NCBI GenBank assembly: GCA_017303675.1 | Contig: JAFLBX010000002.1 | Coordinates: 1-64,000, forward strand | DNA length: 64,000 nucleotides | Source: Ignavibacteria bacterium | GTDB taxonomy: Bacteria; Bacteroidota; Ignavibacteria; Tepidaquicellales; OLB5 | Direction of reading: 5' to 3' | Part shown: positions 1 through 64,000 of the stretch, one piece after another | Layout of the letters: every line of letters starts with the position of its first letter | Numbering within the stretch: the stretch's first letter is position 1 | Notes under the pieces: model-generated | Told to the model about the DNA's origin: nothing | The model's database searches: none | Seen by the model: only the letters and a program-made list of their open reading frames with translations | Program-made: the position numbers and the translations under genes

Positions 1-1363
1 AAGTACAGTTATTTATTACGGTTGAATATTCCGTTAAGCCGATTGAAGTTGGCTGAGTTATATTTACTCCGTTATAAGCATTCTGTATTACGCAGTTAAT
101 TAATGTATCATTTGCGTCATCAGATAGATAAATGCCATCCCAGGTTTCAGTCGAGTCAAGTGAGGTAATCTTAGCATTATTACAATTTATTCTTGAACCG
201 TTCTGAAAAATTATTTTTGAATGTTTTCCCATTCTAAGTTCTGAATGCGGCATCATTGTAAAGACCGCAGTACTATCAAAAACTATTGTCGTACTGTCAG
301 GAAATTCAACGATTGCGCTGTCTTCGATTGTAACATTTCCTCCAAAAAATGGTGAGTTTGCAGGTGAACAGGAATTCGCTACACCACGTCGTTCATAAAT
401 AATGTTTACATTCCCATTAACTTTACCATAGTTACAAAATTTTCCACCATTTTTAATGAACAAAGTGCTGTTCGGCTGGAATGTAAGTACAGCATTATCA
501 GAAACTATAAACTTTGCTCCGTTTTCTATGTACATCGTTTCATTTTGCTTAATGAACGCATTATGACCTGATGCGACACTTAAATTCAAAAACAGACTTT
601 TATAATCATTGTGCTGAGGGAAACCAAAATCTGTAGCATTTATTGGAAAGTTTAAGTACAAATTATTTCTTTCGTTGGTAGTTTTAAAATTACCTTTGTT
701 GGGAGTTTTTGAAAAAGAATAAGTTAAAGGATTGACAGTGCCGACCTATTGATATATTTTTAGATTTCGATTAACATCCGAATGAGCGATACTTATCACA
801 TTACCATTAATAAACTGAAAAGTAATATTATGATCCGAGTTAAACCTTATCCATACATCATTGTGTTGGTAATTAGGTAAATCCCAATCACTGTAATCCA
901 TATTAATATAGTCTATAAGTTCTATCAGTTGATCAGAATCAGGGTCTACATCCCAACACTCAATTCTATACTTGCCAATTCCAAATAAACTATCACATAG
1001 GTCATGACTTGAAACATCCCAAGATAAAAAGAAACCTCGTAAACGATCGTTCTCACTACCGTTATTACTCTTCAATAGACGCTTATTACCGGCAAAAATA
1101 TGATTGTCTACAAGATTTGTAATATCGTAATCAGCTTCAGCAGAATACCTATAGTCCCTCACAAAACCTGATAAATTATCATAATCTTCTACAGCTTCTA
1201 ATGGTTTCATGTTAAAAACAAACCCAACGGGAATGACCTTTACAAAGATATCTTTTGTAACATCTCTATTCATAATGAAAATCTCTGCTCTAGGCGTTTG
1301 CTGAGCGAATAAAGTACTTACATTTGTCACTAAAAATAAAACAGCATATATTAAAGTTTTCAT
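1..1363 (-). pseudogene. Beta-helix secreted protein interrupted by in-frame TAG (5' part; runs off window)
   Basis: An ATG at 1363 opens a 205-aa reading frame with a signal peptide (MKTLIYAVLFLVTN... to FAQ) that stops at TAG 746-748. Reading on in the same frame from 745 to the window edge gives uninterrupted protein-like sequence with short repeated strands, including ETWDGIYLSDDAND and LTEYSTVINNCT. This is nearly the same as the middle of the intact 1064-aa protein at 7969-11163. The N-terminal part also matches it (AEIFIMNRD against VEIFVSNFS, PVGFVFN against PVSAVFN). So one gene is split by a single nonsense codon without a frameshift. The intact relative suggests an exported parallel beta-helix protein with a T9SS tail beyond the window. 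Alternatives are a sequencing error or a real short secreted protein followed by a gene without a start. Confidence 0.75.
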
Positions 1364-1380
1364 TCAAGGAATTCTCCTGT

Positions 1381-2838
1381 TTATTTTATTAAAACAATTT
1401 TGTTTGATTTAGAAAATGTTTTGTTATCTGTAAACTGTACAAAATAGATACCAGAAGCATAATTTGAAGCGTTAAGCAATACACTGTATATACCAGCTTG
1501 ATGTTGCCTGTCGACTAATATCCCTACCTCCTTTCCTAAAGAATCAAAGATTTTAATAGTAATGTATGTCGATTTAGGTACTTCATATTTAATAATAGTT
1601 TTAGGATTAAAGGGATTGGGAAAATTTTGATGTAGTCTGTACTTTACAGGGGTTTCAATTTCATTATAATATATTCCTATTGGATCTGCTTTAGTAGTTT
1701 TTAAAACATAAAGAAATTGCGCATCCAGATCAAGCGGGGGGAAATTAAAAGCATCTCCGCAGACAACATAAGAACTGTCATTACATAAGTCGACGGATGA
1801 TCCGGAAATTTCAAGTGTATCCATCGGATAGGTTTTCTCCCATATTTTATTGCCATAAGGGTCTATTGCCAATAAAAATGCTTCAGTGGATTTAACTCCT
1901 GTAATGACATACGTATTATTATAATCAACCTTAACAGCACAGTCCGAAGATCGCAAATTAAAATATGTATTTGTATCTCCATAAATTCTTGACCATTCCA
2001 AAGTTCCCGAACTGTCTGTTTTTGTGTAATACAACTTGATATGCTGATTATTATACCAAATCGTTCCAATAATTAAGTAATCATAATTTGATGTCTGAAA
2101 TACAATATTTCCAGATTCATTAAATGAACTACCATAGTTCTTCGTCCATAAAGTATCTCCATTAATATTTGTTCTAATCAAAAGTTGTTGTACGTTATTG
2201 ATTATTGTTATTCCGCCTGAAAGAATATATCCACCATCGTGCAATTGTTTGACATTTTGAAGGGTGCTTTGCGTATTTCCTGGCCTAATTATTTTCGACC
2301 ACAATTTATTGCCATTAGTATCAATTTTTACCATGTAGCCTGACCTTATAGTAGGACTACCCGTTTCGCATTTACCAACTGCCACAATTTTCATATCAAC
2401 AGTTTCTATCAAGTGATAGAAATACAGACTATATCCAGTTTCAGGAATGTTCTTCATCCAGATAATGCTTCCCAATGGACTCAATTTAACAACCAATCGG
2501 TTGTCTCCCACTGCAACAAAATCACCGGATGAAGTTTCAATTACTGATGTCATTCCAATAGTTGCTGGTAAGTATCTAACCCATAAAGTATCACCCAAGT
2601 TGTTTAATTTTGCCACGAAGCCCAAGTAACCGCTTCCGCCTCTTCTTCCTGCAATAACGTAATTTCCATCACTCGTTTGCTTAATGGAATTTCCTGTTGT
2701 CCAATTAGAGTATAATTCTGTCTTTTGCCAAACTACTTCTTGTCCAAACGTAATCTGGCTAAAAAAATATAACACCAAAGCAACATAAAATGCGTTAGCA
2801 TTTAGAAATTCTATAAGTTTTTCAGGTTTTCTTCTCAT
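1381..2838 (-). CDS. Secreted repeat (propeller-like) protein with T9SS C-terminal domain
   Basis: 485 aa. A hydrophobic segment near residues 15-32 ending FGQ reads as a signal peptide. The body has about six repeats of roughly 50 residues built on W-x-K, Q-T-x-D-G-x-Y/N-Y-V-x-x-G, then K-x-N-x-x-G-D-T-L-W; repeats of this kind usually form a beta-propeller. Residues from about 400 are a T9SS sorting domain: NFPNPFNPKTIIKYEVP, KIFDSLGKEVG, ASGIYFVQF and a C-terminal KIVLIK. The expected path is export by Sec and then T9SS to the surface or medium. The gene lies 17 nt upstream of the broken beta-helix gene on the same strand, so they may be co-transcribed. It is a paralogue of 11163-12608 with the same neighbour order. 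The ligand or role is unknown. Confidence 0.85.
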   Translation of the reverse strand: MRRKPEKLIEFLNANAFYVALVLYFFSQITFGQEVVWQKTELYSNWTTGNSIKQTSDGNYVIAGRRGGSGYLGFVAKLNNLGDTLWVRYLPATIGMTSVIETSSGDFVAVGDNRLVVKLSPLGSIIWMKNIPETGYSLYFYHLIETVDMKIVAVGKCETGSPTIRSGYMVKIDTNGNKLWSKIIRPGNTQSTLQNVKQLHDGGYILSGGITIINNVQQLLIRTNINGDTLWTKNYGSSFNESGNIVFQTSNYDYLIIGTIWYNNQHIKLYYTKTDSSGTLEWSRIYGDTNTYFNLRSSDCAVKVDYNNTYVITGVKSTEAFLLAIDPYGNKIWEKTYPMDTLEISGSSVDLCNDSSYVVCGDAFNFPPLDLDAQFLYVLKTTKADPIGIYYNEIETPVKYRLHQNFPNPFNPKTIIKYEVPKSTYITIKIFDSLGKEVGILVDRQHQAGIYSVLLNASNYASGIYFVQFTDNKTFSKSNKIVLIK

Positions 2839-2854
2839 TTTTCTTAAAATTTTA

Positions 2855-3157
2855 ATCGGTTTGTATCAGTTTGGTCTGTTTCCCGTTTTAACGGTAAACG
2901 TGCAGGATTCGGGTTTTATAGTATAATTATATATTTCAAATTAATATAAAATCAAGCTATATTCAAGCGTAAAATTGTAAATTATTAATCAATTTAAGCT
3001 GTATATACCAAACAAAACAAACACCGGTAAATTAATTTCGGGATTATATTCATCAAGGCTCGGGTATCTAATAAATTTCTATAGGTAATTATAGTTTCAT
3101 TACAAATATAATGCAGCTATTAAGGCAGAACAATGATTTGAGTCATAAAAAAGCCTG
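2855..3157. repeat. 300-bp duplicated upstream region, copy A
   Basis: This AT-rich non-coding stretch lies directly upstream of the minus-strand gene at 1381-2838. It aligns almost base for base with 12619-12920 upstream of the paralogue (by eye about 85-90 % identity). Shared blocks include the sequence at 2857-2875 and a long AT block at 2920-2990. It fills nearly all of the 2839-3180 gap. It probably carries the promoter and leader of both cargo genes. No ORF is seen in it. Confidence 0.85.
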
Positions 3158-3180
3158 TTTACCTATCTAATAAAAACACA

Positions 3181-4536
3181 CTACGATGCGCTCAGCTGCA
3201 CGCCCTTGCAGTCAAAGTAAGCGGAATCATCATCATACTTTGCTTTCCATTTCCGGTTAGCTATCATCTTCAGATTTTCAACCACATCATCAACTTCACT
3301 TTCCGTGTTAAAAATGCCAAACGATATCCTCACCGCTCCGCCAATATCAAACTTCTCACCGCTGCGCAGCCGTGCTATAATTTGTTCGGAATCATCTCTC
3401 CCCAGCAAAAAGCTAAGATAGGGGTGCGCGCAGAACCTACCGTTCCTGGTTGCAATTGCCGCTTCGTGGTTCAAAATATCAGCTACAAGCCCGTTACTAA
3501 GCTCGCCTATATTAAATGTAATCACCCCAAGTCTTTTATTTGCGGGAATATCACCTAAAATATTTATCTCCGGCACTTCCTTTAATCTTTTCAGCGCATA
3601 CTCCGTAAGTTCAACTTCATGCTGCCTTACGTTATCAAGTCCTGCAGCAGTTAAAAAGTTAAGCGATTCCGCAAGCGCTATCGCGCCGGCTATGTTGGGA
3701 GTCCCGCCCTGATGCCTGTCAGGTGAGCTTGCGTAAATGTAATCATGCTCGCTGACAAACAGCACAGTTCCGCCGCCCGGTGTGTATGGCTGAACCCTGT
3801 CAAGCACATCACGCGGACCGAATAAAAACGCTGACCCGAACGGCGCGTATGCTTTATGTCCCGCCGCCGCAAGAAAATCTATATGCTGCGGATCGTCATT
3901 CGGTTTTACGTCTATCTTCCTGTGTGCAAGAAGCTGCGCCGCGTCTACAAGTATCCGCGCTCCGTGTTTATGCGCAAGCTCCGCAATTTTATGTATATCG
4001 TTTATATATCCCGTAACGTTAGATGCTCCCGTTACAGCTACAAGTTTAACTTTATTGTTTTTTAATTTTGTCTCAAGGTCATTCAGGTCTAGTGAGCCGT
4101 CTTTATTTACACCGAAGTGCAGTGTCTCGCCCCTGTGCCTGTGCGGCAGGTCATTGCTGTGATGCTCCATCAGCGAAACCAGCGTTATTCCTTCATGGTC
4201 CTTCATCAGCCATGCAGTCATATCAAGCGCGCTTGTTGTATTGGCAGTAAGCACTATCGCGTTATCAGGTTTGCTGGCATTTATAAATCTGAATATTGTA
4301 TCATAAACTCTTTCGAACAGCTCCGTGGCTATCATGCTTAAATAATGTTTGCCGCGGTGAACATTTGAGTAGTAGTTCTTTATGAAATCGATATATTTAT
4401 TTAATACTGTACTGCAGGGGTGAGTTGATGCGCCGTGATCAAGATAGATCAGATTTTTCGGCTCTGTGCTTCCGTAAACCTGGAAACATTTTTTTGTTAT
4501 CGGAAATTCTTCCCTGATATATTTGATATCTAGCAT
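3181..4536 (-). CDS. Class V aminotransferase, cysteine desulfurase-like (SufS/CsdA type)
   Basis: 451 aa, PLP-dependent fold type I. N-terminal YLDHGASTHP is typical of the class. PLP-site residues seen are His125 (SLMEHHSN), Asp198 and Gln201 (VDAAQ), and the Schiff-base lysine Lys228 in AAGHKAYAPFG. A cysteine at 369 in RNGRFCAHPYL is where group II desulfurases have the persulfide cysteine. It would take sulfur from cysteine for Fe-S or other sulfur transfer, but no suf/isc partner is nearby. The protein is about 45 residues longer than typical SufS, and desulfurase-like lyases with other substrates look similar. It stands alone between secreted cargo genes. Confidence 0.8.
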   Translation of the reverse strand: MLDIKYIREEFPITKKCFQVYGSTEPKNLIYLDHGASTHPCSTVLNKYIDFIKNYYSNVHRGKHYLSMIATELFERVYDTIFRFINASKPDNAIVLTANTTSALDMTAWLMKDHEGITLVSLMEHHSNDLPHRHRGETLHFGVNKDGSLDLNDLETKLKNNKVKLVAVTGASNVTGYINDIHKIAELAHKHGARILVDAAQLLAHRKIDVKPNDDPQHIDFLAAAGHKAYAPFGSAFLFGPRDVLDRVQPYTPGGGTVLFVSEHDYIYASSPDRHQGGTPNIAGAIALAESLNFLTAAGLDNVRQHEVELTEYALKRLKEVPEINILGDIPANKRLGVITFNIGELSNGLVADILNHEAAIATRNGRFCAHPYLSFLLGRDDSEQIIARLRSGEKFDIGGAVRISFGIFNTESEVDDVVENLKMIANRKWKAKYDDDSAYFDCKGVQLSAS

Positions 4537-4950
4537 TTTTGGATGGAGGTGGAAAACAATTATTTAACTTGAATTATTTCAAAATTACTAATAACCATAT
4601 TCTATTGCAATGAAAACAAAGAAAAATCAACTGCAGGTTCAGATACTATGATCTTTCAAAAATTCTCCCCTCTCCTCTCAGGAGAGGGGCAGGGGGTGAG
4701 GTCAACCTTTACTGTTTGCCCGAAACACCAAATCACCCTCGCCCATACCAAAAGGGAGCAGGTTTACGACTCTTTCTACGAATCAAAGATTCGAAGAATC
4801 ATTGATCAAGTCTTTATTTCGTAGAGAGGGGGTCAAACAGTATACCCATCAAAAGAGCATGTGCTATGACTTAGTAAATTATCAATTTATTCGGAAACTA
4901 TTATTGCCTAACCTTAATTTTTTAATTATGTTATATTTTATTTAACCGGA
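4537..4950. other. Non-coding spacer with palindromic repeats
   Basis: No gene seen. At 4667-4689 there is a perfect hairpin, CCCCTCTCCT / AGGAGAGGGG, followed by a G-rich tail; it belongs to the same family as 25510-25545 and 34076-34180. At 4776-4836 a looser inverted repeat has arms TCTACGAA and TTCGTAGA around an internal hairpin (GAATC AAA GATTC) and resembles a decayed three-way-junction element. The last 60 bases are AT-rich and hold the start signals of the gene at 4951. Confidence 0.6.
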
Positions 4951-6243
4951 ATGAAAAAATACATACTAATATTATTGATTTTTGGCAGTATATCAGTATT
5001 CGCACAGCAATACTGGCTGCCGGTAAGCTCGCCGACAAACCAGAAGCTCAAAAAAGGATTTTTCACCGATACACTTAACGGCTGGCTGGCGGGTGATTCA
5101 GGTACAATACTCAGAACCACAAATTCAGGCAATAACTGGTTTTTGCAGAATTCTGGAACAACTGAAACAATTGATGATATTTTTTTCATCAACCAGAATA
5201 CAGGGTGGGTTATTGCCAATGGATTTTTTTATGATGGCACAATTATACTTAGAACTACCAACGGAGGAACGAACTGGAATTTTTCCAGATTCGAAGATAC
5301 CACAGTTGTGTTCAACCAGATCTATTTCAGGAATTTAACAACAGGTTACCTTACCGGTTACAGCGGCTACATACTTAAATCAACCAACGGCGGTATCAAC
5401 TGGTTCAATACTTTTATTGATACTGCATATTGCCCCACACTTTATCTGTTTCCAAAAAATGATATTTATTTCATAAATGATCTTACCGGCTTTGCATGCG
5501 GCGGTCAAATTGATATACAGGGCATGACCTGGCGTACAACCGATGGTGGGCTAAACTGGAAAACTTATTGTGTCGCTTCTGAACCGCTTTATGAAATAAA
5601 GGCTATAAATCAGAATATCATTTTCGCAACAGGGGGAGATTTTGAGTATGGCCTGAGCAATGTATACTCTACCAATGGCGGGGTTGAATGGAAATACGAT
5701 CCCGTAACACAGCTTTTGGGAAGGGGACAATCTCTCGGTATGAGAACCCCGAATGAATTCTGGGTTCCCCTTGACTATATAGATATTTTTGCTGTTAATA
5801 CTGATTCAGGTTTTAATGCAGTTAACTGGCGTGAAGTGTCTTATCCGGGCAGCGGGGGAATAAACTATACATTTTTTGTTTCCCCAACAATGGGGTGGTC
5901 AATTGCTGATTCAGGAAGGATATATAAATACAATACTGCCATAATCGGAATATCAGGTAATAATAATCAATATATTCCTGAATCTTTTACTGTTGAGCAG
6001 AATTACCCCAATCCATTTAATCCCGAAACGAGAATAAATTATACATTAAATTATTCAACAGTTGTAAAAGCTGAAGTATTCAATATTCTTGGTGAGTCAA
6101 TTGAAGTTCTCATGGATTATTTTCAGCCTGCAGGATACCACAGTATTACATGGAATGCTTCAAAATTTCCCAGCGGAATTTATTTCTGCAGAATAACTGC
6201 AGGGAAAACTGAAAAATCAGTTAAAATGCTTCTCGTCAAATAA
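4951..6243 (+). CDS. Secreted Ycf48-like repeat protein with T9SS C-terminal domain
   Basis: 430 aa. Signal peptide residues 1-18 (MKKYILILLIFGSISVFA-Q). Residues about 25-320 hold Ycf48/BNR-like blades with the recurring pattern G-T-I-L-R-T-T-N-S/G-G-x-N-W and F-I-N-x-x-T-G-W. This is a seven-bladed-propeller type that in surface proteins usually serves binding. From about residue 350 comes a T9SS tail: [35 protein letters not shown] and KMLLVK at the end. The next gene (6263) is a close paralogue 19 nt downstream, so the two look like a tandem duplication and probably an operon. Confidence 0.88.
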   Translation: MKKYILILLIFGSISVFAQQYWLPVSSPTNQKLKKGFFTDTLNGWLAGDSGTILRTTNSGNNWFLQNSGTTETIDDIFFINQNTGWVIANGFFYDGTIILRTTNGGTNWNFSRFEDTTVVFNQIYFRNLTTGYLTGYSGYILKSTNGGINWFNTFIDTAYCPTLYLFPKNDIYFINDLTGFACGGQIDIQGMTWRTTDGGLNWKTYCVASEPLYEIKAINQNIIFATGGDFEYGLSNVYSTNGGVEWKYDPVTQLLGRGQSLGMRTPNEFWVPLDYIDIFAVNTDSGFNAVNWREVSYPGSGGINYTFFVSPTMGWSIADSGRIYKYNTAIIGISGNNNQYIPESFTVEQNYPNPFNPETRINYTLNYSTVVKAEVFNILGESIEVLMDYFQPAGYHSITWNASKFPSGIYFCRITAGKTEKSVKMLLVK

Positions 6244-6262
6244 AAATCCTGTCTTTATCTTA

Positions 6263-7567
6263 ATGAAAATAATTCCTGTCATAATATTATTTATATTTAC
6301 CCTGTTTTTTTCTGCTGTTAACACAAATGCGCAGGATTACTGGCTTCATGTTAACTCACCAACCGAAAGAATTCTCACCAAATGTATCTTTCCTGATTCA
6401 GTTTACGGGTGGGCGGCAGGCGATTCAGGCACTATTGTTCATACAACCAACAGCGGCAGCACATGGCAGCTTCAGAATTCCGGCGTTTTAAATTACAATA
6501 TTGATGATATTTTTTTCCTCAACCGAAGGCTTGGCTGGGCGCTTGCAAACGATTACCTTTTCATTGGCTCTATTGTACTTACAACCACTAACGGCGGGCT
6601 TAACTGGTCACAATCCAGATTCCCTGATTCCAATTACGTTGTTACCAATATTTATTACACTGATTCACTTTCCGGCTATGCCACAGGTTTCAGCGGGAAA
6701 GTGTACCGGACAACAAATGGAGGAAGTAACTGGACTGAATGTGTCATAGATACAGCCGGCTGCCCTCTTCTATACGGCTTCCCGAAGAACCGGATAAATT
6801 TTATTAATGCAAATACCGGGTACCTTGCCGGCGGCAAGTATGATATTGTGGGTATTGTATGGCGTACCACAAATGCAGGTGTGAACTGGAGCACTTTCTG
6901 TTTAACTCCTGAGCCGCTTTTTGACGTTCAGCATATTAATGCAGATAAAATCGTAGCATGCGGGGGTGATTTTGAGTTCGGTGCAATTACTACAACCACC
7001 TACAATAATACTGCGTCATGGCGATATTTGAATACAGGACTCTTCGGCGTTGCACGCGATCTCGCCTTCAGAACAGAAAAGGAAGTATGGATGCCGCTCT
7101 CGTTTGCGCAGGCATGGGCAGTGCACCTTGATTCATGCAATCAGAACGTACCATGGATAAGCATTCCCGCACCGGATTCCACTGCCGTTTACGCGGCTAA
7201 ATTCCTTTCACCTACATTAGGATTTGCTTTCGGCTCCTACGGAGCCATATTAAAATATAACACTGCCGTTATCGGAATTACCCCGGGCAATAGTATTGTT
7301 CCCCAAAGCTCATCATTGGGGCAGAACTACCCCAATCCATTTAACCCATCTACAAACATTTCATACTATCTTGCCAAAGGTGATTTTGTTAATATTACTA
7401 TATATGATATAACCGGCAGGCGGGTTAAAGTATTTGTAGAAGGTTACCGTCCGGCTGGTACTAATCATTTCAGGTTCGTAAATCCCGGACTTGCTTCAGG
7501 TGTGTACATCTACAAGCTCAAAGCAGGAGACTATACCGAATCCAAAAAAATGGTTATTGTTAAATAA
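6263..7567 (+). CDS. Secreted Ycf48-like repeat protein with T9SS C-terminal domain (paralogue of 4951 gene)
   Basis: 434 aa. The signal peptide is hydrophobic and ends near residue 23 (TNAQ). The blades match the preceding gene in order: GWAAGDSGTIVHTTNSG, then SIVLTTTNGGLNWSQSRF, then SGKVYRTTNGGSNW. T9SS tail: [42 protein letters not shown]. It starts 19 nt after the stop of the 4951 gene. Codon choice and domain order are like its neighbour, which supports local duplication over transfer. Confidence 0.88.
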   Translation: MKIIPVIILFIFTLFFSAVNTNAQDYWLHVNSPTERILTKCIFPDSVYGWAAGDSGTIVHTTNSGSTWQLQNSGVLNYNIDDIFFLNRRLGWALANDYLFIGSIVLTTTNGGLNWSQSRFPDSNYVVTNIYYTDSLSGYATGFSGKVYRTTNGGSNWTECVIDTAGCPLLYGFPKNRINFINANTGYLAGGKYDIVGIVWRTTNAGVNWSTFCLTPEPLFDVQHINADKIVACGGDFEFGAITTTTYNNTASWRYLNTGLFGVARDLAFRTEKEVWMPLSFAQAWAVHLDSCNQNVPWISIPAPDSTAVYAAKFLSPTLGFAFGSYGAILKYNTAVIGITPGNSIVPQSSSLGQNYPNPFNPSTNISYYLAKGDFVNITIYDITGRRVKVFVEGYRPAGTNHFRFVNPGLASGVYIYKLKAGDYTESKKMVIVK

Positions 7568-7710
7568 CCAGAACAAAGTCCCCCTTGAAAAGGGGGATTA
7601 AGAGCTTCAGTATTACATCTCTCCACGATCTTTACAAAATCGAACCCCAAGGTAAATCTGCATTGGGGATTTTATAAACCAACTCTTTCTCCTCATTCTT
7701 AAACACCGAT

Positions 7711-7731
7711 CTCTCTCTCTCTCTCTCTCTC
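7711..7731. repeat. CT dinucleotide microsatellite (10 units)
   Basis: Ten uninterrupted CT units plus one C. It lies between converging genes, 143 nt beyond the stop of the 6263 gene and 237 nt beyond the stop of the 7969 gene. No coding frame crosses it, so a phase-variable protein is unlikely. Confidence 0.95.
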
Positions 7732-7869
7732 ATTCCCCCCGTAGGGGTAAAACAAACTCCGGTTAGGGAATGTTTAATTGTTTAACTATCCTGCAGTAGC
7801 CGACCCCTTAAGGGTTCGATCTCGATCAAACGATAAATCCTTTACGACCCTAAAAACCTAAGGTCAGGC

Positions 7870-7931
7870 TTTGAGAGTGGCTCGGCTGCAAAAAGCGAAA
7901 ACCTGCAAGGTCTTTAAGACCTGGCAGGTTT
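7870..7931. repeat. 62-nt exact repeat with AAACCTGC hairpin, copy 1
   Basis: Identical to 13038-13099. The right half is an inverted repeat with arms AAACCTGC-A-AGGTCTT and AAGACCT-G-GCAGGTTT (one mismatch). It lies about 40 nt downstream of the minus-strand stop at 7969, so it could end that transcript, although it lacks a clear T run. Confidence 0.85.
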
Positions 7932-7968
7932 AAGAAATTTCCATTCCGATAAATCGGAATTCAACTCG

Positions 7969-10900
7969 CTATTTAATTAGAACCATCTTCTTCGAATCTG
8001 AAAAAACACCTGAATTAATTTGATATATATACAACCCGCTCGCCAAATCACTTCCGTCAAACTCCATTTCATAACTCCCCGCTTGTTTGTATTCGTTAAC
8101 ACTGAATACCTCTCTGCCTAGAAGATCATATATCTTGATTGTAATAAACACACCCCGTCCTTCGGACACCCCTCTCAAGAGGGGAATTTCATAACGTATA
8201 GTTGTTGTTGGATTAAACGGATTTGGGTAATTCTGATGCAGTTTAAACGACCTTGGTGTATTTTTTGTATTGCTGCTGATGTTCTGGTTTAACGTTTTGC
8301 CACTGATAAGCGATAATACATTGATTTTGCTTTCTGTAGTTGAACCACTGTTCGGATTATCACCCCCAGACCCATACTTTAACAAACATAATTTGTTTAA
8401 AAGGGCGTGAGTGCCTTTGTGTGTATTCTGATTGTTCTGGTAAATATTGTCATAGTCGCTTACCGCTTCCATGATATTACCTTGCCTTACCTTGCTCTTA
8501 ATGACAAAGTCTTCGGATATTTCCCTGGACTCCTTTGTATTATTGGTATCACTTTTGATATTTGCATAATAGCTCTGGATATTATTGTAATCTGTTACAC
8601 TGCCGTTATTCTTTTCCAGGCAGTTGAATATCCTCGCAAGTGAAACTGTTGCGAAGGTTGATGTTTTATATTCTGAAACTACATCTTTGTACTTTGAAAT
8701 TGCAGTTGAATAATTACCTGACATTTCATTTGAATATGCCTGCATGAATAATGAACCTGCAAACGGATTATCACCGTTATCTATTACAAATACACTGTCA
8801 TACATTCCAAATCCTATAGAATTAAGCTCAAAATAATCCATATTTGGCAGACTTGTGCCATTGAATAACGGGTCATATATCACTTCTCCGCCTGATACAT
8901 CAAAATATGCTGTTACAGGAGGACTATCGAACCAATAATTCATTGTTGCTTCAAGATCACCGTCTAATTCGCCTGATATATAATTATACCCGTTTACGCT
9001 TATTAAGTTATAGCCTGAATCCATCATCGGGTAACTTTCTTTTTCCAATACCATTGCGCCTGAAACGGGCATACCTGCTAAAATATTATTTCCGCCAAGC
9101 CATCTTGTTACTGTGCCGGAATTTACGGGTCTCATAACAGGTACAGAGGCCGAATAAAGCTGAACTATCATATCTGATGCATTGTTAAATGTATTTTTCA
9201 GTAAATATGGCGAAGAATAACTGCATTCAACTGATTTTTCGAAGTTATTTACAATATTGTATTCAATTGTGCCGTTGGAGTTATCCAGATACAGTCCAGT
9301 ACCCGAACCTGTTAAGCCTGTTATTGTATTTCTGGCAATATATGGAGAGGATTGTATTGCTGTAATGCCGATATCGCAATTGCTGAAACTATTATCAGTA
9401 ATTACAACGCTGCCTGAAGGGCAGTATTGCATTACTATACATGAAGCAAATCCTGATGAGATACCTGATTCAGTTGAGCAGTCTTTTATCAAAATATCAT
9501 CAGCGCCATCGATATAAACCTGGTTAAGTAATTTTGTGCTTGTAGTGTTTTTGAATGTACAGTTATTTATTACGGTTGAATATTCCGTTAAGCCGATTGA
9601 TGTTGGCTGAGTAATATTTATTCCGTTATAAGCATTCTGTATAACGCAGTTTATTAATGTATCGTTTGCGTCATCGGAAAGATAGATGCCGTCCCAGGTA
9701 TCAGTTGAATCATAACTTGTAAACTTACAGCCATTTGCATTAATTCTTGCGCCATCTTCAAAAATAAGTTTCGATCCTTTTCCGAATTTGATTGTGGAAC
9801 TGTCATTACAAATCAATGCAGTTTCATTCCCTTCGAAAATATAGGTCGTGCTATCTGGGATAACGAATTCTGCACCTGTTTCAAGTATTACATTTGCGCT
9901 ATCCTGTAAATAATTACTTATCCTGGAGGGCGGGTCTGGTATGCAATACGTTACACCTCTGTCTATAATTATTTTTCCACCGCTTATAAATGCGCCTTTA
10001 TTACAATAAGTGCTACCTGTTTTTATTCTTACTGCAGCACCAAAGTTGTTCATTGAAATATGGCTGTTTTTCTCCAGATATAATTGCGATCCATTTTCAA
10101 CAAAAAATTGCGTGTTTCGTAAAAGATAGATATAACCTCCTGTCTGGTTAATAAAAACTGCATTACAGTTTGAAGTAGGATTATCACCAACAGTAAACTG
10201 TGCATAATTAAAACCATTATTAGTGCTATACAATAATAAGTAGGACCCGTTTTCTACTGAAAATATTTTCCCGCATTTTATCTTTGCATGATGATTAAAA
10301 TTAATATAAAGAGGACTGTATAATTTACCTGGATTTTCTTGGTATGGAATAGTATATGGAGATGGGACGATCGAAGAATTTGTCCCATCAATAGGATAAA
10401 GTAGTTCGTCGCTTTTAGAAATGCCATGTATTCCTATATTAGGTGTAACTTCTGGCACTAACAAGTTACCATTTATATATTTATGATATTGTTTATAACA
10501 CTTGATAATATTTTGCTCAAGTATTGGTAAATTTGGATCAAATAAACTAATTTCATCACAAGTGTAACCAGGGCCACCAAACCATCTGTATTTAATTGCA
10601 TTTAAACCCGTAGTATTATAAATGTTTATGTCTAAATCTACTGCCATGGAATTTGCACCGCCATATGAATAATTCATATCTCTATAATCTAAAATTATTG
10701 GATTTGAATTAATAAGGTAAAACACTTCATCAACAACGTAGTACAAAGCTAATTTCCAAATACCATATCCAAATTCAGCATCAGCACTATTTGAACCTGA
10801 GGAATTTTCATCCAAAAGCATATTTCCACCTACGGGTATTTGATAATAGCCTTCATATGGTCCTCTATTATTTAAAGCATAACCGTCCAATCCAACTAGA

Positions 10901-11163
10901 TATTTCAAATTAGGTCCGCCAGATCTCCTTGGTATTGCAGAAGTTCGTTGATCTAAAAAAGACAATCTCGGATAATGATTACCTAGAATTTTACCATTAA
11001 ATACTGCACTTACCGGAAAAAATTGAGCATATATTGGAACACTTGAGAAATTACTTACGAAAATTTCTACATATTCTTCAACATCAGTCGAGTCATCATA
11101 TTGAGAATATAATAAATGTATATGTAATATACATATTAAAACTAAACTGGTTATTGTTTTCAT
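7969..11163 (-). CDS. Large secreted parallel beta-helix protein with T9SS C-terminal domain
   Basis: 1064 aa. The signal peptide is about residues 1-20 (ending LLYSQ). The N-terminal domain (to about 240) is shared with the broken copy at 1-1363. Residues about 290-770 are short repeated strands with many Asn and Gly (DDILIKDCST, NSNGTIEYNIVNNF), as in right-handed parallel beta-helices. Residues about 800-940 are helical and TPR-like. The T9SS tail has [36 protein letters not shown] and KKMVLIK. Eleven residues between its first two strands (LLRGVSEGRGV) are encoded by an inserted palindrome at about 8155-8190. The start overlaps the stop of the 11163-12608 gene, so the pair is translationally coupled. 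Confidence 0.88.
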   Translation of the reverse strand: MKTITSLVLICILHIHLLYSQYDDSTDVEEYVEIFVSNFSSVPIYAQFFPVSAVFNGKILGNHYPRLSFLDQRTSAIPRRSGGPNLKYLVGLDGYALNNRGPYEGYYQIPVGGNMLLDENSSGSNSADAEFGYGIWKLALYYVVDEVFYLINSNPIILDYRDMNYSYGGANSMAVDLDINIYNTTGLNAIKYRWFGGPGYTCDEISLFDPNLPILEQNIIKCYKQYHKYINGNLLVPEVTPNIGIHGISKSDELLYPIDGTNSSIVPSPYTIPYQENPGKLYSPLYINFNHHAKIKCGKIFSVENGSYLLLYSTNNGFNYAQFTVGDNPTSNCNAVFINQTGGYIYLLRNTQFFVENGSQLYLEKNSHISMNNFGAAVRIKTGSTYCNKGAFISGGKIIIDRGVTYCIPDPPSRISNYLQDSANVILETGAEFVIPDSTTYIFEGNETALICNDSSTIKFGKGSKLIFEDGARINANGCKFTSYDSTDTWDGIYLSDDANDTLINCVIQNAYNGINITQPTSIGLTEYSTVINNCTFKNTTSTKLLNQVYIDGADDILIKDCSTESGISSGFASCIVMQYCPSGSVVITDNSFSNCDIGITAIQSSPYIARNTITGLTGSGTGLYLDNSNGTIEYNIVNNFEKSVECSYSSPYLLKNTFNNASDMIVQLYSASVPVMRPVNSGTVTRWLGGNNILAGMPVSGAMVLEKESYPMMDSGYNLISVNGYNYISGELDGDLEATMNYWFDSPPVTAYFDVSGGEVIYDPLFNGTSLPNMDYFELNSIGFGMYDSVFVIDNGDNPFAGSLFMQAYSNEMSGNYSTAISKYKDVVSEYKTSTFATVSLARIFNCLEKNNGSVTDYNNIQSYYANIKSDTNNTKESREISEDFVIKSKVRQGNIMEAVSDYDNIYQNNQNTHKGTHALLNKLCLLKYGSGGDNPNSGSTTESKINVLSLISGKTLNQNISSNTKNTPRSFKLHQNYPNPFNPTTTIRYEIPLLRGVSEGRGVFITIKIYDLLGREVFSVNEYKQAGSYEMEFDGSDLASGLYIYQINSGVFSDSKKMVLIK
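8155..8190. repeat. Palindromic repeat inserted in frame inside a T9SS tail
   Basis: The inverted repeat CCCCTCTcaAGAGGGG lies inside the 1064-aa coding sequence, with a second short palindrome (GTCCTTCGGAC) beside it. It encodes the extra residues LLRGVSEGRGV in the loop between the first two strands of the sorting domain. Related palindromes occur between genes at 4667 and 34076-34180. Confidence 0.75.
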
Positions 11164-12608
11164 TATTTTAATAAGATTAATTTATTTGATTTTGAATATA
11201 AAATTGATTTATTGGTGAGAGAATTTACAGTAAGTTGATAAACATATATGCCAGAAGAATAACTATTACCATCAAAGTTCACAGTATATTTTGCTGGATT
11301 TAAGGTAGTGTTCAACAACGTATTTATTTCATTACCTAAGATATCAAAAATCCTTAATTGGACATTTGAGGAGTTTAGAATTTCGAAAGTAATAGTTGTT
11401 TTTGCATTAAATGGATTTGGGTAATTTTGATATAAACTAAATTTTGAAGTTATTTCCGTTGAAATTATATTAATGCCAATCGGATTGTACTCACCATTTT
11501 TATCAAGCTTTAATATATATCCATCATCCTGTTGAATATCTGTTCTACCTACAATAATTGCTCCACTATCTGTAGTCTGCTTAATATTCCAAGCCGAATT
11601 TGTATTGCCAAAGAATCCATACATTTTTTTCCATATATCAACCCCATTACTGTCAATTTTTCTTACCCTAATTGGATGGTTAGAAATTGAATCGTTAAAA
11701 CCGCAAGTTAATACTCCACCATCGAAAGTTGGTGCAATACTATAATTTGTACTTGAAAAAGTTGTATCATATCCTTTAAGCCATAAAAATGAACCATCAT
11801 TTGAAAATTTTGCTAAAAAGGCATCAAGATCATTATAATTTCCTCCAACAAAAAAACTACCACTTTTAATTTCTGTTAGACTCCTAACGTTTGGATAAAA
11901 AAATCCTGGGACACTTGTAAACCACAATTGGTTACCAGTAAGATTTAACTTAACAAGGAAAATCTCTGTTGGTTGCGAACCAGAAGGAAAATAATCACCA
12001 GTTAAAATTAAGTAACCATCTGAAAAAATCATATCAGCATAACCTCCCAAATAAAATGAGCTTGAATAAACTGAATCCCAAATTTTAGTTCCATCTGAAT
12101 TATATTTGGATAAATATGGATAAAAATTCCCTGGGAAATATTGTCCGCACATAAAATAGCTACCGTCATTTACCTGTAATATTTTATTTATTCTTAGGTT
12201 TTCATCATAAAAATTACCAATAATTAGTATATTACCATTTATATCAAATTTTACAAAACTTCCATTTACTCCAGATAATGCATAATTATTATCATTTGTT
12301 TTTATTACGCTCGTAGCTTCATCACGGTCTAATTTTCTTGACCATAATGTATCACCATTCTCATTAAATCTAACAATATACATGTAATCATTTATAAAAC
12401 TTTCTCGATCTCTGCCAACTGCAATATAACCGTTATCCGGGGTTTGTATTACTGAATGAAAATATTGTATTCCTGGTGCAATAATTGCTTTCTGCCATGT
12501 TATACTCTGTCCAAAACTTGTGCTGCACCCAATAACAATTAACATCACAGCAAAGTAAAATGCTTTAGCATTTATAAATTTTGTTGATTTTTTAGTTTTT
12601 TTAAGCAT
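11163..12608 (-). CDS. Secreted repeat (propeller-like) protein with T9SS C-terminal domain
   Basis: 481 aa, paralogue of the 1381-2838 gene. An N-terminal hydrophobic segment ends near CSTSFGQ. The repeat units carry Q-T-x-D-N-G-Y-I-A-V-G and F-N-E-N-G-D-T-L-W-S. The T9SS tail is [36 protein letters not shown] and KLILLK; note NPFNA in place of NPFNP. The proteins have diverged much more than their upstream DNA. Its stop codon shares a base with the start of the beta-helix gene. Function beyond surface display or secretion cannot be read from sequence. Confidence 0.85.
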   Translation of the reverse strand: MLKKTKKSTKFINAKAFYFAVMLIVIGCSTSFGQSITWQKAIIAPGIQYFHSVIQTPDNGYIAVGRDRESFINDYMYIVRFNENGDTLWSRKLDRDEATSVIKTNDNNYALSGVNGSFVKFDINGNILIIGNFYDENLRINKILQVNDGSYFMCGQYFPGNFYPYLSKYNSDGTKIWDSVYSSSFYLGGYADMIFSDGYLILTGDYFPSGSQPTEIFLVKLNLTGNQLWFTSVPGFFYPNVRSLTEIKSGSFFVGGNYNDLDAFLAKFSNDGSFLWLKGYDTTFSSTNYSIAPTFDGGVLTCGFNDSISNHPIRVRKIDSNGVDIWKKMYGFFGNTNSAWNIKQTTDSGAIIVGRTDIQQDDGYILKLDKNGEYNPIGINIISTEITSKFSLYQNYPNPFNAKTTITFEILNSSNVQLRIFDILGNEINTLLNTTLNPAKYTVNFDGNSYSSGIYVYQLTVNSLTNKSILYSKSNKLILLK

Positions 12609-12618
12609 ATTTTAATAA

Positions 12619-12920
12619 TTCGGTTTGTATCAGTTTGGCTTGTTTCCCGTTTTCACAGTAAACTCAAAGGATTCGGGTTTTATATATAATTATATATTTC
12701 AAATTAATATAAAATCAAACTATAGTCAAGCGTAAAATTGTAAATTATTAATCAATTTAAGCTATTTTGGCAAACAAAACAAATACCGGTAAATTAATTT
12801 CGGAATTATATTCATCAAGGCTCGGGTATCGCATAAAATTCTATTGGTAATAATAGTTACATTGCAAATATCATACAGCAAATAAGGCAATACAATGATT
12901 TAGGTCATAAAAAACCTGCC
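12619..12920. repeat. 300-bp duplicated upstream region, copy B
   Basis: Counterpart of 2855-3157, directly upstream of the 12608 start. The AT-rich core, the ACCGGTAAATTAATTTCGG block and the CATCAAGGCTCGGGTAT block match copy A. The spacer to 13127 then differs, holding a second AAACCTG element and the 62-nt repeat. Confidence 0.85.
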
Positions 12921-13127
12921 AGGTTTTAATGATAAATGAAACCGTAACCGAACCCTTTTCCAACGGGACTCCGCTGGAGCAGGGTTCGTATAAGTTAAAG
13001 TAAAATCTAAACGAGCCCTTAAAACCTAAGGCCTGATTTTGAGAGTGGCTCGGCTGCAAAAAGCGAAAACCTGCAAGGTCTTTAAGACCTGGCAGGTTTT
13101 TAGAAACTTTCTGAAATTCACTCTTTG
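12921..13127. other. Non-coding spacer with 62-nt exact repeat, copy 2
   Basis: No gene seen. 13038-13099 is an exact copy of 7870-7931 with the AAACCTGC / GCAGGTTT hairpin, and lies 29 nt beyond the stop of the gene at 13128. An additional short palindrome, AACCTGCCAGGTT, lies at about 12915-12927. A GGGACTCCGCTGGAG stretch at about 12963 resembles the core of the AGACGTTCC-type hairpins elsewhere. Confidence 0.7.
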
Positions 13128-14750
13128 CTACTTCACCAATATCATCTTCTTGCTTTCCTTAAATCCCGCAGTCTCAAGAGTATAAAAATAAACTCCGCTT
13201 GGTTCATTCGCCGCATTCCACTTAGCGGAATATTTTCCCGGCTTCAGGTCCTGCTCAGCCAGTGTTTTAACCAATGCTCCAGCGGAATTATATATCTTAA
13301 GCGTTGTAAATCCTCCGCGCAGCACATTAAAATATATCTTTGTTTCGGGGTTAAACGGATTTGGATAGTTCTGCTCTAAACTGAAATTCTTCGGTACTTC
13401 GGTGCCAATCTGTTCTACGCCAATTGTAGTATAATCAATTATCGCGCTCCATATCCTGAACACCGCATCCGGCTGATTGCTCATCCACACTGGATAAAGC
13501 TTGCCGTTGCCCGATGTAAGCCCCAGGTTATCACCCATATTTCCCCCGCCTGCGCCTGAAACAGGGCTGGGTCTGAATCTTTGTGTGGTAACTTTATAAT
13601 CTGTCCATGTATTTCCGCCGTTATCTGATCTTGAAAGATATACATCCACGGAGTCCGCGGAATTTCTGCTGTCATAATATATAATATTAAGCCCGCCGTT
13701 CTCATCAACTCTTACTGCTGGAAAGAACTGGTTGCGCCCGTTATTTATAGGGTCCTGGTTAACGCGTACACCGCTGCTCCATGAGTTGCCGTCATCTGTT
13801 GAGCGGAACATAACAATATCAGGGTCATTGCCGGCCGGCGCAAGATTTTTACTTGTTGTTGCGATATATATCCAGCCGTTGCGGCTGCCGCCTGATTTAT
13901 CTATATCAATTACCGGGAAGCTGTTCGCTCTGATTGTCCACGGTGAAAGTGTTGAAGTCCTGATACCATTGATATCTATTGCGTTTTCATTTACAGTATA
14001 GCTCACTCCACCATTAGTTGAGCGTGATATTCCAATGTAATCTTCTGTGAAAGGGGAGTTGGGTATTGATGATGCCCATGTTATGAATAATGTGCCCTGG
14101 GAATTTACACCAATTGCGGGACCGTATGAACGGTTGCCACTAAAACCATTATTAACATTTATTATTGATGACCAGTTTGAACCGCTGTTAGTTGTGTATG
14201 ACATTACTATCCTGAAAGGTGAAACAAAATAAGTCCACGCAAGATAGCTTCTGCCGTAAAAGGGACTTGCCGGCGCGTCGTCAGTTCCCGGGGAGCCTTT
14301 ATCAACATCGACATTTGATTGTATTGTTATATTGGCAGACCAGTTCGCGCCTAAATTTGTTGAAGTGTTCGCAAACATTCCGGATTGGATATTGCCTAAA
14401 TGTGTCAATATATAAATACCATTTTTATCTATTATAGTACCGGGGTCACCTCCGTGATTTTGAACAGGAATACCGGAGCAAACATCGCTTCCGAACCAGT
14501 TCAAACCGCCGTTGGTTGAAAAATACGTGCCTTCACTTCTTGAATTCAGGTTGATTGTATATGCGCTGGCAAAAAGTATCTGGGGGTTAGACTGGTGCCT
14601 TGAAATTGTAGGCTCTATCTGGTTAAATGCCGAAGGAAATATCTGGAAATTCGTCCATTGAGAGCTTGTTTTTTCTTCAGCAAAAAAAAGGCTGAATGAG
14701 AACACAAAAATTATTGTTGTTATGTTGAGCGGAAATGATAATATTTTCAT
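13128..14750 (-). CDS. Secreted BNR/sialidase-fold repeat protein with T9SS C-terminal domain
   Basis: About 540 aa from the ATG at 14750. This start is preferred over the upstream ATG at 14792 because an AGAAGGGAAAA ribosome site precedes it and it begins directly with a signal peptide (MKILSFPLNIT...). The body carries BNR/Asp-box-like units (STNGGLNWFGSD, STDDGNSWSSGV, RSDNGGNTWTDY), the pattern of six-bladed sialidase-like propellers. No convincing sialidase catalytic set is visible, so a binding or structural role is as likely as an enzyme. The T9SS tail is [42 protein letters not shown]. Confidence 0.85.
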   Translation of the reverse strand: MKILSFPLNITTIIFVFSFSLFFAEEKTSSQWTNFQIFPSAFNQIEPTISRHQSNPQILFASAYTINLNSRSEGTYFSTNGGLNWFGSDVCSGIPVQNHGGDPGTIIDKNGIYILTHLGNIQSGMFANTSTNLGANWSANITIQSNVDVDKGSPGTDDAPASPFYGRSYLAWTYFVSPFRIVMSYTTNSGSNWSSIINVNNGFSGNRSYGPAIGVNSQGTLFITWASSIPNSPFTEDYIGISRSTNGGVSYTVNENAIDINGIRTSTLSPWTIRANSFPVIDIDKSGGSRNGWIYIATTSKNLAPAGNDPDIVMFRSTDDGNSWSSGVRVNQDPINNGRNQFFPAVRVDENGGLNIIYYDSRNSADSVDVYLSRSDNGGNTWTDYKVTTQRFRPSPVSGAGGGNMGDNLGLTSGNGKLYPVWMSNQPDAVFRIWSAIIDYTTIGVEQIGTEVPKNFSLEQNYPNPFNPETKIYFNVLRGGFTTLKIYNSAGALVKTLAEQDLKPGKYSAKWNAANEPSGVYFYTLETAGFKESKKMILVK

Positions 14751-14823
14751 GAAATTTTCCCTTCTGCAAATCATTATTGTAAATTTAGCCATTATGCATT
14801 TTTATAAAAATACTAAAACAAGA

Positions 14824-15411
14824 TCAGTTAGATATTACTGCATGAGATTTTCTTCTCATCCTTTTGGGACCGAACCAAAGCCAGAATCCCGTTATTGTGA
14901 ATAGTAACAACGATAAACCCATAATAGTTGTATAGATAAGCTTAAATATTTCATTTTTGGTCTCAAAAAAATAATCCAATAATGAGCCGTCATGAATATT
15001 TTCTATGAAATCAGAGCGCCTGCGCTCAATATGCAGCAGCTTTCCGGTTGCCGCATCAAGCTGAATTCCCCAATAGCCTTCAATGAATACAAATTTTACC
15101 ATTCCCTTATCAGGTCGTGCGTCAATTCTTTCAAGCTCTGTAGAAAGTGCTGGCGAAATAGAATCTTTTGCAATTTTGCACGCAATTGTATGCAGACTGT
15201 CAAAGCTGATCCAGTTCTTAACGTCAGTTGAGCTCCCTTTGTAAGATTCCGGCAGAATATAACCTCCGCTGTTCTTTTTCCAGCCTAAAGTTAAACCTGT
15301 TAATGCAGTTAAGAAAAAGAATATAAAAAGCAGCGCGCCTGTTGTCCTGTGAACCTTCCTGAAAAGCCTTAATATTGATGCCTGTTGTTTCCTCTTGGAA
15401 ATATCCTGCAT
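14824..15411 (-). CDS. PepSY-associated transmembrane protein
   Basis: 195 aa. An N-terminal arginine-rich stretch with FRKVHRTTGA leads into a first membrane helix (about 23-45). A periplasmic PepSY-like segment follows (WGIQLDAATGKLLHIERRRSDFIENIHDGSLL), then a second helix (about 157-178) ending FWLWFGPKRMRRK. This layout is known from PepSY-TM proteins coupled to TonB-dependent siderophore/iron uptake, where they are thought to help reduce or move iron at the inner membrane. It follows the TonB receptor gene on the same strand by 102 nt, which supports that link. Confidence 0.8.
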   Translation of the reverse strand: MQDISKRKQQASILRLFRKVHRTTGALLFIFFFLTALTGLTLGWKKNSGGYILPESYKGSSTDVKNWISFDSLHTIACKIAKDSISPALSTELERIDARPDKGMVKFVFIEGYWGIQLDAATGKLLHIERRRSDFIENIHDGSLLDYFFETKNEIFKLIYTTIMGLSLLLFTITGFWLWFGPKRMRRKSHAVISN

Positions 15412-15435
15412 TATTATAAAATCGAATTTATTATA

Positions 15436-15490
15436 AAGGCAGGGCTGATTTTCCCGCTGATTTTTTTTTCAGCTCAAAAGACCCTGCCTT
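15436..15490. repeat. AAGGCAGGG inverted repeat, copy downstream of receptor gene
   Basis: Arms AAGGCAGGG (15436-15444) and CCCTGCCTT (15482-15490) enclose a second hairpin, GCTGA-T-rich-TCAGC. It lies between the receptor stop and the PepSY start. A near copy is upstream of the receptor at 17717-17780. It could be an attenuator or an intercistronic processing/termination site. Confidence 0.6.
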
Positions 15491-15513
15491 ATGTGATAAT
15501 GTAAATATGATTA

Positions 15514-17664
15514 CTACCTGAACATATATGCCAGTGTCAAGCCGCCAAAGAAGTTTCTCCCCGGACCTGACTCGTAATAATCTTTGTTTGCATCTGAATT
15601 GATATTGATAAATGCTACGTACTTTTTATCGGCAATATTATTCAAACCGCCGTATGCTACAAGCCTGAATTTATCAAAGTTCAGATCAAAGCCGATCTGT
15701 GCATTGATAAGTGAATATGATGCAGTTTTCAGACTGTCAACATTTGCGTCATTAACGAACATTTCACCTACATGCTGGAAGTTCGATTTAACATACACAG
15801 TATATTTTTTTGCGAAAGTATGCTGGTACATTATATCGCCTGAAAGAAACATCTTCGGGTTCGAAGGTTCGAAGTTCCCACTGTAATCTACGTTAGTTAA
15901 TGTACCGGTTGAATCTATTGTTCCGGCTTCGTATTTATCGTATTTGAAATCCTGGTATGTAAATGCGCCTTTTAATGTCAGCCCTTTTACTACCTCTGAA
16001 TTTACTCCTACTTCAATACCTGTTCTTTTTGATACAGCCGCATTCCTGAAATAAACATCGCCGTCAACAACAAATGGAACGATTACATCTTCTATCTTTG
16101 TGTTGTAGAATGATAGTTCAAAAAATGTGTTCTTGAAATATTTCTTCTTAAAGCTAGCTATTTCTCCCTTTATACCTGCCTCAAAGCTGGTTGATTTCTG
16201 AGGCTTAAGGTCAGGGTTAATGGTATGCTGTCCGTTATCAGATGAATATACATAGTTATCCAGCTCATTTCCGGCAGGGGAATCGAACCCTAAGCCAAAT
16301 GATGTGTACAGCGCAATATGCGGTGTCAGCTTAAAGTTCAGTGCTGCCTTTGGTGTGAACTCTGCGAAGATCCTAGTCGTATCACGGAAGCCCGCAAGCT
16401 CATCCTGGAAATCGTAAATAACCCTGTCATACCTGCCGCTTACAAGCAATGATAGCTTTTGCGGAATGAGCTCAAACTGGTCTAAAGCGTAAGCTCCAAC
16501 ATTTGCAATCACTTCATTTGATACACCAATTAGGTCATCTCCTTTAACTCCGCCGGCGTTAGTGAATTCGCGTATCGGTCCATCCTGGTAGAACAGGTCA
16601 GTTCCGATTGTGAATTCATTTGTCCGCTGATTGGATTTAAGCTTGCCGCCAAATGTGTATTTGTTAACATACCTGAATGAACCCCCGATACCGTTTCTGG
16701 TGAAAAGCCGGTATGTTCTTGCGACCCTGTCAAATATTTTGATAGTTCCGTAACCGGTGGCTTCAAAGGTATGTTTCATGTTACCTTTTTCAAGGCTTGT
16801 AAGTAGTGTAACTCCAACTCTGCCTTTCCTGGAATATCTTTTCTCGTCACGATTAAGGGATCTTATATTGGCAGCGGTATCATTTGTATTATACTGCTCA
16901 AGCGTTAAAGCTCCCGGCAGCTTTATAAGTCCGTTGACGTAATAACCGTAAACAGAAAGTTTTGAGTTCGGTGCGAAATCTGCCTCGAACAGACTGTTCA
17001 GCCTGTGCTGGTATTCCTGGCTGTGCTGCCTGTAACCTGCATAGTTCTGGTAGCTGTACGAGGACATGAATCTTGAGTTTTTTGAATTTATTCCCATCTT
17101 GAACCCGTTCTTGCGGAGATCATATGAGCCGAATTCATTGTTAAGCTGGAAAAATGAAACCGGGAAGTATTTATCAGTAAGAAAGTTTATTACACCACCG
17201 GGTGCGTTTGTATACAATGATGATGAATAACCCCTTACCAGCTCGATCCTTCCTATTGCATCGAAATCAATAGCCTCTATCCTGGTCTGTCCGTCAGGTT
17301 CTGATTCCGGGATCCCGTCAAGCAGTATCCTTACGCCTCTGATACCTGTATTTGAACGGCTGCCGTATCCGCGGATAGTTATTCTGGTGTCGTGATTTCC
17401 ATATCTTGGTTGTAGAAATAAACCTGGGATAGTTTGAAGTATATCCTGAACGCCAACCTTCCTGCTGGTTATCCAGTTTGTCTGGTTTATTCTCATAACC
17501 GGGTATGGTATATCTATGATTTTTTGCTCTACTCTTGTTCCGGTTATAATTATCTCATCTGTTTTGTATTCAAGTGAATCAACAGGGTCATCCTGTGAAT
17601 ACAACGTTGATGTATAAATTCCTAACAGGCATAGCAGAACAAGAAACCTATAATTTATGAACAT
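15514..17664 (-). CDS. TonB-dependent outer-membrane receptor (probable iron/siderophore type)
   Basis: 716 aa. Signal peptide to about residue 23 (TLYSQ). DEIIITGTR near residue 35 resembles a TonB box. Plug domain about 45-155 with VQDILQTIPGLFLQPRYGN, ITIRGYGSRSNTGIRGV and GRIELVRGYSSSLYTNAPGGVINF. The rest is a 22-strand-type barrel that ends in an aromatic strand (FFGGLTLAYMFR). The protein would move a chelated metal or other ligand across the outer membrane with TonB energy. The PepSY-TM gene downstream points to iron. A small exported protein lies upstream and similar hairpins lie on both sides of the gene. Confidence 0.9.
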   Translation of the reverse strand: MFINYRFLVLLCLLGIYTSTLYSQDDPVDSLEYKTDEIIITGTRVEQKIIDIPYPVMRINQTNWITSRKVGVQDILQTIPGLFLQPRYGNHDTRITIRGYGSRSNTGIRGVRILLDGIPESEPDGQTRIEAIDFDAIGRIELVRGYSSSLYTNAPGGVINFLTDKYFPVSFFQLNNEFGSYDLRKNGFKMGINSKNSRFMSSYSYQNYAGYRQHSQEYQHRLNSLFEADFAPNSKLSVYGYYVNGLIKLPGALTLEQYNTNDTAANIRSLNRDEKRYSRKGRVGVTLLTSLEKGNMKHTFEATGYGTIKIFDRVARTYRLFTRNGIGGSFRYVNKYTFGGKLKSNQRTNEFTIGTDLFYQDGPIREFTNAGGVKGDDLIGVSNEVIANVGAYALDQFELIPQKLSLLVSGRYDRVIYDFQDELAGFRDTTRIFAEFTPKAALNFKLTPHIALYTSFGLGFDSPAGNELDNYVYSSDNGQHTINPDLKPQKSTSFEAGIKGEIASFKKKYFKNTFFELSFYNTKIEDVIVPFVVDGDVYFRNAAVSKRTGIEVGVNSEVVKGLTLKGAFTYQDFKYDKYEAGTIDSTGTLTNVDYSGNFEPSNPKMFLSGDIMYQHTFAKKYTVYVKSNFQHVGEMFVNDANVDSLKTASYSLINAQIGFDLNFDKFRLVAYGGLNNIADKKYVAFININSDANKDYYESGPGRNFFGGLTLAYMFR

Positions 17665-17965
17665 TATATGCTCCTGTATTAATTTTTATTTTTTTCATTC
17701 TATAAATAAATATTCTGAAGGCAGGGTGAGATAATATCCATAACGCCTTTACCGGCGAAAATCGGTCAATACCTGCCTTCTTCTTATCACAAATGAAATA
17801 TAGCTAAAATCTTTGCTGCAGGCAATCTTATAAAATAACCGCTATAAAAAGCACACTGAATCATTATGACCAAACGGAGGATGCAGATCATAACAATGTA
17901 TTCAAGCGCCCTTTAAAAAAGAACGATTTTATTCAGATAACCTGAAGCAATTTTAAGCTGTGAAA
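17665..17965. other. Receptor upstream region with hairpin
   Basis: Non-coding. Arms GAAGGCAGG (17717-17725) and CCTGCCTTC (17772-17780) form a hairpin with an inner CGCC GGTAAA GGCG stem. It lies about 50-115 nt before the receptor start, where a leader element would be. It is not a cobalamin riboswitch that I can recognise. A second AT-rich part, 17800-17965, shows nothing clear. Confidence 0.5.
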
Positions 17966-18304
17966 TTATGAAAATGAGGGTTTAGCCGGTGGAGCTCTTC
18001 CGCGGTATATTTCCGAGACGTCACTCTTTGGAGGAATAAAGTTTAAAATACAGATCAAGCCGATAACCGGCGGATCAATTTTTAATGAATCAATGATCTC
18101 GTTAAAATCAATTGTCTGGGTTTCTGTAAGTATGCAGGCAAAGAAGATGAATTCGCCCTTCGCCATTTCCTTGGTAAGATCAGCTCCGACCACAAAAAAT
18201 GACACAAATAGTAAGATCAGAATATTGTCCACTATCTTTGAATTTTCACGAAATAGCGGAGTAGATTTGATCTTCCTTGCAATATTTCCTGCTGCTCTGA
18301 ACAA
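17966..18304 (-). CDS. Small exported protein with C-terminal GRAPPA motif
   Basis: 112 aa from a TTG at 18304. A single hydrophobic segment (about residues 27-43, ILILLFVSFFVVGA) could be a signal anchor. The C-terminus is EIYRGRAPPAKPSFS. The gene sits upstream of the receptor gene on the same strand. The gene at 26005 has the same logic: a tiny exported protein ending in a RAPP motif before a TonB receptor. No domain is recognised and the exact start is uncertain. A role in metal sensing or delivery is only an inference from position. Confidence 0.55.
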   Translation of the reverse strand: MFRAAGNIARKIKSTPLFRENSKIVDNILILLFVSFFVVGADLTKEMAKGEFIFFACILTETQTIDFNEIIDSLKIDPPVIGLICILNFIPPKSDVSEIYRGRAPPAKPSFS

Positions 18305-18452
18305 ATTTAATCTTAAAATTTTGGAAATATAAATACTTACTTCTGATATTATAATAAATTTATTCTGTATATAAAATGATATTATATTATCGATTTCTAA
18401 TGATTTTGACTAATATTTTTATTGATATGCGGTAGTAATGGAATTTATACAT

Positions 18453-18490
18453 AAAAAAAGGTATTGCCGTTATAATGCAATACCTTTAAA
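18453..18490 (-). terminator. Rho-independent terminator of the 18513 gene
   Basis: Stem AAAGGTATTGC / GCAATACCTTT (18457-18467 and 18477-18487) followed on the minus strand by a run of seven T. It begins about 25 nt beyond the stop of the minus-strand gene at 18513. Confidence 0.85.
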
Positions 18491-18512
18491 AGTTTGAATT
18501 TAAATTGTAGCT

Positions 18513-19040
18513 TTATACAGTATTCAATATCTGCTCGCGCTGGTCAAACATTTTTACAAGCTCATCTAAAAGCAGGCTGGTCTTTTCCATATCTGCCTTT
18601 ATATCAACATTGGCTTTTGAATTGTTCTCCATATCAGTGCATGCTGCTGAAATTACATCCACGTTGTTAAGCAGGCCGGCATCAAACTGGTATAGCTGGT
18701 TTAGCTTATCTTCTTTTACCTTTACAACATCAAATGCTCCGCTGTAGCCTCTGGCGGCTGCTTTGAACTTGCCCGTGCAAAGTTGCAGCTTTTTATCGAG
18801 TTTATCAATACCATCTGATTCGAACAGCTTGCCGCGTTGTGAAAGGTTGATCGTCACATTTTTCAGCTTTACCTGGTTTGCATCAAGCCTCTGCGCCAGG
18901 GTATTCCTTAATATTGTATCAAGTTCACGGGAATTATCCCTGTTTACATAACCGTCATATCCCGGTATTATCCTGGTTATCTTTTCTAAAAAATTCTCTT
19001 TTGATTTTACAGCGTCAAGCTGCTGGTTTAAGTCTGCCAT
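18513..19040 (-). CDS. Hypothetical soluble coiled-coil protein
   Basis: 175 aa, no signal peptide or membrane helix. It is mostly helical with charged heptad-like stretches (SKENFLEKITRIIPGYDGYVNRDNSRELDTIL; DIKADMEKTSLLLDELVKMF). I do not recognise the family. It is monocistronic: its own terminator lies at 18453-18490, and it diverges from the 19181 gene. The reading frame is well formed and ends just before the terminator, so the gene is real. Confidence 0.8.
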   Translation of the reverse strand: MADLNQQLDAVKSKENFLEKITRIIPGYDGYVNRDNSRELDTILRNTLAQRLDANQVKLKNVTINLSQRGKLFESDGIDKLDKKLQLCTGKFKAAARGYSGAFDVVKVKEDKLNQLYQFDAGLLNNVDVISAACTDMENNSKANVDIKADMEKTSLLLDELVKMFDQREQILNTV

Positions 19041-19180
19041 AATATTATTATTTTAATTTATTAATTTTCAATTGAACAAAAATACTATTTCCTCCCGTTA
19101 AATCAAATAGTTTGTTCACTTGCATTTACTGAAATCTTATTGCAATTTAGAAACATTCTCTCATTAAATTCTGAAATTAT

Positions 19181-19654
19181 ATGCAAAATTTCTCTAAATT
19201 ATTAGTTTTATCGCTGATCTTTATTTCTGCTGTAAATGCTGAACCCAAACAATTAACAAATTTTATCCAGATCTTTGATGCGCTTAAATCAGGTTACAGG
19301 GTAAATGCTGTAATTCATTATAAGGATTGTTTGCTTGTTTCAGAAGGTGATACGCTCAAAGCCCCCGATGCTGTTGGCGGTATGGATATCATGCCGTATG
19401 AATATTTTGCGGCCGGTGTCATAGGCAAGAATATAGCTTTTATTTCAACCTCTGAAACAGTTATGATATATCTTAAAGGTTTCGGAGGCTATCTTAACAA
19501 CTATGTTAAGCTCCGCATTTATGAAGATAACAAAGTGGAAATTACTGCAAGGTATCTTACGATTGATAAGCAGGAAGTGAAAATGGATGAAACCTTCTAT
19601 GGTGAAATTAATGACGGCACCAATGGTAAAGCAGTCTATTTTTATGCAAATTAA
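19181..19654 (+). CDS. Exported VirK-like protein
   Basis: 157 aa. Signal peptide residues 1-20 (ending AVNA). The mature part contains YRVNAVIHYKDCLL, GGMDIMPYEYFAAGVIG, FISTSETVMIY, YVKLRIYEDNKVEITARYL and VKMDETFYGEI. This order matches what I remember of the VirK family (small periplasmic proteins of unclear function). One conserved-looking cysteine (CLL) is present. The gene stands alone. Confidence 0.65.
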   Translation: MQNFSKLLVLSLIFISAVNAEPKQLTNFIQIFDALKSGYRVNAVIHYKDCLLVSEGDTLKAPDAVGGMDIMPYEYFAAGVIGKNIAFISTSETVMIYLKGFGGYLNNYVKLRIYEDNKVEITARYLTIDKQEVKMDETFYGEINDGTNGKAVYFYAN

Positions 19655-19724
19655 ATTCAACCCCAATGGGGTGAAGTTATAATGTTTACTAAAGCCATAA
19701 ATTTAAAAATTTCCTAAATGAAAA

Positions 19725-20969
19725 ATGAGACTAATTACTATATTCCTTTTGATATTTTCATTTAATTTAAATAATCATGTATTCACTCAATCTGGCTGGG
19801 TCCAGCAATATACTGGAATTAACAGTTTATTGTACAATACTCATTTTGTTGATTTAAACACCGGTTTTGCCTGTGGCGGTTTTCCTTCAGTTATTTTAAA
19901 AACTACGAATTCCGGAATTAATTGGACAATCCAAAATTTTCCGGCAATTTCATCTTTTGAAGCAATATATTTTATTTCTTCAAGTGTTGGTTTTGTATCA
20001 AGTAATTATGGCCAGATTTTGAAAACAACCGATAGCGGACTAAACTGGGTATTGAGTTATACTGATTCAACTGCCGCATTTAGATGTTTTAGTTTTATCA
20101 ACACTTCAACAGGCTATTCATCTGGTTATAACGGAAAATTAATTAAAACTACAAATGCCGGGATTAATTGGTTAGCTTTAAATACAAATTCTCAGTTTGA
20201 TTTGGAGTCCGTTGAATTTGTTACACAAAATGAAGGGTTCCTTGCAAGTGACTCTGGGACTATTTATAAATCAACAAATTCAGGTACTAATTGGCAAATT
20301 GTCAGAACTATTCAAGGTGAACAGTTTTATACAATTGATTTTCTGAATTCAAATACTGGTTATGTAGCAGGAGCTAACGGATTAATTTTGAAAACAACTA
20401 ATTCCGGTTTTAACTGGTCTCAGCAAAATTCAGGATTTGTTGGAACAATTTACATGATAAATTTAACTTCAACAGATACAGGTTATGTAATAGGTAGCAG
20501 TGGGACAATTAAAAAAACACTCAACGGAGGATTAACTTGGAATTTGCAAGTCAGTGGGGTCTCAATTGTTTTAAGTGGTTTGTACATGCTAAATAATAAC
20601 ACAGGTTTTGCAGTAGGGGGAAATGGATTAATTCTGAAAACAACTGATGGAGGAGGAGCTTTTGTTGGTATTACAAATATAACTGGTGAAATTCCGAAAT
20701 ATTTTCATTTATTCCAGAACTACCCCAACCCTTTCAACCCATCAACAACTATTCGTTTTAATATTCCAGCCACTTCATCTGTGGTACATACATTCCTTTC
20801 TGTGTATGATTTACTCGGCCGGAAAGTCGCAACTCTCGTTAACCAACAACTCGCCCCGGGTACATATTCTGCCAACTGGAATGCTACAAACCATCCAAGC
20901 GGTGTGTATTTATACAGACTTACTTCGGGAGAGTTTACAGCAACAAACAAAATGGTTTTGATTAAATAA
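19725..20969 (+). CDS. Secreted Ycf48-like repeat protein with T9SS C-terminal domain
   Basis: 414 aa. Signal peptide to about residue 21 (HVFTQ). At least six Ycf48-like blades, each with x-I-L-K-T-T-N-S-G-x-N-W preceded by F-x-x-x-x-T-G-Y/F (for example ILKTTNSGFNWSQQNSG, TIKKTLNGGLTWNLQ). T9SS tail [54 protein letters not shown]. The tail closely matches those of the genes at 23205 and 24446 (LVNQQLTPGTYS), so the three share recent ancestry. Confidence 0.88.
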   Translation: MRLITIFLLIFSFNLNNHVFTQSGWVQQYTGINSLLYNTHFVDLNTGFACGGFPSVILKTTNSGINWTIQNFPAISSFEAIYFISSSVGFVSSNYGQILKTTDSGLNWVLSYTDSTAAFRCFSFINTSTGYSSGYNGKLIKTTNAGINWLALNTNSQFDLESVEFVTQNEGFLASDSGTIYKSTNSGTNWQIVRTIQGEQFYTIDFLNSNTGYVAGANGLILKTTNSGFNWSQQNSGFVGTIYMINLTSTDTGYVIGSSGTIKKTLNGGLTWNLQVSGVSIVLSGLYMLNNNTGFAVGGNGLILKTTDGGGAFVGITNITGEIPKYFHLFQNYPNPFNPSTTIRFNIPATSSVVHTFLSVYDLLGRKVATLVNQQLAPGTYSANWNATNHPSGVYLYRLTSGEFTATNKMVLIK

Positions 20970-21039
20970 TTTTAGATTATCTTTTTTAATTTCAAAGCGG
21001 TTATATAATTATTGTCATAATCAATCGTCCATAAACCAA

Positions 21040-21101
21040 ACCGCGAAGCGGTGATATTATTGTAATTAACAATACACTATAAATCAAAACCCCGAAGGGG
21101 T
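21040..21101 (+). repeat. REP hairpins upstream of transposase gene
   Basis: Two perfect hairpins with a GAA loop: ACCGC GAA GCGGT (21040-21052) and ACCCC GAA GGGGT (21089-21101), each followed by TGATATTAT. The stems differ by compensated changes, so structure is conserved. They lie immediately 5' of the transposase start at 21121. Confidence 0.85.
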
Positions 21102-21120
21102 GATATTATATAAATTAAAT

Positions 21121-21582
21121 ATGGCAGGAACTTATACACAGCTTTATGTCCAAATTGTTTTCTCTGTACAGGGCAGACAAAATCTTATTTCAAAAGAACA
21201 TAAGGAAGAAATTAATCGTTATTTATCCGGAATTATATCAGGGAAAGGGTGTAAATCAATTATAGTAAACGGAATGGCGGATCATATCCATGCATTCGTA
21301 GGATTAAAACCGGTATTGGCGATTTCAGATCTTGTACGTGAAATGAAAAATAACTCATCAAACTTCATAAATGATAATCATATGGTTAATGGTAAGTTTA
21401 ATTGGCAGGCGGGGTATGGTGCTTTCACATATTCAAGGTCTCAAATTGAAAAAGTATATAATTATATTCTGAACCAGGAAAAACATCATAAGAAAAAATC
21501 ATTTAAGGAAGAATATACAGATTTACTGAAAAAGTTCGAAGTTGAATACGATAAAAAATATTTATTTGAATGGTATGAATGA
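21121..21582 (+). CDS. REP-associated Y1 (HUH) transposase, IS200-like
   Basis: 153 aa from the ATG at 21121; an upstream in-frame ATG at 21100 lies in the REP tail and is rejected. The HUH metal motif is His55-Ile-His57 in MADHIHAFVGL. The single catalytic tyrosine is Tyr115 (or 113) in KVYNYILNQEKHH. C-terminal LLKKFEVEYDKKYLFEW is typical of this group. Y1 enzymes cut and join single-stranded DNA; the REP-associated subgroup acts on REP hairpins and is usually single-copy. Hairpins of one family flank the gene on both sides in opposite orientation, which fits that role. No partner tnpB gene. Confidence 0.9.
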   Translation: MAGTYTQLYVQIVFSVQGRQNLISKEHKEEINRYLSGIISGKGCKSIIVNGMADHIHAFVGLKPVLAISDLVREMKNNSSNFINDNHMVNGKFNWQAGYGAFTYSRSQIEKVYNYILNQEKHHKKKSFKEEYTDLLKKFEVEYDKKYLFEWYE

Positions 21583-21590
21583 ATAGTGTC

Positions 21591-21653
21591 ACCCCTTCGG
21601 GGTTGTAAATAAATTTTATAATCAAAGCTACAATCATTACATCCCTTCGGGAT
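21591..21653 (-). repeat. REP hairpins downstream of transposase gene, inverted
   Basis: ACCCC TTC GGGGT (21591-21603) and ATCCC TTC GGGAT (21641-21653). With TTC in the loop these are the reverse orientation of the upstream copies, so the gene is bracketed by inverted REPs. Confidence 0.85.
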
Positions 21654-21710
21654 TAATTTTATCAATTAGAGAAATTTTTGATTTTATTAATTCTTTGTAC
21701 TTTTGCTTTT

Positions 21711-22057
21711 AAAAACCGCGAAGCGGTGGCATTATTGTAATACATAAATTATCATTTTACCATAACCACGAAGCAGTGGGATTATTGTAATAAAATATCA
21801 TTTTACCATAACCGCGAAGCAGTGAAATTATTGTAATAAAATATCATTTTACCATAACCGCGAAGCAGTGGGATTATAGTAATAAAATATCATTTTACCA
21901 TAACCGCGAAGCAGTGGGATTATAGTAATAAAATATCATTTTACCATAACCGCGAAGCAGTGGGATTATTGTAATAAAATATCATTTTACCATAACCGCG
22001 AAGCGGTGAAATTATTGTAATAATCTAAATAACTTAAAACCCGAACCCCGAAGGGGT
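21711..22057 (+). repeat. Tandem REP array, 46-bp period
   Basis: Seven copies whose AAGCRGTG cores start at 21721, 21771, 21817, 21863, 21909, 21955 and 22001. The spacing is exactly 46 nt except the first (50). The unit is CCGCGAAGCAGTG, then a TTATWGTAATAAAATATCATTTTACCATAA-like linker. The first and last copies keep GCGGT; the inner ones read GCAGT, which breaks one stem pair. A separate ACCCC GAA GGGGT hairpin closes the region at 22045-22057. No spacer diversity, so not CRISPR. Confidence 0.9.
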
Positions 22058-22115
22058 GACATTATAAAGAATAAAACACTGCACTTTTTACGGAACTTTA
22101 AACATATAAAATCGT

Positions 22116-22123
22116 TATATTTG
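22116..22123 (+). promoter_or_regulatory. TAnnTTTG promoter element before 22134 gene
   Basis: TATATTTG matches the Bacteroidota -7 consensus, 10 nt before the ATG. No clear -33 box. Taken at face value the leader would be only a few nucleotides long. Confidence 0.4.
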
Positions 22124-22133
22124 TTGTATAAGT

Positions 22134-22550
22134 ATGGGTAAATTATTGAAAAATATTACAAAATTAATTCTTTCTGTGTTAACGGCATTTTCCGTTTTTA
22201 CACTTAATTTTTCATCTTTTGTTCATTGTTCAGCACTTAATACAAGCGATGAATGCTGCCATGTTACCCACACTGTTAAAAAATGCTGCGCTAAAAATCT
22301 GAAGATCACTCTTAATGAACGTATTACATCACATTGCGGCTGCTCTGTAAAACAGGCTCCGCCTGCGGCTGATCTTTATAACGATCTCAAGAATTCAGGA
22401 CAGTTCTCAAACCAAAAAGTTCTGCTGAACACTTCAGCTTCAAATGCGGAAATATTGAATGTTATTCACAGCAACAAAATTATATTTTATTCACCCCCGC
22501 AAAAATATCAAACCGATACTTATCTCACTAATCTAGCCATACGGATTTAG
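22134..22550 (+). CDS. Small exported Cys-rich protein
   Basis: 138 aa. A hydrophobic segment at about residues 10-27 could be a signal peptide. It is followed by a cysteine cluster (HCSALNTSDECCHVTHTV, KKCCAKN, SHCGCS) and a QAPPA motif near residue 80 that resembles the RAPP ends of the genes at 17966 and 26005. The gene lies 68 nt upstream of the YHS protein gene on the same strand. Cys density suggests metal binding; this is an inference. No known family recognised. Confidence 0.65.
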   Translation: MGKLLKNITKLILSVLTAFSVFTLNFSSFVHCSALNTSDECCHVTHTVKKCCAKNLKITLNERITSHCGCSVKQAPPAADLYNDLKNSGQFSNQKVLLNTSASNAEILNVIHSNKIIFYSPPQKYQTDTYLTNLAIRI

Positions 22551-22618
22551 ATAATATTTATTTCAAGCGCAACTTTTTTTGAAATAACCGAATATCTAAA
22601 TTAATCAGAATATAAAAA

Positions 22619-23107
22619 ATGAAAACCAAATTATTTTTAGCATCAATATTTGTTGTATTATTTGCTCTTACTGTTTCAAATACTTACAGCCAGGAAAAAG
22701 AATGCTGCAAAGATAAATCTTCAAGCCATTGCGGCGATATGAAGTCATCAAATGAAAATAAAGATGGCCAGTGCTGCGATAAACACGGCAATGCCGGCGG
22801 TGATTCCACAGTTTCTTCAGGCATGACATGCCCGGTTTCAGGTGAAGCTATCGGCGAAGGCCAGGGAGTTAAAGTAAGCTATTATGGTAAAGATTATACT
22901 TTCTGCTGCGAAGGGTGCGTTGCTAAATTCAAGAAAGAACCTATGAATTACATCAAAGAAGAAATGACATGCCCGGTTATGGGTGAGGCAGTTGTTAAAG
23001 ATGTATTTGTAATGCATGAAGGCACCAAGTATTACCTTTGCTGCAAATCATGCGTAAAGAAATTCGAAAGCGACCCGGATAAATATAAAAACGGTCCGAA
23101 GAATTAA
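22619..23107 (+). CDS. Exported protein with two YHS (metal-binding) domains
   Basis: 162 aa. Signal peptide to about residue 24 (NTYSQ). A Cys/His-rich linker (CCKDKSSSHCGDMK, QCCDKHGNAG) is followed by two tandem YHS-type units: TCPVSGEAIGEG...YGKDYTFCCEGCVAKFKKEP (about 70-114) and TCPVMGEAVVKD...GTKYYLCCKSCVKKFESDP (about 116-156). Each keeps the C-P-V, F/L-C-C-x-x-C signature used to bind heavy metals such as copper. It probably acts in periplasmic metal handling with the Cys-rich neighbour. A terminator follows. Confidence 0.85.
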   Translation: MKTKLFLASIFVVLFALTVSNTYSQEKECCKDKSSSHCGDMKSSNENKDGQCCDKHGNAGGDSTVSSGMTCPVSGEAIGEGQGVKVSYYGKDYTFCCEGCVAKFKKEPMNYIKEEMTCPVMGEAVVKDVFVMHEGTKYYLCCKSCVKKFESDPDKYKNGPKN

Positions 23108-23131
23108 TAAAATATATCTTTTTAAATTATG

Positions 23132-23160
23132 AATCCCGTTCTAATCAGCGGGATTTTTTA
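23132..23160 (+). terminator. Rho-independent terminator after YHS gene
   Basis: Stem AATCCCG / CGGGATT (23132-23138 and 23149-23155) with six T at the 3' side; 25 nt beyond the stop. Confidence 0.85.
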
Positions 23161-23204
23161 TTTTCAGAAATATTTTAGTAAATTACAGGAAATAAAACAT
23201 AACA

Positions 23205-24440
23205 ATGAATAGAATAATTGCCGTTTTATTCCTGGCAGTTTGCTCCGTTTTACACTCTCAATGGATTCAGCTTGGCTCAAATACTTCTGCTGATCTTAAG
23301 TCGGTTTTTTTCATCAATATCAGTACCGGGTATGTAAGCGGTGCTTCCGGCACTATGCTCAAAACCACTAACGGGGGACTGAACTGGGTTTCACAGGTCA
23401 CCGGAATTTCTGAAAATATTAATTCCGTTTATTTCCTTACACCGCAAACTGGTTATGCCTGCGCCAATAACGGCAAAATTATCTATACCTCCACTGGCGG
23501 CAGTAGCTGGCTTACTGCGCAAAGTAACGTAACTGATAACCTTCTTTCGGTCAGCGGGAATTTCTGCTCTGGCTCAGAAGGAACTTTGCTATATACAACA
23601 AACGGCGGGTTAAACTGGGTGGTCGCATCCGGCGGATTTTTCTCAACGAATTATTACGGTATAAATTCACTTTCCGCATCAATTGCAATTGCATGCGGCG
23701 TGAATGCCATTTTTCAGCCGCTCGTCGCAAGAACCACGAACGGGGGAGTGAACTGGAGCTACTCGACATTTTATCTCAACAGCAATGAAGGCAATCTGCG
23801 GGATGTGATCTTTTTAAATTCAAATAACGTACTTTGTGTTTCCAATGTTTGGGATGGAACAGGCGGAATATCCCGTTCAGTTAACAGCGGCGTTAACTGG
23901 ACAACGCAGATATTTCCATCAGCGCTTAACAGCATTGATATGGCAGGTGCATTCGGTTTTGCTGCCGGCCACCAGGGATATGTACTTAAAACCATCGATT
24001 CAGGGTTAGTTTGGCATCAGTCACAAACCGGATTAAATACTATCTTCAGGTCTGCCGATATTATAGATGAACTCAATGCCTATATATGCGGTGATGGCGG
24101 TGTGATAATAAAAACTACAAATGGTGGAGTAACACTTGTTCAATCGATTACATCTGATATTCCAGTAATTTTTTCCCTTTCTCAAAACTATCCAAACCCC
24201 TTCAACCCTTCAACAACAATAAATTTCAGCATTCCGTCTGTAGAGACTACCCGCAGGGTCGTATCTTTAAAGGTTTACAATATTTCCGGAAGCGAAATCG
24301 CAACCCTGGTTAACCAACAGCTCACTCCTGGTACATATTCTGCAACTTGGGATGCTTCAAACTTCCCAAGCGGTATGTATTTTTACAGGTTAAGCTCAGG
24401 TGGTTTTACTCAAACAAATAAAATGGTTTTAATAAAGTAA
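23205..24440 (+). CDS. Secreted Ycf48-like repeat protein with T9SS C-terminal domain
   Basis: 411 aa. Signal peptide to about residue 18 (LHSQ). Blades carry MLKTTNGGLNW, LLYTTNGGLNW, RTTNGGVNWSYS, VLKTIDSG and IIKTTNGGV. T9SS tail [54 protein letters not shown]. The next gene (24446) begins 5 nt after the stop and is a paralogue, so they form a tandem, co-transcribed pair. Confidence 0.88.
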   Translation: MNRIIAVLFLAVCSVLHSQWIQLGSNTSADLKSVFFINISTGYVSGASGTMLKTTNGGLNWVSQVTGISENINSVYFLTPQTGYACANNGKIIYTSTGGSSWLTAQSNVTDNLLSVSGNFCSGSEGTLLYTTNGGLNWVVASGGFFSTNYYGINSLSASIAIACGVNAIFQPLVARTTNGGVNWSYSTFYLNSNEGNLRDVIFLNSNNVLCVSNVWDGTGGISRSVNSGVNWTTQIFPSALNSIDMAGAFGFAAGHQGYVLKTIDSGLVWHQSQTGLNTIFRSADIIDELNAYICGDGGVIIKTTNGGVTLVQSITSDIPVIFSLSQNYPNPFNPSTTINFSIPSVETTRRVVSLKVYNISGSEIATLVNQQLTPGTYSATWDASNFPSGMYFYRLSSGGFTQTNKMVLIK

Positions 24441-24445
24441 AATAT

Positions 24446-25720
24446 ATGCGAAAATACTTTTTTATAGCTTATGTGTTTATTTGCAGCCAATGCTTCGCTC
24501 AGTCAGGGTGGATTGTTACTCAACTAAATCCGCAAAATGATCTTGTTGATGTTGTATTCGTAAATGCGCAAATCGGTTTTATGGTTGAAAAATGGACATT
24601 TACACCGCCCGGGTCAAGGATCCTCAAAACAACTAATGGCGGAGTAAATTGGTTCAATAATTACGAACCTTCAAACTCCGGTGTTGCGGATATTTTTTTT
24701 CTGAATTCTCAAACCGGCTTTGCAGCCGGCGGCAGGCTTCATAAAACCACTAATGCCGGGATAAACTGGGTACTTGTTCCCGGTGGTAATTTGCTTGGCT
24801 CAGTAAGTGAAATTTTCTTTATAAATGAACTTACAGGATGGAGCGCAAACTATGCAACATCTCAGAGTAATATTTATGGTACAACAAACGGGGGATTAGA
24901 CTGGGTACTCCAGCATTCGTCATCCGGATTTGGTATGCGCTCTGTTTGGTTTACTTCATCACAAAACGGCTTCGCCGTTGAATACGGAATTAATAATACT
25001 AAAATTTTCAAAACTACTAACGGTTCTGTGTGGAGCAGTCAAAGTAATAATATAAAAGGGGAGTCAGTGTTTTTTGTAAATGGGGCAACCGGTTATATTT
25101 CAGGCTCTGATACCGATTTTTACGGCTCAATTCTTAAAACAACAGATAGCGGAAACAGTTGGTCACTTGCTTTTAAAGGCGATCTGTTTAATGAGATCCT
25201 GTCAGTCCATTTTCCCTCAGTTAATACAGGGTATGCTGCCGGAGGAACGGGTATATATAAAACCACAAATGCCGGAGGAAACTGGATCTATCATTCATTA
25301 CCCGGAATTTTTACCGTTGAATCTGTTTTTTTCCTTAATGATACACTGGGCTTTGCCTGCGGAACGCGAGGTACATTTATAAGAACTACAACGGGAGGAG
25401 TAATATCCGTTAACCAGATTAGCAGCGAAATACCAAAACATTTTTCACTTCAACAAAATTACCCTAACCCATTTAATCCATCTACAATTATAAAATTCAG
25501 CATACCTCAAACTCCCCTCTCCTTTGGGGAGGGGCTGGGGGTGGGGTTAAATATATATAACTCACTTGGTCAGAAAATCGCAACTCTCGTCAATCAATCC
25601 CTCACTCCCGGTACATATTCTGTCAACTGGGATGCATCAAACTACTCGGGCGGTGTGTATTTTTACAGGTTAAGCTCAGGTGAATTCACTCAGACAAATA
25701 AAATGATATTGATAAAATAA
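24446..25720 (+). CDS. Secreted Ycf48-like repeat protein with T9SS C-terminal domain, carrying an inserted palindrome
   Basis: 424 aa. Signal peptide to about residue 19 (CFAQ). Six or so blades (ILKTTNGGVNW, LHKTTNAGINW, IYGTTNGGLDW, ILKTTDSGNSW, IYKTTNAGGNW). Tail [18 protein letters not shown], then the residues QTPLSFGEGLGVG, then LNIYNSLGQKIATLVNQSLTPGTY, SGGVYFYRL, KMILIK. The extra residues come from a palindromic repeat at about 25510-25545 that keeps the frame. It lies in the same loop as the insert in the 7969 gene. Confidence 0.88.
   Translation: MRKYFFIAYVFICSQCFAQSGWIVTQLNPQNDLVDVVFVNAQIGFMVEKWTFTPPGSRILKTTNGGVNWFNNYEPSNSGVADIFFLNSQTGFAAGGRLHKTTNAGINWVLVPGGNLLGSVSEIFFINELTGWSANYATSQSNIYGTTNGGLDWVLQHSSSGFGMRSVWFTSSQNGFAVEYGINNTKIFKTTNGSVWSSQSNNIKGESVFFVNGATGYISGSDTDFYGSILKTTDSGNSWSLAFKGDLFNEILSVHFPSVNTGYAAGGTGIYKTTNAGGNWIYHSLPGIFTVESVFFLNDTLGFACGTRGTFIRTTTGGVISVNQISSEIPKHFSLQQNYPNPFNPSTIIKFSIPQTPLSFGEGLGVGLNIYNSLGQKIATLVNQSLTPGTYSVNWDASNYSGGVYFYRLSSGEFTQTNKMILIK
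25510..25545. repeat. Palindromic repeat inserted in frame inside a T9SS tail
   Basis: CCCCTCTCCTTTGGGGAGGGG followed by a CTGGGGGTGGGG tail, the same consensus as intergenic copies at 4667-4700 and 34138-34180 (which read CCCTCTCC...GGAGAGGGG...GGGGGTGAGG). It is wholly inside the 24446 coding sequence and encodes PLSFGEGLGVG. Confidence 0.85.
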
Positions 25721-25768
25721 TTCAGACAATTACGGTTCATCTTGTTTCCTTTTCTTTGGGTGAGTTCT

Positions 25769-25797
25769 GTCATCCTGAGCGCAGCGAAGGATCCAGG
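25769..25797 (+). repeat. GTCATCCTGAG...GGATCCAG dispersed repeat
   Basis: TGTCATCCTGAGC-GCAGCGAAGGATCCAG type element. Other copies: 29446-29476, 29572-29603, 29686-29725 (inverted), 34220-34258, 36353-36384, and shorter variants at 34363-34386, 36777-36803 and 36827-36868. The spacer 25721-26004 shows no gene; the short reading frame across it on the minus strand comes from this repeat. Confidence 0.85.
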
Positions 25798-26004
25798 CAA
25801 CAAATTGCAAAGATAACTTGAGCAATACATGACTACAATTTTTCACAATTCTTGAATAACAGACTTCAAAAGTCCCTTTTTCTTTTTTCCACCCTCTAAT
25901 CATACCGTTAACATTTAAAGAAACTATCTGCCACAAACATCCGTTCTAACCATTGCATAAATTGACTTGTTACAAAATTCATTCTTTATTAATATTGCAG
26001 CACA

Positions 26005-26292
26005 TTGAATAAATTCCGCAAATACTCTGCTTCAATTCTTCTCATTTTTGCATTTTTTGCAATAAATGGGGCGGAATTCCTCCATCACCATGAGCATTGT
26101 GAAAGCACCCCAAAGCAATCAAAATGCGAAGCATGTATTTTTAATAATTCACTTCATCAGGTTGTTGTTGAATGCATCCGCCCATTCACCCCGGTATTTG
26201 AAGCTGAATTTACTATCCGTTTATTCTCCACTCCGATAAATCATAATTATTCATTACAGGATCTAAAATCACGCGCACCTCCCGCTGCATAG
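26005..26292 (+). CDS. Small exported His/Cys protein with C-terminal SRAPPA motif
   Basis: 95 aa from a TTG at 26005. Signal-type hydrophobic stretch at residues 9-22 (ASILLIFAFFAINGA), then a possible metal site FLHHHEHCES...KCEACIF, and a C-terminus LQDLKSRAPPAA. It is the first of three same-strand genes (this one, a lipoprotein, a TonB receptor). His3 and CxxC spacing suggest Zn/Cu/Ni binding, and position suggests a role in uptake with the receptor; both are inferences. No family recognised. Confidence 0.65.
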   Translation: MNKFRKYSASILLIFAFFAINGAEFLHHHEHCESTPKQSKCEACIFNNSLHQVVVECIRPFTPVFEAEFTIRLFSTPINHNYSLQDLKSRAPPAA

Positions 26293-26347
26293 TATTACCC
26301 CGTATTTTCATGTTTAATAACTAAAATTATTCATAAGAGGTATTACT

Positions 26348-27196
26348 ATGCGCTTTATCAAAAAGCAATTTGCTTTATTGGTTTTGTTTTCTATTATATT
26401 TGTACCCGCTTTAATTATCAATGGCTGCGGTGAAGATAATGTTACTACTCCCCAAAGCGAACATTTTGAACCTGCAGGACTCTTCATTTTGTCGGAAGGC
26501 AGCACATCTGATACACTGCTTTCAGTTTTTAATGCAGTTGTAAGGGCAGGTGATACACTTAAAGCTCCCTATAATATACTATCAGCTCATTGGGAAGTTT
26601 TTTTCTGGGATGAGAACAGAAATGTTATTACTCCTCCCTCAGATGGCAGCCATACTCTTGGCTTTACTATACGCGATGCCTCTGTAATTGAAACCGTAAT
26701 GGATAACCCGAATGACTGGGCATTTCATCTCAAAGGGCTTTCACTTTCAACTGATACAACTTCAATGCAGGTCAAAATTCTGCATCAGGGGCACTCTGAT
26801 TTTACCATCCCATTTGTTCCCGTTAAAGTTGACCCGTGTGAAATACCTGCTCCTGCCGGCTTTGTTATCATAGATACAATATCCAATATTATAATTGCCC
26901 GTGATTCTGCCGGAATTCAGACAGGTGATACCCTAGTTATAAACGCAGGCTCATCAACAAACAGGCTAAAAATATACTGGCTTGATAAAGATGGTGAACG
27001 CTTTCAGCCATGTGATTCTTATACACTATCTGCCAATGCAAATCCAACCGGTATAGCAAACTTTACCAATAAGCCCGGTGAGTTCTCGTTTAAGATAGAA
27101 GGTATTGCTGCAGGAAATACACTAATCTCTATAAGGCTTTTCAGGGATGCAAACCTGGTTTACGGAACAAGAAATATTCCTGTAAGGGTAAACTAA
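26348..27196 (+). CDS. Lipoprotein with two internal repeats
   Basis: 282 aa. Lipoprotein signal: hydrophobic 8-24, then LIINGCGED with the lipid Cys near residue 27. The mature part has two similar units of about 115 residues: PAGLFILSEGSTSDTLL...AHWEVFFWDENRNVITP...DWAFHLKGLS and PAGFVIIDTISNIII...LKIYWLDKDGERFQP...EFSFKIEGIA. The spacing before the receptor gene is zero: its TAA is directly followed by the receptor ATG. It is probably an outer-membrane-anchored partner of the receptor, like SusD-type or substrate-binding lipoproteins in principle, but no known domain was recognised. Confidence 0.8.
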   Translation: MRFIKKQFALLVLFSIIFVPALIINGCGEDNVTTPQSEHFEPAGLFILSEGSTSDTLLSVFNAVVRAGDTLKAPYNILSAHWEVFFWDENRNVITPPSDGSHTLGFTIRDASVIETVMDNPNDWAFHLKGLSLSTDTTSMQVKILHQGHSDFTIPFVPVKVDPCEIPAPAGFVIIDTISNIIIARDSAGIQTGDTLVINAGSSTNRLKIYWLDKDGERFQPCDSYTLSANANPTGIANFTNKPGEFSFKIEGIAAGNTLISIRLFRDANLVYGTRNIPVRVN

Positions 27197-29455
27197 ATGC
27201 ATGTAAGGCTTTTACATAAATACCTCCTGCTGCTGGCAGCAGGGGGTATGATGTTTTTTGCTGCATCTGATTTATTTGGTGCAAATGCTATTTTACAGGC
27301 TGGTGATTCATTGCTTGTAAATGGTTTTATTACTGATGCTGAAGATAATGAACCGCTTTCCAACGTTCTGGTAAAGCTGAAAAATATCAGCGGCAGCGTT
27401 TTTACAAATACTTCAGGTGAATTCAGCCTGAGTGTTTCATCACCGGGTAATTATTCAATCGAGCTTTCACTTGCTGGATTTAAAACCATTTCTACTGAGA
27501 TCAATATCTCACCCGGCAGCGGCAATATATTTTATTTCCGTATGTTCCCGCTCGGATTTTCTACTGAAGTAATAACAGTTACCGATGACCACCCGCGCTC
27601 AAAATACGATAACCTGCTGGAGCTTTCTGCAGTGCTTAAAGAAAAAGAACTTATGAGGGATCTTGGCCAAACTCTTGCGCTTACGCTTAAAAATCAAACC
27701 GGAATTTCAATTCGCTCTATGGGACCCGCACCATCTCGTCCTGTTTACAGGGGGTTAAGCGGGGATAGAGTCATGGTCACCGAAGACGGCATAAAAACCG
27801 TTGACCTTTCAGCAACTTCACCTGATCACTCAGTAACTGTTGAACCGTTCACAATTGAACGAATTGAAGTTCAGCGCGGACCCAAGATACTGATGAAAAC
27901 ACCTTCTGCAATTGGCGGGGTTATAAATGTTATCAGGTATGAAATACCGCACTTTGTGCCCTCGCAAATTCATCTTAAGATGGGCGGATTCGGTGAAACA
28001 TCAAACTCCGGTTACTTAGGCTCAGGTGTAATGGAGCTGCCTTATAAAAGCTTCGCTGCAAGATTTGAAGGTAGTTACAGAAGGACAGGCGATCTTAAAA
28101 CTCTCGAAGGCAAACTGAAAAATTCCGATATTAAAACCATTAATCTTGCCGGGGGAATAAGCTTTGTAAAACCGTGGGGATTCACAGGTATTTCAATCCG
28201 CGAATATCAGACAGATTACGGCATTCCAGGCGGTTTTGTCGGAGCGCATCCCAACGGAGTCGATATTTCAATGCTGAAAAGGCAGTACAGCTTTAAGCTT
28301 CATTATAAAGTTGAATCAAAATTTCTCGATCATATTGATCTTGATCTTGCCCGTACATATTACAAACATACTGAATATGAACGCGCCGATATTATCGGCG
28401 CAGAGTTCAGGATATTGAACTATAACGGTTACCTGAACTTTATTCATAATAAAACCGGGTTATTCACCCGCGGCACCTTTGGTGCATCAATTGATCACCG
28501 TGATTTCAATATCGGCGGCTTCGTTTTTTCGCCGCCTACTAAGTCTTTTAATGCCGCAATTTATTTAAGCGAAGAGCTCCGCGCTTCTGAAAAATTAAGC
28601 ATAGAGCTTGCCGCAAGATATGACAGGAACAACATCGATCCTAAGCAGGTGACGCAGCTTGCCAATCTTGATTCAGTTTTTGCACGCAGATTTAATACTT
28701 TCGCTGTATCGTTTTCGGGGATTTACAGCTTTTCGAAATATCTTAATTCAGGTGTAAGCATCAGCCGCTCCTCCCGTGTGCCAACAATTGAAGAGTTGTA
28801 TTCCGATGGTCCGCATCTTGCGGCTTATTCATATGAGATCGGCAATCCTGCACTGGAGCCTGAAACAGCGCTTGGTACAGAACTTTTCATTTATTATAAG
28901 GATGAAACAAAATACGCAATGCTAACAGCTTTTTATAATGATATTAACGGCTACATTATCCCCCGGAATACAGGAAAGATAAATGTTGCTACACTGCTTC
29001 CCGTTTATCAAACAACAGGTGTAAATGCATTGCTCGCGGGATTCGAAGCACAGCTTGAGCTTAAGCTCAGCAAGAAATTTGAGTTTACTTCATCGCTCTG
29101 TTACACCTACGGCCAGATCAAAAATACTTCAACACCGCTGCCGCAGATTCCGCCAATGAAAGGGGAGAGCGAATTAAATTACAACACAGGAAATTTTTCA
29201 TTCGGCGTAAGCTCTGAATATGCATCAAGCCAGCAAAGGCTTGATGACTTTGAAGAACGGACTGCAGGTTATATAATATTCGGGGCATTCGGGCAATACA
29301 CCTTGCAAAGCGGTAAGCTTACGCACAGTATTTCTTTAAATGCGGAAAATTTAACTAACCGGATTTACCGTAACCATCTATCCCGCATAAAATCCATCCT
29401 GCCTGAACCCGGCTTCAATCTCCGCTTAACCTATAAGTTATTTTTTTCATCCTGA
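27197..29455 (+). CDS. TonB-dependent outer-membrane receptor with N-terminal carboxypeptidase-like domain
   Basis: 752 aa. N-terminal export signal (about 10-28) and a CarboxypepD_reg-like domain (about 36-115: VNGFITDAEDNEPLSNVLVKLKN...GNYSIELSLAGFKT), usual in Bacteroidota receptors. Plug about 120-245 with RPVYRGLSGDRVMVTEDGIKT, SPDHSVTVEPFTIERIEVQRGP and IGGVINV, then a barrel ending FNLRLTYKLFF. The S-x-D-H-x-V-x-x-x-P...ERIEVxRGP plug pattern recalls ZnuD-like zinc receptors; together with the His/Cys-rich small neighbour, a divalent metal is the best guess. The stop codon lies inside a dispersed GTCATCC repeat. Confidence 0.88.
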   Translation: MHVRLLHKYLLLLAAGGMMFFAASDLFGANAILQAGDSLLVNGFITDAEDNEPLSNVLVKLKNISGSVFTNTSGEFSLSVSSPGNYSIELSLAGFKTISTEINISPGSGNIFYFRMFPLGFSTEVITVTDDHPRSKYDNLLELSAVLKEKELMRDLGQTLALTLKNQTGISIRSMGPAPSRPVYRGLSGDRVMVTEDGIKTVDLSATSPDHSVTVEPFTIERIEVQRGPKILMKTPSAIGGVINVIRYEIPHFVPSQIHLKMGGFGETSNSGYLGSGVMELPYKSFAARFEGSYRRTGDLKTLEGKLKNSDIKTINLAGGISFVKPWGFTGISIREYQTDYGIPGGFVGAHPNGVDISMLKRQYSFKLHYKVESKFLDHIDLDLARTYYKHTEYERADIIGAEFRILNYNGYLNFIHNKTGLFTRGTFGASIDHRDFNIGGFVFSPPTKSFNAAIYLSEELRASEKLSIELAARYDRNNIDPKQVTQLANLDSVFARRFNTFAVSFSGIYSFSKYLNSGVSISRSSRVPTIEELYSDGPHLAAYSYEIGNPALEPETALGTELFIYYKDETKYAMLTAFYNDINGYIIPRNTGKINVATLLPVYQTTGVNALLAGFEAQLELKLSKKFEFTSSLCYTYGQIKNTSTPLPQIPPMKGESELNYNTGNFSFGVSSEYASSQQRLDDFEERTAGYIIFGAFGQYTLQSGKLTHSISLNAENLTNRIYRNHLSRIKSILPEPGFNLRLTYKLFFSS

Positions 29456-29476
29456 GCGCAGCGAAGGATCCAGACG
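29446..29476 (+). repeat. GTCATCC repeat overlapping a gene end
   Basis: TTCATCCTGAGCGCAGCG-type copy; its TGA (29453-29455) is the stop codon of the receptor gene and its TCATCC gives the last two serines. Confidence 0.85.
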
Positions 29477-30278
29477 TCCATCTGCAAAACATGCTTAATT
29501 ATCACATAACAATATGTCTTAAAGAAATAATCCACTGGACTTCAACCTTCATCTTATATATAAATTAATTTTGTCATCCTGAGCGCAGCGAAGGATCCAG
29601 ACGTCCATCAGAAAAAATACCCTCAATAGACACATTCCAAGAATCTCTAAGAAATAAAACACCAACTATGGCGATTTAAAATCTTCGTCTGGATCCTTCA
29701 CTCACTTCGTTCGTTCAGGATGACAAAAACTAAATCTAGTGTCTCACGCACCCCTTTGGGCTGAAAGACTTGTTTCTAAGGGAGTGTAGTGTGGGGTCGT
29801 TTTTAAAGACTCCCCGAAGACTTAAAAGGAAATCACTCTCCCCCTGTAAGGTCGTAGAACTGTCGAAGACACGTGGGAGCTGGAGGGGGGTTTCAAACCG
29901 TTTGCCTTCAAAACGACCCCCCTCGGGCTGAAGCCCACTCCTCCTTGTTAAGGGGGAGATGATGTTTTTAAGTACCCTCCTTCACAAGGAGGGGATTTAG
30001 GCCGAAGGACTGCCACTGCATGTGGAGGTCTGAATAAATTATTTAAGTCCCCGCAGAGTCCTCCTTCGGTGAGACTCCGCGAATACTTAAACTCGTAACC
30101 TGCAACTTGTAACCTGCAATTTGTAACGTGGACACCAATCCGCAACCCGCTACCTTTAACCCGCAGCCCCAATCCGCCAAGATAAATTATTCAATTGTAT
30201 TTTTGCAGTTTATACGCTAAATTATTGGTTTACTAACAGAAAATTGCACGGCTTTTCAGCCGGATTTAATCATTTATA
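29456..30278. other. Repeat-filled spacer before uppS
   Basis: No gene seen; a 74-codon reading frame on the minus strand is repeat-derived. It holds GTCATCC elements at 29572-29603 and, inverted, 29686-29725, then several GC-rich pieces at 29750-30010 of the CTCCCCCT...GGAGGGGG and CCTCCTT...AAGGAGG types. At 30095-30178 there is a run of near-repeated GTAACCTGCAACTT / AACCCGC units. A TATTTTTG element at 30198-30205 could be the uppS promoter. Confidence 0.6.
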
Positions 30279-31067
30279 ATGGCTTTTAACGAACCAACCG
30301 GTTCAGATAAAAAAGTTCAGGACCAGCTTAAAGAGCGCGGTGAAATTCCGCAGCATATTGCTATAATTATGGATGGCAACGGGCGCTGGGCTCAGGATAA
30401 AAAACAGCCCCGAACTTTCGGCCACCGCCAGGGAGTGCATTCAGTACGTGATATTGTAGAATCATGCGGACAGATCGGCGTTAAATACTTGACTTTATAT
30501 ACATTTTCAACTGAAAACTGGCGCAGGCCCAAAACCGAGGTAGCTATATTAATGAAGCTCCTTATCCGCTCGCTTCGCAGTGAAACCGATAAGCTCCATG
30601 AAAATAATGTGCGGCTTATGGCTATTGGCGATATGTCATCTATGCCTCCACAGGTATTAAATGAGCTTAACGAGGCTATTGAAAAAACAAGGAACAATAA
30701 GACCATGACTTTGGTTTTAGCTTTAAGCTACAGCGGCCGGTGGGATATTTTAAATGCTGTAAAAAACATCACTGCAGATGTTAAATCAGGCAAACTAAGT
30801 AAAGCTGATATTGACGAAAAAACATTTTCTTCATACCTTGTAACTAATGATATACCCGATCCTGACCTGCTTATAAGGACAGGCGGCGATTACAGAATAA
30901 GTAACTTTTTGCTATGGGAATCTGCTTATACTGAATTCTATTTCGATAAAACATTCTGGCCTGAATTCAGAAGGCAGCAGCTTTATGATGCTATACGCGA
31001 ATACCAGAACAGGGAGCGCAGGTTCGGAATGACTACTAAACAAATTCAAACAAAGAAAAAAGCTTAA
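30279..31067 (+). CDS. uppS: Undecaprenyl diphosphate synthase (cis-prenyltransferase)
   Basis: 262 aa, usual length. HIAIIMDGNGRWAQ (catalytic Asp32), GHRQGVHSVRDIVE, YTFSTENWRRP, and the C-terminal block DLLIRTGGDYRISNFLLWESAYTEFYF with the second conserved acid/arginine set. It adds isopentenyl units to farnesyl diphosphate to make the C55 lipid carrier for peptidoglycan and O-antigen, at the inner membrane face. The stop overlaps the bamA start (TAATG), so the two are coupled; this order is common in Bacteroidota and Chlorobi. Confidence 0.96.
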   Translation: MAFNEPTGSDKKVQDQLKERGEIPQHIAIIMDGNGRWAQDKKQPRTFGHRQGVHSVRDIVESCGQIGVKYLTLYTFSTENWRRPKTEVAILMKLLIRSLRSETDKLHENNVRLMAIGDMSSMPPQVLNELNEAIEKTRNNKTMTLVLALSYSGRWDILNAVKNITADVKSGKLSKADIDEKTFSSYLVTNDIPDPDLLIRTGGDYRISNFLLWESAYTEFYFDKTFWPEFRRQQLYDAIREYQNRERRFGMTTKQIQTKKKA

Positions 31068-33424
31068 TGAGAGATATAAAGAAAGTTCTTTTTTTATTTT
31101 TTGCCCTCATATTCACACTTCAATTCAGCATCCTCAGCCAGGATGAAGGTCCCAGAACATATAAAATACTTTCCATCAACGCAGACGGAAATAAATTTTA
31201 TGATTCCAGGATAATCGTATCCAACAGCGGTTTAAAAGTGGGTGATGAAATTATGATCCCCTCAGAAGCTACGCAGGCTGCTATTATGAACCTGTGGAAC
31301 ATGAAGCTTTTCAGTGATGTCGAGATCCTTGTCGATAAAAAAGTAGGCGATGGAGCATATCTTGTCATTAAGGTTAAAGAGCTTCCCAAGCTGGATAATA
31401 TAAAATTTTCAGGAAATGATGAGTTCAGCGATAACGACCTCAAAGATAAAATTCCCCTCGAAACCGGGCAGGTTATAACACCCCAGACTATTAAAGATAT
31501 AGAATACAACATCACCAAGCTGTATGAAACCGAAGGTTACCCGCTTGCTACTGTGCAGGTTGACCAGTTCGTGAACTCATACAACGAAGCGCAGCTTCGC
31601 GTTAAGATAAACGAAGGCTCTAAAATAAGTGTACGCAATATCCGCTTTACAGGCAACAGCAAAGTATCATCCGGCGATCTCCGCGGCGCGATGGAAGAAA
31701 CCTCCGAACGCGTTTGGTGGAAGTTCTGGGATAAAGCACGCTTCAACCGCGCTGATTATGAAAAAGATAAGGAATTTATTATCGACTATTACAGGCAGAA
31801 CGGTTATAAAGATGCTACAATTGTTGAAGATAAGCTTGATTACAAAAACAATAAAGAAGATGTTGATATTACCATAAAAGTGACTGAAGGCCCGAAATAC
31901 AAAATGGGAAACATCACATTTGACGGTAATACTGTTTACAAGGATTCCACTTTGTATGAACGCCTTGATATGAAACGCGGCGATGTGTACAACTACATGA
32001 AATTCAACCAGAACCTTCGCGGCAACGAAAGCCAGTCTGATATTGCTTCATTGTATCTCGATAACGGATACCTTGGCTTCAGCGCTGATGTTGATGAAAC
32101 TGTAAGAGAGAACAATTATGTTGATGTAAAAATTAATATCAGCGAGAACCGCCAGTACAGGATTGGCCTCGTGGAGTTTTCAGGTAATTCCAAAACCCAG
32201 GATAAAGTTATCCGCAGAGAGCTTTTCACACTGCCCGGGCAGTACTTCAACAAAACTGCAATGATAAGAAGTATGCAGCAGCTTTCACAGCTGAATTACT
32301 TCAACCCTGAAGCGCTTAATTATGATTTTGTTCAGAGAAATGACAGTACTGTTGACCTGGTTTACCTGGTTGAAGAACGCTCATCTGACCAGCTTAACGC
32401 TTCTGTTGGCTACAGCCAAACATTCGGTTTTTCAGGCAGCCTTGGATTAACATTCAATAACTTCGATATTCTCGATCCGTTTTCGGGCGGCGCCGGTCAG
32501 ATACTTTCACTGCAATGGGATTTCGGTACCGAAGGTACTTACCGTACTTTCCGTATTGGTTTCACGGAACCCTGGCTGTTCAATACGCCAACCTCTGCAG
32601 GTATAGATCTATACGATACAAAACAGAACTATACTTACGAAATACAGGAAACCGGGGCTTCGCTTAATGTCGGTAGGCGTTTCCGCTTCCCCGATGATTA
32701 TTTCCGCGGTGATTGGTTCCTGAAGTTCCAGCGTACAAACGTTATTAACGGTGCTGGTATTTATGAAACAGGCTTAAGGACACAGATTAGTATAGGGCAG
32801 GTTATTTCAAGGAATTCTACCAATAGTCCGATATTCCCGTCTGTCGGCTCAAAGATCTCGCTTTCTGCGGAAGTAGCAGGTGCGAATATAATAGGTACTA
32901 CAAATTTCTATAAGCTTGGCTTCAAAAGCGAAGCTTATAAGAGCCTCGATAACTCCGGAAAGCTTGTTCTTGCTTCACTGTTTGATATTGAAAGCATATC
33001 AAGCCTTTCAAGCGATAACTACGTTCCGCCAAATGAGCTTTTCTTTATGGGCGGCAGCGGACTTTCATACAATACAGTTGCACTTCGCGGATATGATGAC
33101 AGGACAGTCGGACCCGTAAATTCAGTACGTTCACCTGTTGGCGGCCGTTTTCTTATGAAATACGGTGTTGAGCTCAGATATTCGCTTTCACAGGATCCTA
33201 TCCCGATCTTTTTAATGGTATTCGCAGAAGCGGGCAACCTGTGGTCATCGTTCAAGGCAGCAGATATTTTTGATCTCAAGCGTTCTGTGGGATTTGGCGC
33301 AAGGCTTATGCTGCCCGCAGTCGGTATAATCGGTTTTGATCTTGGCTACGGCTTTGACAGGAAGATAGTTGATAATGAAGACCCATCATGGCTCTTCCAC
33401 TTCCAGTTCGGCAGGGGATTCTAA
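31067..33424 (+). CDS. bamA: Outer-membrane protein assembly factor BamA
   Basis: 785 aa. Signal peptide to about residue 24 (SILSQ). Five POTRA domains (about 30-400) shown by repeated I-x-F-x-G-N and Y...G-Y motifs (LDNIKFSGNDEFSD, VRNIRFTGNSKVS, MGNITFDGNTVYKD, IGLVEFSGNSKTQD). The C-terminal Omp85 barrel has LRGYDDRTVGPV (the lid-lock RGF-type motif as RGY) and ends in HFQFGRGF. It inserts beta-barrel proteins into the outer membrane, including the two receptors in this window. Upstream uppS and downstream ompH/ompH/lpxD form an envelope biogenesis group. Confidence 0.96.
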   Translation: MRDIKKVLFLFFALIFTLQFSILSQDEGPRTYKILSINADGNKFYDSRIIVSNSGLKVGDEIMIPSEATQAAIMNLWNMKLFSDVEILVDKKVGDGAYLVIKVKELPKLDNIKFSGNDEFSDNDLKDKIPLETGQVITPQTIKDIEYNITKLYETEGYPLATVQVDQFVNSYNEAQLRVKINEGSKISVRNIRFTGNSKVSSGDLRGAMEETSERVWWKFWDKARFNRADYEKDKEFIIDYYRQNGYKDATIVEDKLDYKNNKEDVDITIKVTEGPKYKMGNITFDGNTVYKDSTLYERLDMKRGDVYNYMKFNQNLRGNESQSDIASLYLDNGYLGFSADVDETVRENNYVDVKINISENRQYRIGLVEFSGNSKTQDKVIRRELFTLPGQYFNKTAMIRSMQQLSQLNYFNPEALNYDFVQRNDSTVDLVYLVEERSSDQLNASVGYSQTFGFSGSLGLTFNNFDILDPFSGGAGQILSLQWDFGTEGTYRTFRIGFTEPWLFNTPTSAGIDLYDTKQNYTYEIQETGASLNVGRRFRFPDDYFRGDWFLKFQRTNVINGAGIYETGLRTQISIGQVISRNSTNSPIFPSVGSKISLSAEVAGANIIGTTNFYKLGFKSEAYKSLDNSGKLVLASLFDIESISSLSSDNYVPPNELFFMGGSGLSYNTVALRGYDDRTVGPVNSVRSPVGGRFLMKYGVELRYSLSQDPIPIFLMVFAEAGNLWSSFKAADIFDLKRSVGFGARLMLPAVGIIGFDLGYGFDRKIVDNEDPSWLFHFQFGRGF

Positions 33425-33521
33425 GTTACAAGGCAGCATAACTGCCATGCAGTAAAACTGCCGGACAGTACATTTTTTTAAAAGAAAAATAAATTTAACA
33501 TATATATTTAAGGAGAAACAA

Positions 33522-34067
33522 TTGAAAAACATTTTAATAGCATTATTTATGATCGCTGTTGTGGCAGCATCAGCATCAAGCCAGGTAAAGATTGCCTTTG
33601 TTGACAGCGAAGTGATTATTGCTCAGCTGCCCGAAGCGCAGGATGTAAAAAAGAAGCTCGAAGAGCTTCAGAAGCAGTATGTTGATACTATCACAGTAAA
33701 AGAAAATGATATCAAAGCAAAAGCTGATGCTTTTAAAGCTAAATATGAAGATGCGCAGAAACAGATAGAAGCAGGAAAGCTGAATGCTGACCAGATAAAA
33801 GCTCTTGAAGGCGAGCTAGGAATGATGCAGGAAGAAGTTCAGGCTCTCGACCAGGACCTTTCCATCTATAAACAGAACGTTCAGAAAAATTTATACGACG
33901 TTCAGCTTGAGCTCTTTAAACCCGTAAAAGAAAAGATCACCAAAGCTATTGAAAATCTTGCTAAAGAATTAAAGTATAATATGGTGCTTGATAAAGCCAG
34001 CGATGCACTCATTTACGGCGATAAAGAAATAGATATAACATTCAAAGTTTTAGATAAACTGAAGTAA
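33522..34067 (+). CDS. OmpH/Skp-family periplasmic chaperone
   Basis: 181 aa from a TTG at 33522, preceded by AAGGAGAAACAA. Signal peptide to about residue 20 (SASSQ). VKIAFVDSEVIIAQLPEAQDVKKKLEELQKQY is the family start, followed by a long coiled coil (about 45-125) that forms the Skp tentacles, and the beta part ITKAIENLAKELKYNMVLDKASDALIYGD. It would hold unfolded outer-membrane proteins for BamA, which is encoded 97 nt upstream. A second copy follows at 34531. Confidence 0.92.
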   Translation: MKNILIALFMIAVVAASASSQVKIAFVDSEVIIAQLPEAQDVKKKLEELQKQYVDTITVKENDIKAKADAFKAKYEDAQKQIEAGKLNADQIKALEGELGMMQEEVQALDQDLSIYKQNVQKNLYDVQLELFKPVKEKITKAIENLAKELKYNMVLDKASDALIYGDKEIDITFKVLDKLK

Positions 34068-34530
34068 GAATACCTCACCCCCAAACCCCTCTCCTTAATA
34101 AGGAGAGGGGAGTAAACACCCAAAAATTAAGGGTAATTCCCCCTCTCCCTTTGGGAGAGGGGACTGGGGGTGAGGGTTAAAAGAATAATATCTACCAAAT
34201 AAAATAAACCAATTAGCTCTGTCATCCTGAGGAGCGGCAGCGACGAAGGATCCAGACGTAAATCTGAAATCTGAGTTAAAAACCTCATCGTCATAAAGGG
34301 CATTCCCCCTGAATAAGGAGATTTTTTAAAGATCAAAGTCGAATCACAAAAGCAAAAAATCTTGTCGTGCTGAGCGGAGTCGAAGCAAAAAAGCAAAAAA
34401 TTGTCACACAAACTAAAATCAAAGCATCAAATTAACAAAAAGTATTGAATTTCAAATCAAATTAAGTCATATTTCATAAAACTATACGCTTTAATTCAAG
34501 CATTTACTATTAAAACCAAATACTAAAGCG
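34068..34530. other. Spacer between ompH genes, repeat cluster
   Basis: No gene; a minus-strand frame of 94 codons is repeat-derived. Two palindromes of one family lie in opposite orientation (34076-34112 CCCCTCTCC...GGAGAGGGG and 34138-34180 CCCCTCTCCC...GGGAGAGGGG with G-tail). They are followed by a GTCATCC element with an internal insertion (34220-34258) and a shortened variant (34363-34386). Confidence 0.7.
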
Positions 34531-35046
34531 ATGAAACTATCATTTGCCGTAATTTTTTCTCTTATTTTTCTTGCCGGCACTGCAATTAGCCAGCAAAAAA
34601 TAGGCTATGTTGATTCTAAAGTAATACTCGAAACTCTGCAGGATGCGCGTGATGCGCAGACAAACCTGGATAACCTTGTCCAGAAATGGAAGATCGAAAT
34701 GCAGGCAATTAATGACAGTCTTATTATTATGAAAGATGACTATGAAAAGAAAAAGCTTATCCTGACGGAAAAGATCAAAACCCAGAAGGAAGAAGAGATC
34801 AAATTGCAGGAACAGAAGCTTGCTGATTTTAAACAGAATAAATTCGGCGAGAGCGGGGAGTACTTCCAGAAACAGCAGGAGCTAATGAAGCCGGTTCAGG
34901 ACAGGGTATTTAAAGCTATCCAGGATGTTGCAAAAGAAGGCGGGTACGATTTTATAATTGACCGCTCAACTCAGCTTATGCTGCTGTATATGAATGACCG
35001 TTATGACCTGACACAAAAGGTCATAAAGAAGCTTGAATCGCAATAA
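34531..35046 (+). CDS. OmpH/Skp-family periplasmic chaperone (second copy)
   Basis: 171 aa. Signal peptide to about residue 20 (AISQ), then KIGYVDSKVILETLQDARDAQTNLDNLVQKW, a charged coiled coil (about 50-120) and the C-terminal AIQDVAKEGGYDFIIDRSTQLMLLYMND. Tandem Skp-like genes are common in Bacteroidota. The repeat-rich spacer separates it from the first copy; its own terminator follows. Confidence 0.92.
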   Translation: MKLSFAVIFSLIFLAGTAISQQKIGYVDSKVILETLQDARDAQTNLDNLVQKWKIEMQAINDSLIIMKDDYEKKKLILTEKIKTQKEEEIKLQEQKLADFKQNKFGESGEYFQKQQELMKPVQDRVFKAIQDVAKEGGYDFIIDRSTQLMLLYMNDRYDLTQKVIKKLESQ

Positions 35047-35059
35047 AAAATTTGATATA

Positions 35060-35086
35060 AAGACGGCTTAATGCCGTCTTTTTTTT
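35060..35086 (+). terminator. Rho-independent terminator after second ompH
   Basis: Stem AAGACGGC / GCCGTCTT (35060-35067, 35073-35080), loop TTAAT, then T8. It starts 14 nt past the stop. Confidence 0.92.
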
Positions 35087-35201
35087 ATTTGAATTTTATT
35101 AAAATTAATTTAAAATTATTTTAATAAACGCTTTTGCCTTTAAGGCCTCTCCTTATCAAGTAGGGGATTTAAAGGAGGTCTTAAAAATATTATTTTACAA
35201 A

Positions 35202-36209
35202 ATGAAACTTCACGAAATAGCAGAGCTGATAGCAGGTGAGCTTACCGTAACTGAGCTTGGCGATAAAGAAATTACCGGGATCGGCAAAATTGAAACTGCA
35301 GGTGAAAACGAAATTACATTCATTGCTAACCCTGTATATGAAAAATATTTTTCTGGCACATCAGCAGGCTGTGTAATTGTTTCCAAAAGATTTAACGATG
35401 CTCTTTACCAGAGGCTTGATGACAGGAAAGTTCCGCTCATAAGGGTCGATGACCCGTACCTCTCTTTTTTAACCCTGCTTGATATAATGTCTCCCCAAAC
35501 AGAGCTTCAGAAGATAGGCATTGATGAAAATGCTGTTATCAGCGAGACTGCTGAAATTTCTTCAGAGGAAGTCAGAATTGGCGCAAATTGTTTTATCGGC
35601 GAAAAAGTTAAAATAGGCGCGCGTGTTTCAATCCTCCCGAACACTGTAATTCTTGCAGGTGCTGAAATTGCAGATGATGTGCTGATATACCCCAATGTTA
35701 CAGTTTACCAGGGAACAAAGATCGGTGCACGGGTTATAATCCATTCCGGCACAGTGATCGGTTCTGACGGATTCGGACAGGCTAAAAATCCTGACGGAAC
35801 TTTTCAGAAAATTCCGCAAAAGGGGATTGTTGTAATTGAAGAAGATGTTGAAATTGGCTCTAATTGTTCTATTGATAGAGCCACTATGGGAGAAACAATT
35901 ATCCGCAAAGGTGTTAAGCTTGATAACATGATCCAGATAGCCCATAATGTCGAGATCGGTGAAAATACAGTCATTGCTGCGCAAACAGGCATTGCCGGTT
36001 CAACAAAGATAGGCAGGAACTGCATGATTGGCGGTAAGGTGGGAATCGTGGGCCATATCACTGTTTGTGATAATGTGATCCTCACTGCGGCAACCAATGT
36101 TTCAAAATCCATAACGGAACCCGGAATGTATTCCGGCTATCGCTCCCAGCCAATGCGCGCAGAGCTTCGCCAGGAAGCAGCCATCCGAAACCTCAATAAA
36201 AAAAAATGA
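35202..36209 (+). CDS. lpxD: UDP-3-O-acylglucosamine N-acyltransferase LpxD
   Basis: 335 aa, usual length. The N-terminal uridine-binding domain (about 1-100) contains ITFIANPVYEKYF. The left-handed beta-helix of I-G-x-x-x-x-I hexapeptides spans about 105-310. Catalytic His248 in MIQIAHNVEIGENT. It adds the second hydroxyacyl chain in lipid A synthesis using acyl-ACP. A palindromic repeat piece sits just upstream (about 35140-35180). Product of the same pathway as LpxC at 38616. Confidence 0.95.
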   Translation: MKLHEIAELIAGELTVTELGDKEITGIGKIETAGENEITFIANPVYEKYFSGTSAGCVIVSKRFNDALYQRLDDRKVPLIRVDDPYLSFLTLLDIMSPQTELQKIGIDENAVISETAEISSEEVRIGANCFIGEKVKIGARVSILPNTVILAGAEIADDVLIYPNVTVYQGTKIGARVIIHSGTVIGSDGFGQAKNPDGTFQKIPQKGIVVIEEDVEIGSNCSIDRATMGETIIRKGVKLDNMIQIAHNVEIGENTVIAAQTGIAGSTKIGRNCMIGGKVGIVGHITVCDNVILTAATNVSKSITEPGMYSGYRSQPMRAELRQEAAIRNLNKKK

Positions 36210-37039
36210 TATTATATCCCTCCCCCTATGAGGGGGAGCAGGAGGGGGTCACAAATAAACATTTCACCGGCCCCATATTACCGCGCAATTTTGTCTCTCT
36301 GAGTCCCGCAAAAAAATATTAAGAAATCGAAGGGAATAAAAAAAAATAGCTTTGTCATCCTGAGCGCAGCGAAGGATCCAGACGAAAATTGTTGTATAAA
36401 CGTCACACCTTGTGTAGACAATAGCTTGATAGAACATCAGCTTTTAATAAAGGTTTTACTTTTGTAGAGACGTTCCGCTGGAACGTCTGCTTTTGATGAA
36501 TTAATAACACTAAGCGAGCAAGCCGCGTCTGCTGGAGAAGCAAAATATAAATTTTGCCAGCGAAGGGCTAATTTAGTCACTCTCCCCCTGACAGGGGGAG
36601 CAGGAGGGGGTCACTAGAAAAATATAAATTTTGCGAGCGAAGTGAAGCAATCTCATCAATTTTGTATGCATTCTATTAATGAGACTGCTTCGTCGTTACA
36701 CTCCTCGCAGAATATGAAGATGATTGTCATCCTGAGTCTCACAAAAAATTTTGCAATATAAACTCTATCGATGTTTTTGTCGCCCTGAGCGGAGTCGAAG
36801 GGCATATAAACTCGATCGTAGGTTCTTCATCCTGAGCTCTTGCCTGCTTATGGCATGTTGTCGAAGGGTTAAAGCAATAATCCTGCACCTGTCAAAAAAC
36901 TACCACCAAAATAGTTATTGCATTGATTGATATATTAATATATGTTTGTATTGACCAATAGGGGGTCTCACTTTCTGCATTCCTGCAGGGAGGAGACTCC
37001 TTTTTGTTTAAAAAGGGGTAATTAAACATATATAAAACT
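36210..37039. other. 830-bp mosaic of palindromic repeats
   Basis: No gene seen. In order: CTCCCCCTATGAGGGGGAG with G-rich tail (36223-36250), GTCATCC element (36353-36384), hairpin AGACGTTCC GCT GGAACGTCT (36468-36488), a second CTCCCCCT...AGGGGGAG copy (36585-36614) bracketed by direct repeats of AAATATAAATTTTGCSAGCGAAG (about 36543 and 36620), then three shortened GTC-CCTGAGC variants (36727, 36777-36803, 36827-36868), and a CTGCATTCCTGCAG palindrome near 36976. Confidence 0.75.
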
Positions 37040-37345
37040 ATGCAGATCAAATTCACAAAGTACAACGGACCTGACGGAATGTTCTACATTAAAATGCATG
37101 ATGAGAACGGAAGTACTCTGCTTCAGTGTACGGGCTGCAGGGCAGAATCTGATAACATCACCTGCCAAAGCGATATACGCCGCGCAGCGGCAAATGAAGC
37201 AAGTTATGAACGCAGCTCAACATCAGGTGGCATCTGGTTCTTCAGCCTCCGCTCACCCGATGGCAGAACAATTGCAATCAGCCGTCACTTCCAGAGCCAG
37301 CAGGATATGGAGCGCTCTATTTCGGAAATTAAAAGCAGTATGTGA
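37040..37345 (+). CDS. DUF1508/YegP-like small protein
   Basis: 101 aa, no signal. Two related halves: GMFYIKMHDENGSTLLQCTGC...SDIRRAAANE and GGIWFFSLRSPDGRTIAISRHFQSQQDMERSISEIKSS. The second closely follows the YegP pattern (F-x-L-K-x-x-N-G-x-x-I-x-x-S-x-x-Y-x-x-x-x-x-x-x-x-I-x-x-I). Function in the family is not established. It lies alone inside a large repeat-rich region, but its frame and sequence are well kept. Confidence 0.75.
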   Translation: MQIKFTKYNGPDGMFYIKMHDENGSTLLQCTGCRAESDNITCQSDIRRAAANEASYERSSTSGGIWFFSLRSPDGRTIAISRHFQSQQDMERSISEIKSSM

Positions 37346-37717
37346 TTCAAAGATTCCCAAACTGAATTGCTTCGCCAATAATTAGATTTTATCTTCCCTT
37401 CGCTTCTAAGAAGGGGGGAGTATCCCTGTAGATATAAAAAAACGATAATTGATCTTAAAACCGGAATTAGCTATGAACATCGATGGGGGTTCCGCTTTAA
37501 AATCAAAAGCAACCCACCATCCCAGTTATTGATGCTTGACTGTAATTGCAGTTTCATCGCAGCGTCACCAACCACAAATGCACATTTCATAACAGTCAGA
37601 GCTTGTCTGTTATCCTAACCGGATTAATTATGAGCAATAAAAAAACCTCTTTGTGTACCTTTGTCTCTTCGTGCCTTTGTGGCGATTTTTTGTTTTGTTT
37701 CTAAGTTTCATAATGTC

Positions 37718-37870
37718 ACCCTTTCAGGGTTCTTTTATCTAAGGAAATCTAAGATCTACAAAATTCCACCCTTCGGGGATACATTCTTTTAAAAACGGGA
37801 TTATATACATTTCACCCCATTCGGTTACGCATAACCTCGAAGTGGTGCTATAATTGTAGCCTTTGATTCA
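37718..37870. repeat. Scattered, partly decayed REP hairpins
   Basis: ACCCT TTC AGGGT (37718-37730), CCC TTC GGG (37767-37780) and ACCTC GAA GTGGT (37834-37846, one mismatch) followed by GCTATAATTGTAG. They share the stem, loop and tail with the REPs at 21040-22057. Confidence 0.65.
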
Positions 37871-37970
37871 ATAATAATATTCAAAACCGGTACTGGTGAC
37901 ATTAATAACCGTCATCGATCGGAAATTTTGCAGCGGCAATAACTATAATGCTTTGCTGCATTGCGACCAA

Positions 37971-38028
37971 TTTTTGTAGCTCGAATCGCTGATTCGAGTA
38001 AGCGAAACGGCGTTTCGCTTTACAAAAA
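37971..38028. repeat. Three-way-junction palindromic element
   Basis: Outer arms TTTTTGTA (37971-37978) and TACAAAAA (38021-38028) enclose two perfect hairpins: CTCGAATC GCT GATTCGAG (37980-37998) and AAGCGAAAC GGC GTTTCGCTT (38000-38020). Every base but two is paired. Confidence 0.85.
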
Positions 38029-38212
38029 ATCCTGCCAACGATGGCATTAAAAAATATAGTCACCCTGAACTTGCCTGACTTATTATTAAGTTTTCAGGGT
38101 CTTCTGCCAAACCTATAAATTATTGAGTAGGAGTGGAGATGCTGAAACGAGTTCAGCATGACAAAAAATAATGTTTAATGTTACTCTCTATCAATCTGCC
38201 CATTTTTCCCCC

Positions 38213-38267
38213 TTGACATATATCATGCGCATATATTATATTTACCATATATGCAATACGCATATAT
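38213..38267. promoter_or_regulatory. Orphan promoter-like site with AT-rich palindromic operators
   Basis: TTGACA (38213-38218), 17-nt spacer, TTATAT (38236-38241). A loose palindrome ATATAT-CATGCGC-ATATAT lies in the spacer and a perfect one, ATATATGC AATAC GCATATAT, at 38247-38267. This is a layout for a repressor-controlled promoter, but the next gene is about 350 nt downstream. Confidence 0.35.
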
Positions 38268-38615
38268 ACAGTAAAATTTACCCTTCTTATAATGAAAAAA
38301 ACATATTATGCTTTTTTTGCTTAAAAATTATCGGTATTTAATAGGTACCTTGGATTTTTGCCAGTTCGTGTCTCAAATGTCTCATTTATACTCAAAAACC
38401 ACCATTGGTGAGAAACATTACAGTTTCATACCGCAATCAAACAATATGCAGAAAAAAATAATATTAAGTTAATTTATGAGACAAATGAGACAAGAGCTAA
38501 ATTTTCTAATAAATTTTTCAGGGAAATCAATAAGTATTAACACTGGCAGCAGGGGTAATACAAAGGCTTAAATCTTTACATAAAAATCTGTATTTTCGTG
38601 GATTATTAAAACAAT

Positions 38616-40016
38616 ATGCTGACAAAACAAAGAACTATTTCAAAAGCTGTCTCAATATCAGGTATCGGACTGCATACCGGAAATAACTCAAACATGCGCT
38701 TTGTACCCGCCCCTGAAGATTACGGCATTCGTTTCAAAAGGATCGATCTGCCTGATTCACCCGAAATACCGGCTGATATCGATCACGTTACCGATATCTC
38801 ACGCGGAACCACTATTGCAGTCGGTGATGCTGAAGTTAAAACTACAGAACACGTTTTAGCGGCAATTATGGGTGCTGAAATTGATAACCTGATAGTTGAG
38901 CTTGATACCAATGAACCGCCTGTTATAGATGGCAGCGCAAAGCCGTTCATTGACCTGCTTATTTCTGCGGGATTCACAGAGCAGAGCCAGCCAAAGGATT
39001 ACCTTGTCATTGAAAATACACTTCACTACCGTGCGCCTGACGGAACTGTAGATATCGTTGCCTTTCCACTTGATGATTTTAAAGTAACAGTAATGATAGA
39101 TTACCGCAATCCCGCACTTGGCTCACAATACACAAGCATGTTCAATATGAGTGAATTCCCAACTGAATTCGCTCCATCACGCACATTCTGTTTCCTGCAT
39201 GAAGTTGAAAATCTGTATGAGCAGGGCCTGATACAGGGCGGCAAATTCGAAAACGCTGTTGTTATTGTTGACCGCGAGTTATCGCCAGACCAGCTTACCG
39301 GTCTGATGAACAAGCTGGGCATAAATGAAAGTGTAGTGCTGGGGCAAAATGGTATCCTGAACAACACACAGCTTCGTTTCAGTAATGAACCGGCTCGCCA
39401 CAAACTGCTTGACCTGATTGGTGATATGGCGCTCATAGGTGCTCCTATAAAAGGGCATATTATGGCTGCCCGCCCGGGTCATAAGCATAATATCGAGTTT
39501 GTAAAGATGCTCCGAAATCTTTACAAGCAGAATAAGCTTAAAATGAAGTACCAGGCAAAAACTTCAAGCGATGTTATATTTGATATTAACGCTATCAAGA
39601 AGATGCTGCCGCATCGTTACCCGTTTTTGCTTGTTGATAAGGTAGTTGATATAGATATTGGTAAGCGAATTGTTGGTGTAAAAAATGTAACTATTAACGA
39701 ACCTTTCTTCCAGGGCCACTTTCCGCAAAAACCGGTAATGCCCGGTGTACTTATTATAGAAGCAATGGCACAGACCGGCGGACTTCTGATACTTAACTTC
39801 TTTGATAGCTATGAAGGCAAGCTCGCTTACTTCACTTCCATCGATAAGGCGAAGTTCCGTAAGCAGGTGATACCCGGTGACCAGCTCTTTTTTGATGTAG
39901 AAGTAACTGACCGCAAGCGGAATATTTTCAAGCTGAAAGCCAAGGCATATAAAAACAGTATCAATGGCGAGCTTGCCGCCGAAGCTGAGCTTATGTGCGC
40001 AATTGTCGATGAATGA
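38616..40016 (+). CDS. lpxC-fabZ: Bifunctional UDP-3-O-acyl-GlcNAc deacetylase / 3-hydroxyacyl-ACP dehydratase
   Basis: 466 aa fusion, known in Bacteroidota and Chlorobi. LpxC part (1-310): zinc ligands His79 (TTEHVLAAIMG), His262 and Asp266 (RHKLLDLIGD), catalytic His289 (RPGHKHN). FabZ part (about 320-466): LPHRYPFLLVDKV, GHFPQKPVMPGVLIIEAMAQ with His368 and Glu382. It carries out the committed step of lipid A synthesis and a dehydration in fatty acid elongation, both drawing on 3-hydroxyacyl-ACP. The lpxA gene, often next, is not here. Confidence 0.97.
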   Translation: MLTKQRTISKAVSISGIGLHTGNNSNMRFVPAPEDYGIRFKRIDLPDSPEIPADIDHVTDISRGTTIAVGDAEVKTTEHVLAAIMGAEIDNLIVELDTNEPPVIDGSAKPFIDLLISAGFTEQSQPKDYLVIENTLHYRAPDGTVDIVAFPLDDFKVTVMIDYRNPALGSQYTSMFNMSEFPTEFAPSRTFCFLHEVENLYEQGLIQGGKFENAVVIVDRELSPDQLTGLMNKLGINESVVLGQNGILNNTQLRFSNEPARHKLLDLIGDMALIGAPIKGHIMAARPGHKHNIEFVKMLRNLYKQNKLKMKYQAKTSSDVIFDINAIKKMLPHRYPFLLVDKVVDIDIGKRIVGVKNVTINEPFFQGHFPQKPVMPGVLIIEAMAQTGGLLILNFFDSYEGKLAYFTSIDKAKFRKQVIPGDQLFFDVEVTDRKRNIFKLKAKAYKNSINGELAAEAELMCAIVDE

Positions 40017-40083
40017 TATAAGAAGTTAGTATTAACTGAATTCACTAATTAAAAAAATCTCATATGAAACAATCTCTTATGAT

Positions 40084-40125
40084 TTGCCGAAACTTTCGGC
40101 AATGTTTACCGGTTAATTTTTTTAT
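40084..40125 (+). terminator. Probable terminator after lpxC-fabZ
   Basis: TTGCCGAAA C TTTCGGCAA (40084-40102), with a T-rich stretch following after about 10 nt. Confidence 0.45.
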
Positions 40126-40194
40126 ACTTAATTTTTTAATGAGTAACGGGAATTTATAACACAATCACGTTATTATATTCTGAAAAGATATATT

Positions 40195-40202
40195 TATATT
40201 TG
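40195..40202 (+). promoter_or_regulatory. TAnnTTTG promoter element of histidine kinase gene
   Basis: TATATTTG, 25 nt before the ATG at 40228, with GGGGG between as a possible ribosome site. No convincing -33 box. Confidence 0.45.
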
Positions 40203-40227
40203 CAGAACTAATCGGGGGACTAGTATT

Positions 40228-41490
40228 ATGCAGAACATCCGTGAACGCGAATCACTCCAAAATCTAATTGAAGTCCTTAACCTTAAGAATAAGGAGCTTC
40301 GGCTTCTCTACGAAACATCCAGGTTTTTTTCTTCAACCCTTGATATCAATGAATTATATGACAAGCTTTTTGATGTACTAAGGAACATTGTTGATATGCA
40401 GGATATGTTTGTTGCCCGCTTTGATGATAAAGAGCGAAAGATAAAATATATCTACCTGCGCAGCGTGCTGGAGGAAAAACACATTGATGTTTCAAGCATT
40501 CCCGAAATTCCGCTTGCGCCTGAAGGCAAAGGAATCCTAAGCGAAGCTATACGCAAAAATGATACAGTTATAATCAATGATTACCAGAAGCGTCTTGCGC
40601 AATCCAGTGTTAAATACCATATTACCAATGAGGGAAATCTCTCGGAAAAGGATATGGGTAAGGAGTATGTCATAGAAACAGCTATGATAGTACCTATCAA
40701 GCTTAACGGCAAGATACTTGGTTTTATCACTCTGATGAGCAAGAATAAAAATGAGTTCGGAGAAGATAACCGTCCGTGGATAGAAACAATGGTTAACCAG
40801 GCGGCTATTGCGAACAAGAACGCTATTCTGTACACTGAAGTAACTTCAGATGCGAAAGAAAAAGTAAAGCTTGAAAGCTCGCTTGAAAAGCTTTCAAAAG
40901 AGCGTGAGCTTCTGGCATATGAAGCTTCGCACAGGGTGAAGGAAAATATGAAGATTATATCTTCACTGCTTCAGTTCCAGGCAGATTATGTAAAAGACCC
41001 GGTTCATCTTGAATATTTTAAAATTGCGCGCTCGCGCGCACAGGTACTGGCAATGGTACAGGATAAGCTTTACTCAGCAGAAAATGTAAACGATATCGAT
41101 CTCGAAGGATTCCTGTATACGCTCATTCCGTTTCTCTATTCATCCTTCGATATCAGCCTCTCCCGTGTATCTACATATGTGAATGTTAAGCATATTTACC
41201 TGCCAGTAGATAAAGCCATAACCTGCGCTATGATAATTAATGAATTGCTGAGCAATTCATTGCTGCATTCCTTCCCGAATAAAAAGAAAGGTAATATCAC
41301 AATTGATATGCATGAAGACAAGGAAGGGAAGTATTACCTTTCTGTTCGTGATAACGGCATCGGGGTAATTTCTCCAAAAGGCAGGCCCCATACTTTCAGT
41401 ATGGTGCTGGTTGGAATGTATGTAAAAAATCTTGGCGGCACTTTTGAGATCAACAGGAAAACCGGAACTAAAGTTGAGATACGGTTTTAA
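40228..41490 (+). CDS. Soluble GAF-domain sensor histidine kinase (HisKA_2 type)
   Basis: 420 aa, no membrane helix. A short coiled coil (1-30) leads to a GAF domain (about 35-200), a helical linker, a HisKA_2-like dimerisation segment with phospho-acceptor His235 in EASHRVKENMKIISSLLQFQ, and a HATPase with N-box IINELLSNSLLHSF and G-box DNGIG. The class senses a small molecule or redox cue by GAF and phosphorylates a response regulator. No regulator gene is adjacent, so it is an orphan kinase here. Confidence 0.88.
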   Translation: MQNIRERESLQNLIEVLNLKNKELRLLYETSRFFSSTLDINELYDKLFDVLRNIVDMQDMFVARFDDKERKIKYIYLRSVLEEKHIDVSSIPEIPLAPEGKGILSEAIRKNDTVIINDYQKRLAQSSVKYHITNEGNLSEKDMGKEYVIETAMIVPIKLNGKILGFITLMSKNKNEFGEDNRPWIETMVNQAAIANKNAILYTEVTSDAKEKVKLESSLEKLSKERELLAYEASHRVKENMKIISSLLQFQADYVKDPVHLEYFKIARSRAQVLAMVQDKLYSAENVNDIDLEGFLYTLIPFLYSSFDISLSRVSTYVNVKHIYLPVDKAITCAMIINELLSNSLLHSFPNKKKGNITIDMHEDKEGKYYLSVRDNGIGVISPKGRPHTFSMVLVGMYVKNLGGTFEINRKTGTKVEIRF

Positions 41491-41514
41491 ATTATCCAAA
41501 CTATTGAAATGAAA

Positions 41515-41540
41515 AGAGCAGGTTATTTATAACCTGCTCT
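41515..41540. terminator. Shared bidirectional terminator
   Basis: Perfect 12-bp stem AGAGCAGGTTAT / ATAACCTGCTCT with a TT centre, between the converging genes at 40228 and 41578. The T-tract is weak on both sides. Confidence 0.7.
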
Positions 41541-41577
41541 GTAATTTAACCCAACAACCTTGCGAAAAAATAATGAA

Positions 41578-42297
41578 CTATTTCATCATCCTTGCCTGAG
41601 AGCTGTAAAGATCGTTAATGATATCCTCAGGTATCGGGTCACCGTCTTCAATTTTATAATAAGCAATATGTATATGCGTTTTCCCGTAGATAGCTTTTCT
41701 GCCAGTGCGCCCTATATATCCAATTTCATCACCGGCTTTTACAAGGTCGCCGGGCTTCACAAAAACACTGTCAAGGTGAGAGTAATAGAAAATTGCTTCG
41801 CTTTCGGGATCGAACAGCTTTATATAATTCCCGCTGCGCAGGTAATCAGCCCTGAACCAGGTGGAATAAGTGGAAAGAACAATTCCCGTTACCATTGCAA
41901 CAGCAGGCACATGCCTGCCTGTGGAATCTTCGATACTGTTGGTATCTTTATCAATAATGAAAATATCATGAGCAGGATGGCCTTTAAACTCACCCCCCTG
42001 GAAGTAGCTGAAGAACTCATCTTTGTAATCTTTACCGCCAGTGCGGTAGGAATACCACGTAAAATCCTTCATCGGGAAAACCCAGTCGCTTCGCTTTGTG
42101 CCCGGAATTCCGTATGTTTTGAATTCCTTTTTGCCCAGCTTTACATACAGCATAATGGAATCCATAGCAGCATCTTCATCAATTTTCCGGTCACGGATAA
42201 GCTGGTCGGTTTTGTGCCATCGTTCAAACACGCTTTGTGAAAATGTGAATGTTTCAATGGCAAAAAGTGCAAAAACAAATAGTATTATTATTTTCAT
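41578..42297 (-). CDS. Exported M23-family peptidase
   Basis: 239 aa. Signal peptide to about residue 20 (FTFS). The catalytic domain has the HxxxD zinc pair His107/Asp111 (GHPAHDIFI) and the HxH motif His208/His210 (KTHIHIAY), plus YSHLDSV and GDLVKAGDEIGYIGRTGR. This is the lysostaphin/LytM fold, which cleaves peptidoglycan cross-links or activates amidases in the periplasm. All metal residues are present, so it is likely active. A plus-strand frame of 226 codons over the same DNA is a shadow. Confidence 0.88.
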   Translation of the reverse strand: MKIIILFVFALFAIETFTFSQSVFERWHKTDQLIRDRKIDEDAAMDSIMLYVKLGKKEFKTYGIPGTKRSDWVFPMKDFTWYSYRTGGKDYKDEFFSYFQGGEFKGHPAHDIFIIDKDTNSIEDSTGRHVPAVAMVTGIVLSTYSTWFRADYLRSGNYIKLFDPESEAIFYYSHLDSVFVKPGDLVKAGDEIGYIGRTGRKAIYGKTHIHIAYYKIEDGDPIPEDIINDLYSSQARMMK

Positions 42298-42337
42298 GCT
42301 GATGAATTTATTGATTAATTATCGTTCTTTCTCAAAC

Positions 42338-43591
42338 TTAATCCAAAACGCCCGCTGCGATTTCTTCAGTAATTGTTGATTTATCTTTTTCTGATATTTT
42401 GACCTTATCTTTTGGCTTATCTGTAAGCTTAAAGTAGGCAAGAATGCTGCTTGCTGCAAGTATAACACCGCTTAAAATGAACATAAAGTCAATACTTGTT
42501 ACCGAAGCTATAAAACCACTTGATAAAGGTCCAAGTAAGTTACCAAGCATAGTAAAGCTGGATGCGATTCCCATTACGCCTCCTTTTTTCTTATCAGGTA
42601 TACATTTGTTAATGAAGGAAAATAGTGAAGGCATAACTCCGCCTATACATAGACCGAGCAGAGCGCGAATCGGGACTAACTCCCAAATTCCGGTTGTAAC
42701 AACATGCAGTGCGTATCCGGCACCTGCTCCAATTAGCGCCCAGAGAAGGTTCCTTCGTATTTCGCGCCTGTCATTCAGTTTACCCCAGAAGGAAGATGAG
42801 ATAACCTGGAATAATCCAACAACACCGAATATCGAGCCTGTTATTGTAGCGAGGTATGGGGTAGTTCCAACGCGGTTTTCTATGAACAAAGCGAATAAAG
42901 GCTGTATCATAGAAATTGCTGCAGCTGATATAATAAGAAGCAATAAAGCGTATTTAAGCCTGGTGTTGCTGAAAACAAATTTATAATTATCCCAGATTGC
43001 GCTTTCTTTATTTCTTGAAGTATTTATTTCCTTTACAAAGGCAAATACAAGAACTCCGCTTACAGCACACATAATGGATGTTATAAAGAACACATTCCTG
43101 TAGCCGAAAGCATCTGCCATCATTCCGCCTATGAAGGGTCCCAATAGGTTACCGGCGGCAGTTGAGCTTGCCAGAAAGCCGATCGCGTATCCTGATTTTT
43201 CCTTTGGAGTGTTGGAAGATACCAGCGCAAGCGCTGCGGCTATAAAGCCGCTGAGAGCTCCCTGTACCATTCTGAATATAAAAAGCTGGGTTACATCCTG
43301 GGAAAAACCAATAAGTAATTGCGATACAGCTAGACCGAAAATGGCGCGAAGCACCATTTTCTTTTTACCGACTCGGTCGCCAAGCCATCCCCAAACAGGT
43401 GTGGCAATTACTGCAGTGATGAATACTCCAGAAACGACAAGACCGCTCCAGCGCTTAACTTCTGATATTTCTGTAACTCCAAGATCTTTTACGAATAAGG
43501 GAAGAAAAGGTATTACCATGCTCATACCTATCATTGCAAGTAACTGCGCTGACCAGATAATGTAAAGATTTTTACGCCAGCTTACTTCCAA
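42338..43591 (-). CDS. MFS exporter (DHA1-like)
   Basis: 417 aa with about 12 membrane helices. MFS motif A GDRVGKKKMVLRAIFG between helices 2 and 3, and a motif C-like GNLLGPFIGG in helix 5, the antiporter signature. The central loop near residue 200 (INTSRNKES) splits the two halves. The charged tail (KDKVKISEKDKSTITEE) is cytoplasmic. It resembles TetA/MdtG-type drug exporters; the substrate cannot be told. Confidence 0.85.
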   Translation of the reverse strand: MEVSWRKNLYIIWSAQLLAMIGMSMVIPFLPLFVKDLGVTEISEVKRWSGLVVSGVFITAVIATPVWGWLGDRVGKKKMVLRAIFGLAVSQLLIGFSQDVTQLFIFRMVQGALSGFIAAALALVSSNTPKEKSGYAIGFLASSTAAGNLLGPFIGGMMADAFGYRNVFFITSIMCAVSGVLVFAFVKEINTSRNKESAIWDNYKFVFSNTRLKYALLLLIISAAAISMIQPLFALFIENRVGTTPYLATITGSIFGVVGLFQVISSSFWGKLNDRREIRRNLLWALIGAGAGYALHVVTTGIWELVPIRALLGLCIGGVMPSLFSFINKCIPDKKKGGVMGIASSFTMLGNLLGPLSSGFIASVTSIDFMFILSGVILAASSILAYFKLTDKPKDKVKISEKDKSTITEEIAAGVLD

Positions 43592-43742
43592 CTTATATCC
43601 TGTTCTTTGCTAATATCATCATTATTTATAACTTATTTACAAAAATAATAATTCCTAAAATGGTTTTAAATGTTTAAATTTTGCATACTTTTTTATTAAC
43701 TTTGCTATAAATTTGTAATTAAATAAATAAAATATAGATTAT

Positions 43743-45245
43743 TTGTCCAAACAGAGAAAATATTTCGTATTTATCCTGCTATTTTTCATGTTGTATTGCT
43801 TTTTCCTCAGCTGGAGCTTTCTGTTCCAGAATGTAGATGATGCCTATATTTCTTACAGGTACGGTAAGAACCTGATGGAAGGAAAAGGTTTAGTCTATAA
43901 TCAGGGTGAGTATGTAGAAGGTTATACTAATTTTTTATGGACAATAATTACTGCCCCTTTTACCCAGATAAAATCTGTTGATGTATCTATTTTTTCCAGT
44001 ACCCTTGGACTGTTAATTTCAATGGTGAATATCTTAATGGTATCATTGATTGCCAAAATGTTTAACGGAAATTTGACAAAATACCTTAAATACCTTGTGC
44101 TTTTGCCGGCTTTATTTATGGCACTGGATGATTCGATAGCATTTTGGGCAATCGGCGGTATGGAGTTTCCGTTATATACATTATTTATTTTGGGTATCAC
44201 TTATAATTATTTCAGGATTAATGACGGCAAAAAATACCTGTTCTATCTGATAGTTCTGCTGATGCTGTGTACACTCAGCAGACCCGAAGGAAATATGATC
44301 ATTGTCGTAACACTTGCTCATATGTTCCTTTTCAGAAAACGAATAAATAATTTTAGTAAAGTATTTTTTACTATCGTTGCTGCATATGCATTATTTTGTA
44401 TTGGCTATTATGGCTTCAAATATCTCTTCTACGGACAATTGATACCCAACACATTTTATGCAAAAGGTGTTACTGATTTTAAAATGAATCTTGTTTTGGG
44501 GACAAAATACCTGGCTTTATGTGTTGGTACGAGAATTTATATATTTTTATTTATTCTTTTCATTCCATTTAAAAAAGCATTTACTGATCTCAGGCAATCA
44601 TACCTGGTAAGTTTTGTCCTTATCTATATCATATATATTGTGGCTGTTGGTGGGGACTGGATGATAGCAAACAGGTTCTTCGTACCTATAATTCCAATGC
44701 TTTATATACTCAGTGTAATTGGTTTCCTTAATGTATTAAATAAGATCAGTGAATATTATAAAAGTGAAATAAAAAGTATTAAAATAGCAAAAGTCACCTC
44801 AGCAGTACTGGCAATAGCTTTATTTTTATCTACCTTAAGTCTTTTGGAATATAAACAGCTCATTATTAAAGATAATAACGCCAGGTATGAAATGCAGTGG
44901 TCAATGTTCGGAAAGTGGCTTAAAATGAATGTCGATCCTAATACTGTAATAGCTGTTGGACCGGCTGGAAAAATACCATACTACTCTGAATTATACACTA
45001 TAGATATGTGGGGTTTGAATAATGATTATATAGCTAAAACTAATTCAAAAAGGCTGCAGGCTGGTCATAAAAAATTTGATATTGATTATGTTTTATCTTT
45101 GAATCCGGAATATATTATTGGTTATGCCGGATTTACTGATGCAGATATTTCCGAAAAATATGAAAAATTCAATGCACCTGAAGATAAATATAAATGCGAT
45201 GATGTAGTATTCAGACTTAAGCCTGAATTCAATAAAAAGAAATGA
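43743..45245 (+). CDS. GT-C type membrane glycosyltransferase
   Basis: 500 aa from a TTG at 43743. The first loop after helix 1 carries NVDDAYISYRYGKNLMEGKGLVYNQGEYVEGYTNFLW, with an Asp-Asp pair at the place GT-C enzymes use to bind the polyprenyl-phosphate sugar. It has about 9-11 helices, then a soluble C-terminal part (from about 385). Motif YGQLIPNTFYAKG is common in this uncharacterised group. It would move a sugar from a lipid-linked donor at the periplasmic face. It overlaps the following nucleotidyltransferase gene by 4 nt. Confidence 0.75.
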   Translation: MSKQRKYFVFILLFFMLYCFFLSWSFLFQNVDDAYISYRYGKNLMEGKGLVYNQGEYVEGYTNFLWTIITAPFTQIKSVDVSIFSSTLGLLISMVNILMVSLIAKMFNGNLTKYLKYLVLLPALFMALDDSIAFWAIGGMEFPLYTLFILGITYNYFRINDGKKYLFYLIVLLMLCTLSRPEGNMIIVVTLAHMFLFRKRINNFSKVFFTIVAAYALFCIGYYGFKYLFYGQLIPNTFYAKGVTDFKMNLVLGTKYLALCVGTRIYIFLFILFIPFKKAFTDLRQSYLVSFVLIYIIYIVAVGGDWMIANRFFVPIIPMLYILSVIGFLNVLNKISEYYKSEIKSIKIAKVTSAVLAIALFLSTLSLLEYKQLIIKDNNARYEMQWSMFGKWLKMNVDPNTVIAVGPAGKIPYYSELYTIDMWGLNNDYIAKTNSKRLQAGHKKFDIDYVLSLNPEYIIGYAGFTDADISEKYEKFNAPEDKYKCDDVVFRLKPEFNKKK

Positions 45246-45955
45246 TTAATGAAAAAATAACAGCAGCATTTATACTTGCAGCGGGCTTTGGTACCCGTTT
45301 AAAACCATTTACTGATACTTTACCTAAAGCTCTTGTCCCTTATAAAGGTACACCAATGATAGAAAATGTAATTTCTGTTTTAAAAAAATTTGGCGTAACT
45401 GATTTTTATATCAATACTCATCATTTTGCCGATAAGATGGAAAAGTACTTTTCTGATAGAATAGGAAGTGAAAAAATCACTTTGATTCATGAAGAAAATA
45501 TACTCGGTACAGGCGGTGCTCTGAAAAATGCTGAAAAATTTCTTGAAAAAAATGAAAATTTTTATGTGTATAATACAGATGTAGATTGTGATGCAGATTT
45601 GAATGAATTAAGCTCGTTTCATTTACAAACTAAATCTATTGCCTCATTATGTGTTCAGAAACGGAAAACATCTAGATACCTTCTATGTGATGAACAAAAC
45701 CGCCTTATCGGCAGAACAGAAGATGGAATAGATAAAATCTATGCTTCTGAAAAGCATAATATCACATTTTCAAAAAAAGCTTTTTGCGGAATCCATGTTG
45801 TAAGTTCTAAAATTTTCAAATATTTAAAATCCGAAAGTAATAGATTTGATATCATACCACTATATATGAAATTATTGACGAATAATGAAAAAATAAAAGT
45901 TTTTGATATCTCTGATAAAAATTGGAAAGACCTGGGAATACCCGAAAATCTTTAA
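45242..45955 (+). CDS. Sugar-phosphate nucleotidyltransferase
   Basis: 237 aa. AAGFGTRLKPFTDTLPKALVPYKGTPMIENV is the nucleotide-binding start; NTDVDCD the metal site (Asp-x-Asp). It is similar in length to MurU / short mannose-1-phosphate guanylyltransferase-like enzymes that make an NDP-sugar from a sugar 1-phosphate. The 4-nt overlap with the GT-C gene indicates translational coupling and suggests that the two act in one glycan pathway. The exact sugar is unknown. Confidence 0.85.
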   Translation: MINEKITAAFILAAGFGTRLKPFTDTLPKALVPYKGTPMIENVISVLKKFGVTDFYINTHHFADKMEKYFSDRIGSEKITLIHEENILGTGGALKNAEKFLEKNENFYVYNTDVDCDADLNELSSFHLQTKSIASLCVQKRKTSRYLLCDEQNRLIGRTEDGIDKIYASEKHNITFSKKAFCGIHVVSSKIFKYLKSESNRFDIIPLYMKLLTNNEKIKVFDISDKNWKDLGIPENL

Positions 45956-46041
45956 AATAACCGCAACAATATTAATTATATAACACTTACAAGTATAAAA
46001 ACATTCGTTTAAATTTTTCCGTGAAATTTAGGGCAGGTTTA

Positions 46042-46073
46042 TTTGCATAAAATCGGGTTTTAGTATATATTTG
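46042..46073 (+). promoter_or_regulatory. Bacteroidota-type promoter
   Basis: TTTG (46042-46045), 20 nt, then TATATTTG (46066-46073), a full match to the TTTG-N19-21-TAnnTTTG pattern. It lies 38 nt before the ATG at 46112, which also has an AGGAG ribosome site. Confidence 0.75.
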
Positions 46074-46111
46074 TAACAATTGGGGGAATCAAAAATTAAA
46101 AGGAGAACAAA

Positions 46112-47932
46112 ATGAAACTATTCAAACTGTTTGCAGTTTTGACTGCAATTATGTTTACCGGTGTTTTATCAGCTCAGGATAACATCGGATCCACACCGAG
46201 CACAAACACACCAACAGCTATAGAACAGCAGCGCGGTCAGTATAATGAAAGCGATGCATTCTATCCATCATCACTTGATGATCAGCTGAAAGCTGCACAG
46301 GTTTCAGGAAATGTTATGGAAATTAACAGGATCAGACAGGAAATGGACAGCAAAATTCCAGCTCAAAATAAATTTGAATCAAAATTTAACGTTACAGATG
46401 ACAGGCGCGTAACAGAAGTGCCAGCTCCGTATAATCCTGACTGGTATACATCTGATGCAACTGTTCATTCTGGAAATATCAGATTTGGTGACCCGTATTT
46501 CCGTCAGATCGATATGAAAATGGGTGAAGACGGTAATATGTACATTGCTTTAAATAGAGCAGCAGTATCAGGTACAAATGGAAGAATTGATGTTTACAGA
46601 TCATCAAATGGAGGCGCTACCTGGACATACGTTAATGGTGTTACATCAGCATCAGCATACTATGGTACTGTAAGTCTGTTGGTTGAAAGTAGAAACAATT
46701 CAATTGGTGACTCAACAAGAGTTTTTGTTTTCTACACAAGAAGCAATACAACAAACAATGATGATGCAACAATGAATTTTGCAAGCTTTAGAAGAGACGG
46801 TAATGGCTGGTATTCAGCTCAGATAGCTGCTCCGCCATCCGGCCAGGAATATTCATTTGCGTCTGCAGTAAGTGACGGAGCATTTTATTCATCTGCTACA
46901 TGGGTTGGCGTTATGTGCACAGAATCAAATAATGCTTTATCTACAACAAATGCATTCAGATATTACAGAAGTGTTGACTGGGGCGCAACATGGACAGGTG
47001 TTACATTCTCTTCAGGATGGGATGATTTTTATCCAAGCGCAGAATTAAGACCCGGATCCAGTTCGTCAAATGATTCAGTTTGGATTGCAGTTGAAAGAAG
47101 ATTTTCATCAACAAATTATGAAATAAGGATAATCAGAACTCCCTGGACACCTACTGCTTCAAACAATACTTATTTCGTTACTTCAGGGGGAGCAAATGTT
47201 AAATACGAAAAACCTGCATTAACAGTAAAGCAGAACAGGTCATGCGATTCAGCTTTGTTTACAGTAACCAGGAACGGAATTTCCTATTATTGCCCGACTG
47301 TTAATGGCGGTGGTTCATGGGATGTTGACTTTACATTAGGCGGTTCAGGTAATGGTAATAATAAATCATTTACATGGTGTTCTTCTAATCCAAATGGTAA
47401 TGAGCCTTTTAACGGTATTTGGATCTCAAGTGACGGTGACTCACTCAACTTAAGAGTTGGCGGAAGAATTGGAAGCCTTGGTGCTACTGTTTACAAAAGA
47501 AACAGTAACTCAGCTTCAACTTCAGTTTCACCAACATGTATTGTTTATTCTCCAATATCTACAACCAGCTTATGTGCATTTTCTTATGCAGGCTTAGGAC
47601 CTACGAATATTTATGCTAATCAGGAAGGTTTAATAACAGGTATCAACCAGAACGGAACAACAATTCCTGATAATTTCTCATTATCACAGAACTATCCTAA
47701 CCCGTTCAACCCTGTTACAAACATCAAGTTTAACCTTCCTAAATCAGGTTATGTAAAGCTTGTTGTATTTGATGTAATGGGCAGAGAAGTTGCAACAATG
47801 CTGAATGAAAACCTGAATGCAGGTTCATATACCGCTGATTTTGACGCTTCAAATCTTTCAAGCGGAATATATTTCTATAAGCTTGTTACAGCTGATTTCA
47901 CAGATACAAAGAAAATGATGCTAGTTAAGTAA
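46112..47932 (+). CDS. Secreted protein with T9SS C-terminal domain, likely well expressed
   Basis: 606 aa. Signal peptide to about residue 21 (LSAQ). The N-terminal 100 residues are helical and low-complexity ([24 protein letters not shown]). A BNR-like middle ([29 protein letters not shown]) follows and is probably a propeller. T9SS tail [47 protein letters not shown] complete promoter, an AAAGGAGAA site and a terminator make this the best-signalled gene of the window. No catalytic motif found. Confidence 0.88.
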
Positions 47933-47950
47933 TCAAGTTCAGTATAATAC

Positions 47951-47980
47951 AAGCCTCCGCAGAAATGCGGGGGCTTTTTT
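47951..47980 (+). terminator. Rho-independent terminator
   Basis: Stem AAGCCTCCGC / GCGGGGGCTT (47951-47960, 47967-47976; one G-T pair), then T6. Confidence 0.9.
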
Positions 47981-48067
47981 AATGGGAAAAACGGAAAATT
48001 TGAATTGAAATACTTAACAATTACAGGTATATTTATTCAATAATTTAAAAGAAAATTACATAAATCT

Positions 48068-48889
48068 ATGAAACCATGGGCTTTAGTTTTAGGCGCATCC
48101 AGCGGGTTTGGCGGTGCTGTTTCTCTTGAACTTGCGAAGCACGGTTATAATATATTCGGTGTTCACCTTGACAGGGCTATAACCTTACCCGATGTAAAAA
48201 GCCTGATGAGAAAAATTGAACACACTAAACAGCATGCTGTTTTTTTTAATATTAATGCTGCAGATGCCATTAAACGAAATGAAGTTTTAGATGAAATTAC
48301 TGAGAGATTAAAAGGGCATGAAAAAGGAAGTATAAAAGTTCTTGTACATTCACTTGCTTTCGGCACACTAAAACCATTTATTGCCAAAACACAGACAAAC
48401 TGTATTTCTCAGGCTCAGATGGAAATGACACTTGATGTTATGGCTCACTCACTTGTTTACTGGACCCAGGGATTAATTTTCCGCAACCTGCTTGCAGAAC
48501 ATGGAAGAATTTTCAGTTTAACAAGCGCAGGTTCGCACTCAGTTATTCCGTTTTATGGCGCTGTTTCAGCAGCTAAAGCTGCCCTGGAAGCGCATACAAG
48601 ACAGCTTGCATATGAACTGGCTCCAATGAAAATTACAGCTAATTCTATAATGGCGGGAGTAACCGATACCCCGGCACTGCAAAAAATACCCGGTGCTAAA
48701 AATATGATAGAAGCTACAAAGCTTAAAAATCCGCAGGGCAGATTAACACACCCTGAAGATGTTGCCAAAGCTATTTTAATGCTGTGTTCTGAAGAAGCAG
48801 GATGGATATCCGGTAACATGATTGGAGTTGATGGAGCAGAAGATATAATCAACTTCACGGGTGAAAAAGTAGCACATCATATAAAATAA
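48068..48889 (+). CDS. FabL-like enoyl-ACP reductase (SDR)
   Basis: 273 aa Rossmann SDR. Nucleotide site LGASSGFGGA, LVHSLAFGTL in the place of NNAG, and the catalytic pair Tyr163-x6-Lys170 in FYGAVSAAKAALEAH. The Y-x6-K spacing is that of enoyl-ACP reductases of the FabI/FabL type and not of ordinary SDRs (Y-x3-K). It would reduce the last double bond in each fatty acid cycle. The neighbour at 48934 (acyl-CoA dehydrogenase) acts in the opposite direction. Another SDR activity cannot be excluded. Confidence 0.75.
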   Translation: MKPWALVLGASSGFGGAVSLELAKHGYNIFGVHLDRAITLPDVKSLMRKIEHTKQHAVFFNINAADAIKRNEVLDEITERLKGHEKGSIKVLVHSLAFGTLKPFIAKTQTNCISQAQMEMTLDVMAHSLVYWTQGLIFRNLLAEHGRIFSLTSAGSHSVIPFYGAVSAAKAALEAHTRQLAYELAPMKITANSIMAGVTDTPALQKIPGAKNMIEATKLKNPQGRLTHPEDVAKAILMLCSEEAGWISGNMIGVDGAEDIINFTGEKVAHHIK

Positions 48890-48933
48890 CGATTTTTGTT
48901 TACTTTTATATAAATATCTAAATTATACAGGTT

Positions 48934-50076
48934 ATGTTCGAATTTGGATTTACTGAGGAGCAGATTATGCTCCGTGAAATGGTTCGTGATTTTGCTGTAA
49001 ATGAGCTTAAACCTATAGCTCAAAAAATTGATGAAAATGAAAAAATTCCACCTGAAATTATTAAAAAACTTGGTGAATTAGGACTTCTTGGAGCGTCTAT
49101 TCCGGAACAATATGGCGGAGGGGGATTTGGTGAAGTAGGCTATTGTATTATGCAGGAAGAAATATCCCGTGCATGTCTTTCAACTGCTACATTTATCGGT
49201 GCACATCAATCAATAGGTACTAATGCAATTTTGATTGGCGGTACTGAAGAATTAAAACAAAAATATGTTGTACCACTGGCTAAAGGTGAAAAAATTGGCG
49301 CTTTTTGCTTAACCGAAGTTCAGGCTGGCTCAGATTCTTTTAACGTAAAAACTACAGCTTCACTAGATGGCGACCATTGGGTTATTAACGGCGATAAAAT
49401 GTGGATCACAAACGGAGGAATAGCAGATATTATTTCGGTTTTTGCAAGAACTCCGAAAGGTGTAACCGCATTTGTTGTAGAGACCAGTATGCCTGGATTT
49501 TCTGCCGGACCTCCGGAAAAGAAAATGGGTATAAGAGGAAGCACTACAAATGCCATTACTTTTGATAATGTTAGAGTTCCCAAAGAAAATATGATAGGTA
49601 CAGAAGGCCGGGGGTTTTTAATTGCGATGAAAACTCTGGATGCCGGCAGACTGGGTCTTGGTGCAGCTACGCTTGGTGCTGCCAAGGAAATGCTGGAAAT
49701 GTCTGCCCGTTACGCAAAAGAACGTGTACAGTTTGATCATCCTATAAGCCATTTCCAGGCTATTCAGTTCATGCTAGCTGAAATGGCTACAACAATTTAC
49801 GCAATGGAATCTTTGATATACAGGACAGCAGTTGATTATGACCTAAAAAAGAATATCAGTATGCATTCCGCAATGGTTAAGCTATTTTGCTCTGAAGGCC
49901 TGGATAAAGTAGTTGATTATGCTGTGCAGATACATGGCGGTATGGGCTATTCCAGGGATTATCCTATTGAAAGGTTCTACAGGGATTCCAGAATAAATAA
50001 AATTTTTGAAGGAACTAATGAAATTCAAAAAGGTATAATTGCACGTGATGTTCTCAAACATAATGGTGTACTCTAG
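48934..50076 (+). CDS. Acyl-CoA dehydrogenase
   Basis: 380 aa, full length. FGFTEEQIMLREMVRDFA start, FAD/substrate motifs CLTEVQAGSDSFNVKTTA and MWITNGG, then QAIQFMLAEMAT. The catalytic glutamate is expected in the C-terminal YRDSRINKIFEGTNEIQ block. It performs the first step of beta-oxidation, passing electrons to ETF. 44 nt separate it from the reductase upstream. Confidence 0.93.
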   Translation: MFEFGFTEEQIMLREMVRDFAVNELKPIAQKIDENEKIPPEIIKKLGELGLLGASIPEQYGGGGFGEVGYCIMQEEISRACLSTATFIGAHQSIGTNAILIGGTEELKQKYVVPLAKGEKIGAFCLTEVQAGSDSFNVKTTASLDGDHWVINGDKMWITNGGIADIISVFARTPKGVTAFVVETSMPGFSAGPPEKKMGIRGSTTNAITFDNVRVPKENMIGTEGRGFLIAMKTLDAGRLGLGAATLGAAKEMLEMSARYAKERVQFDHPISHFQAIQFMLAEMATTIYAMESLIYRTAVDYDLKKNISMHSAMVKLFCSEGLDKVVDYAVQIHGGMGYSRDYPIERFYRDSRINKIFEGTNEIQKGIIARDVLKHNGVL

Positions 50077-50106
50077 ATTCCGGAAAATTAATAACTAATA
50101 CAAAAT

Positions 50107-50667
50107 ATGATAAAAAAATCTGTCTTCTATATTTTTTTCTTTATGTTAACAGTAAGCCTTATAGGCTGTCTTACGGTTGAAACAAAGGAATATTCATTTA
50201 AGCTTAAAGACGGCAAATCAGGCAGCGGTAAGATAAAATATATAAATATTATGCATACTATGGATTCTGCTTCGACTGTTGAGGCTGAATATGAGGACCT
50301 GATGACTAATTATCTCAACGGCAGTAAACCGGAAGATGAAATGCAGGGTGTAAAAAATGTAAAGAAAAGACTGTTTGAAGAAGATAATCAGCTTTGCGGA
50401 GAGATCACATTTGATTTTGATGATATTACAACCCTGAAGTTCTTTAATTATAATCAGAAGGTGTGGACATACTCACTCGGCGGCGGCAGCCTGTTTGGAG
50501 GCAGTGAAAATTATTTTAATTCAAACGGAACATTTGGCGGTGAAAATATGCCGGTTATCTTCTGGGATGGTGATAATAAACAGTTTGAGTTTAAAACAAC
50601 TGTCGCTCAGAATGATAAAAAGAATGAGAGTATGCTTGATATATGGAAAAAGAAACAAGATAAGTAA
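50107..50667 (+). CDS. Hypothetical lipoprotein
   Basis: 186 aa. Lipobox VSLIGC with the Cys near residue 21. The mature part is mixed strand and acidic (YSFKLKDGKSGSGKIKYINIMHTM; GEITFDFDDITTLKFF). C-terminal charged helix ESMLDIWKKKQDK. No known domain. It follows the dehydrogenase by 30 nt and ends before a strong terminator, so it may share its transcript. Confidence 0.75.
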   Translation: MIKKSVFYIFFFMLTVSLIGCLTVETKEYSFKLKDGKSGSGKIKYINIMHTMDSASTVEAEYEDLMTNYLNGSKPEDEMQGVKNVKKRLFEEDNQLCGEITFDFDDITTLKFFNYNQKVWTYSLGGGSLFGGSENYFNSNGTFGGENMPVIFWDGDNKQFEFKTTVAQNDKKNESMLDIWKKKQDK

Positions 50668-50703
50668 TATTAAATTATCCTTCAAGCAGTAAAAGTATTT
50701 TTA

Positions 50704-50733
50704 AAAAGAGACCCGATTACCGGGTCTCTTTTT
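50704..50733 (+). terminator. Rho-independent terminator
   Basis: Stem AAAAGAGACCCG / CGGGTCTCTTTT (50704-50715, 50721-50732). Confidence 0.92.
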
Positions 50734-50775
50734 AATGGATGTAACTGATCTATCTGCTGCCTTCTAGGTGCATTG

Positions 50776-51240
50776 TTAACCGTTAATATTATTTGGCAAT
50801 AATGTTTCCAGCTTTTCTATTCTTCGCCTCAGATCAACACTCCTGTTTACCAATTGAAATATTACAGCAGTAAGAAATAATATCAAACTAATAAAGAAAA
50901 ACCCGATCCTGTAAAATACAATCAATAATTCGTTTAATGGATTATAAATATTCTTTACAAAAACTTCGCTTTTTGTTTTTTGATATTTACTCTCATCAAT
51001 TTGATCACTTGAAAATATATTTTTAATTTTTTCTATCTGTAATTGCACTTTTTTTACATTATAAAGCATGTCATCAATTCTGCTGTCAATTGAATCCATG
51101 GATGCTTTTTTAACTCCGGCAGTTTCAAGCGTCCTAACTGAATAATTATTAAACACCGGTTTAGTTATTGAACCGCCTAAAATGACTATCATAAGCAATA
51201 AACCGGATACTCCATATAAAATTTGATAAAAATGCTTCAT
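50776..51240 (-). CDS. Small two-helix membrane protein with coiled coil
   Basis: 154 aa. Helix 1 about 5-25 (ILYGVSGLLLMIVILGGSI), a periplasmic or cytoplasmic helical stretch (MDSIDSRIDDMLYNVKKVQLQIEKIKN), helix 2 about 103-128 (LLIVFYRIGFFFISLILFLTAVIF), then a basic coiled-coil end (RSVDLRRRIEKLETLLP). Family not recognised. Monocistronic between two plus-strand transcripts. Confidence 0.75.
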   Translation of the reverse strand: MKHFYQILYGVSGLLLMIVILGGSITKPVFNNYSVRTLETAGVKKASMDSIDSRIDDMLYNVKKVQLQIEKIKNIFSSDQIDESKYQKTKSEVFVKNIYNPLNELLIVFYRIGFFFISLILFLTAVIFQLVNRSVDLRRRIEKLETLLPNNING

Positions 51241-51314
51241 TTTTATAATATTTTTTATTTTTACAGCACTTTATATAACAAAATTTTAATCTGATTTTAT
51301 CCAATTTAATTCAA

Positions 51315-51345
51315 TTGAATAACTCATAAAATTTAGGTAAATTTG
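51315..51345 (+). promoter_or_regulatory. Promoter of tRNA-Arg
   Basis: TTG (51315-51317), 20 nt, TAAATTTG (51338-51345), 37 nt before the tRNA. Confidence 0.6.
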
Positions 51346-51382
51346 TATAAATAATGGAAAATTACTGTTTTTTCCTTGAAAT

Positions 51383-51456
51383 GCACCCGTAGCTCAACTG
51401 GATAGAGCATCTGACTACGGATCAGAAGGTTTGGGGTTCGACTCCCTACGGGTGTA
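51383..51456 (+). tRNA. tRNA-Arg (anticodon ACG)
   Basis: Acceptor stem GCACCCG pairs with CGGGTGT (51449-51455; first pair G-T), discriminator A. D-arm AGCTCAACTGGATAGAGCA. Anticodon stem TCTGA / TCAGA with loop CTACGGA, giving anticodon ACG (reads CGU and, when A34 is deaminated, CGC/CGA). T-arm GGTTCGACTCC. CCA is not encoded. Confidence 0.95.
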
Positions 51457-51466
51457 CAAAAACAAC

Positions 51467-51495
51467 AATCCCCGTGTATCTGCGGGGTTTGCTTT
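51467..51495 (+). terminator. Probable terminator after tRNA
   Basis: CCCCG / CGGGG hairpin (51470-51474, 51483-51487) followed by TTTGCTTTATTT; it lies between the tRNA and the end of the opposing gene. Confidence 0.6.
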
Positions 51496-51497
51496 AT

Positions 51498-52241
51498 TTA
51501 AAAATCTACAGCAGATTTATCCACTACCCAAAACAACTTCCCAAAAACAGGTTTTACATAATTCGCAGGATATTTATCAGCAGTTTCGCCGCCATTCATA
51601 ATTACATTTATGACATTCTTTTTCTCAATACCGCTTACCAAAACATAAATAAATTTCGCATTGTTTATTAAATTGCCTGTCATGGAAATTCGTTTATTCC
51701 CGGTTTTAGGGTGTATCGCAGTATCGTATAATTTTTCTGATGTAAATAAACTTATTTGATCAGGAAAAATTGAAGCAGTATGCCCGTCATCTCCTAAGCC
51801 AAGGAGAATTATATCAAAAGAGGGGAGAGAGCCAAAAGCCGGAACATTATACTTCACTATTTCAGAATATCTTTGAGCTTCCTTTACAGGATCAGCTTCC
51901 CCTTTTATTCTGTGAAGCCTTGCCGGCGAAATATTAATATTTCTGAACAGGGTATTATACGCATTCCCGAAATTGCTCTCCGGTGAGCCTGGCTCTACAC
52001 ATCTTTCATCAACCCAGTAAAAATTTAGCCTGTTCCAATCTATTTTATCTTTATAATCAGATGCCAATAACTTATAGAATTCAACCGGGGTGTTGCCCCC
52101 TGATAGTGCTATGTTCAGTTCAGATTTTTCTTTAAGCAGCTCACTAATTTTATCAGCAAAGATTTCGGCAAATCCTTTAGCCAGGGATTCAGGTGTTTCG
52201 AATATTTTAACGTTATCTCTTTCCAGTTCTTTTGTGTTCAT
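51498..52241 (-). CDS. pgl: 6-phosphogluconolactonase
   Basis: 247 aa, DevB type. IALSGGNTPVEFYKLLA (phosphate loop), FYWVDERCVEPGSPESNFG, and LGLGDDGHTASIFP with the catalytic His. It hydrolyses 6-phosphogluconolactone, the second step of the oxidative pentose phosphate path. It is last in the minus-strand order gnd-zwf-pgl; the spacing to zwf is 16 nt, so it is an operon. Confidence 0.95.
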   Translation of the reverse strand: MNTKELERDNVKIFETPESLAKGFAEIFADKISELLKEKSELNIALSGGNTPVEFYKLLASDYKDKIDWNRLNFYWVDERCVEPGSPESNFGNAYNTLFRNINISPARLHRIKGEADPVKEAQRYSEIVKYNVPAFGSLPSFDIILLGLGDDGHTASIFPDQISLFTSEKLYDTAIHPKTGNKRISMTGNLINNAKFIYVLVSGIEKKNVINVIMNGGETADKYPANYVKPVFGKLFWVVDKSAVDF

Positions 52242-52257
52242 TCCTTAATTCAAATTG

Positions 52258-53778
52258 TTATAATTCACAATATACACCGTCATCAGCAAGATTTTTGCAT
52301 GGATATCTCCATGTGATCTTTTCGCCGCCTTCAATTAGCTGGTCTGCAACATTAGGCCCCCATGTTCCTGCCGGATATCCATATATTTTTACATTTTCAT
52401 CATTTGCCCATGCTTTTTGAATGGGTTCAACAAACCGCCAGGCTTCTTCAACAGCATCAGCTCTCAGAAATAATGTAGTATCGCCTGTCATACAGTCATA
52501 TATCAGCCTTTCGTATGCTTCTGCAATATGAACATTTGTAATATCTTTATAGTGAAAATCCATATTCACACTGTGAACTTTGAACCCGGAACCAGGTTCT
52601 TTCATCCCTATCTTAAGCAAAATCCCTTCATCAGGCTGTATCCTGAGAATAAGCTGGTTATCACCGGCTTCTTTTCCTTCTTTAAAAAGGTAATGCGGTG
52701 TTTTCCTGAAGTGAATTACAGCTTCAGTAACACGCGTCGGCATATGTTTCCCTGTGCGGATATAAAAAGGTACTCCCCCCCATCGCCAGTTATCAATATA
52801 AAACTTAATTGCCGCATATGTTTCTGTCCTTGAATCGGGCGCGACATTTTTTTCATCCCTGTAGCCTTTGATCTCTTTTCCGTTTATTTTTGATGCTGTA
52901 TATTGGCCGCGGATAACACTTTTTTCAATTTCTTCGGGCTTAAGCCTGCGAAGTGACTGTAGCACCTTGAGCTGTTCATTCCTTACCGCATCAGGATCGA
53001 ATGATGAAGGAGGTTCCATTGCTATAAGTGTTACCAGCCTTAAAAGGTGGCTTTGTACCATATCCCTTAATGCACCTGAAGATTCATAATAACCTCCGCG
53101 GTTCTCTATTCCCATGTTCTCAGCTGATGTTACTTCGATATGATGAATGTAGTTGCGGTTCCAGATGGGTTCGAATATCCCGTTGGAGAACCTGGTGACC
53201 ATTATATTCTGAACTGTTTCTTTTCCCAGGTAATGGTCAATTCGGTATATCTGGCTTTCATCAAAGTTTTCATGCATTATCCTGTTCAGCTCTATGGCAG
53301 AATTCAGGTCATACCCGAATGGTTTTTCTACTATGATCCTCGAGTACCCGCCATCATTTTTATTCAGCCCTGCTTTTCCAAGGTTTACTGAAATATCAGG
53401 AAACAATGCCGGTAATGTAGCCAGGTAAAAAATGTAATTCCTGCTTTTACCGCAGGCATGACCCAGGTTATTAATTTTTACTGAAAGCTCATTATATGAG
53501 CTGCTGTCCTTGAAATCCATTGAAAAATAGCTAAGCCTGGAAATAAATTCATTAATTGTTTTTTCACCGGCTTTTTTATCAGCAGCCCGGATAGCTTCTG
53601 ACATTGATACCCTGAAATCTTCATCAGTTAGAGAGGAGCCGGCAGTACCTAGGACTGCGAATTTTTCAGGCAGTTCATTATTTTTAAACAGCTCGAATAT
53701 TGCAGGAATCAGCTTTCTTTTTGTCAGGTCTCCGGATGCACCGAAGATTATGATCACACAATTATCAGGTTTTTCCAA
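52258..53778 (-). CDS. zwf: Glucose-6-phosphate 1-dehydrogenase
   Basis: 506 aa, full length. NADP site IIFGASGDLTKRKLIPAI, active-site RIDHYLGKETVQNI with the catalytic His, and FEPIWNRNYIHHIEV. It oxidises glucose 6-phosphate and makes NADPH. Between gnd (13 nt upstream) and pgl (16 nt downstream), so all three enzymes from glucose 6-phosphate to ribulose 5-phosphate are made together. Confidence 0.97.
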   Translation of the reverse strand: MEKPDNCVIIIFGASGDLTKRKLIPAIFELFKNNELPEKFAVLGTAGSSLTDEDFRVSMSEAIRAADKKAGEKTINEFISRLSYFSMDFKDSSSYNELSVKINNLGHACGKSRNYIFYLATLPALFPDISVNLGKAGLNKNDGGYSRIIVEKPFGYDLNSAIELNRIMHENFDESQIYRIDHYLGKETVQNIMVTRFSNGIFEPIWNRNYIHHIEVTSAENMGIENRGGYYESSGALRDMVQSHLLRLVTLIAMEPPSSFDPDAVRNEQLKVLQSLRRLKPEEIEKSVIRGQYTASKINGKEIKGYRDEKNVAPDSRTETYAAIKFYIDNWRWGGVPFYIRTGKHMPTRVTEAVIHFRKTPHYLFKEGKEAGDNQLILRIQPDEGILLKIGMKEPGSGFKVHSVNMDFHYKDITNVHIAEAYERLIYDCMTGDTTLFLRADAVEEAWRFVEPIQKAWANDENVKIYGYPAGTWGPNVADQLIEGGEKITWRYPCKNLADDGVYCEL

Positions 53779-53791
53779 ATTTATTTACTGT

Positions 53792-54691
53792 TTATTTTTC
53801 TTTAATTACTTTATGACCGCCGAACTGGTTCCTTAAAGCGGCTAAAACCTTCATTGCAAAGGAATCCTGCTGCCTTGACTCAAACCTTGTATAAAGTGAT
53901 GATGTGATAACATGGGCAGGAACGTTCTGTTCAATTGCCGCTTCAATGGTCCACCTGCCTTCGCCTGAATCTTCAACATAACCTTTAATGGAATCAAGGC
54001 CCGGGTCTTCTTTGAACGCTTTCACGGCAAGCTCAAGCAGCCATGACTGAATTACACTGCCGTGCATCCAGCCGCTTGATACTTTTTCCACATCAATATT
54101 AAATTGTGATGTCTTTAGTATTTCAAATCCTTCTGCGTAAGCCTGCATCATTCCGTATTCTATTCCGTTATGAATCATTTTAACATAATGCCCGGCACCG
54201 CTTTTACCGCAATAAGTATAGCCGCCTTCAGGAGCTAAAGCTTTAAACAATGGGTAAACGTACTCTACAGCTTCTTTATTACCTCCGCTCATAAGGCTGT
54301 ATCCGTTTTTTAATCCCCATACGCCGCCGCTGGTCCCGCAATCAATAAAATTTATACCAAGCTTCGCAAGATCCACTCCACGTGCGCGTGTCTGTTTCCA
54401 GTATGAATTTCCACCATCGATGATAATATCACCGCTCTTAAGCAGATGTGAGAGGCTGTTTATGCTTTCATCGACCGGTTTACCTGATGGAACCATAAGC
54501 CATATCACTTTTTTCTCAGGCAGCAAGCCGGTCAATTCTGAAAGTGAGGATGAGCCAATTGCTCCCTTATTTACAGCCGCATCAATTTCGGGCTTAGTTA
54601 AATTGTAAACAACAACTTCATGTCCGTGCTGTAACAGGCGTTCAACCATGTTTGCGCCCATTTTTCCGAGTCCGACAAATCCAATTTTCAT
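53792..54691 (-). CDS. gnd: 6-phosphogluconate dehydrogenase, decarboxylating (short form)
   Basis: 299 aa: the short GndA/YqeC-type enzyme, not the 470-aa form. GLGKMGANMVERLLQHGHEVVVYN, GGNSYWKQTRARG, CGTSGGVWGLKNGYSLMSGG, and KMIHNGIEYGMMQAYAEGFE with the catalytic Lys. It turns 6-phosphogluconate into ribulose 5-phosphate and CO2. Short forms often use NAD+; Asn at the end of the first strand's loop (VVYNLT) would fit but this is only suggestive. First gene of the operon. Confidence 0.95.
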   Translation of the reverse strand: MKIGFVGLGKMGANMVERLLQHGHEVVVYNLTKPEIDAAVNKGAIGSSSLSELTGLLPEKKVIWLMVPSGKPVDESINSLSHLLKSGDIIIDGGNSYWKQTRARGVDLAKLGINFIDCGTSGGVWGLKNGYSLMSGGNKEAVEYVYPLFKALAPEGGYTYCGKSGAGHYVKMIHNGIEYGMMQAYAEGFEILKTSQFNIDVEKVSSGWMHGSVIQSWLLELAVKAFKEDPGLDSIKGYVEDSGEGRWTIEAAIEQNVPAHVITSSLYTRFESRQQDSFAMKVLAALRNQFGGHKVIKEK

Positions 54692-54925
54692 TAATTTTAC
54701 TCCTTAATATATTAACATATAATATAAAATAACATTATTAACCATAAAAGTCACAGAAGCATATTAAAAACTGTTACTTTAAAAAGCTATTTTTAATTTT
54801 CAGATATTTATCAACACGAAAATTGATAAAAATCATAAAAATCAGTAAGGTTCCGTTTTATATTTGAATATTCAATTTATTTCAGGCTTAAAACAGACTT
54901 AATTTTCAGAAAGGGGGATAATTCC
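54692..54925. other. Divergent promoter region gnd / ferredoxin
   Basis: AT-rich. It has a perfect palindrome, TTTATCAA CACGAAAA TTGATAAA (54807-54830), that could be an operator, and a TATATTTG element at 54859-54866 for the plus-strand ferredoxin. AGAAAGGGGG is the ribosome site at about 54908. Confidence 0.5.
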
Positions 54926-55264
54926 ATGCCAATGAAGATCAACTCTAACTGTGAAAACTGCGGTATTTGTGAAATCCTTTGTCCCTACAATGCTATTTAT
55001 CCGGGAGGAGTAAACTGGCGGAAAATTCATAACCGCTACTTTATTTTCTGCGATGAAGAGCTTGTGCATGATGACTTCTGGTCAAAAGTCCATTATTATG
55101 TTGTTCCTGATAAATGCACGGAATGCGTCGGAAAATATCCTGTCCCGATCTGCAAGACAGGCTGCACCAAAAATGCAGTTGTTAGCGATAGGGAACACTG
55201 GGAAAGTGAAGAGCATCTGTATGCAAAGAAAGAATACCTTGAAACGATGCCGGGGTGGATGTAA
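54926..55264 (+). CDS. 2[4Fe-4S] ferredoxin of the extended (Alvin-like) type
   Basis: 112 aa. Cluster 1 ligands CENCGICEILCP (CxxCxxCxxxCP). A 50-residue insert follows, then cluster 2 ligands KCTECVGKYPVPICKTGCTKNAV (CxxCx8CxxxC), with the characteristic extra spacing. It carries electrons at low potential. Final residues YAKKEYLETMPGWM. The next small gene starts 1 nt after its stop. It is a lone ferredoxin; no oxidoreductase partner is adjacent. Confidence 0.88.
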   Translation: MPMKINSNCENCGICEILCPYNAIYPGGVNWRKIHNRYFIFCDEELVHDDFWSKVHYYVVPDKCTECVGKYPVPICKTGCTKNAVVSDREHWESEEHLYAKKEYLETMPGWM

Positions 55265-55265
55265 T

Positions 55266-55505
55266 ATGGACACTCATAGTTATAACAGCCATTTGTCCTC
55301 CGGTTTACAGCACCAGGGTAAAAACTATCATGTAAAGGCAGTTATGCACAAGAACACAAAAAATATACTTTCAATATTATTTGATGAAGTGAATTTCAGT
55401 GAAGATAAGTTCAATAAACTCAAGGAAGACCTGCACGTTAAGCATCTGTTCAGTCAGCATAATCATAAAGAATCACAAAATGATATATTCAGCAGGTTTA
55501 CATAA
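55266..55505 (+). CDS. Small His-rich protein coupled to ferredoxin
   Basis: 79 aa, starting with ATG one base after the ferredoxin stop. It reads MDTHSYNSHLSSGLQHQGKNY, with ILFDEVNFSEDKFNKLKEDLHVKHLFSQHNHKE. There are nine His, no signal peptide and no Cys. The longer frame that begins at 55053 overlaps the ferredoxin and is rejected. I know of no family. Spacing suggests translational coupling and a joint role. Confidence 0.65.
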   Translation: MDTHSYNSHLSSGLQHQGKNYHVKAVMHKNTKNILSILFDEVNFSEDKFNKLKEDLHVKHLFSQHNHKESQNDIFSRFT

Positions 55506-55516
55506 TTAAAAAATGC

Positions 55517-57994
55517 TTAAGATACTTTCATTTTAATAATATCCCAAATATTTTCTGAATATTCCTTTATAGCCCTGTCACTTGAGAACTTTTCCATCCG
55601 TGCTGAATTTATTATTGACATTTTAGTCCACATATCAGAATTCATATACGCAAGCTCAACTCTTTTCTGAGCTGTTGAATACGCTTCAAAATCTTCCATA
55701 ACAAAATAATAATCGCGGTAAAGCAGCTCGTTAACTATTGGATCAAAAATACCCGGTTCTGATTTATTGAAATAGTTGGTTTTAAGCATATCAACAATAA
55801 GCTTAAGCTCCGGGTTCGTTTCGTAGAATTTTATAGGTGTATAACCGGCCTTCCTGGCATCCATTATTTCATCAGCCGTTAACCCGAAGATAAAAATATT
55901 ATCATCGCCAACTTCGTTTTTTATCTCAACATTAGCACCATCAAGTGTGCCTATTGTTAATGCGCCGTTTAAAGCAAATTTCATATTGCCTGTTCCGGAT
56001 GCTTCAAATCCAGCAGTTGAAATCTGTTCTGAAAGGTCACTTGCGGGGATAATCCTTTCAGCAAGTGTAACACCGTAATTTTTGATAAAAAGAATTTTTA
56101 ATTTATCGCCAATAGCAGGATCGTTGTTTACATGCTCAGCAACAGAATTAATCAGCTTTATGATCAGCTTTGCCATAAAATAACTTGGCGCGGCTTTGCC
56201 GCCGAAAATAACTGTTCGTGGAACATAGAACTCAGAGGGGTTCGTTTTTATCCTGTTATAAAGTGAAATTACATGCAGAATATTCAGCAGCTGCCTTTTA
56301 TATTCATGAAAACGTTTAACGTGTGAATCAAATATAGAATCCGGGTTTATTTTTACGTCATGATTTCTGCTGATAAAATCAATTAACCTTAACTTGTTAT
56401 TATGTTTTATTTCCCGCCATTTTTTCCTGAACATTTCATCTTCTGTAAATGCTTCGATTTTTCTAAGCTCAGCAAGATCTGTTACCCAATTACTTCCGAT
56501 CCTTGAAGTTATCAGTTCGCTAAGTTCAGGATTAGCCTGTAAAAGGAAACGGCGTATTGATATACCGTTTGTTTTATTGTTGAATTTACCGGGCTGGTAA
56601 TTGTTCAGGTCTGTGAAAATATATTTTTTCAGAATATCTGTATGCAGTTCCGCTACACCGTTTGTTGAATGGCTGCCTATAATTGCCAGATTCGCCATTT
56701 TAACGCTGTTGCCTGATGAACTTTCGCGAATGATAGCCATTTTTCCTGTAACTGAATCATCGGTGGAATATTTTTCCTTAACTTCAGCGGTAAACCTGCG
56801 GTTAATTTCTGTTATTATCTGCATATGGCGCGGCAGAAGAGTATGTAACAGGCTTTCTGACCATTCTTCAAGCGCTTCGGGAACAATAGTATGATTTGTA
56901 TATGCGAAGACTTTTTGTGTTATATCCCATGCATCGTTCCATTCCAGACCCTCATCATCCATCAGTATCCTCATAAGGTCCGGGATAGCAATTGCCGGAT
57001 GGGTATCGTTAAGCTGAATAGCAGCTTTTTCCGGCAGGAGCTTAAAATCAGTATTATTAAGCTTAAAATTATAAATAATATCCTGCAGAGTCGCTGATAC
57101 AAAAAAATACTGCTGGCGCAGCCTTAATATTTTGCCCTGCGGTATAGAATCGTTTGGATATAATACTTTTGAAATTGTTTCCGAGAGGTTTTTATTTTCT
57201 ACTGCTGAAAGATAATTGCCCTGGTTGAAATTGTTCAGGTTGAATTCATCGGTTGATTTCGCCTGCCACAGCCTCAAAGTGTTTACAGTACGATTCTGGT
57301 AGCCGGGTACCGGCACATCATTTGCAATTGCAAGAACGTCATCTGTGTTTACCCAGTTATATCTTGTCCTGCCGGTTTCATCAAAATATGTTGAAACAGA
57401 GCCGTTGAACTTTACCGTGTAAGTGAATTCCGGCCTTACTACTTTCCACGGGTTGCCGTATCGTAACCAGTGATCCGGCTTTTCAATCTGGTAGCCGTTT
57501 TCTATATCCTGTTCAAATATTCCGTATTCGTATAAAATCCCGTAGCCATAAGCAGGCAATTCCAGGGTTGCAAGTGATTCCATGTAACATGCTGCAAGCC
57601 TGCCTAAACCTCCGTTACCCAGACCCATATCAGGTTCTTCACGCATAATTTTATCAAGATCGTATCCAAAACTTTCAAGCAGCTTTCGGGTTTCTTCATA
57701 CAGCCCAAGATTGATCAAAGAATTGCCCAGCAAACTGCCCATCAGAAATTCCAGCGAAAGGTAATGTACTTTTTTTACATTGTTTTCATTGTATTCATGC
57801 TGAGTTTTAAGCCAATTTCTTGTAAGCCTATCCCTGATAGCCATTGAAATAGCTTCAAGTATATCGTGATCAGTAACAGTAGTTCTGTCTTTTACAAGAT
57901 CAAATTCCAAACGTTCGGCAAACTGGGTCACAAGAGAGCTTTGTTTTACTTTAGCGCCATCTGTGAAAAATATTGAGTTAGTATTGTTTTTCAT
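55517..57994 (-). CDS. glgP: Glycogen/alpha-glucan phosphorylase
   Basis: 825 aa, GT35 family, full length. VHYLSLEFLMGSLLGNSLINLGLYEET, GNGGLGRLAACYMESLATLELPAYGYGI, and AIQLNDTHPAIAIPDLMRILMDDEG. PLP site EASGTGNMKFALNGALTIGTLDGANVEI with the Schiff-base lysine in NMKF. It releases glucose 1-phosphate from glycogen. rfbA upstream (58605) uses the same glucose 1-phosphate. Confidence 0.97.
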   Translation of the reverse strand: MKNNTNSIFFTDGAKVKQSSLVTQFAERLEFDLVKDRTTVTDHDILEAISMAIRDRLTRNWLKTQHEYNENNVKKVHYLSLEFLMGSLLGNSLINLGLYEETRKLLESFGYDLDKIMREEPDMGLGNGGLGRLAACYMESLATLELPAYGYGILYEYGIFEQDIENGYQIEKPDHWLRYGNPWKVVRPEFTYTVKFNGSVSTYFDETGRTRYNWVNTDDVLAIANDVPVPGYQNRTVNTLRLWQAKSTDEFNLNNFNQGNYLSAVENKNLSETISKVLYPNDSIPQGKILRLRQQYFFVSATLQDIIYNFKLNNTDFKLLPEKAAIQLNDTHPAIAIPDLMRILMDDEGLEWNDAWDITQKVFAYTNHTIVPEALEEWSESLLHTLLPRHMQIITEINRRFTAEVKEKYSTDDSVTGKMAIIRESSSGNSVKMANLAIIGSHSTNGVAELHTDILKKYIFTDLNNYQPGKFNNKTNGISIRRFLLQANPELSELITSRIGSNWVTDLAELRKIEAFTEDEMFRKKWREIKHNNKLRLIDFISRNHDVKINPDSIFDSHVKRFHEYKRQLLNILHVISLYNRIKTNPSEFYVPRTVIFGGKAAPSYFMAKLIIKLINSVAEHVNNDPAIGDKLKILFIKNYGVTLAERIIPASDLSEQISTAGFEASGTGNMKFALNGALTIGTLDGANVEIKNEVGDDNIFIFGLTADEIMDARKAGYTPIKFYETNPELKLIVDMLKTNYFNKSEPGIFDPIVNELLYRDYYFVMEDFEAYSTAQKRVELAYMNSDMWTKMSIINSARMEKFSSDRAIKEYSENIWDIIKMKVS

Positions 57995-58042
57995 TTTAGA
58001 ATAATTGTTGGAAAAATTTTTAAGGGAAGGAAATGATTAAGC

Positions 58043-58591
58043 TCAGAAGACAAAATCTTGTGAACTGTTATTAAACATCGGAGCTTCCAGATCTTTTTGT
58101 GAAACAAGCGGTTCTGTCACATTCCAGTCTATATTTAAAGTTTTATCACTGAAAAGAATTGCCCGTTCACTGGCTTTATCGTAATAATTGGTACATTTAT
58201 AATGAAATGTTGCCGTTTCTGAAAGAACAGAAAAACCGTGGGCAAATCCCGGCGGTATCCATAATTGTTCGTGATTTTCAGAAGAAAGGACTGTTGCTAC
58301 ATATTTCCCGAAAGTTGGTGATCCAAACCTAATATCAACTGCTACATCAAGTACCCTGCCATAAACCACTTGACATAATTTACCCTGGGCAAATTCGCCA
58401 ACCTGGTAATGCAGCCCGCGTACAGTATTTTTTTTCGAATGCGAAATATTATCCTGTACGAATTTTACATTGATACCATTTTCGGCAAAGATCTTTTCTC
58501 TGTATGATTCAAAAAAGTACCCGCGTTCATCCCCAAATACTTTAGGGGTAAAGATCAAAACGCCGTTTAACTTAGTTTCCTGGATATCCAT
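58043..58591 (-). CDS. rfbC: dTDP-4-dehydrorhamnose 3,5-epimerase
   Basis: 182 aa, cupin fold. GYFFESYREKIFAENGI, QDNISHSKKNTVRGLHYQ with the catalytic His, WIPPGFAHGFSVLSETATFHYKCTNYYDKASERAI. It inverts two centres in dTDP-4-keto-6-deoxyglucose on the way to L-rhamnose. It begins 13 nt after rfbA. rfbB and rfbD are outside the window. Confidence 0.95.
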   Translation of the reverse strand: MDIQETKLNGVLIFTPKVFGDERGYFFESYREKIFAENGINVKFVQDNISHSKKNTVRGLHYQVGEFAQGKLCQVVYGRVLDVAVDIRFGSPTFGKYVATVLSSENHEQLWIPPGFAHGFSVLSETATFHYKCTNYYDKASERAILFSDKTLNIDWNVTEPLVSQKDLEAPMFNNSSQDFVF

Positions 58592-58604
58592 TGCTTATTC
58601 TTGT

Positions 58605-59474
58605 TCACTTTTTTTTATCATGTAGTATTTTATTCAGATACTCTCTGTATGCACATTTGGGCATAGATGATACAGCTTTTTCAAACTGTTCAAGATTTAC
58701 AAATCCCATATGCAGAGATATTTCTTCTAAACATGCAACTTTTAAACCCTGGCGGTCTTCGATTGCCCCGAAAAAGTTAGATGCCTGCAGAAGTGATTCA
58801 GGTGTTCCGGTATCCAGCCATGCTACTCCGCGGCTTATCTTTTCTACATTAAGCTCACCGCGATTCATGTATTCTACATTTACATCAGTAATTTCAAGTT
58901 CACCGCGGGGAGAGGGTTTTAGATTTTTGGAAATTTCCACTACTTTATTATCATAAACATATAAGCCGGGGACTGCAAAATCCGATTTTGGCTTAGCCGG
59001 TTTTTCTTCAATTGAAATAGCTTTGCCATTTTCATCAAATTCTACTATTCCGTATCTCTCAGGGTCAGTTACCCTGTAGCCAAAAACAGTTGCTCCGCTT
59101 TTTCTTTCAAGCGCTCTGTGAAAGAAATCCAGCTTACCGTAGAAAATATTATCCCCAAGTATCAACGTAACACTGTCATTTCCAATGAATTTATCACCCA
59201 GAATGAAAGACTCTGCAATTCCATTTGGGGCGGATTGCAGGGTATATTCTATATTTAACCCCAGGTGTTTACCATCACTGAATAATTTTTTATAAAACGG
59301 TATGGTTTCTTCATTAGATATTATTAATATATCTTTTATCCCACCAAGCATTAAAATTGAAAGAGGATAGTAAATTAGTGGTTTATCATATATTAAGGTC
59401 AATTGTTTACTGTATAGCTGGCTTATGGGGTACATCCTTGAACCTGCACCGCCTGCTAGAATAATTCCCTTCAT
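58605..59474 (-). CDS. rfbA: Glucose-1-phosphate thymidylyltransferase
   Basis: 289 aa. MKGIILAGGAGSRMYPISQLYSKQLTLIYDKPLIYYPLS and LILGDNIFYG with the catalytic Asp, plus EIEEKP-type SIEEKPAKPKS. It makes dTDP-glucose from glucose 1-phosphate and dTTP for the cell-surface rhamnose path. Operon with rfbC. Confidence 0.96.
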   Translation of the reverse strand: MKGIILAGGAGSRMYPISQLYSKQLTLIYDKPLIYYPLSILMLGGIKDILIISNEETIPFYKKLFSDGKHLGLNIEYTLQSAPNGIAESFILGDKFIGNDSVTLILGDNIFYGKLDFFHRALERKSGATVFGYRVTDPERYGIVEFDENGKAISIEEKPAKPKSDFAVPGLYVYDNKVVEISKNLKPSPRGELEITDVNVEYMNRGELNVEKISRGVAWLDTGTPESLLQASNFFGAIEDRQGLKVACLEEISLHMGFVNLEQFEKAVSSMPKCAYREYLNKILHDKKK

Positions 59475-59571
59475 TGTGGACTCTGAATTCTGTAATTTAT
59501 TTAATTTTAATACGTAAGATAATTTTTGTAATTAATTATTACAATGAAATAAAATCATGCAGTTTATGATA

Positions 59572-60234
59572 TTAAAACTCAGAAACCTGCTGAATTTCAA
59601 GTTTTTTGGAACTATCAAGGGTATCTACATTATCAAGTAAGTAAGAAGGGTCTCCTTCAATAAACTCCATAGCTTCTTCAGGAAGTAATATGTAGGGACA
59701 CCGGTGATGCGGGATCTTTTTCAGATCTTTATGCGGAGGTGTGGTTATCATGCTGCAGTAGTTCATATCTTTGTTCCATACATAAATTCCGCCTATAAAA
59801 AAGAAATCTGCATCCTTTACTGAAATACTGAACTTGGTTTTGCGTTTGATCTTGTTATCTTTTTTTAACTTTGTTATTTCCGGTGGATCGTTTTCAAACG
59901 GCCTGTATTCATAAAATGCTGTTGCAGGAATAAGGCAGCGTGATTTAGTAAAGATACTTTTCCAGCGAGCCTGCTCGCGGATAGTTTCTATGCGGCTGTT
60001 ATAAATTGGCATTTTTGGATTCCAATTTATTGACCACTTCATTATTGTAAATACAGGAGTGTTTTCCTTCATCGCAACAGAAAGTATATCAGATGTTAAC
60101 CTAATATCTTTTTGCTTCAGGTTTTCGTAATCTTCATCTGTAAAATCATCATCGTTCTTAACGGGATATTTTAGAGATTTCATCTTTTTTTTGATTTCTT
60201 TATCTGTAATATACCGGTCGTAATTTGTACACAT
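59572..60234 (-). CDS. yedK: SRAP/HMCES (YedK)-family DNA-protein cross-link sensor
   Basis: 220 aa. Cys2 (MCTNYD) is the residue that bonds to abasic sites once the Met is removed. Further blocks: SRCLIPATAFYEYR with the conserved acid, and HHRCPYILLPEEAM corresponding to the H-x-R-M/C-P block. It shields abasic sites in single-stranded DNA, often in SOS or repair settings. It stands alone here. Confidence 0.9.
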   Translation of the reverse strand: MCTNYDRYITDKEIKKKMKSLKYPVKNDDDFTDEDYENLKQKDIRLTSDILSVAMKENTPVFTIMKWSINWNPKMPIYNSRIETIREQARWKSIFTKSRCLIPATAFYEYRPFENDPPEITKLKKDNKIKRKTKFSISVKDADFFFIGGIYVWNKDMNYCSMITTPPHKDLKKIPHHRCPYILLPEEAMEFIEGDPSYLLDNVDTLDSSKKLEIQQVSEF

Positions 60235-60395
60235 AACTTTTTCTTTTACTTGATGCTAAAATAAATAAATATTCACTAATGTAAAAGTGAGTAGCGGAAT
60301 TACAGAATTTTTAACAACTTTGATCCAAAAAATCATTTTTTCATACCTGCCAAATGCACTTAAATTAAAAATTCTATTGCATATTTTTATAATAT

Positions 60396-61169
60396 ATGAA
60401 AACAGTAGATGTACAATTTAAAAACACCCGCGGATTCAATCTTGCAGGGAAAATTGATATGCCGTTTAATGAACATATTAAACATTTTGCAGTTTTTGCT
60501 CATTGTTTTACGTGTTCAATGGAGCTTAAAGCAATATCAAATATCAATAAAATACTGACAAAACACGGTATAGCAGTCTTAAGGTTTGATATGACAGGGA
60601 TTGGCGAAAGTGAAGGCAGATTTCCGGACAGCAATTTTACTACCCAAATTGATGATCTATACTCAGCTGCAGAATTTTTAGGTAAAAATTATTCATATCC
60701 TGAATTGCTAATTGGTCATTCACTTGGCGGAGCTGCTGTATTATTTGCCACGAATCAAATAGGATCAGCTAAAGCGCTTGTTACAATCGCATCACCTGAA
60801 GAGCCGGCAAATCTTGCTGTTAAGCTTAAGAGAACAAAAGACCGCTGTATAAAAATGGGTGTTGCTGAAACTGAAATAGGAGGAGTCAAATTCAACTTTA
60901 AGCCGCAGTTCTTTAAGGATATTGAAAGCTATAACGCAGCAGAGCTGCAAAAAGGAATTCACCTGCCATACCTCGTATTGCATTCAACAGTTGATACTTA
61001 TTCAGATATAAGTAATGCATATACTTTATATAAACGGGCTAATGAGCCAAAGAGTATAGTTTCACTTGATGATATTGATCATTTAATGCTTAAAAAAGAG
61101 GATGCATCTTATGTGGGTGAAATTATTGCCGCCTGGGCAGGCAAATACCTTAATGCAAATAACAAATAA
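60396..61169 (+). CDS. Alpha/beta hydrolase (OsmC-associated type)
   Basis: 257 aa, no signal. VFAHCFTCSMELKAISNI (oxyanion block), FDMTGIGESEG, the nucleophile elbow LIGHSLGGAAVLFA (Ser), IASPEEPANL, and the late His in DDIDHLML with Asp in STVDTYSD. This subfamily is often fused to an OsmC domain elsewhere; here the OsmC part is absent. Substrate unknown. Confidence 0.85.
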   Translation: MKTVDVQFKNTRGFNLAGKIDMPFNEHIKHFAVFAHCFTCSMELKAISNINKILTKHGIAVLRFDMTGIGESEGRFPDSNFTTQIDDLYSAAEFLGKNYSYPELLIGHSLGGAAVLFATNQIGSAKALVTIASPEEPANLAVKLKRTKDRCIKMGVAETEIGGVKFNFKPQFFKDIESYNAAELQKGIHLPYLVLHSTVDTYSDISNAYTLYKRANEPKSIVSLDDIDHLMLKKEDASYVGEIIAAWAGKYLNANNK

Positions 61170-61274
61170 CAAATAGCAAATTGTAATCAAGTATACATTT
61201 AATTTGGCAATTGATCCTTCCTTTTCGTACTTCGCATTCTAAAGTAGGATTCCCGTTCAGGATTGGGCAGCAAT

Positions 61275-61308
61275 AAAAAACCCGGAAGCAATAAATTACT
61301 TCCGGGTT
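61275..61308 (-). terminator. Rho-independent terminator of the RNA candidate
   Basis: 10-bp perfect stem AACCCGGAAG / CTTCCGGGTT with 10-nt loop, followed on the minus strand by TTTTTTATT. No minus-strand protein gene lies close enough to need it. Confidence 0.85.
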
Positions 61309-61465
61309 CAGCATGAAAAAAATCGGCAAACTGCGGGTTTCTAAAGGAGAAAACAATACAGGAGGAAATCTGCAAGAAGCCAGACTTCGCGTGCTGTATA
61401 CCAGGAGGCAGTTTAGGTACACAGCGATTTGTTTCTTTTGGTGAAACGAACCTGCAGCCTGCCAA
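61275..61465 (-). ncRNA. Candidate structured non-coding RNA with own terminator
   Basis: On the minus strand a 12-bp closing stem pairs TTGGCAGGCTGC (61465-61454) with GCAGTTTGCCGA (61334-61323; three G-U pairs). It encloses a 10-bp hairpin GCTGTGTACC / GGTATACAGC (61425-61416 with 61402-61393; one G-U). Each G-U pair would be an A-C mismatch on the plus strand, so the minus strand is the RNA. A strong hairpin AACCCGGAAG / CTTCCGGGTT (61279-61288, 61299-61308) with T run ends it. TATAAT is at its upstream edge. Size and architecture would allow a 6S-like regulatory RNA, but I do not recognise a known family. Confidence 0.6.
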
Positions 61466-61534
61466 TTATAATAACACAGTGTGAACTAAAATAATTTCAA
61501 CCCTTCAATTTTTTTTCCAATTTCAGCGATTTGT

Positions 61535-61566
61535 TTTGAATATCTAATGAAATTTCGGTATATTTA
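61535..61566 (+). promoter_or_regulatory. Bacteroidota-type promoter of permease gene
   Basis: TTTG (61535-61538), 20 nt, TATATTTA (61559-61566; last base differs from TAnnTTTG). The ATG is 8 nt further, so the mRNA would be nearly leaderless. Confidence 0.5.
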
Positions 61567-61574
61567 GCAAAATT

Positions 61575-62660
61575 ATGCAGGAAAATGAATTTTTTAAAGA
61601 TAAAGATAAGTTTTCTGAAGCCGAAAAACAAAGGGCTTCTCATAGCTTATGGTATTATTCCTGGATAAGATTTAAAAGAAATAAGCTTGCAATGGCGGGT
61701 TTATTTACCCTGATTTTTTTGATATTAGTGGCGATTTCAGCAGGAATTTTAGCTCCATTTGACCCTAATGATCAGACACTTGAATATGCCACAAAACCTT
61801 CCGGCTTTAAAGGAAATGTTCTTGTAAAAAAAGCGCTGGATGGTACTGATTTTATCCCTATAAAAAACATCAAAAATGTTACTAATGATTCAGTTTTTTA
61901 TTCAGATTATACCGGATCTGAAAGATCAATAGCTAAAAATGAGTTAATTGAAGGAACTGAAAAAGACTGGCATATTGAACCGGAATATCTGCTTGGTACT
62001 GATAGATACGGCAGGGATATTTTAAGCAGGCTTATCTACGGAAGCAGGATCAGTTTATCAGTTGGTGTAATTTCCGAAAGTATTGCAATTTTTATTGGTG
62101 TTTTCCTCGGAGCGCTGGCAGGTTATTTCCGCGGTAAAACCGATGCTGTAATAATGTGGTTTATAAATGTAGTCTGGTCTTTCCCTTCGATATTATTTAT
62201 TATTGCATTATCTGTTGTGCTTGGTAAAGGTTTTTGGCAGTCTTTTGTTGCGATCGGATTAACAGGTTGGGTTGATATTGCCAGGATCGTACGCGGACAG
62301 TTTTTTTCTCTGCGTGAAACTGAATACGTAGAAGCAACACGCGCACTGGGCTACAGGCCTACCAGGATAATTTTCAGGCATATTCTGCCTAATACTATTG
62401 GACCGATCATAGTAACGGGTACTGCGGGATTGGCAACATCAATAATTTTTGAAGCAAGCTTAAGCTTCCTTGGTCTCGGAGTTCAGCCGCCAACAGCCAG
62501 CTGGGGGCAGATGGTTTTCGACGGGTATAAATATATTGTTGCAGGAACAAACTACGGACTGGCTCTTTATCCTTCACTTGCAATAATGATCACAGTTTTT
62601 GCTGTCAACCTGATAGGTGACGGTTTAAGGGATGCATTTGATCCTAAGATGAGAAGATAA
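61575..62660 (+). CDS. ABC transporter permease, DppC/OppC-like
   Basis: 361 aa. OppC_N segment SLWYYSWIRFKRNKLAMAG with helix 1 (about 40-60), then an extra periplasmic stretch of about 70 residues (70-137) not usual in DppC (about 300 aa). The transport domain follows from LLGTDRYGRDILSRLIYGSRISL with EAA loop EYVEATRALGYRPTRIIFRHILPN. It forms half of the membrane channel for oligopeptides or similar. Partner permease, ATPases and binding protein are not in this window; dprA follows. Confidence 0.88.
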   Translation: MQENEFFKDKDKFSEAEKQRASHSLWYYSWIRFKRNKLAMAGLFTLIFLILVAISAGILAPFDPNDQTLEYATKPSGFKGNVLVKKALDGTDFIPIKNIKNVTNDSVFYSDYTGSERSIAKNELIEGTEKDWHIEPEYLLGTDRYGRDILSRLIYGSRISLSVGVISESIAIFIGVFLGALAGYFRGKTDAVIMWFINVVWSFPSILFIIALSVVLGKGFWQSFVAIGLTGWVDIARIVRGQFFSLRETEYVEATRALGYRPTRIIFRHILPNTIGPIIVTGTAGLATSIIFEASLSFLGLGVQPPTASWGQMVFDGYKYIVAGTNYGLALYPSLAIMITVFAVNLIGDGLRDAFDPKMRR

Positions 62661-62721
62661 AATTTTTCCGGCTTTAAACCCTGAATACAAATTATCAGCA
62701 CATATTTTTCTTTTTTAACAG

Positions 62722-63864
62722 ATGAATGAATTAAAACACTTATTATTCTTAACTCAAATTGAAGGACTTGGCGCAATCCGCACCAAAAGGCTGATAGATA
62801 AGTTCGGCAGCGCAGAAAATGTGTTTAATGCTGCGCCATCGGAGCTAGCCGAAATTGAGAATATAAGTGATAAAACAGCAATGCTTATTCTTAATTCTTA
62901 TTCAGGCTTTAAGCAGTTTGATGATACGTTTGATGAATATATTTCAAAAGCCGATAAGCTGAACATCAGCATTTTACCGCTTTCAAGTCCGGAATATCCT
63001 GATCTGTTAAAAAGAATTTACGATCCGCCGGTTTTGCTTTACCTGCGCGGCAAACAATCACCTGATAAGCTCATCAATTCAATTGGTATTGTTGGCACCA
63101 GGAAACCAACTGATTACGGGAAAAAAATGGCTGAAAAATTTGCTGAAGAGCTTTCCTCAGCAGGAATTGCTGTTGTAAGCGGTTTTGCCAGAGGAGTGGA
63201 TACTTACGCTCATAAAGCTGTACTGAAAAATAAAAATGCTTCAGCAATTACTGCAGCGGTTTTTGGCTGCGGTGTAGATATGATCTATCCACCGGAAAAT
63301 AAAGCTTTGTATGATGAAATGCTGGAAAAAGGATTGTTGATATCCGAATACGAAATATCAGCATTTCCTGATGCAGTGAACTTCCCCAAGCGAAACAGGA
63401 TAATAAGCGGCCTTTCATTTGGAACAATTGTTATTGAAAGTGATATTGATGGAGGCGCGTTGATAACAGCGCGTACCGCTCTGGACCAATCGAGAGAGGT
63501 GTTCGCAGTACCGGGCTATATTACTTCTAAAGTAAGCCATGGCACAAATGCTTTGATAAAAAATGGACAGGCTAAGCTGGTTGAAAATCTTGATGACATT
63601 TTAGTCGAGATATCCAATAAGCTGGTTGGCTTGAAACTTAACAGCGTAAATGGTAATTCAATATCTGTAAACGAAGTACCGGAGCTAAACGGCAATGAAA
63701 AGCTGGTTTATGACACATTTTTGATGAATCTGGAGCCAATTCATATTGATCTTATATCAGAGAAATCGGGATTGAATATATCAGATTCATTGGTCACATT
63801 GCTTAATATGGAATTCAAAGGTATTGTGGAGCAGCTTCCGGGAAAACGATTTAAGCTGAGCTAA
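62722..63864 (+). CDS. dprA: DNA-processing protein DprA
   Basis: 380 aa. An N-terminal helical/SAM-like part, then the Rossmann DprA core with IGIVGTRKPTDYG, AVVSGFARGVDTYAHKAVL, FGCGVDMIYPPENKALYDEM, FPKRNRIISGLSFGTIVIES and DGGALITARTALDQSREVFAVPG. A winged-helix C-terminus (about 320-380). It loads RecA on incoming single-stranded DNA during transformation. It ends 10 nt before rpoN. Confidence 0.96.
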   Translation: MNELKHLLFLTQIEGLGAIRTKRLIDKFGSAENVFNAAPSELAEIENISDKTAMLILNSYSGFKQFDDTFDEYISKADKLNISILPLSSPEYPDLLKRIYDPPVLLYLRGKQSPDKLINSIGIVGTRKPTDYGKKMAEKFAEELSSAGIAVVSGFARGVDTYAHKAVLKNKNASAITAAVFGCGVDMIYPPENKALYDEMLEKGLLISEYEISAFPDAVNFPKRNRIISGLSFGTIVIESDIDGGALITARTALDQSREVFAVPGYITSKVSHGTNALIKNGQAKLVENLDDILVEISNKLVGLKLNSVNGNSISVNEVPELNGNEKLVYDTFLMNLEPIHIDLISEKSGLNISDSLVTLLNMEFKGIVEQLPGKRFKLS

Positions 63865-63874
63865 ATAAGGAAAA

Positions 63875-64000
63875 ATGTTAAAAAATTCACAGGGACAGGT
63901 ATTACAGCAAAAACTTTCACCGCAGGCAATACAGGCGCAGCTTCTGCTTGCTATACCTACTATTGCGCTTGAGCAGGAAATTAAAAAACAGCTTGAAGAT
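63875..64000 (+). CDS. rpoN: RNA polymerase sigma-54 factor, N-terminal part (runs off window)
   Basis: 42 codons visible from the ATG at 63875, after a TAAGGAAAA ribosome site. They read MLKNSQGQVLQQKLSPQAIQ, then LLLAIPTIALEQEIKKQLED, the region I activator-interacting start of sigma-54 (Q-x-L-x-Q-x-L-S-P-Q...L-E-Q-E-I-x-x-x-L-E). It directs enhancer-dependent transcription from -24/-12 promoters. It overlaps no other gene and follows dprA closely. Confidence 0.92.
   Translation, partial: MLKNSQGQVLQQKLSPQAIQAQLLLAIPTIALEQEIKKQLED

What the first reader, a model, noticed from the sequence alone, without database searches (positions are those of the whole stretch)
61275..61465. Candidate structured non-coding RNA, strand fixed by four G-U pairs
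The sequence shows a long-range closing stem, an internal 10-bp hairpin and a textbook terminator with U run on the minus strand. All four non-Watson-Crick positions in the two stems are G-U on minus and would be A-C on plus. No protein gene on that strand can claim the terminator. This is a small RNA gene of about 150-190 nt, missed by ORF-based annotation. A 6S-like or lineage-specific regulatory RNA is possible.
Basis: partly seen in the sequence, partly recalled or inferred. Interest (0 to 1): 0.75.

Follow-up and report, generated by a model that had tools for sequence, protein, structure and literature searches.

The report
Small RNA silencing envelope-protein messages
A previously unlisted small RNA gene, shared by all 15 examined genomes of one Ignavibacteria family, folds into a conserved shape and carries three stretches that match the ribosome-binding sites of particular lipoprotein and respiratory genes, so it probably switches their translation off; small RNAs of this bacterial group are essentially unstudied.

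Summary
Minus strand ~61465-61278 encodes a ~185-nt RNA (closing stem, hairpins, intrinsic terminator; z -6.6). One copy occurs in each of 15 family genomes (Ignavibacteria MAGs), none confidently in 29 sister-family genomes. 20 of 41 pairs show compensatory changes (0/500 shuffles reach this). No Rfam match; not 6S-like.

The most conserved parts are unpaired: an invariant 30-nt GAUUUCCUCCUGUAUUGUUUUCUCCUUUAG and a hairpin loop CCUAAACUGCCUCCUGG. They hold three anti-Shine-Dalgarno modules with different flanks. In the own genome three paralogous envelope lipoprotein-like mRNAs carry complementary ribosome-binding sites (-29.0, -28.3, -24.6 kcal/mol; matched by 0, 0 and 1 of 375 background genes). 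Shuffling flanks with anti-SD cores kept never reproduced all three (0/5000). Homologues of the first target in genomes without the RNA lack the complementarity. The loop module fits the coxIII ribosome-binding site.

Best explanation: a trans-acting sRNA, working without Hfq, that blocks ribosome binding on selected envelope and respiratory mRNAs. Expression and repression are untested. It is a new RNA family of a known kind.

The parts
61275..61465 (-). sRNA gene (about 185-190 nt; exact 5' and 3' ends not mapped)
   Evidence: fold z -6.64; CM match 61274-61465, E 1.5e-41, in 15/15 family genomes; covariation
61471..61499 (-). conserved promoter-like block TGAAATTATTTTAGTTCACACTGTGTTAT, followed by TATAATTGG
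   Evidence: conserved in alignment; strict pattern found in 11/13 genus genomes at this locus. Promoter function inferred.
61449..61465 (-). 5' arm of the closing stem
   Evidence: helix 1: 6 of 13 pairs with double-sided changes
61323..61339 (-). 3' arm of the closing stem
61393..61425 (-). 10-bp hairpin that presents module A in its loop
   Evidence: helix 2: 6 of 10 pairs with double-sided changes
61401..61417 (-). module A: CCUAAACUGCCUCCUGG, anti-SD loop; predicted partner coxIII ribosome-binding site
   Evidence: loop core CUGCCUCCU unpaired probability 0.99-1.0; coxIII duplexes
61365..61388 (-). third hairpin, GAAGUCUG/CAGAUUUC, just before module B
   Evidence: helix 3, mostly invariant, 1 pair with double-sided change
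61341..61370 (-). invariant 30-nt stretch GAUUUCCUCCUGUAUUGUUUUCUCCUUUAG
   Evidence: identical in all 14 aligned genomes
61350..61365 (-). module B: CCUCCUGUAUUGUUUU; predicted partner lipoprotein P1 (and P2)
61339..61353 (-). module C: UUUUCUCCUUUAGAA; predicted partner lipoproteins P3 and P2 and other exported proteins
61310..61323 (-). conserved U-rich linker AUUUUUUUCAUGCU
   Evidence: alignment; unpaired 0.86-0.99 where it could be scored
61278..61309 (-). intrinsic terminator hairpin, U run after it
   Evidence: helix 4 with 7 of 11 double-sided pairs

Best explanation
This is the gene of a trans-acting regulatory small RNA. It is transcribed on the minus strand from its own promoter in the hydrolase/permease spacer and ends at its own terminator. 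The folded RNA presents three anti-Shine-Dalgarno modules with different flanking letters. Module B pairs with the ribosome-binding site of lipoprotein gene P1, module C with that of paralogue P3, B and C together with that of paralogue P2, and hairpin-loop module A with that of cytochrome oxidase subunit III. The pairing covers the Shine-Dalgarno sequence just upstream of the start codon and so should block 30S binding and repress translation. Shown by computation: the RNA, its structure, its conservation and the extended complementarity. Inferred: transcription, repression, the promoter type and the physiological signal (envelope load or respiration).
For: Structure and covariation. Present in 15/15 family genomes, one strong copy each, mostly conserved locus. 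Anti-SD modules invariant while stems vary. The motif ACAATACAGGAGG-N-ATG, complementary to B, has one hit in each of 8 of 10 genus genomes searched and none with the reversed control; every hit is the same 135-aa lipoprotein gene, and 12 of 14 P1 orthologues carry the site. P1/P2/P3 duplexes -29.0/-28.3/-24.6, matched by 0/0/1 of 375 background genes with equal search space. P2 and P3 were fetched for homology, not complementarity; P4 and P5 serve as negative paralogues. Shuffling flanks with anti-SD cores kept: 0/5000 reach all three. P1 homologues in sister-family genomes lacking the RNA are not complementary. Module C hits: 11 of 12 gene families look exported against 44% of SD-bearing background genes, p about 8e-4. 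coxIII: -25.9 in 6 genomes, -25.2 in G008, -21.1 in the own genome. In G014 the loop differs and its own lipoprotein UTR fits it better: -24.8 against -16.9 with the genus loop.
Against: No expression data. P1 has lost the site in G006 and G009 and coxIII in G004. Two family members in the own genome, P4 and P5, are not complementary. Modules B and C are only about 0.4-0.7 unpaired in the ensemble, and co-folding gains are modest (-3 to -10 kcal/mol), partly because the program cannot represent pairing inside the closed multiloop. No Hfq was found and no other chaperone was looked for. Anti-SD sequences match any SD, so weak extra targets cannot be told from background. The sister-family contrast may partly reflect lower SD use there, which was not measured.
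Confidence: 0.75

Rival explanations
1. A structured sRNA that acts mainly by titrating a protein or by binding the ribosome (16S-tail mimic), with the mRNA matches a by-product of its anti-SD-like letters.
For: It carries three CUCCU-type motifs like the 16S rRNA 3' tail, and any SD-bearing mRNA pairs with it to some extent.
Against: Complementarity extends far beyond the SD core (17 contiguous pairs with P1) and is not reproduced when the flanks are shuffled with cores kept (0/5000 for all three targets). A 30-nt invariant stretch is longer than an SD mimic needs.
Confidence: 0.1
2. A 6S-like RNA that binds RNA polymerase.
For: Length about 185 nt and a long closing stem; no RF00013 match was found elsewhere in the genome, so the 6S gene of this organism is unlocated.
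Against: No Rfam 6S-type match at relaxed threshold; the consensus is a multibranch structure, not a rod with one central bubble; conservation sits in anti-SD stretches; restricted to one family.
Confidence: 0.03
3. A cis-acting leader or 3' UTR element of a neighbouring gene.
For: It lies in a gene spacer that is mostly conserved.
Against: Both neighbours are on the plus strand, whereas structure, G-U pairs and terminator are on minus. No conserved minus-strand reading frame. In L166 the hydrolase side and in L169 the permease side differ while the RNA core persists.
Confidence: 0.03
4. The minus strand encodes a small protein (the open frame of 88-90 codons).
For: Two overlapping open frames cover the region on minus.
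Against: In relatives the frames are broken by stops and by length changes that are not multiples of three; no Pfam family reaches its cut-off; the substitution pattern follows base pairing.
Confidence: 0.01

Closest known systems
NfeR1 (alpha-r14 family, Sinorhizobium; PMC10746234)
   Same: Hfq-independent trans-sRNA with three anti-SD motifs that occludes the ribosome-binding site of target mRNA
   Different: There the three motifs are reported as functionally redundant; here the three differ in flanks and appear to serve different targets. Different phylum; no Rfam match here.
MicL, MicA and RybB (sigma-E-dependent sRNAs of E. coli and Salmonella; reviewed in PMC6737893)
   Same: sRNAs that repress synthesis of a lipoprotein (Lpp) or outer-membrane proteins
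   Different: Those associate with Hfq and are short (about 70-80 nt in active form); here no Hfq was found, the fold is multibranched and about 185 nt long, and sigma-E dependence is not shown.
FoxI and FoxJ (Fusobacterium nucleatum; PMC11005410)
   Same: sRNAs of a phylum far from Proteobacteria that regulate envelope proteins
   Different: Not compared by sequence here; the regulator of the present RNA is unknown.
Rfp18 (Flavobacterium; PMC9723704)
   Same: Structured sRNA with several related secreted-protein mRNAs predicted as targets through one region
   Different: Deletion there lowered two protease mRNAs, a positive effect; not compared by sequence here.
6S / 6S-Flavo (RF00013, RF01685)
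   Same: Length and a long closing stem
   Different: No covariance-model match; different architecture and conservation pattern.

Membership tests
trans-acting sRNA pairing with ribosome-binding sites | independent transcription unit away from its targets | tested here: inconclusive
   terminator and conserved promoter-like block are present and the targets lie elsewhere, e.g. G000:C1:1163452; transcription itself could not be tested
trans-acting sRNA pairing with ribosome-binding sites | conserved seed with extended complementarity to translation-initiation regions above background | tested here: met
trans-acting sRNA pairing with ribosome-binding sites | changes target protein or mRNA level through base pairing | not testable with these tools
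   needs reporter fusions with compensatory mutants
6S RNA (RF00013 / RF01685) | covariance-model match | tested here: not met
6S RNA (RF00013 / RF01685) | rod-like hairpin with one large central bubble | tested here: not met
   multibranch consensus
sigma-E/ECF-dependent envelope-stress sRNA | transcription under an ECF sigma factor | tested here: inconclusive
   TGAAATTWTTTT-N-GTGTTAY is conserved but found almost only at this gene, so no shared regulon was seen
sigma-E/ECF-dependent envelope-stress sRNA | targets are envelope proteins | tested here: met
   predicted targets P1-P3 have signal-peptide or lipoprotein-like starts; 11 of 12 module C families look exported by a simple hydrophobicity rule
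Hfq-dependent sRNA | Hfq encoded in the genome | tested here: not met
   PF17209 found in 0 of 13 genus genomes; control genomes ring
any Rfam 15 family | score above gathering threshold | tested here: not met
   only the tRNA at 51383 matches in the window

The most novel reading that the evidence does not exclude
A multi-headed sRNA working without Hfq forms the non-coding arm of an unrecognised stress or redox response in Ignavibacteria: three non-redundant anti-SD modules on one scaffold coordinate a lineage-specific lipoprotein family and the terminal oxidase, in bacteria where SD-bearing genes are a minority that forms the regulated subset.
Probability: 0.3. Interest if true: 0.75.

Novelty: new member of a known kind. 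Interest (0 to 1): 0.62.

Why it matters
A search of the held literature for Ignavibacteria together with small RNA and Hfq found no paper, and the curated RNA library has no match. This RNA has covariation-grade structural support and a concrete, testable target set (three paralogous lipoproteins and cytochrome oxidase subunit III), so a lineage without detectable Hfq gains an experimentally tractable candidate riboregulator. It also bears on why a minority of genes in the Bacteroidota/Chlorobiota group keep strong Shine-Dalgarno sequences: some may be kept as riboregulator targets.

Tried and rejected
Rfam at gathering and relaxed thresholds: only sub-threshold chance-like hits. 6S family in the own genome: none. 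Phage records: no match. Shared promoter regulon: the pattern finds the sRNA locus plus two chance-like sites. Control RBS pattern AAAGGAGAT-N-ATG in the own genome: only 13 sites, several without a gene behind them. Module A pattern AGGAGGCAG-N-ATG: many hits, several inside coding sequence; coxIII recurs with extended pairing, and a 114-aa protein and a ~300-aa protein recur with only the core. Weak CM hits in G007:C75 and G032:C137 contain neither CCTCCTG nor TCTCCTTTA and were set aside. A first background comparison used a shorter upstream stretch for background than for targets; it was repeated with equal stretches, which lowered P3 from first to second rank.

Full report
1. Observation. 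On the minus strand 61465..61275 folds at -73.3 kcal/mol against a shuffled mean of -43.1 (z -6.64, 0 of 200 as low); the plus strand is less stable (z -4.30). The four G-U pairs (three in the closing stem, one in the hairpin) fix the strand as stated. Neighbouring genes are on plus: an alpha/beta hydrolase at 60396-61169 and an OppC-type permease at 61575-62660. No Rfam family matches.

2. Conservation. DNA search found the element in all 13 genomes of the genus (71-98% identity outside the own genome) and in part in two more genera of the family. A covariance model built from 14 sequences finds one strong copy in each of the 15 family genomes and nothing convincing in 29 genomes of the sister family. 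The exact 27-mer TTTCCTCCTGTATTGTTTTCTCCTTTA occurs in 14 GTDB species, all titled Ignavibacteria, Chlorobiota or Chlorobi bacterium MAGs. The hydrolase-sRNA-permease order is kept in most; L166, L171 and L169 (G014) differ on one side.

3. The structure is under selection. Of 41 consensus pairs 20 show at least one double-sided compensatory change; 94.3% of cells pair (shuffles 83.8%); no shuffle of 500 reaches the observed value on any of five measures; sliding the partners by 1-3 columns drops pairing to 31-49%. Closing stem, 10-bp hairpin and terminator each have 6-7 double-sided pairs. The alignment was made by MAFFT without structure. No reading frame is conserved.

4. What is conserved most is largely unpaired. 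GAUUUCCUCCUGUAUUGUUUUCUCCUUUAG is identical in all 14 aligned genomes, and the loop of the covarying hairpin reads CCUAAACUGCCUCCUGG in 11 of 14. These hold three anti-Shine-Dalgarno motifs with different flanks: modules A (loop), B and C. The core of A is fully unpaired in the ensemble, B and C about 0.4-0.7. Upstream, TGAAATTWTTTT-N-GTGTTAY is conserved and almost unique to this gene. It may be a promoter for an alternative sigma factor; that is inference.

5. Main targets. Searching for the complement of module B before an ATG gave one site in each of 8 of 10 genus genomes and none with the reversed control, always before the same 135-aa lipoprotein (P1). P1 orthologues in 12 of 14 genomes carry AACAATACAGGAGG. 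P1 belongs to a family (LYFCE motif, weak sub-threshold similarity to DUF3244) with five members in the own genome. Fetched for homology alone, P2 has TAAAGGGGAAAATAATTAAGGAGA, which pairs with C and B at once, and P3 has TTTTCTAAAGGAGAAAAC, which pairs with C; P4 and P5 show nothing. Duplex energies in the own genome are -29.0, -28.3 and -24.6. With equal search space 0, 0 and 1 of 375 background genes reach these. When the anti-SD cores are kept and the other letters of the B-C stretch are shuffled, P1, P2 and P3 are matched in 2, 66 and 0 of 5000 trials, all three never. In the sister family, which lacks the RNA, the P1 homologues show no complementarity, though general SD use there was not measured.

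6. Further candidates. Module C with a start codon gave 36 hits in 13 genomes and 0 in the reversed control. Of those with loci, grouped into 12 families, 11 look exported by a simple hydrophobicity rule, against 35% of all and 44% of SD-bearing background genes (p about 8e-4 against the latter). One is a likely outer-membrane protein (own genome G000:C2:938277, -20.7; matched by 5 of 375 background genes). Module A fits the coxIII ribosome-binding site: AACCAGGAGGCAGCUUUAUG at -25.9 in six genomes, -25.2 in G008, -21.1 in the own genome (2 of 375 background genes as low), lost in G004. In G014 the loop reads AUUAAUGCCUCCUUGG and a lipoprotein UTR there, AAAGGAGGCAUAAUGG, fits that version (-24.8) better than the genus version (-16.9), a possible co-change.

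7. Mechanism. The simplest reading is a trans-acting sRNA that occludes the ribosome-binding site of selected envelope and respiratory mRNAs. Hfq was found in 0 of 13 genomes, so any helper would be another protein; the conserved AUUUUUUUCAUGCU linker is a candidate site. Shown: structure, conservation, specific complementarity. Inferred: expression, repression and inducing condition. Repression rather than activation is inferred from the position of the pairing over the SD.

8. Known relatives in kind. NfeR1 has three anti-SD motifs, reported as redundant, and is Hfq-independent (PMC10746234). MicL/MicA/RybB (PMC6737893) and FoxI/FoxJ (PMC11005410) regulate lipoproteins or envelope proteins; Rfp18 is a structured sRNA of Flavobacterium with several secreted-protein targets predicted (PMC9723704). 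None is claimed as a homologue. 6S is rejected by model match, fold and conservation pattern. Ribosomes of Bacteroidia are reported not to recognise SD sequences (PMC9976891 abstract); in the sampled part of this genome only about 15% of predicted genes have SD-like sites, so the SD-bearing targets stand out.

Noticed in passing
G000:C1:1163050-1163454, C2:820741-821082, C2:1238205-1238555, C1:623769-624104, C1:1146136-1146459 (own genome, outside the window): Five-member family of short secreted or lipoprotein-like proteins (LYF[CV]EEY-type motif, WDYI.F) found in nearly all searched genomes of the order and in none of 15 from elsewhere in the class; only weak similarity to DUF3244, function unknown.
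   Followed up: partly
61310-61323 (-): Strongly conserved single-stranded linker AUUUUUUUCAUGCU between the closing stem and the terminator; it also puts a U7 run right behind the closing stem, like a second terminator.
   Followed up: no
61341-61370 (+ strand reading) and the P2 leader (L087): The plus-strand reading of the sRNA core (TAAAGGAGAAAACAATACAGGAGG) resembles the P2 leader (TAAAGGGGAAAATAATTAAGGAGA) over 24 nt; the seed may have arisen from an inverted copy of such a leader.
   Followed up: no
own genome, 400-kb sample plus window: SD-like motifs precede only about 15% of predicted genes, and SD-bearing genes lean towards exported-looking products (44% against 33%).
   Followed up: partly
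L253, L259, L261, L263 (G000:C2:532720 and relatives): A 114-aa protein has a recurring AGGAGGCAGGC-ATG ribosome-binding site (module A duplex about -22 kcal/mol), a weaker candidate target.
   Followed up: partly
window 51383-51456 (+): tRNA gene, the only Rfam match in the window; its upstream region holds a TAAATTTG box resembling the Bacteroidetes TAnnTTTG -7 element, unlike the block upstream of the sRNA.
   Followed up: no
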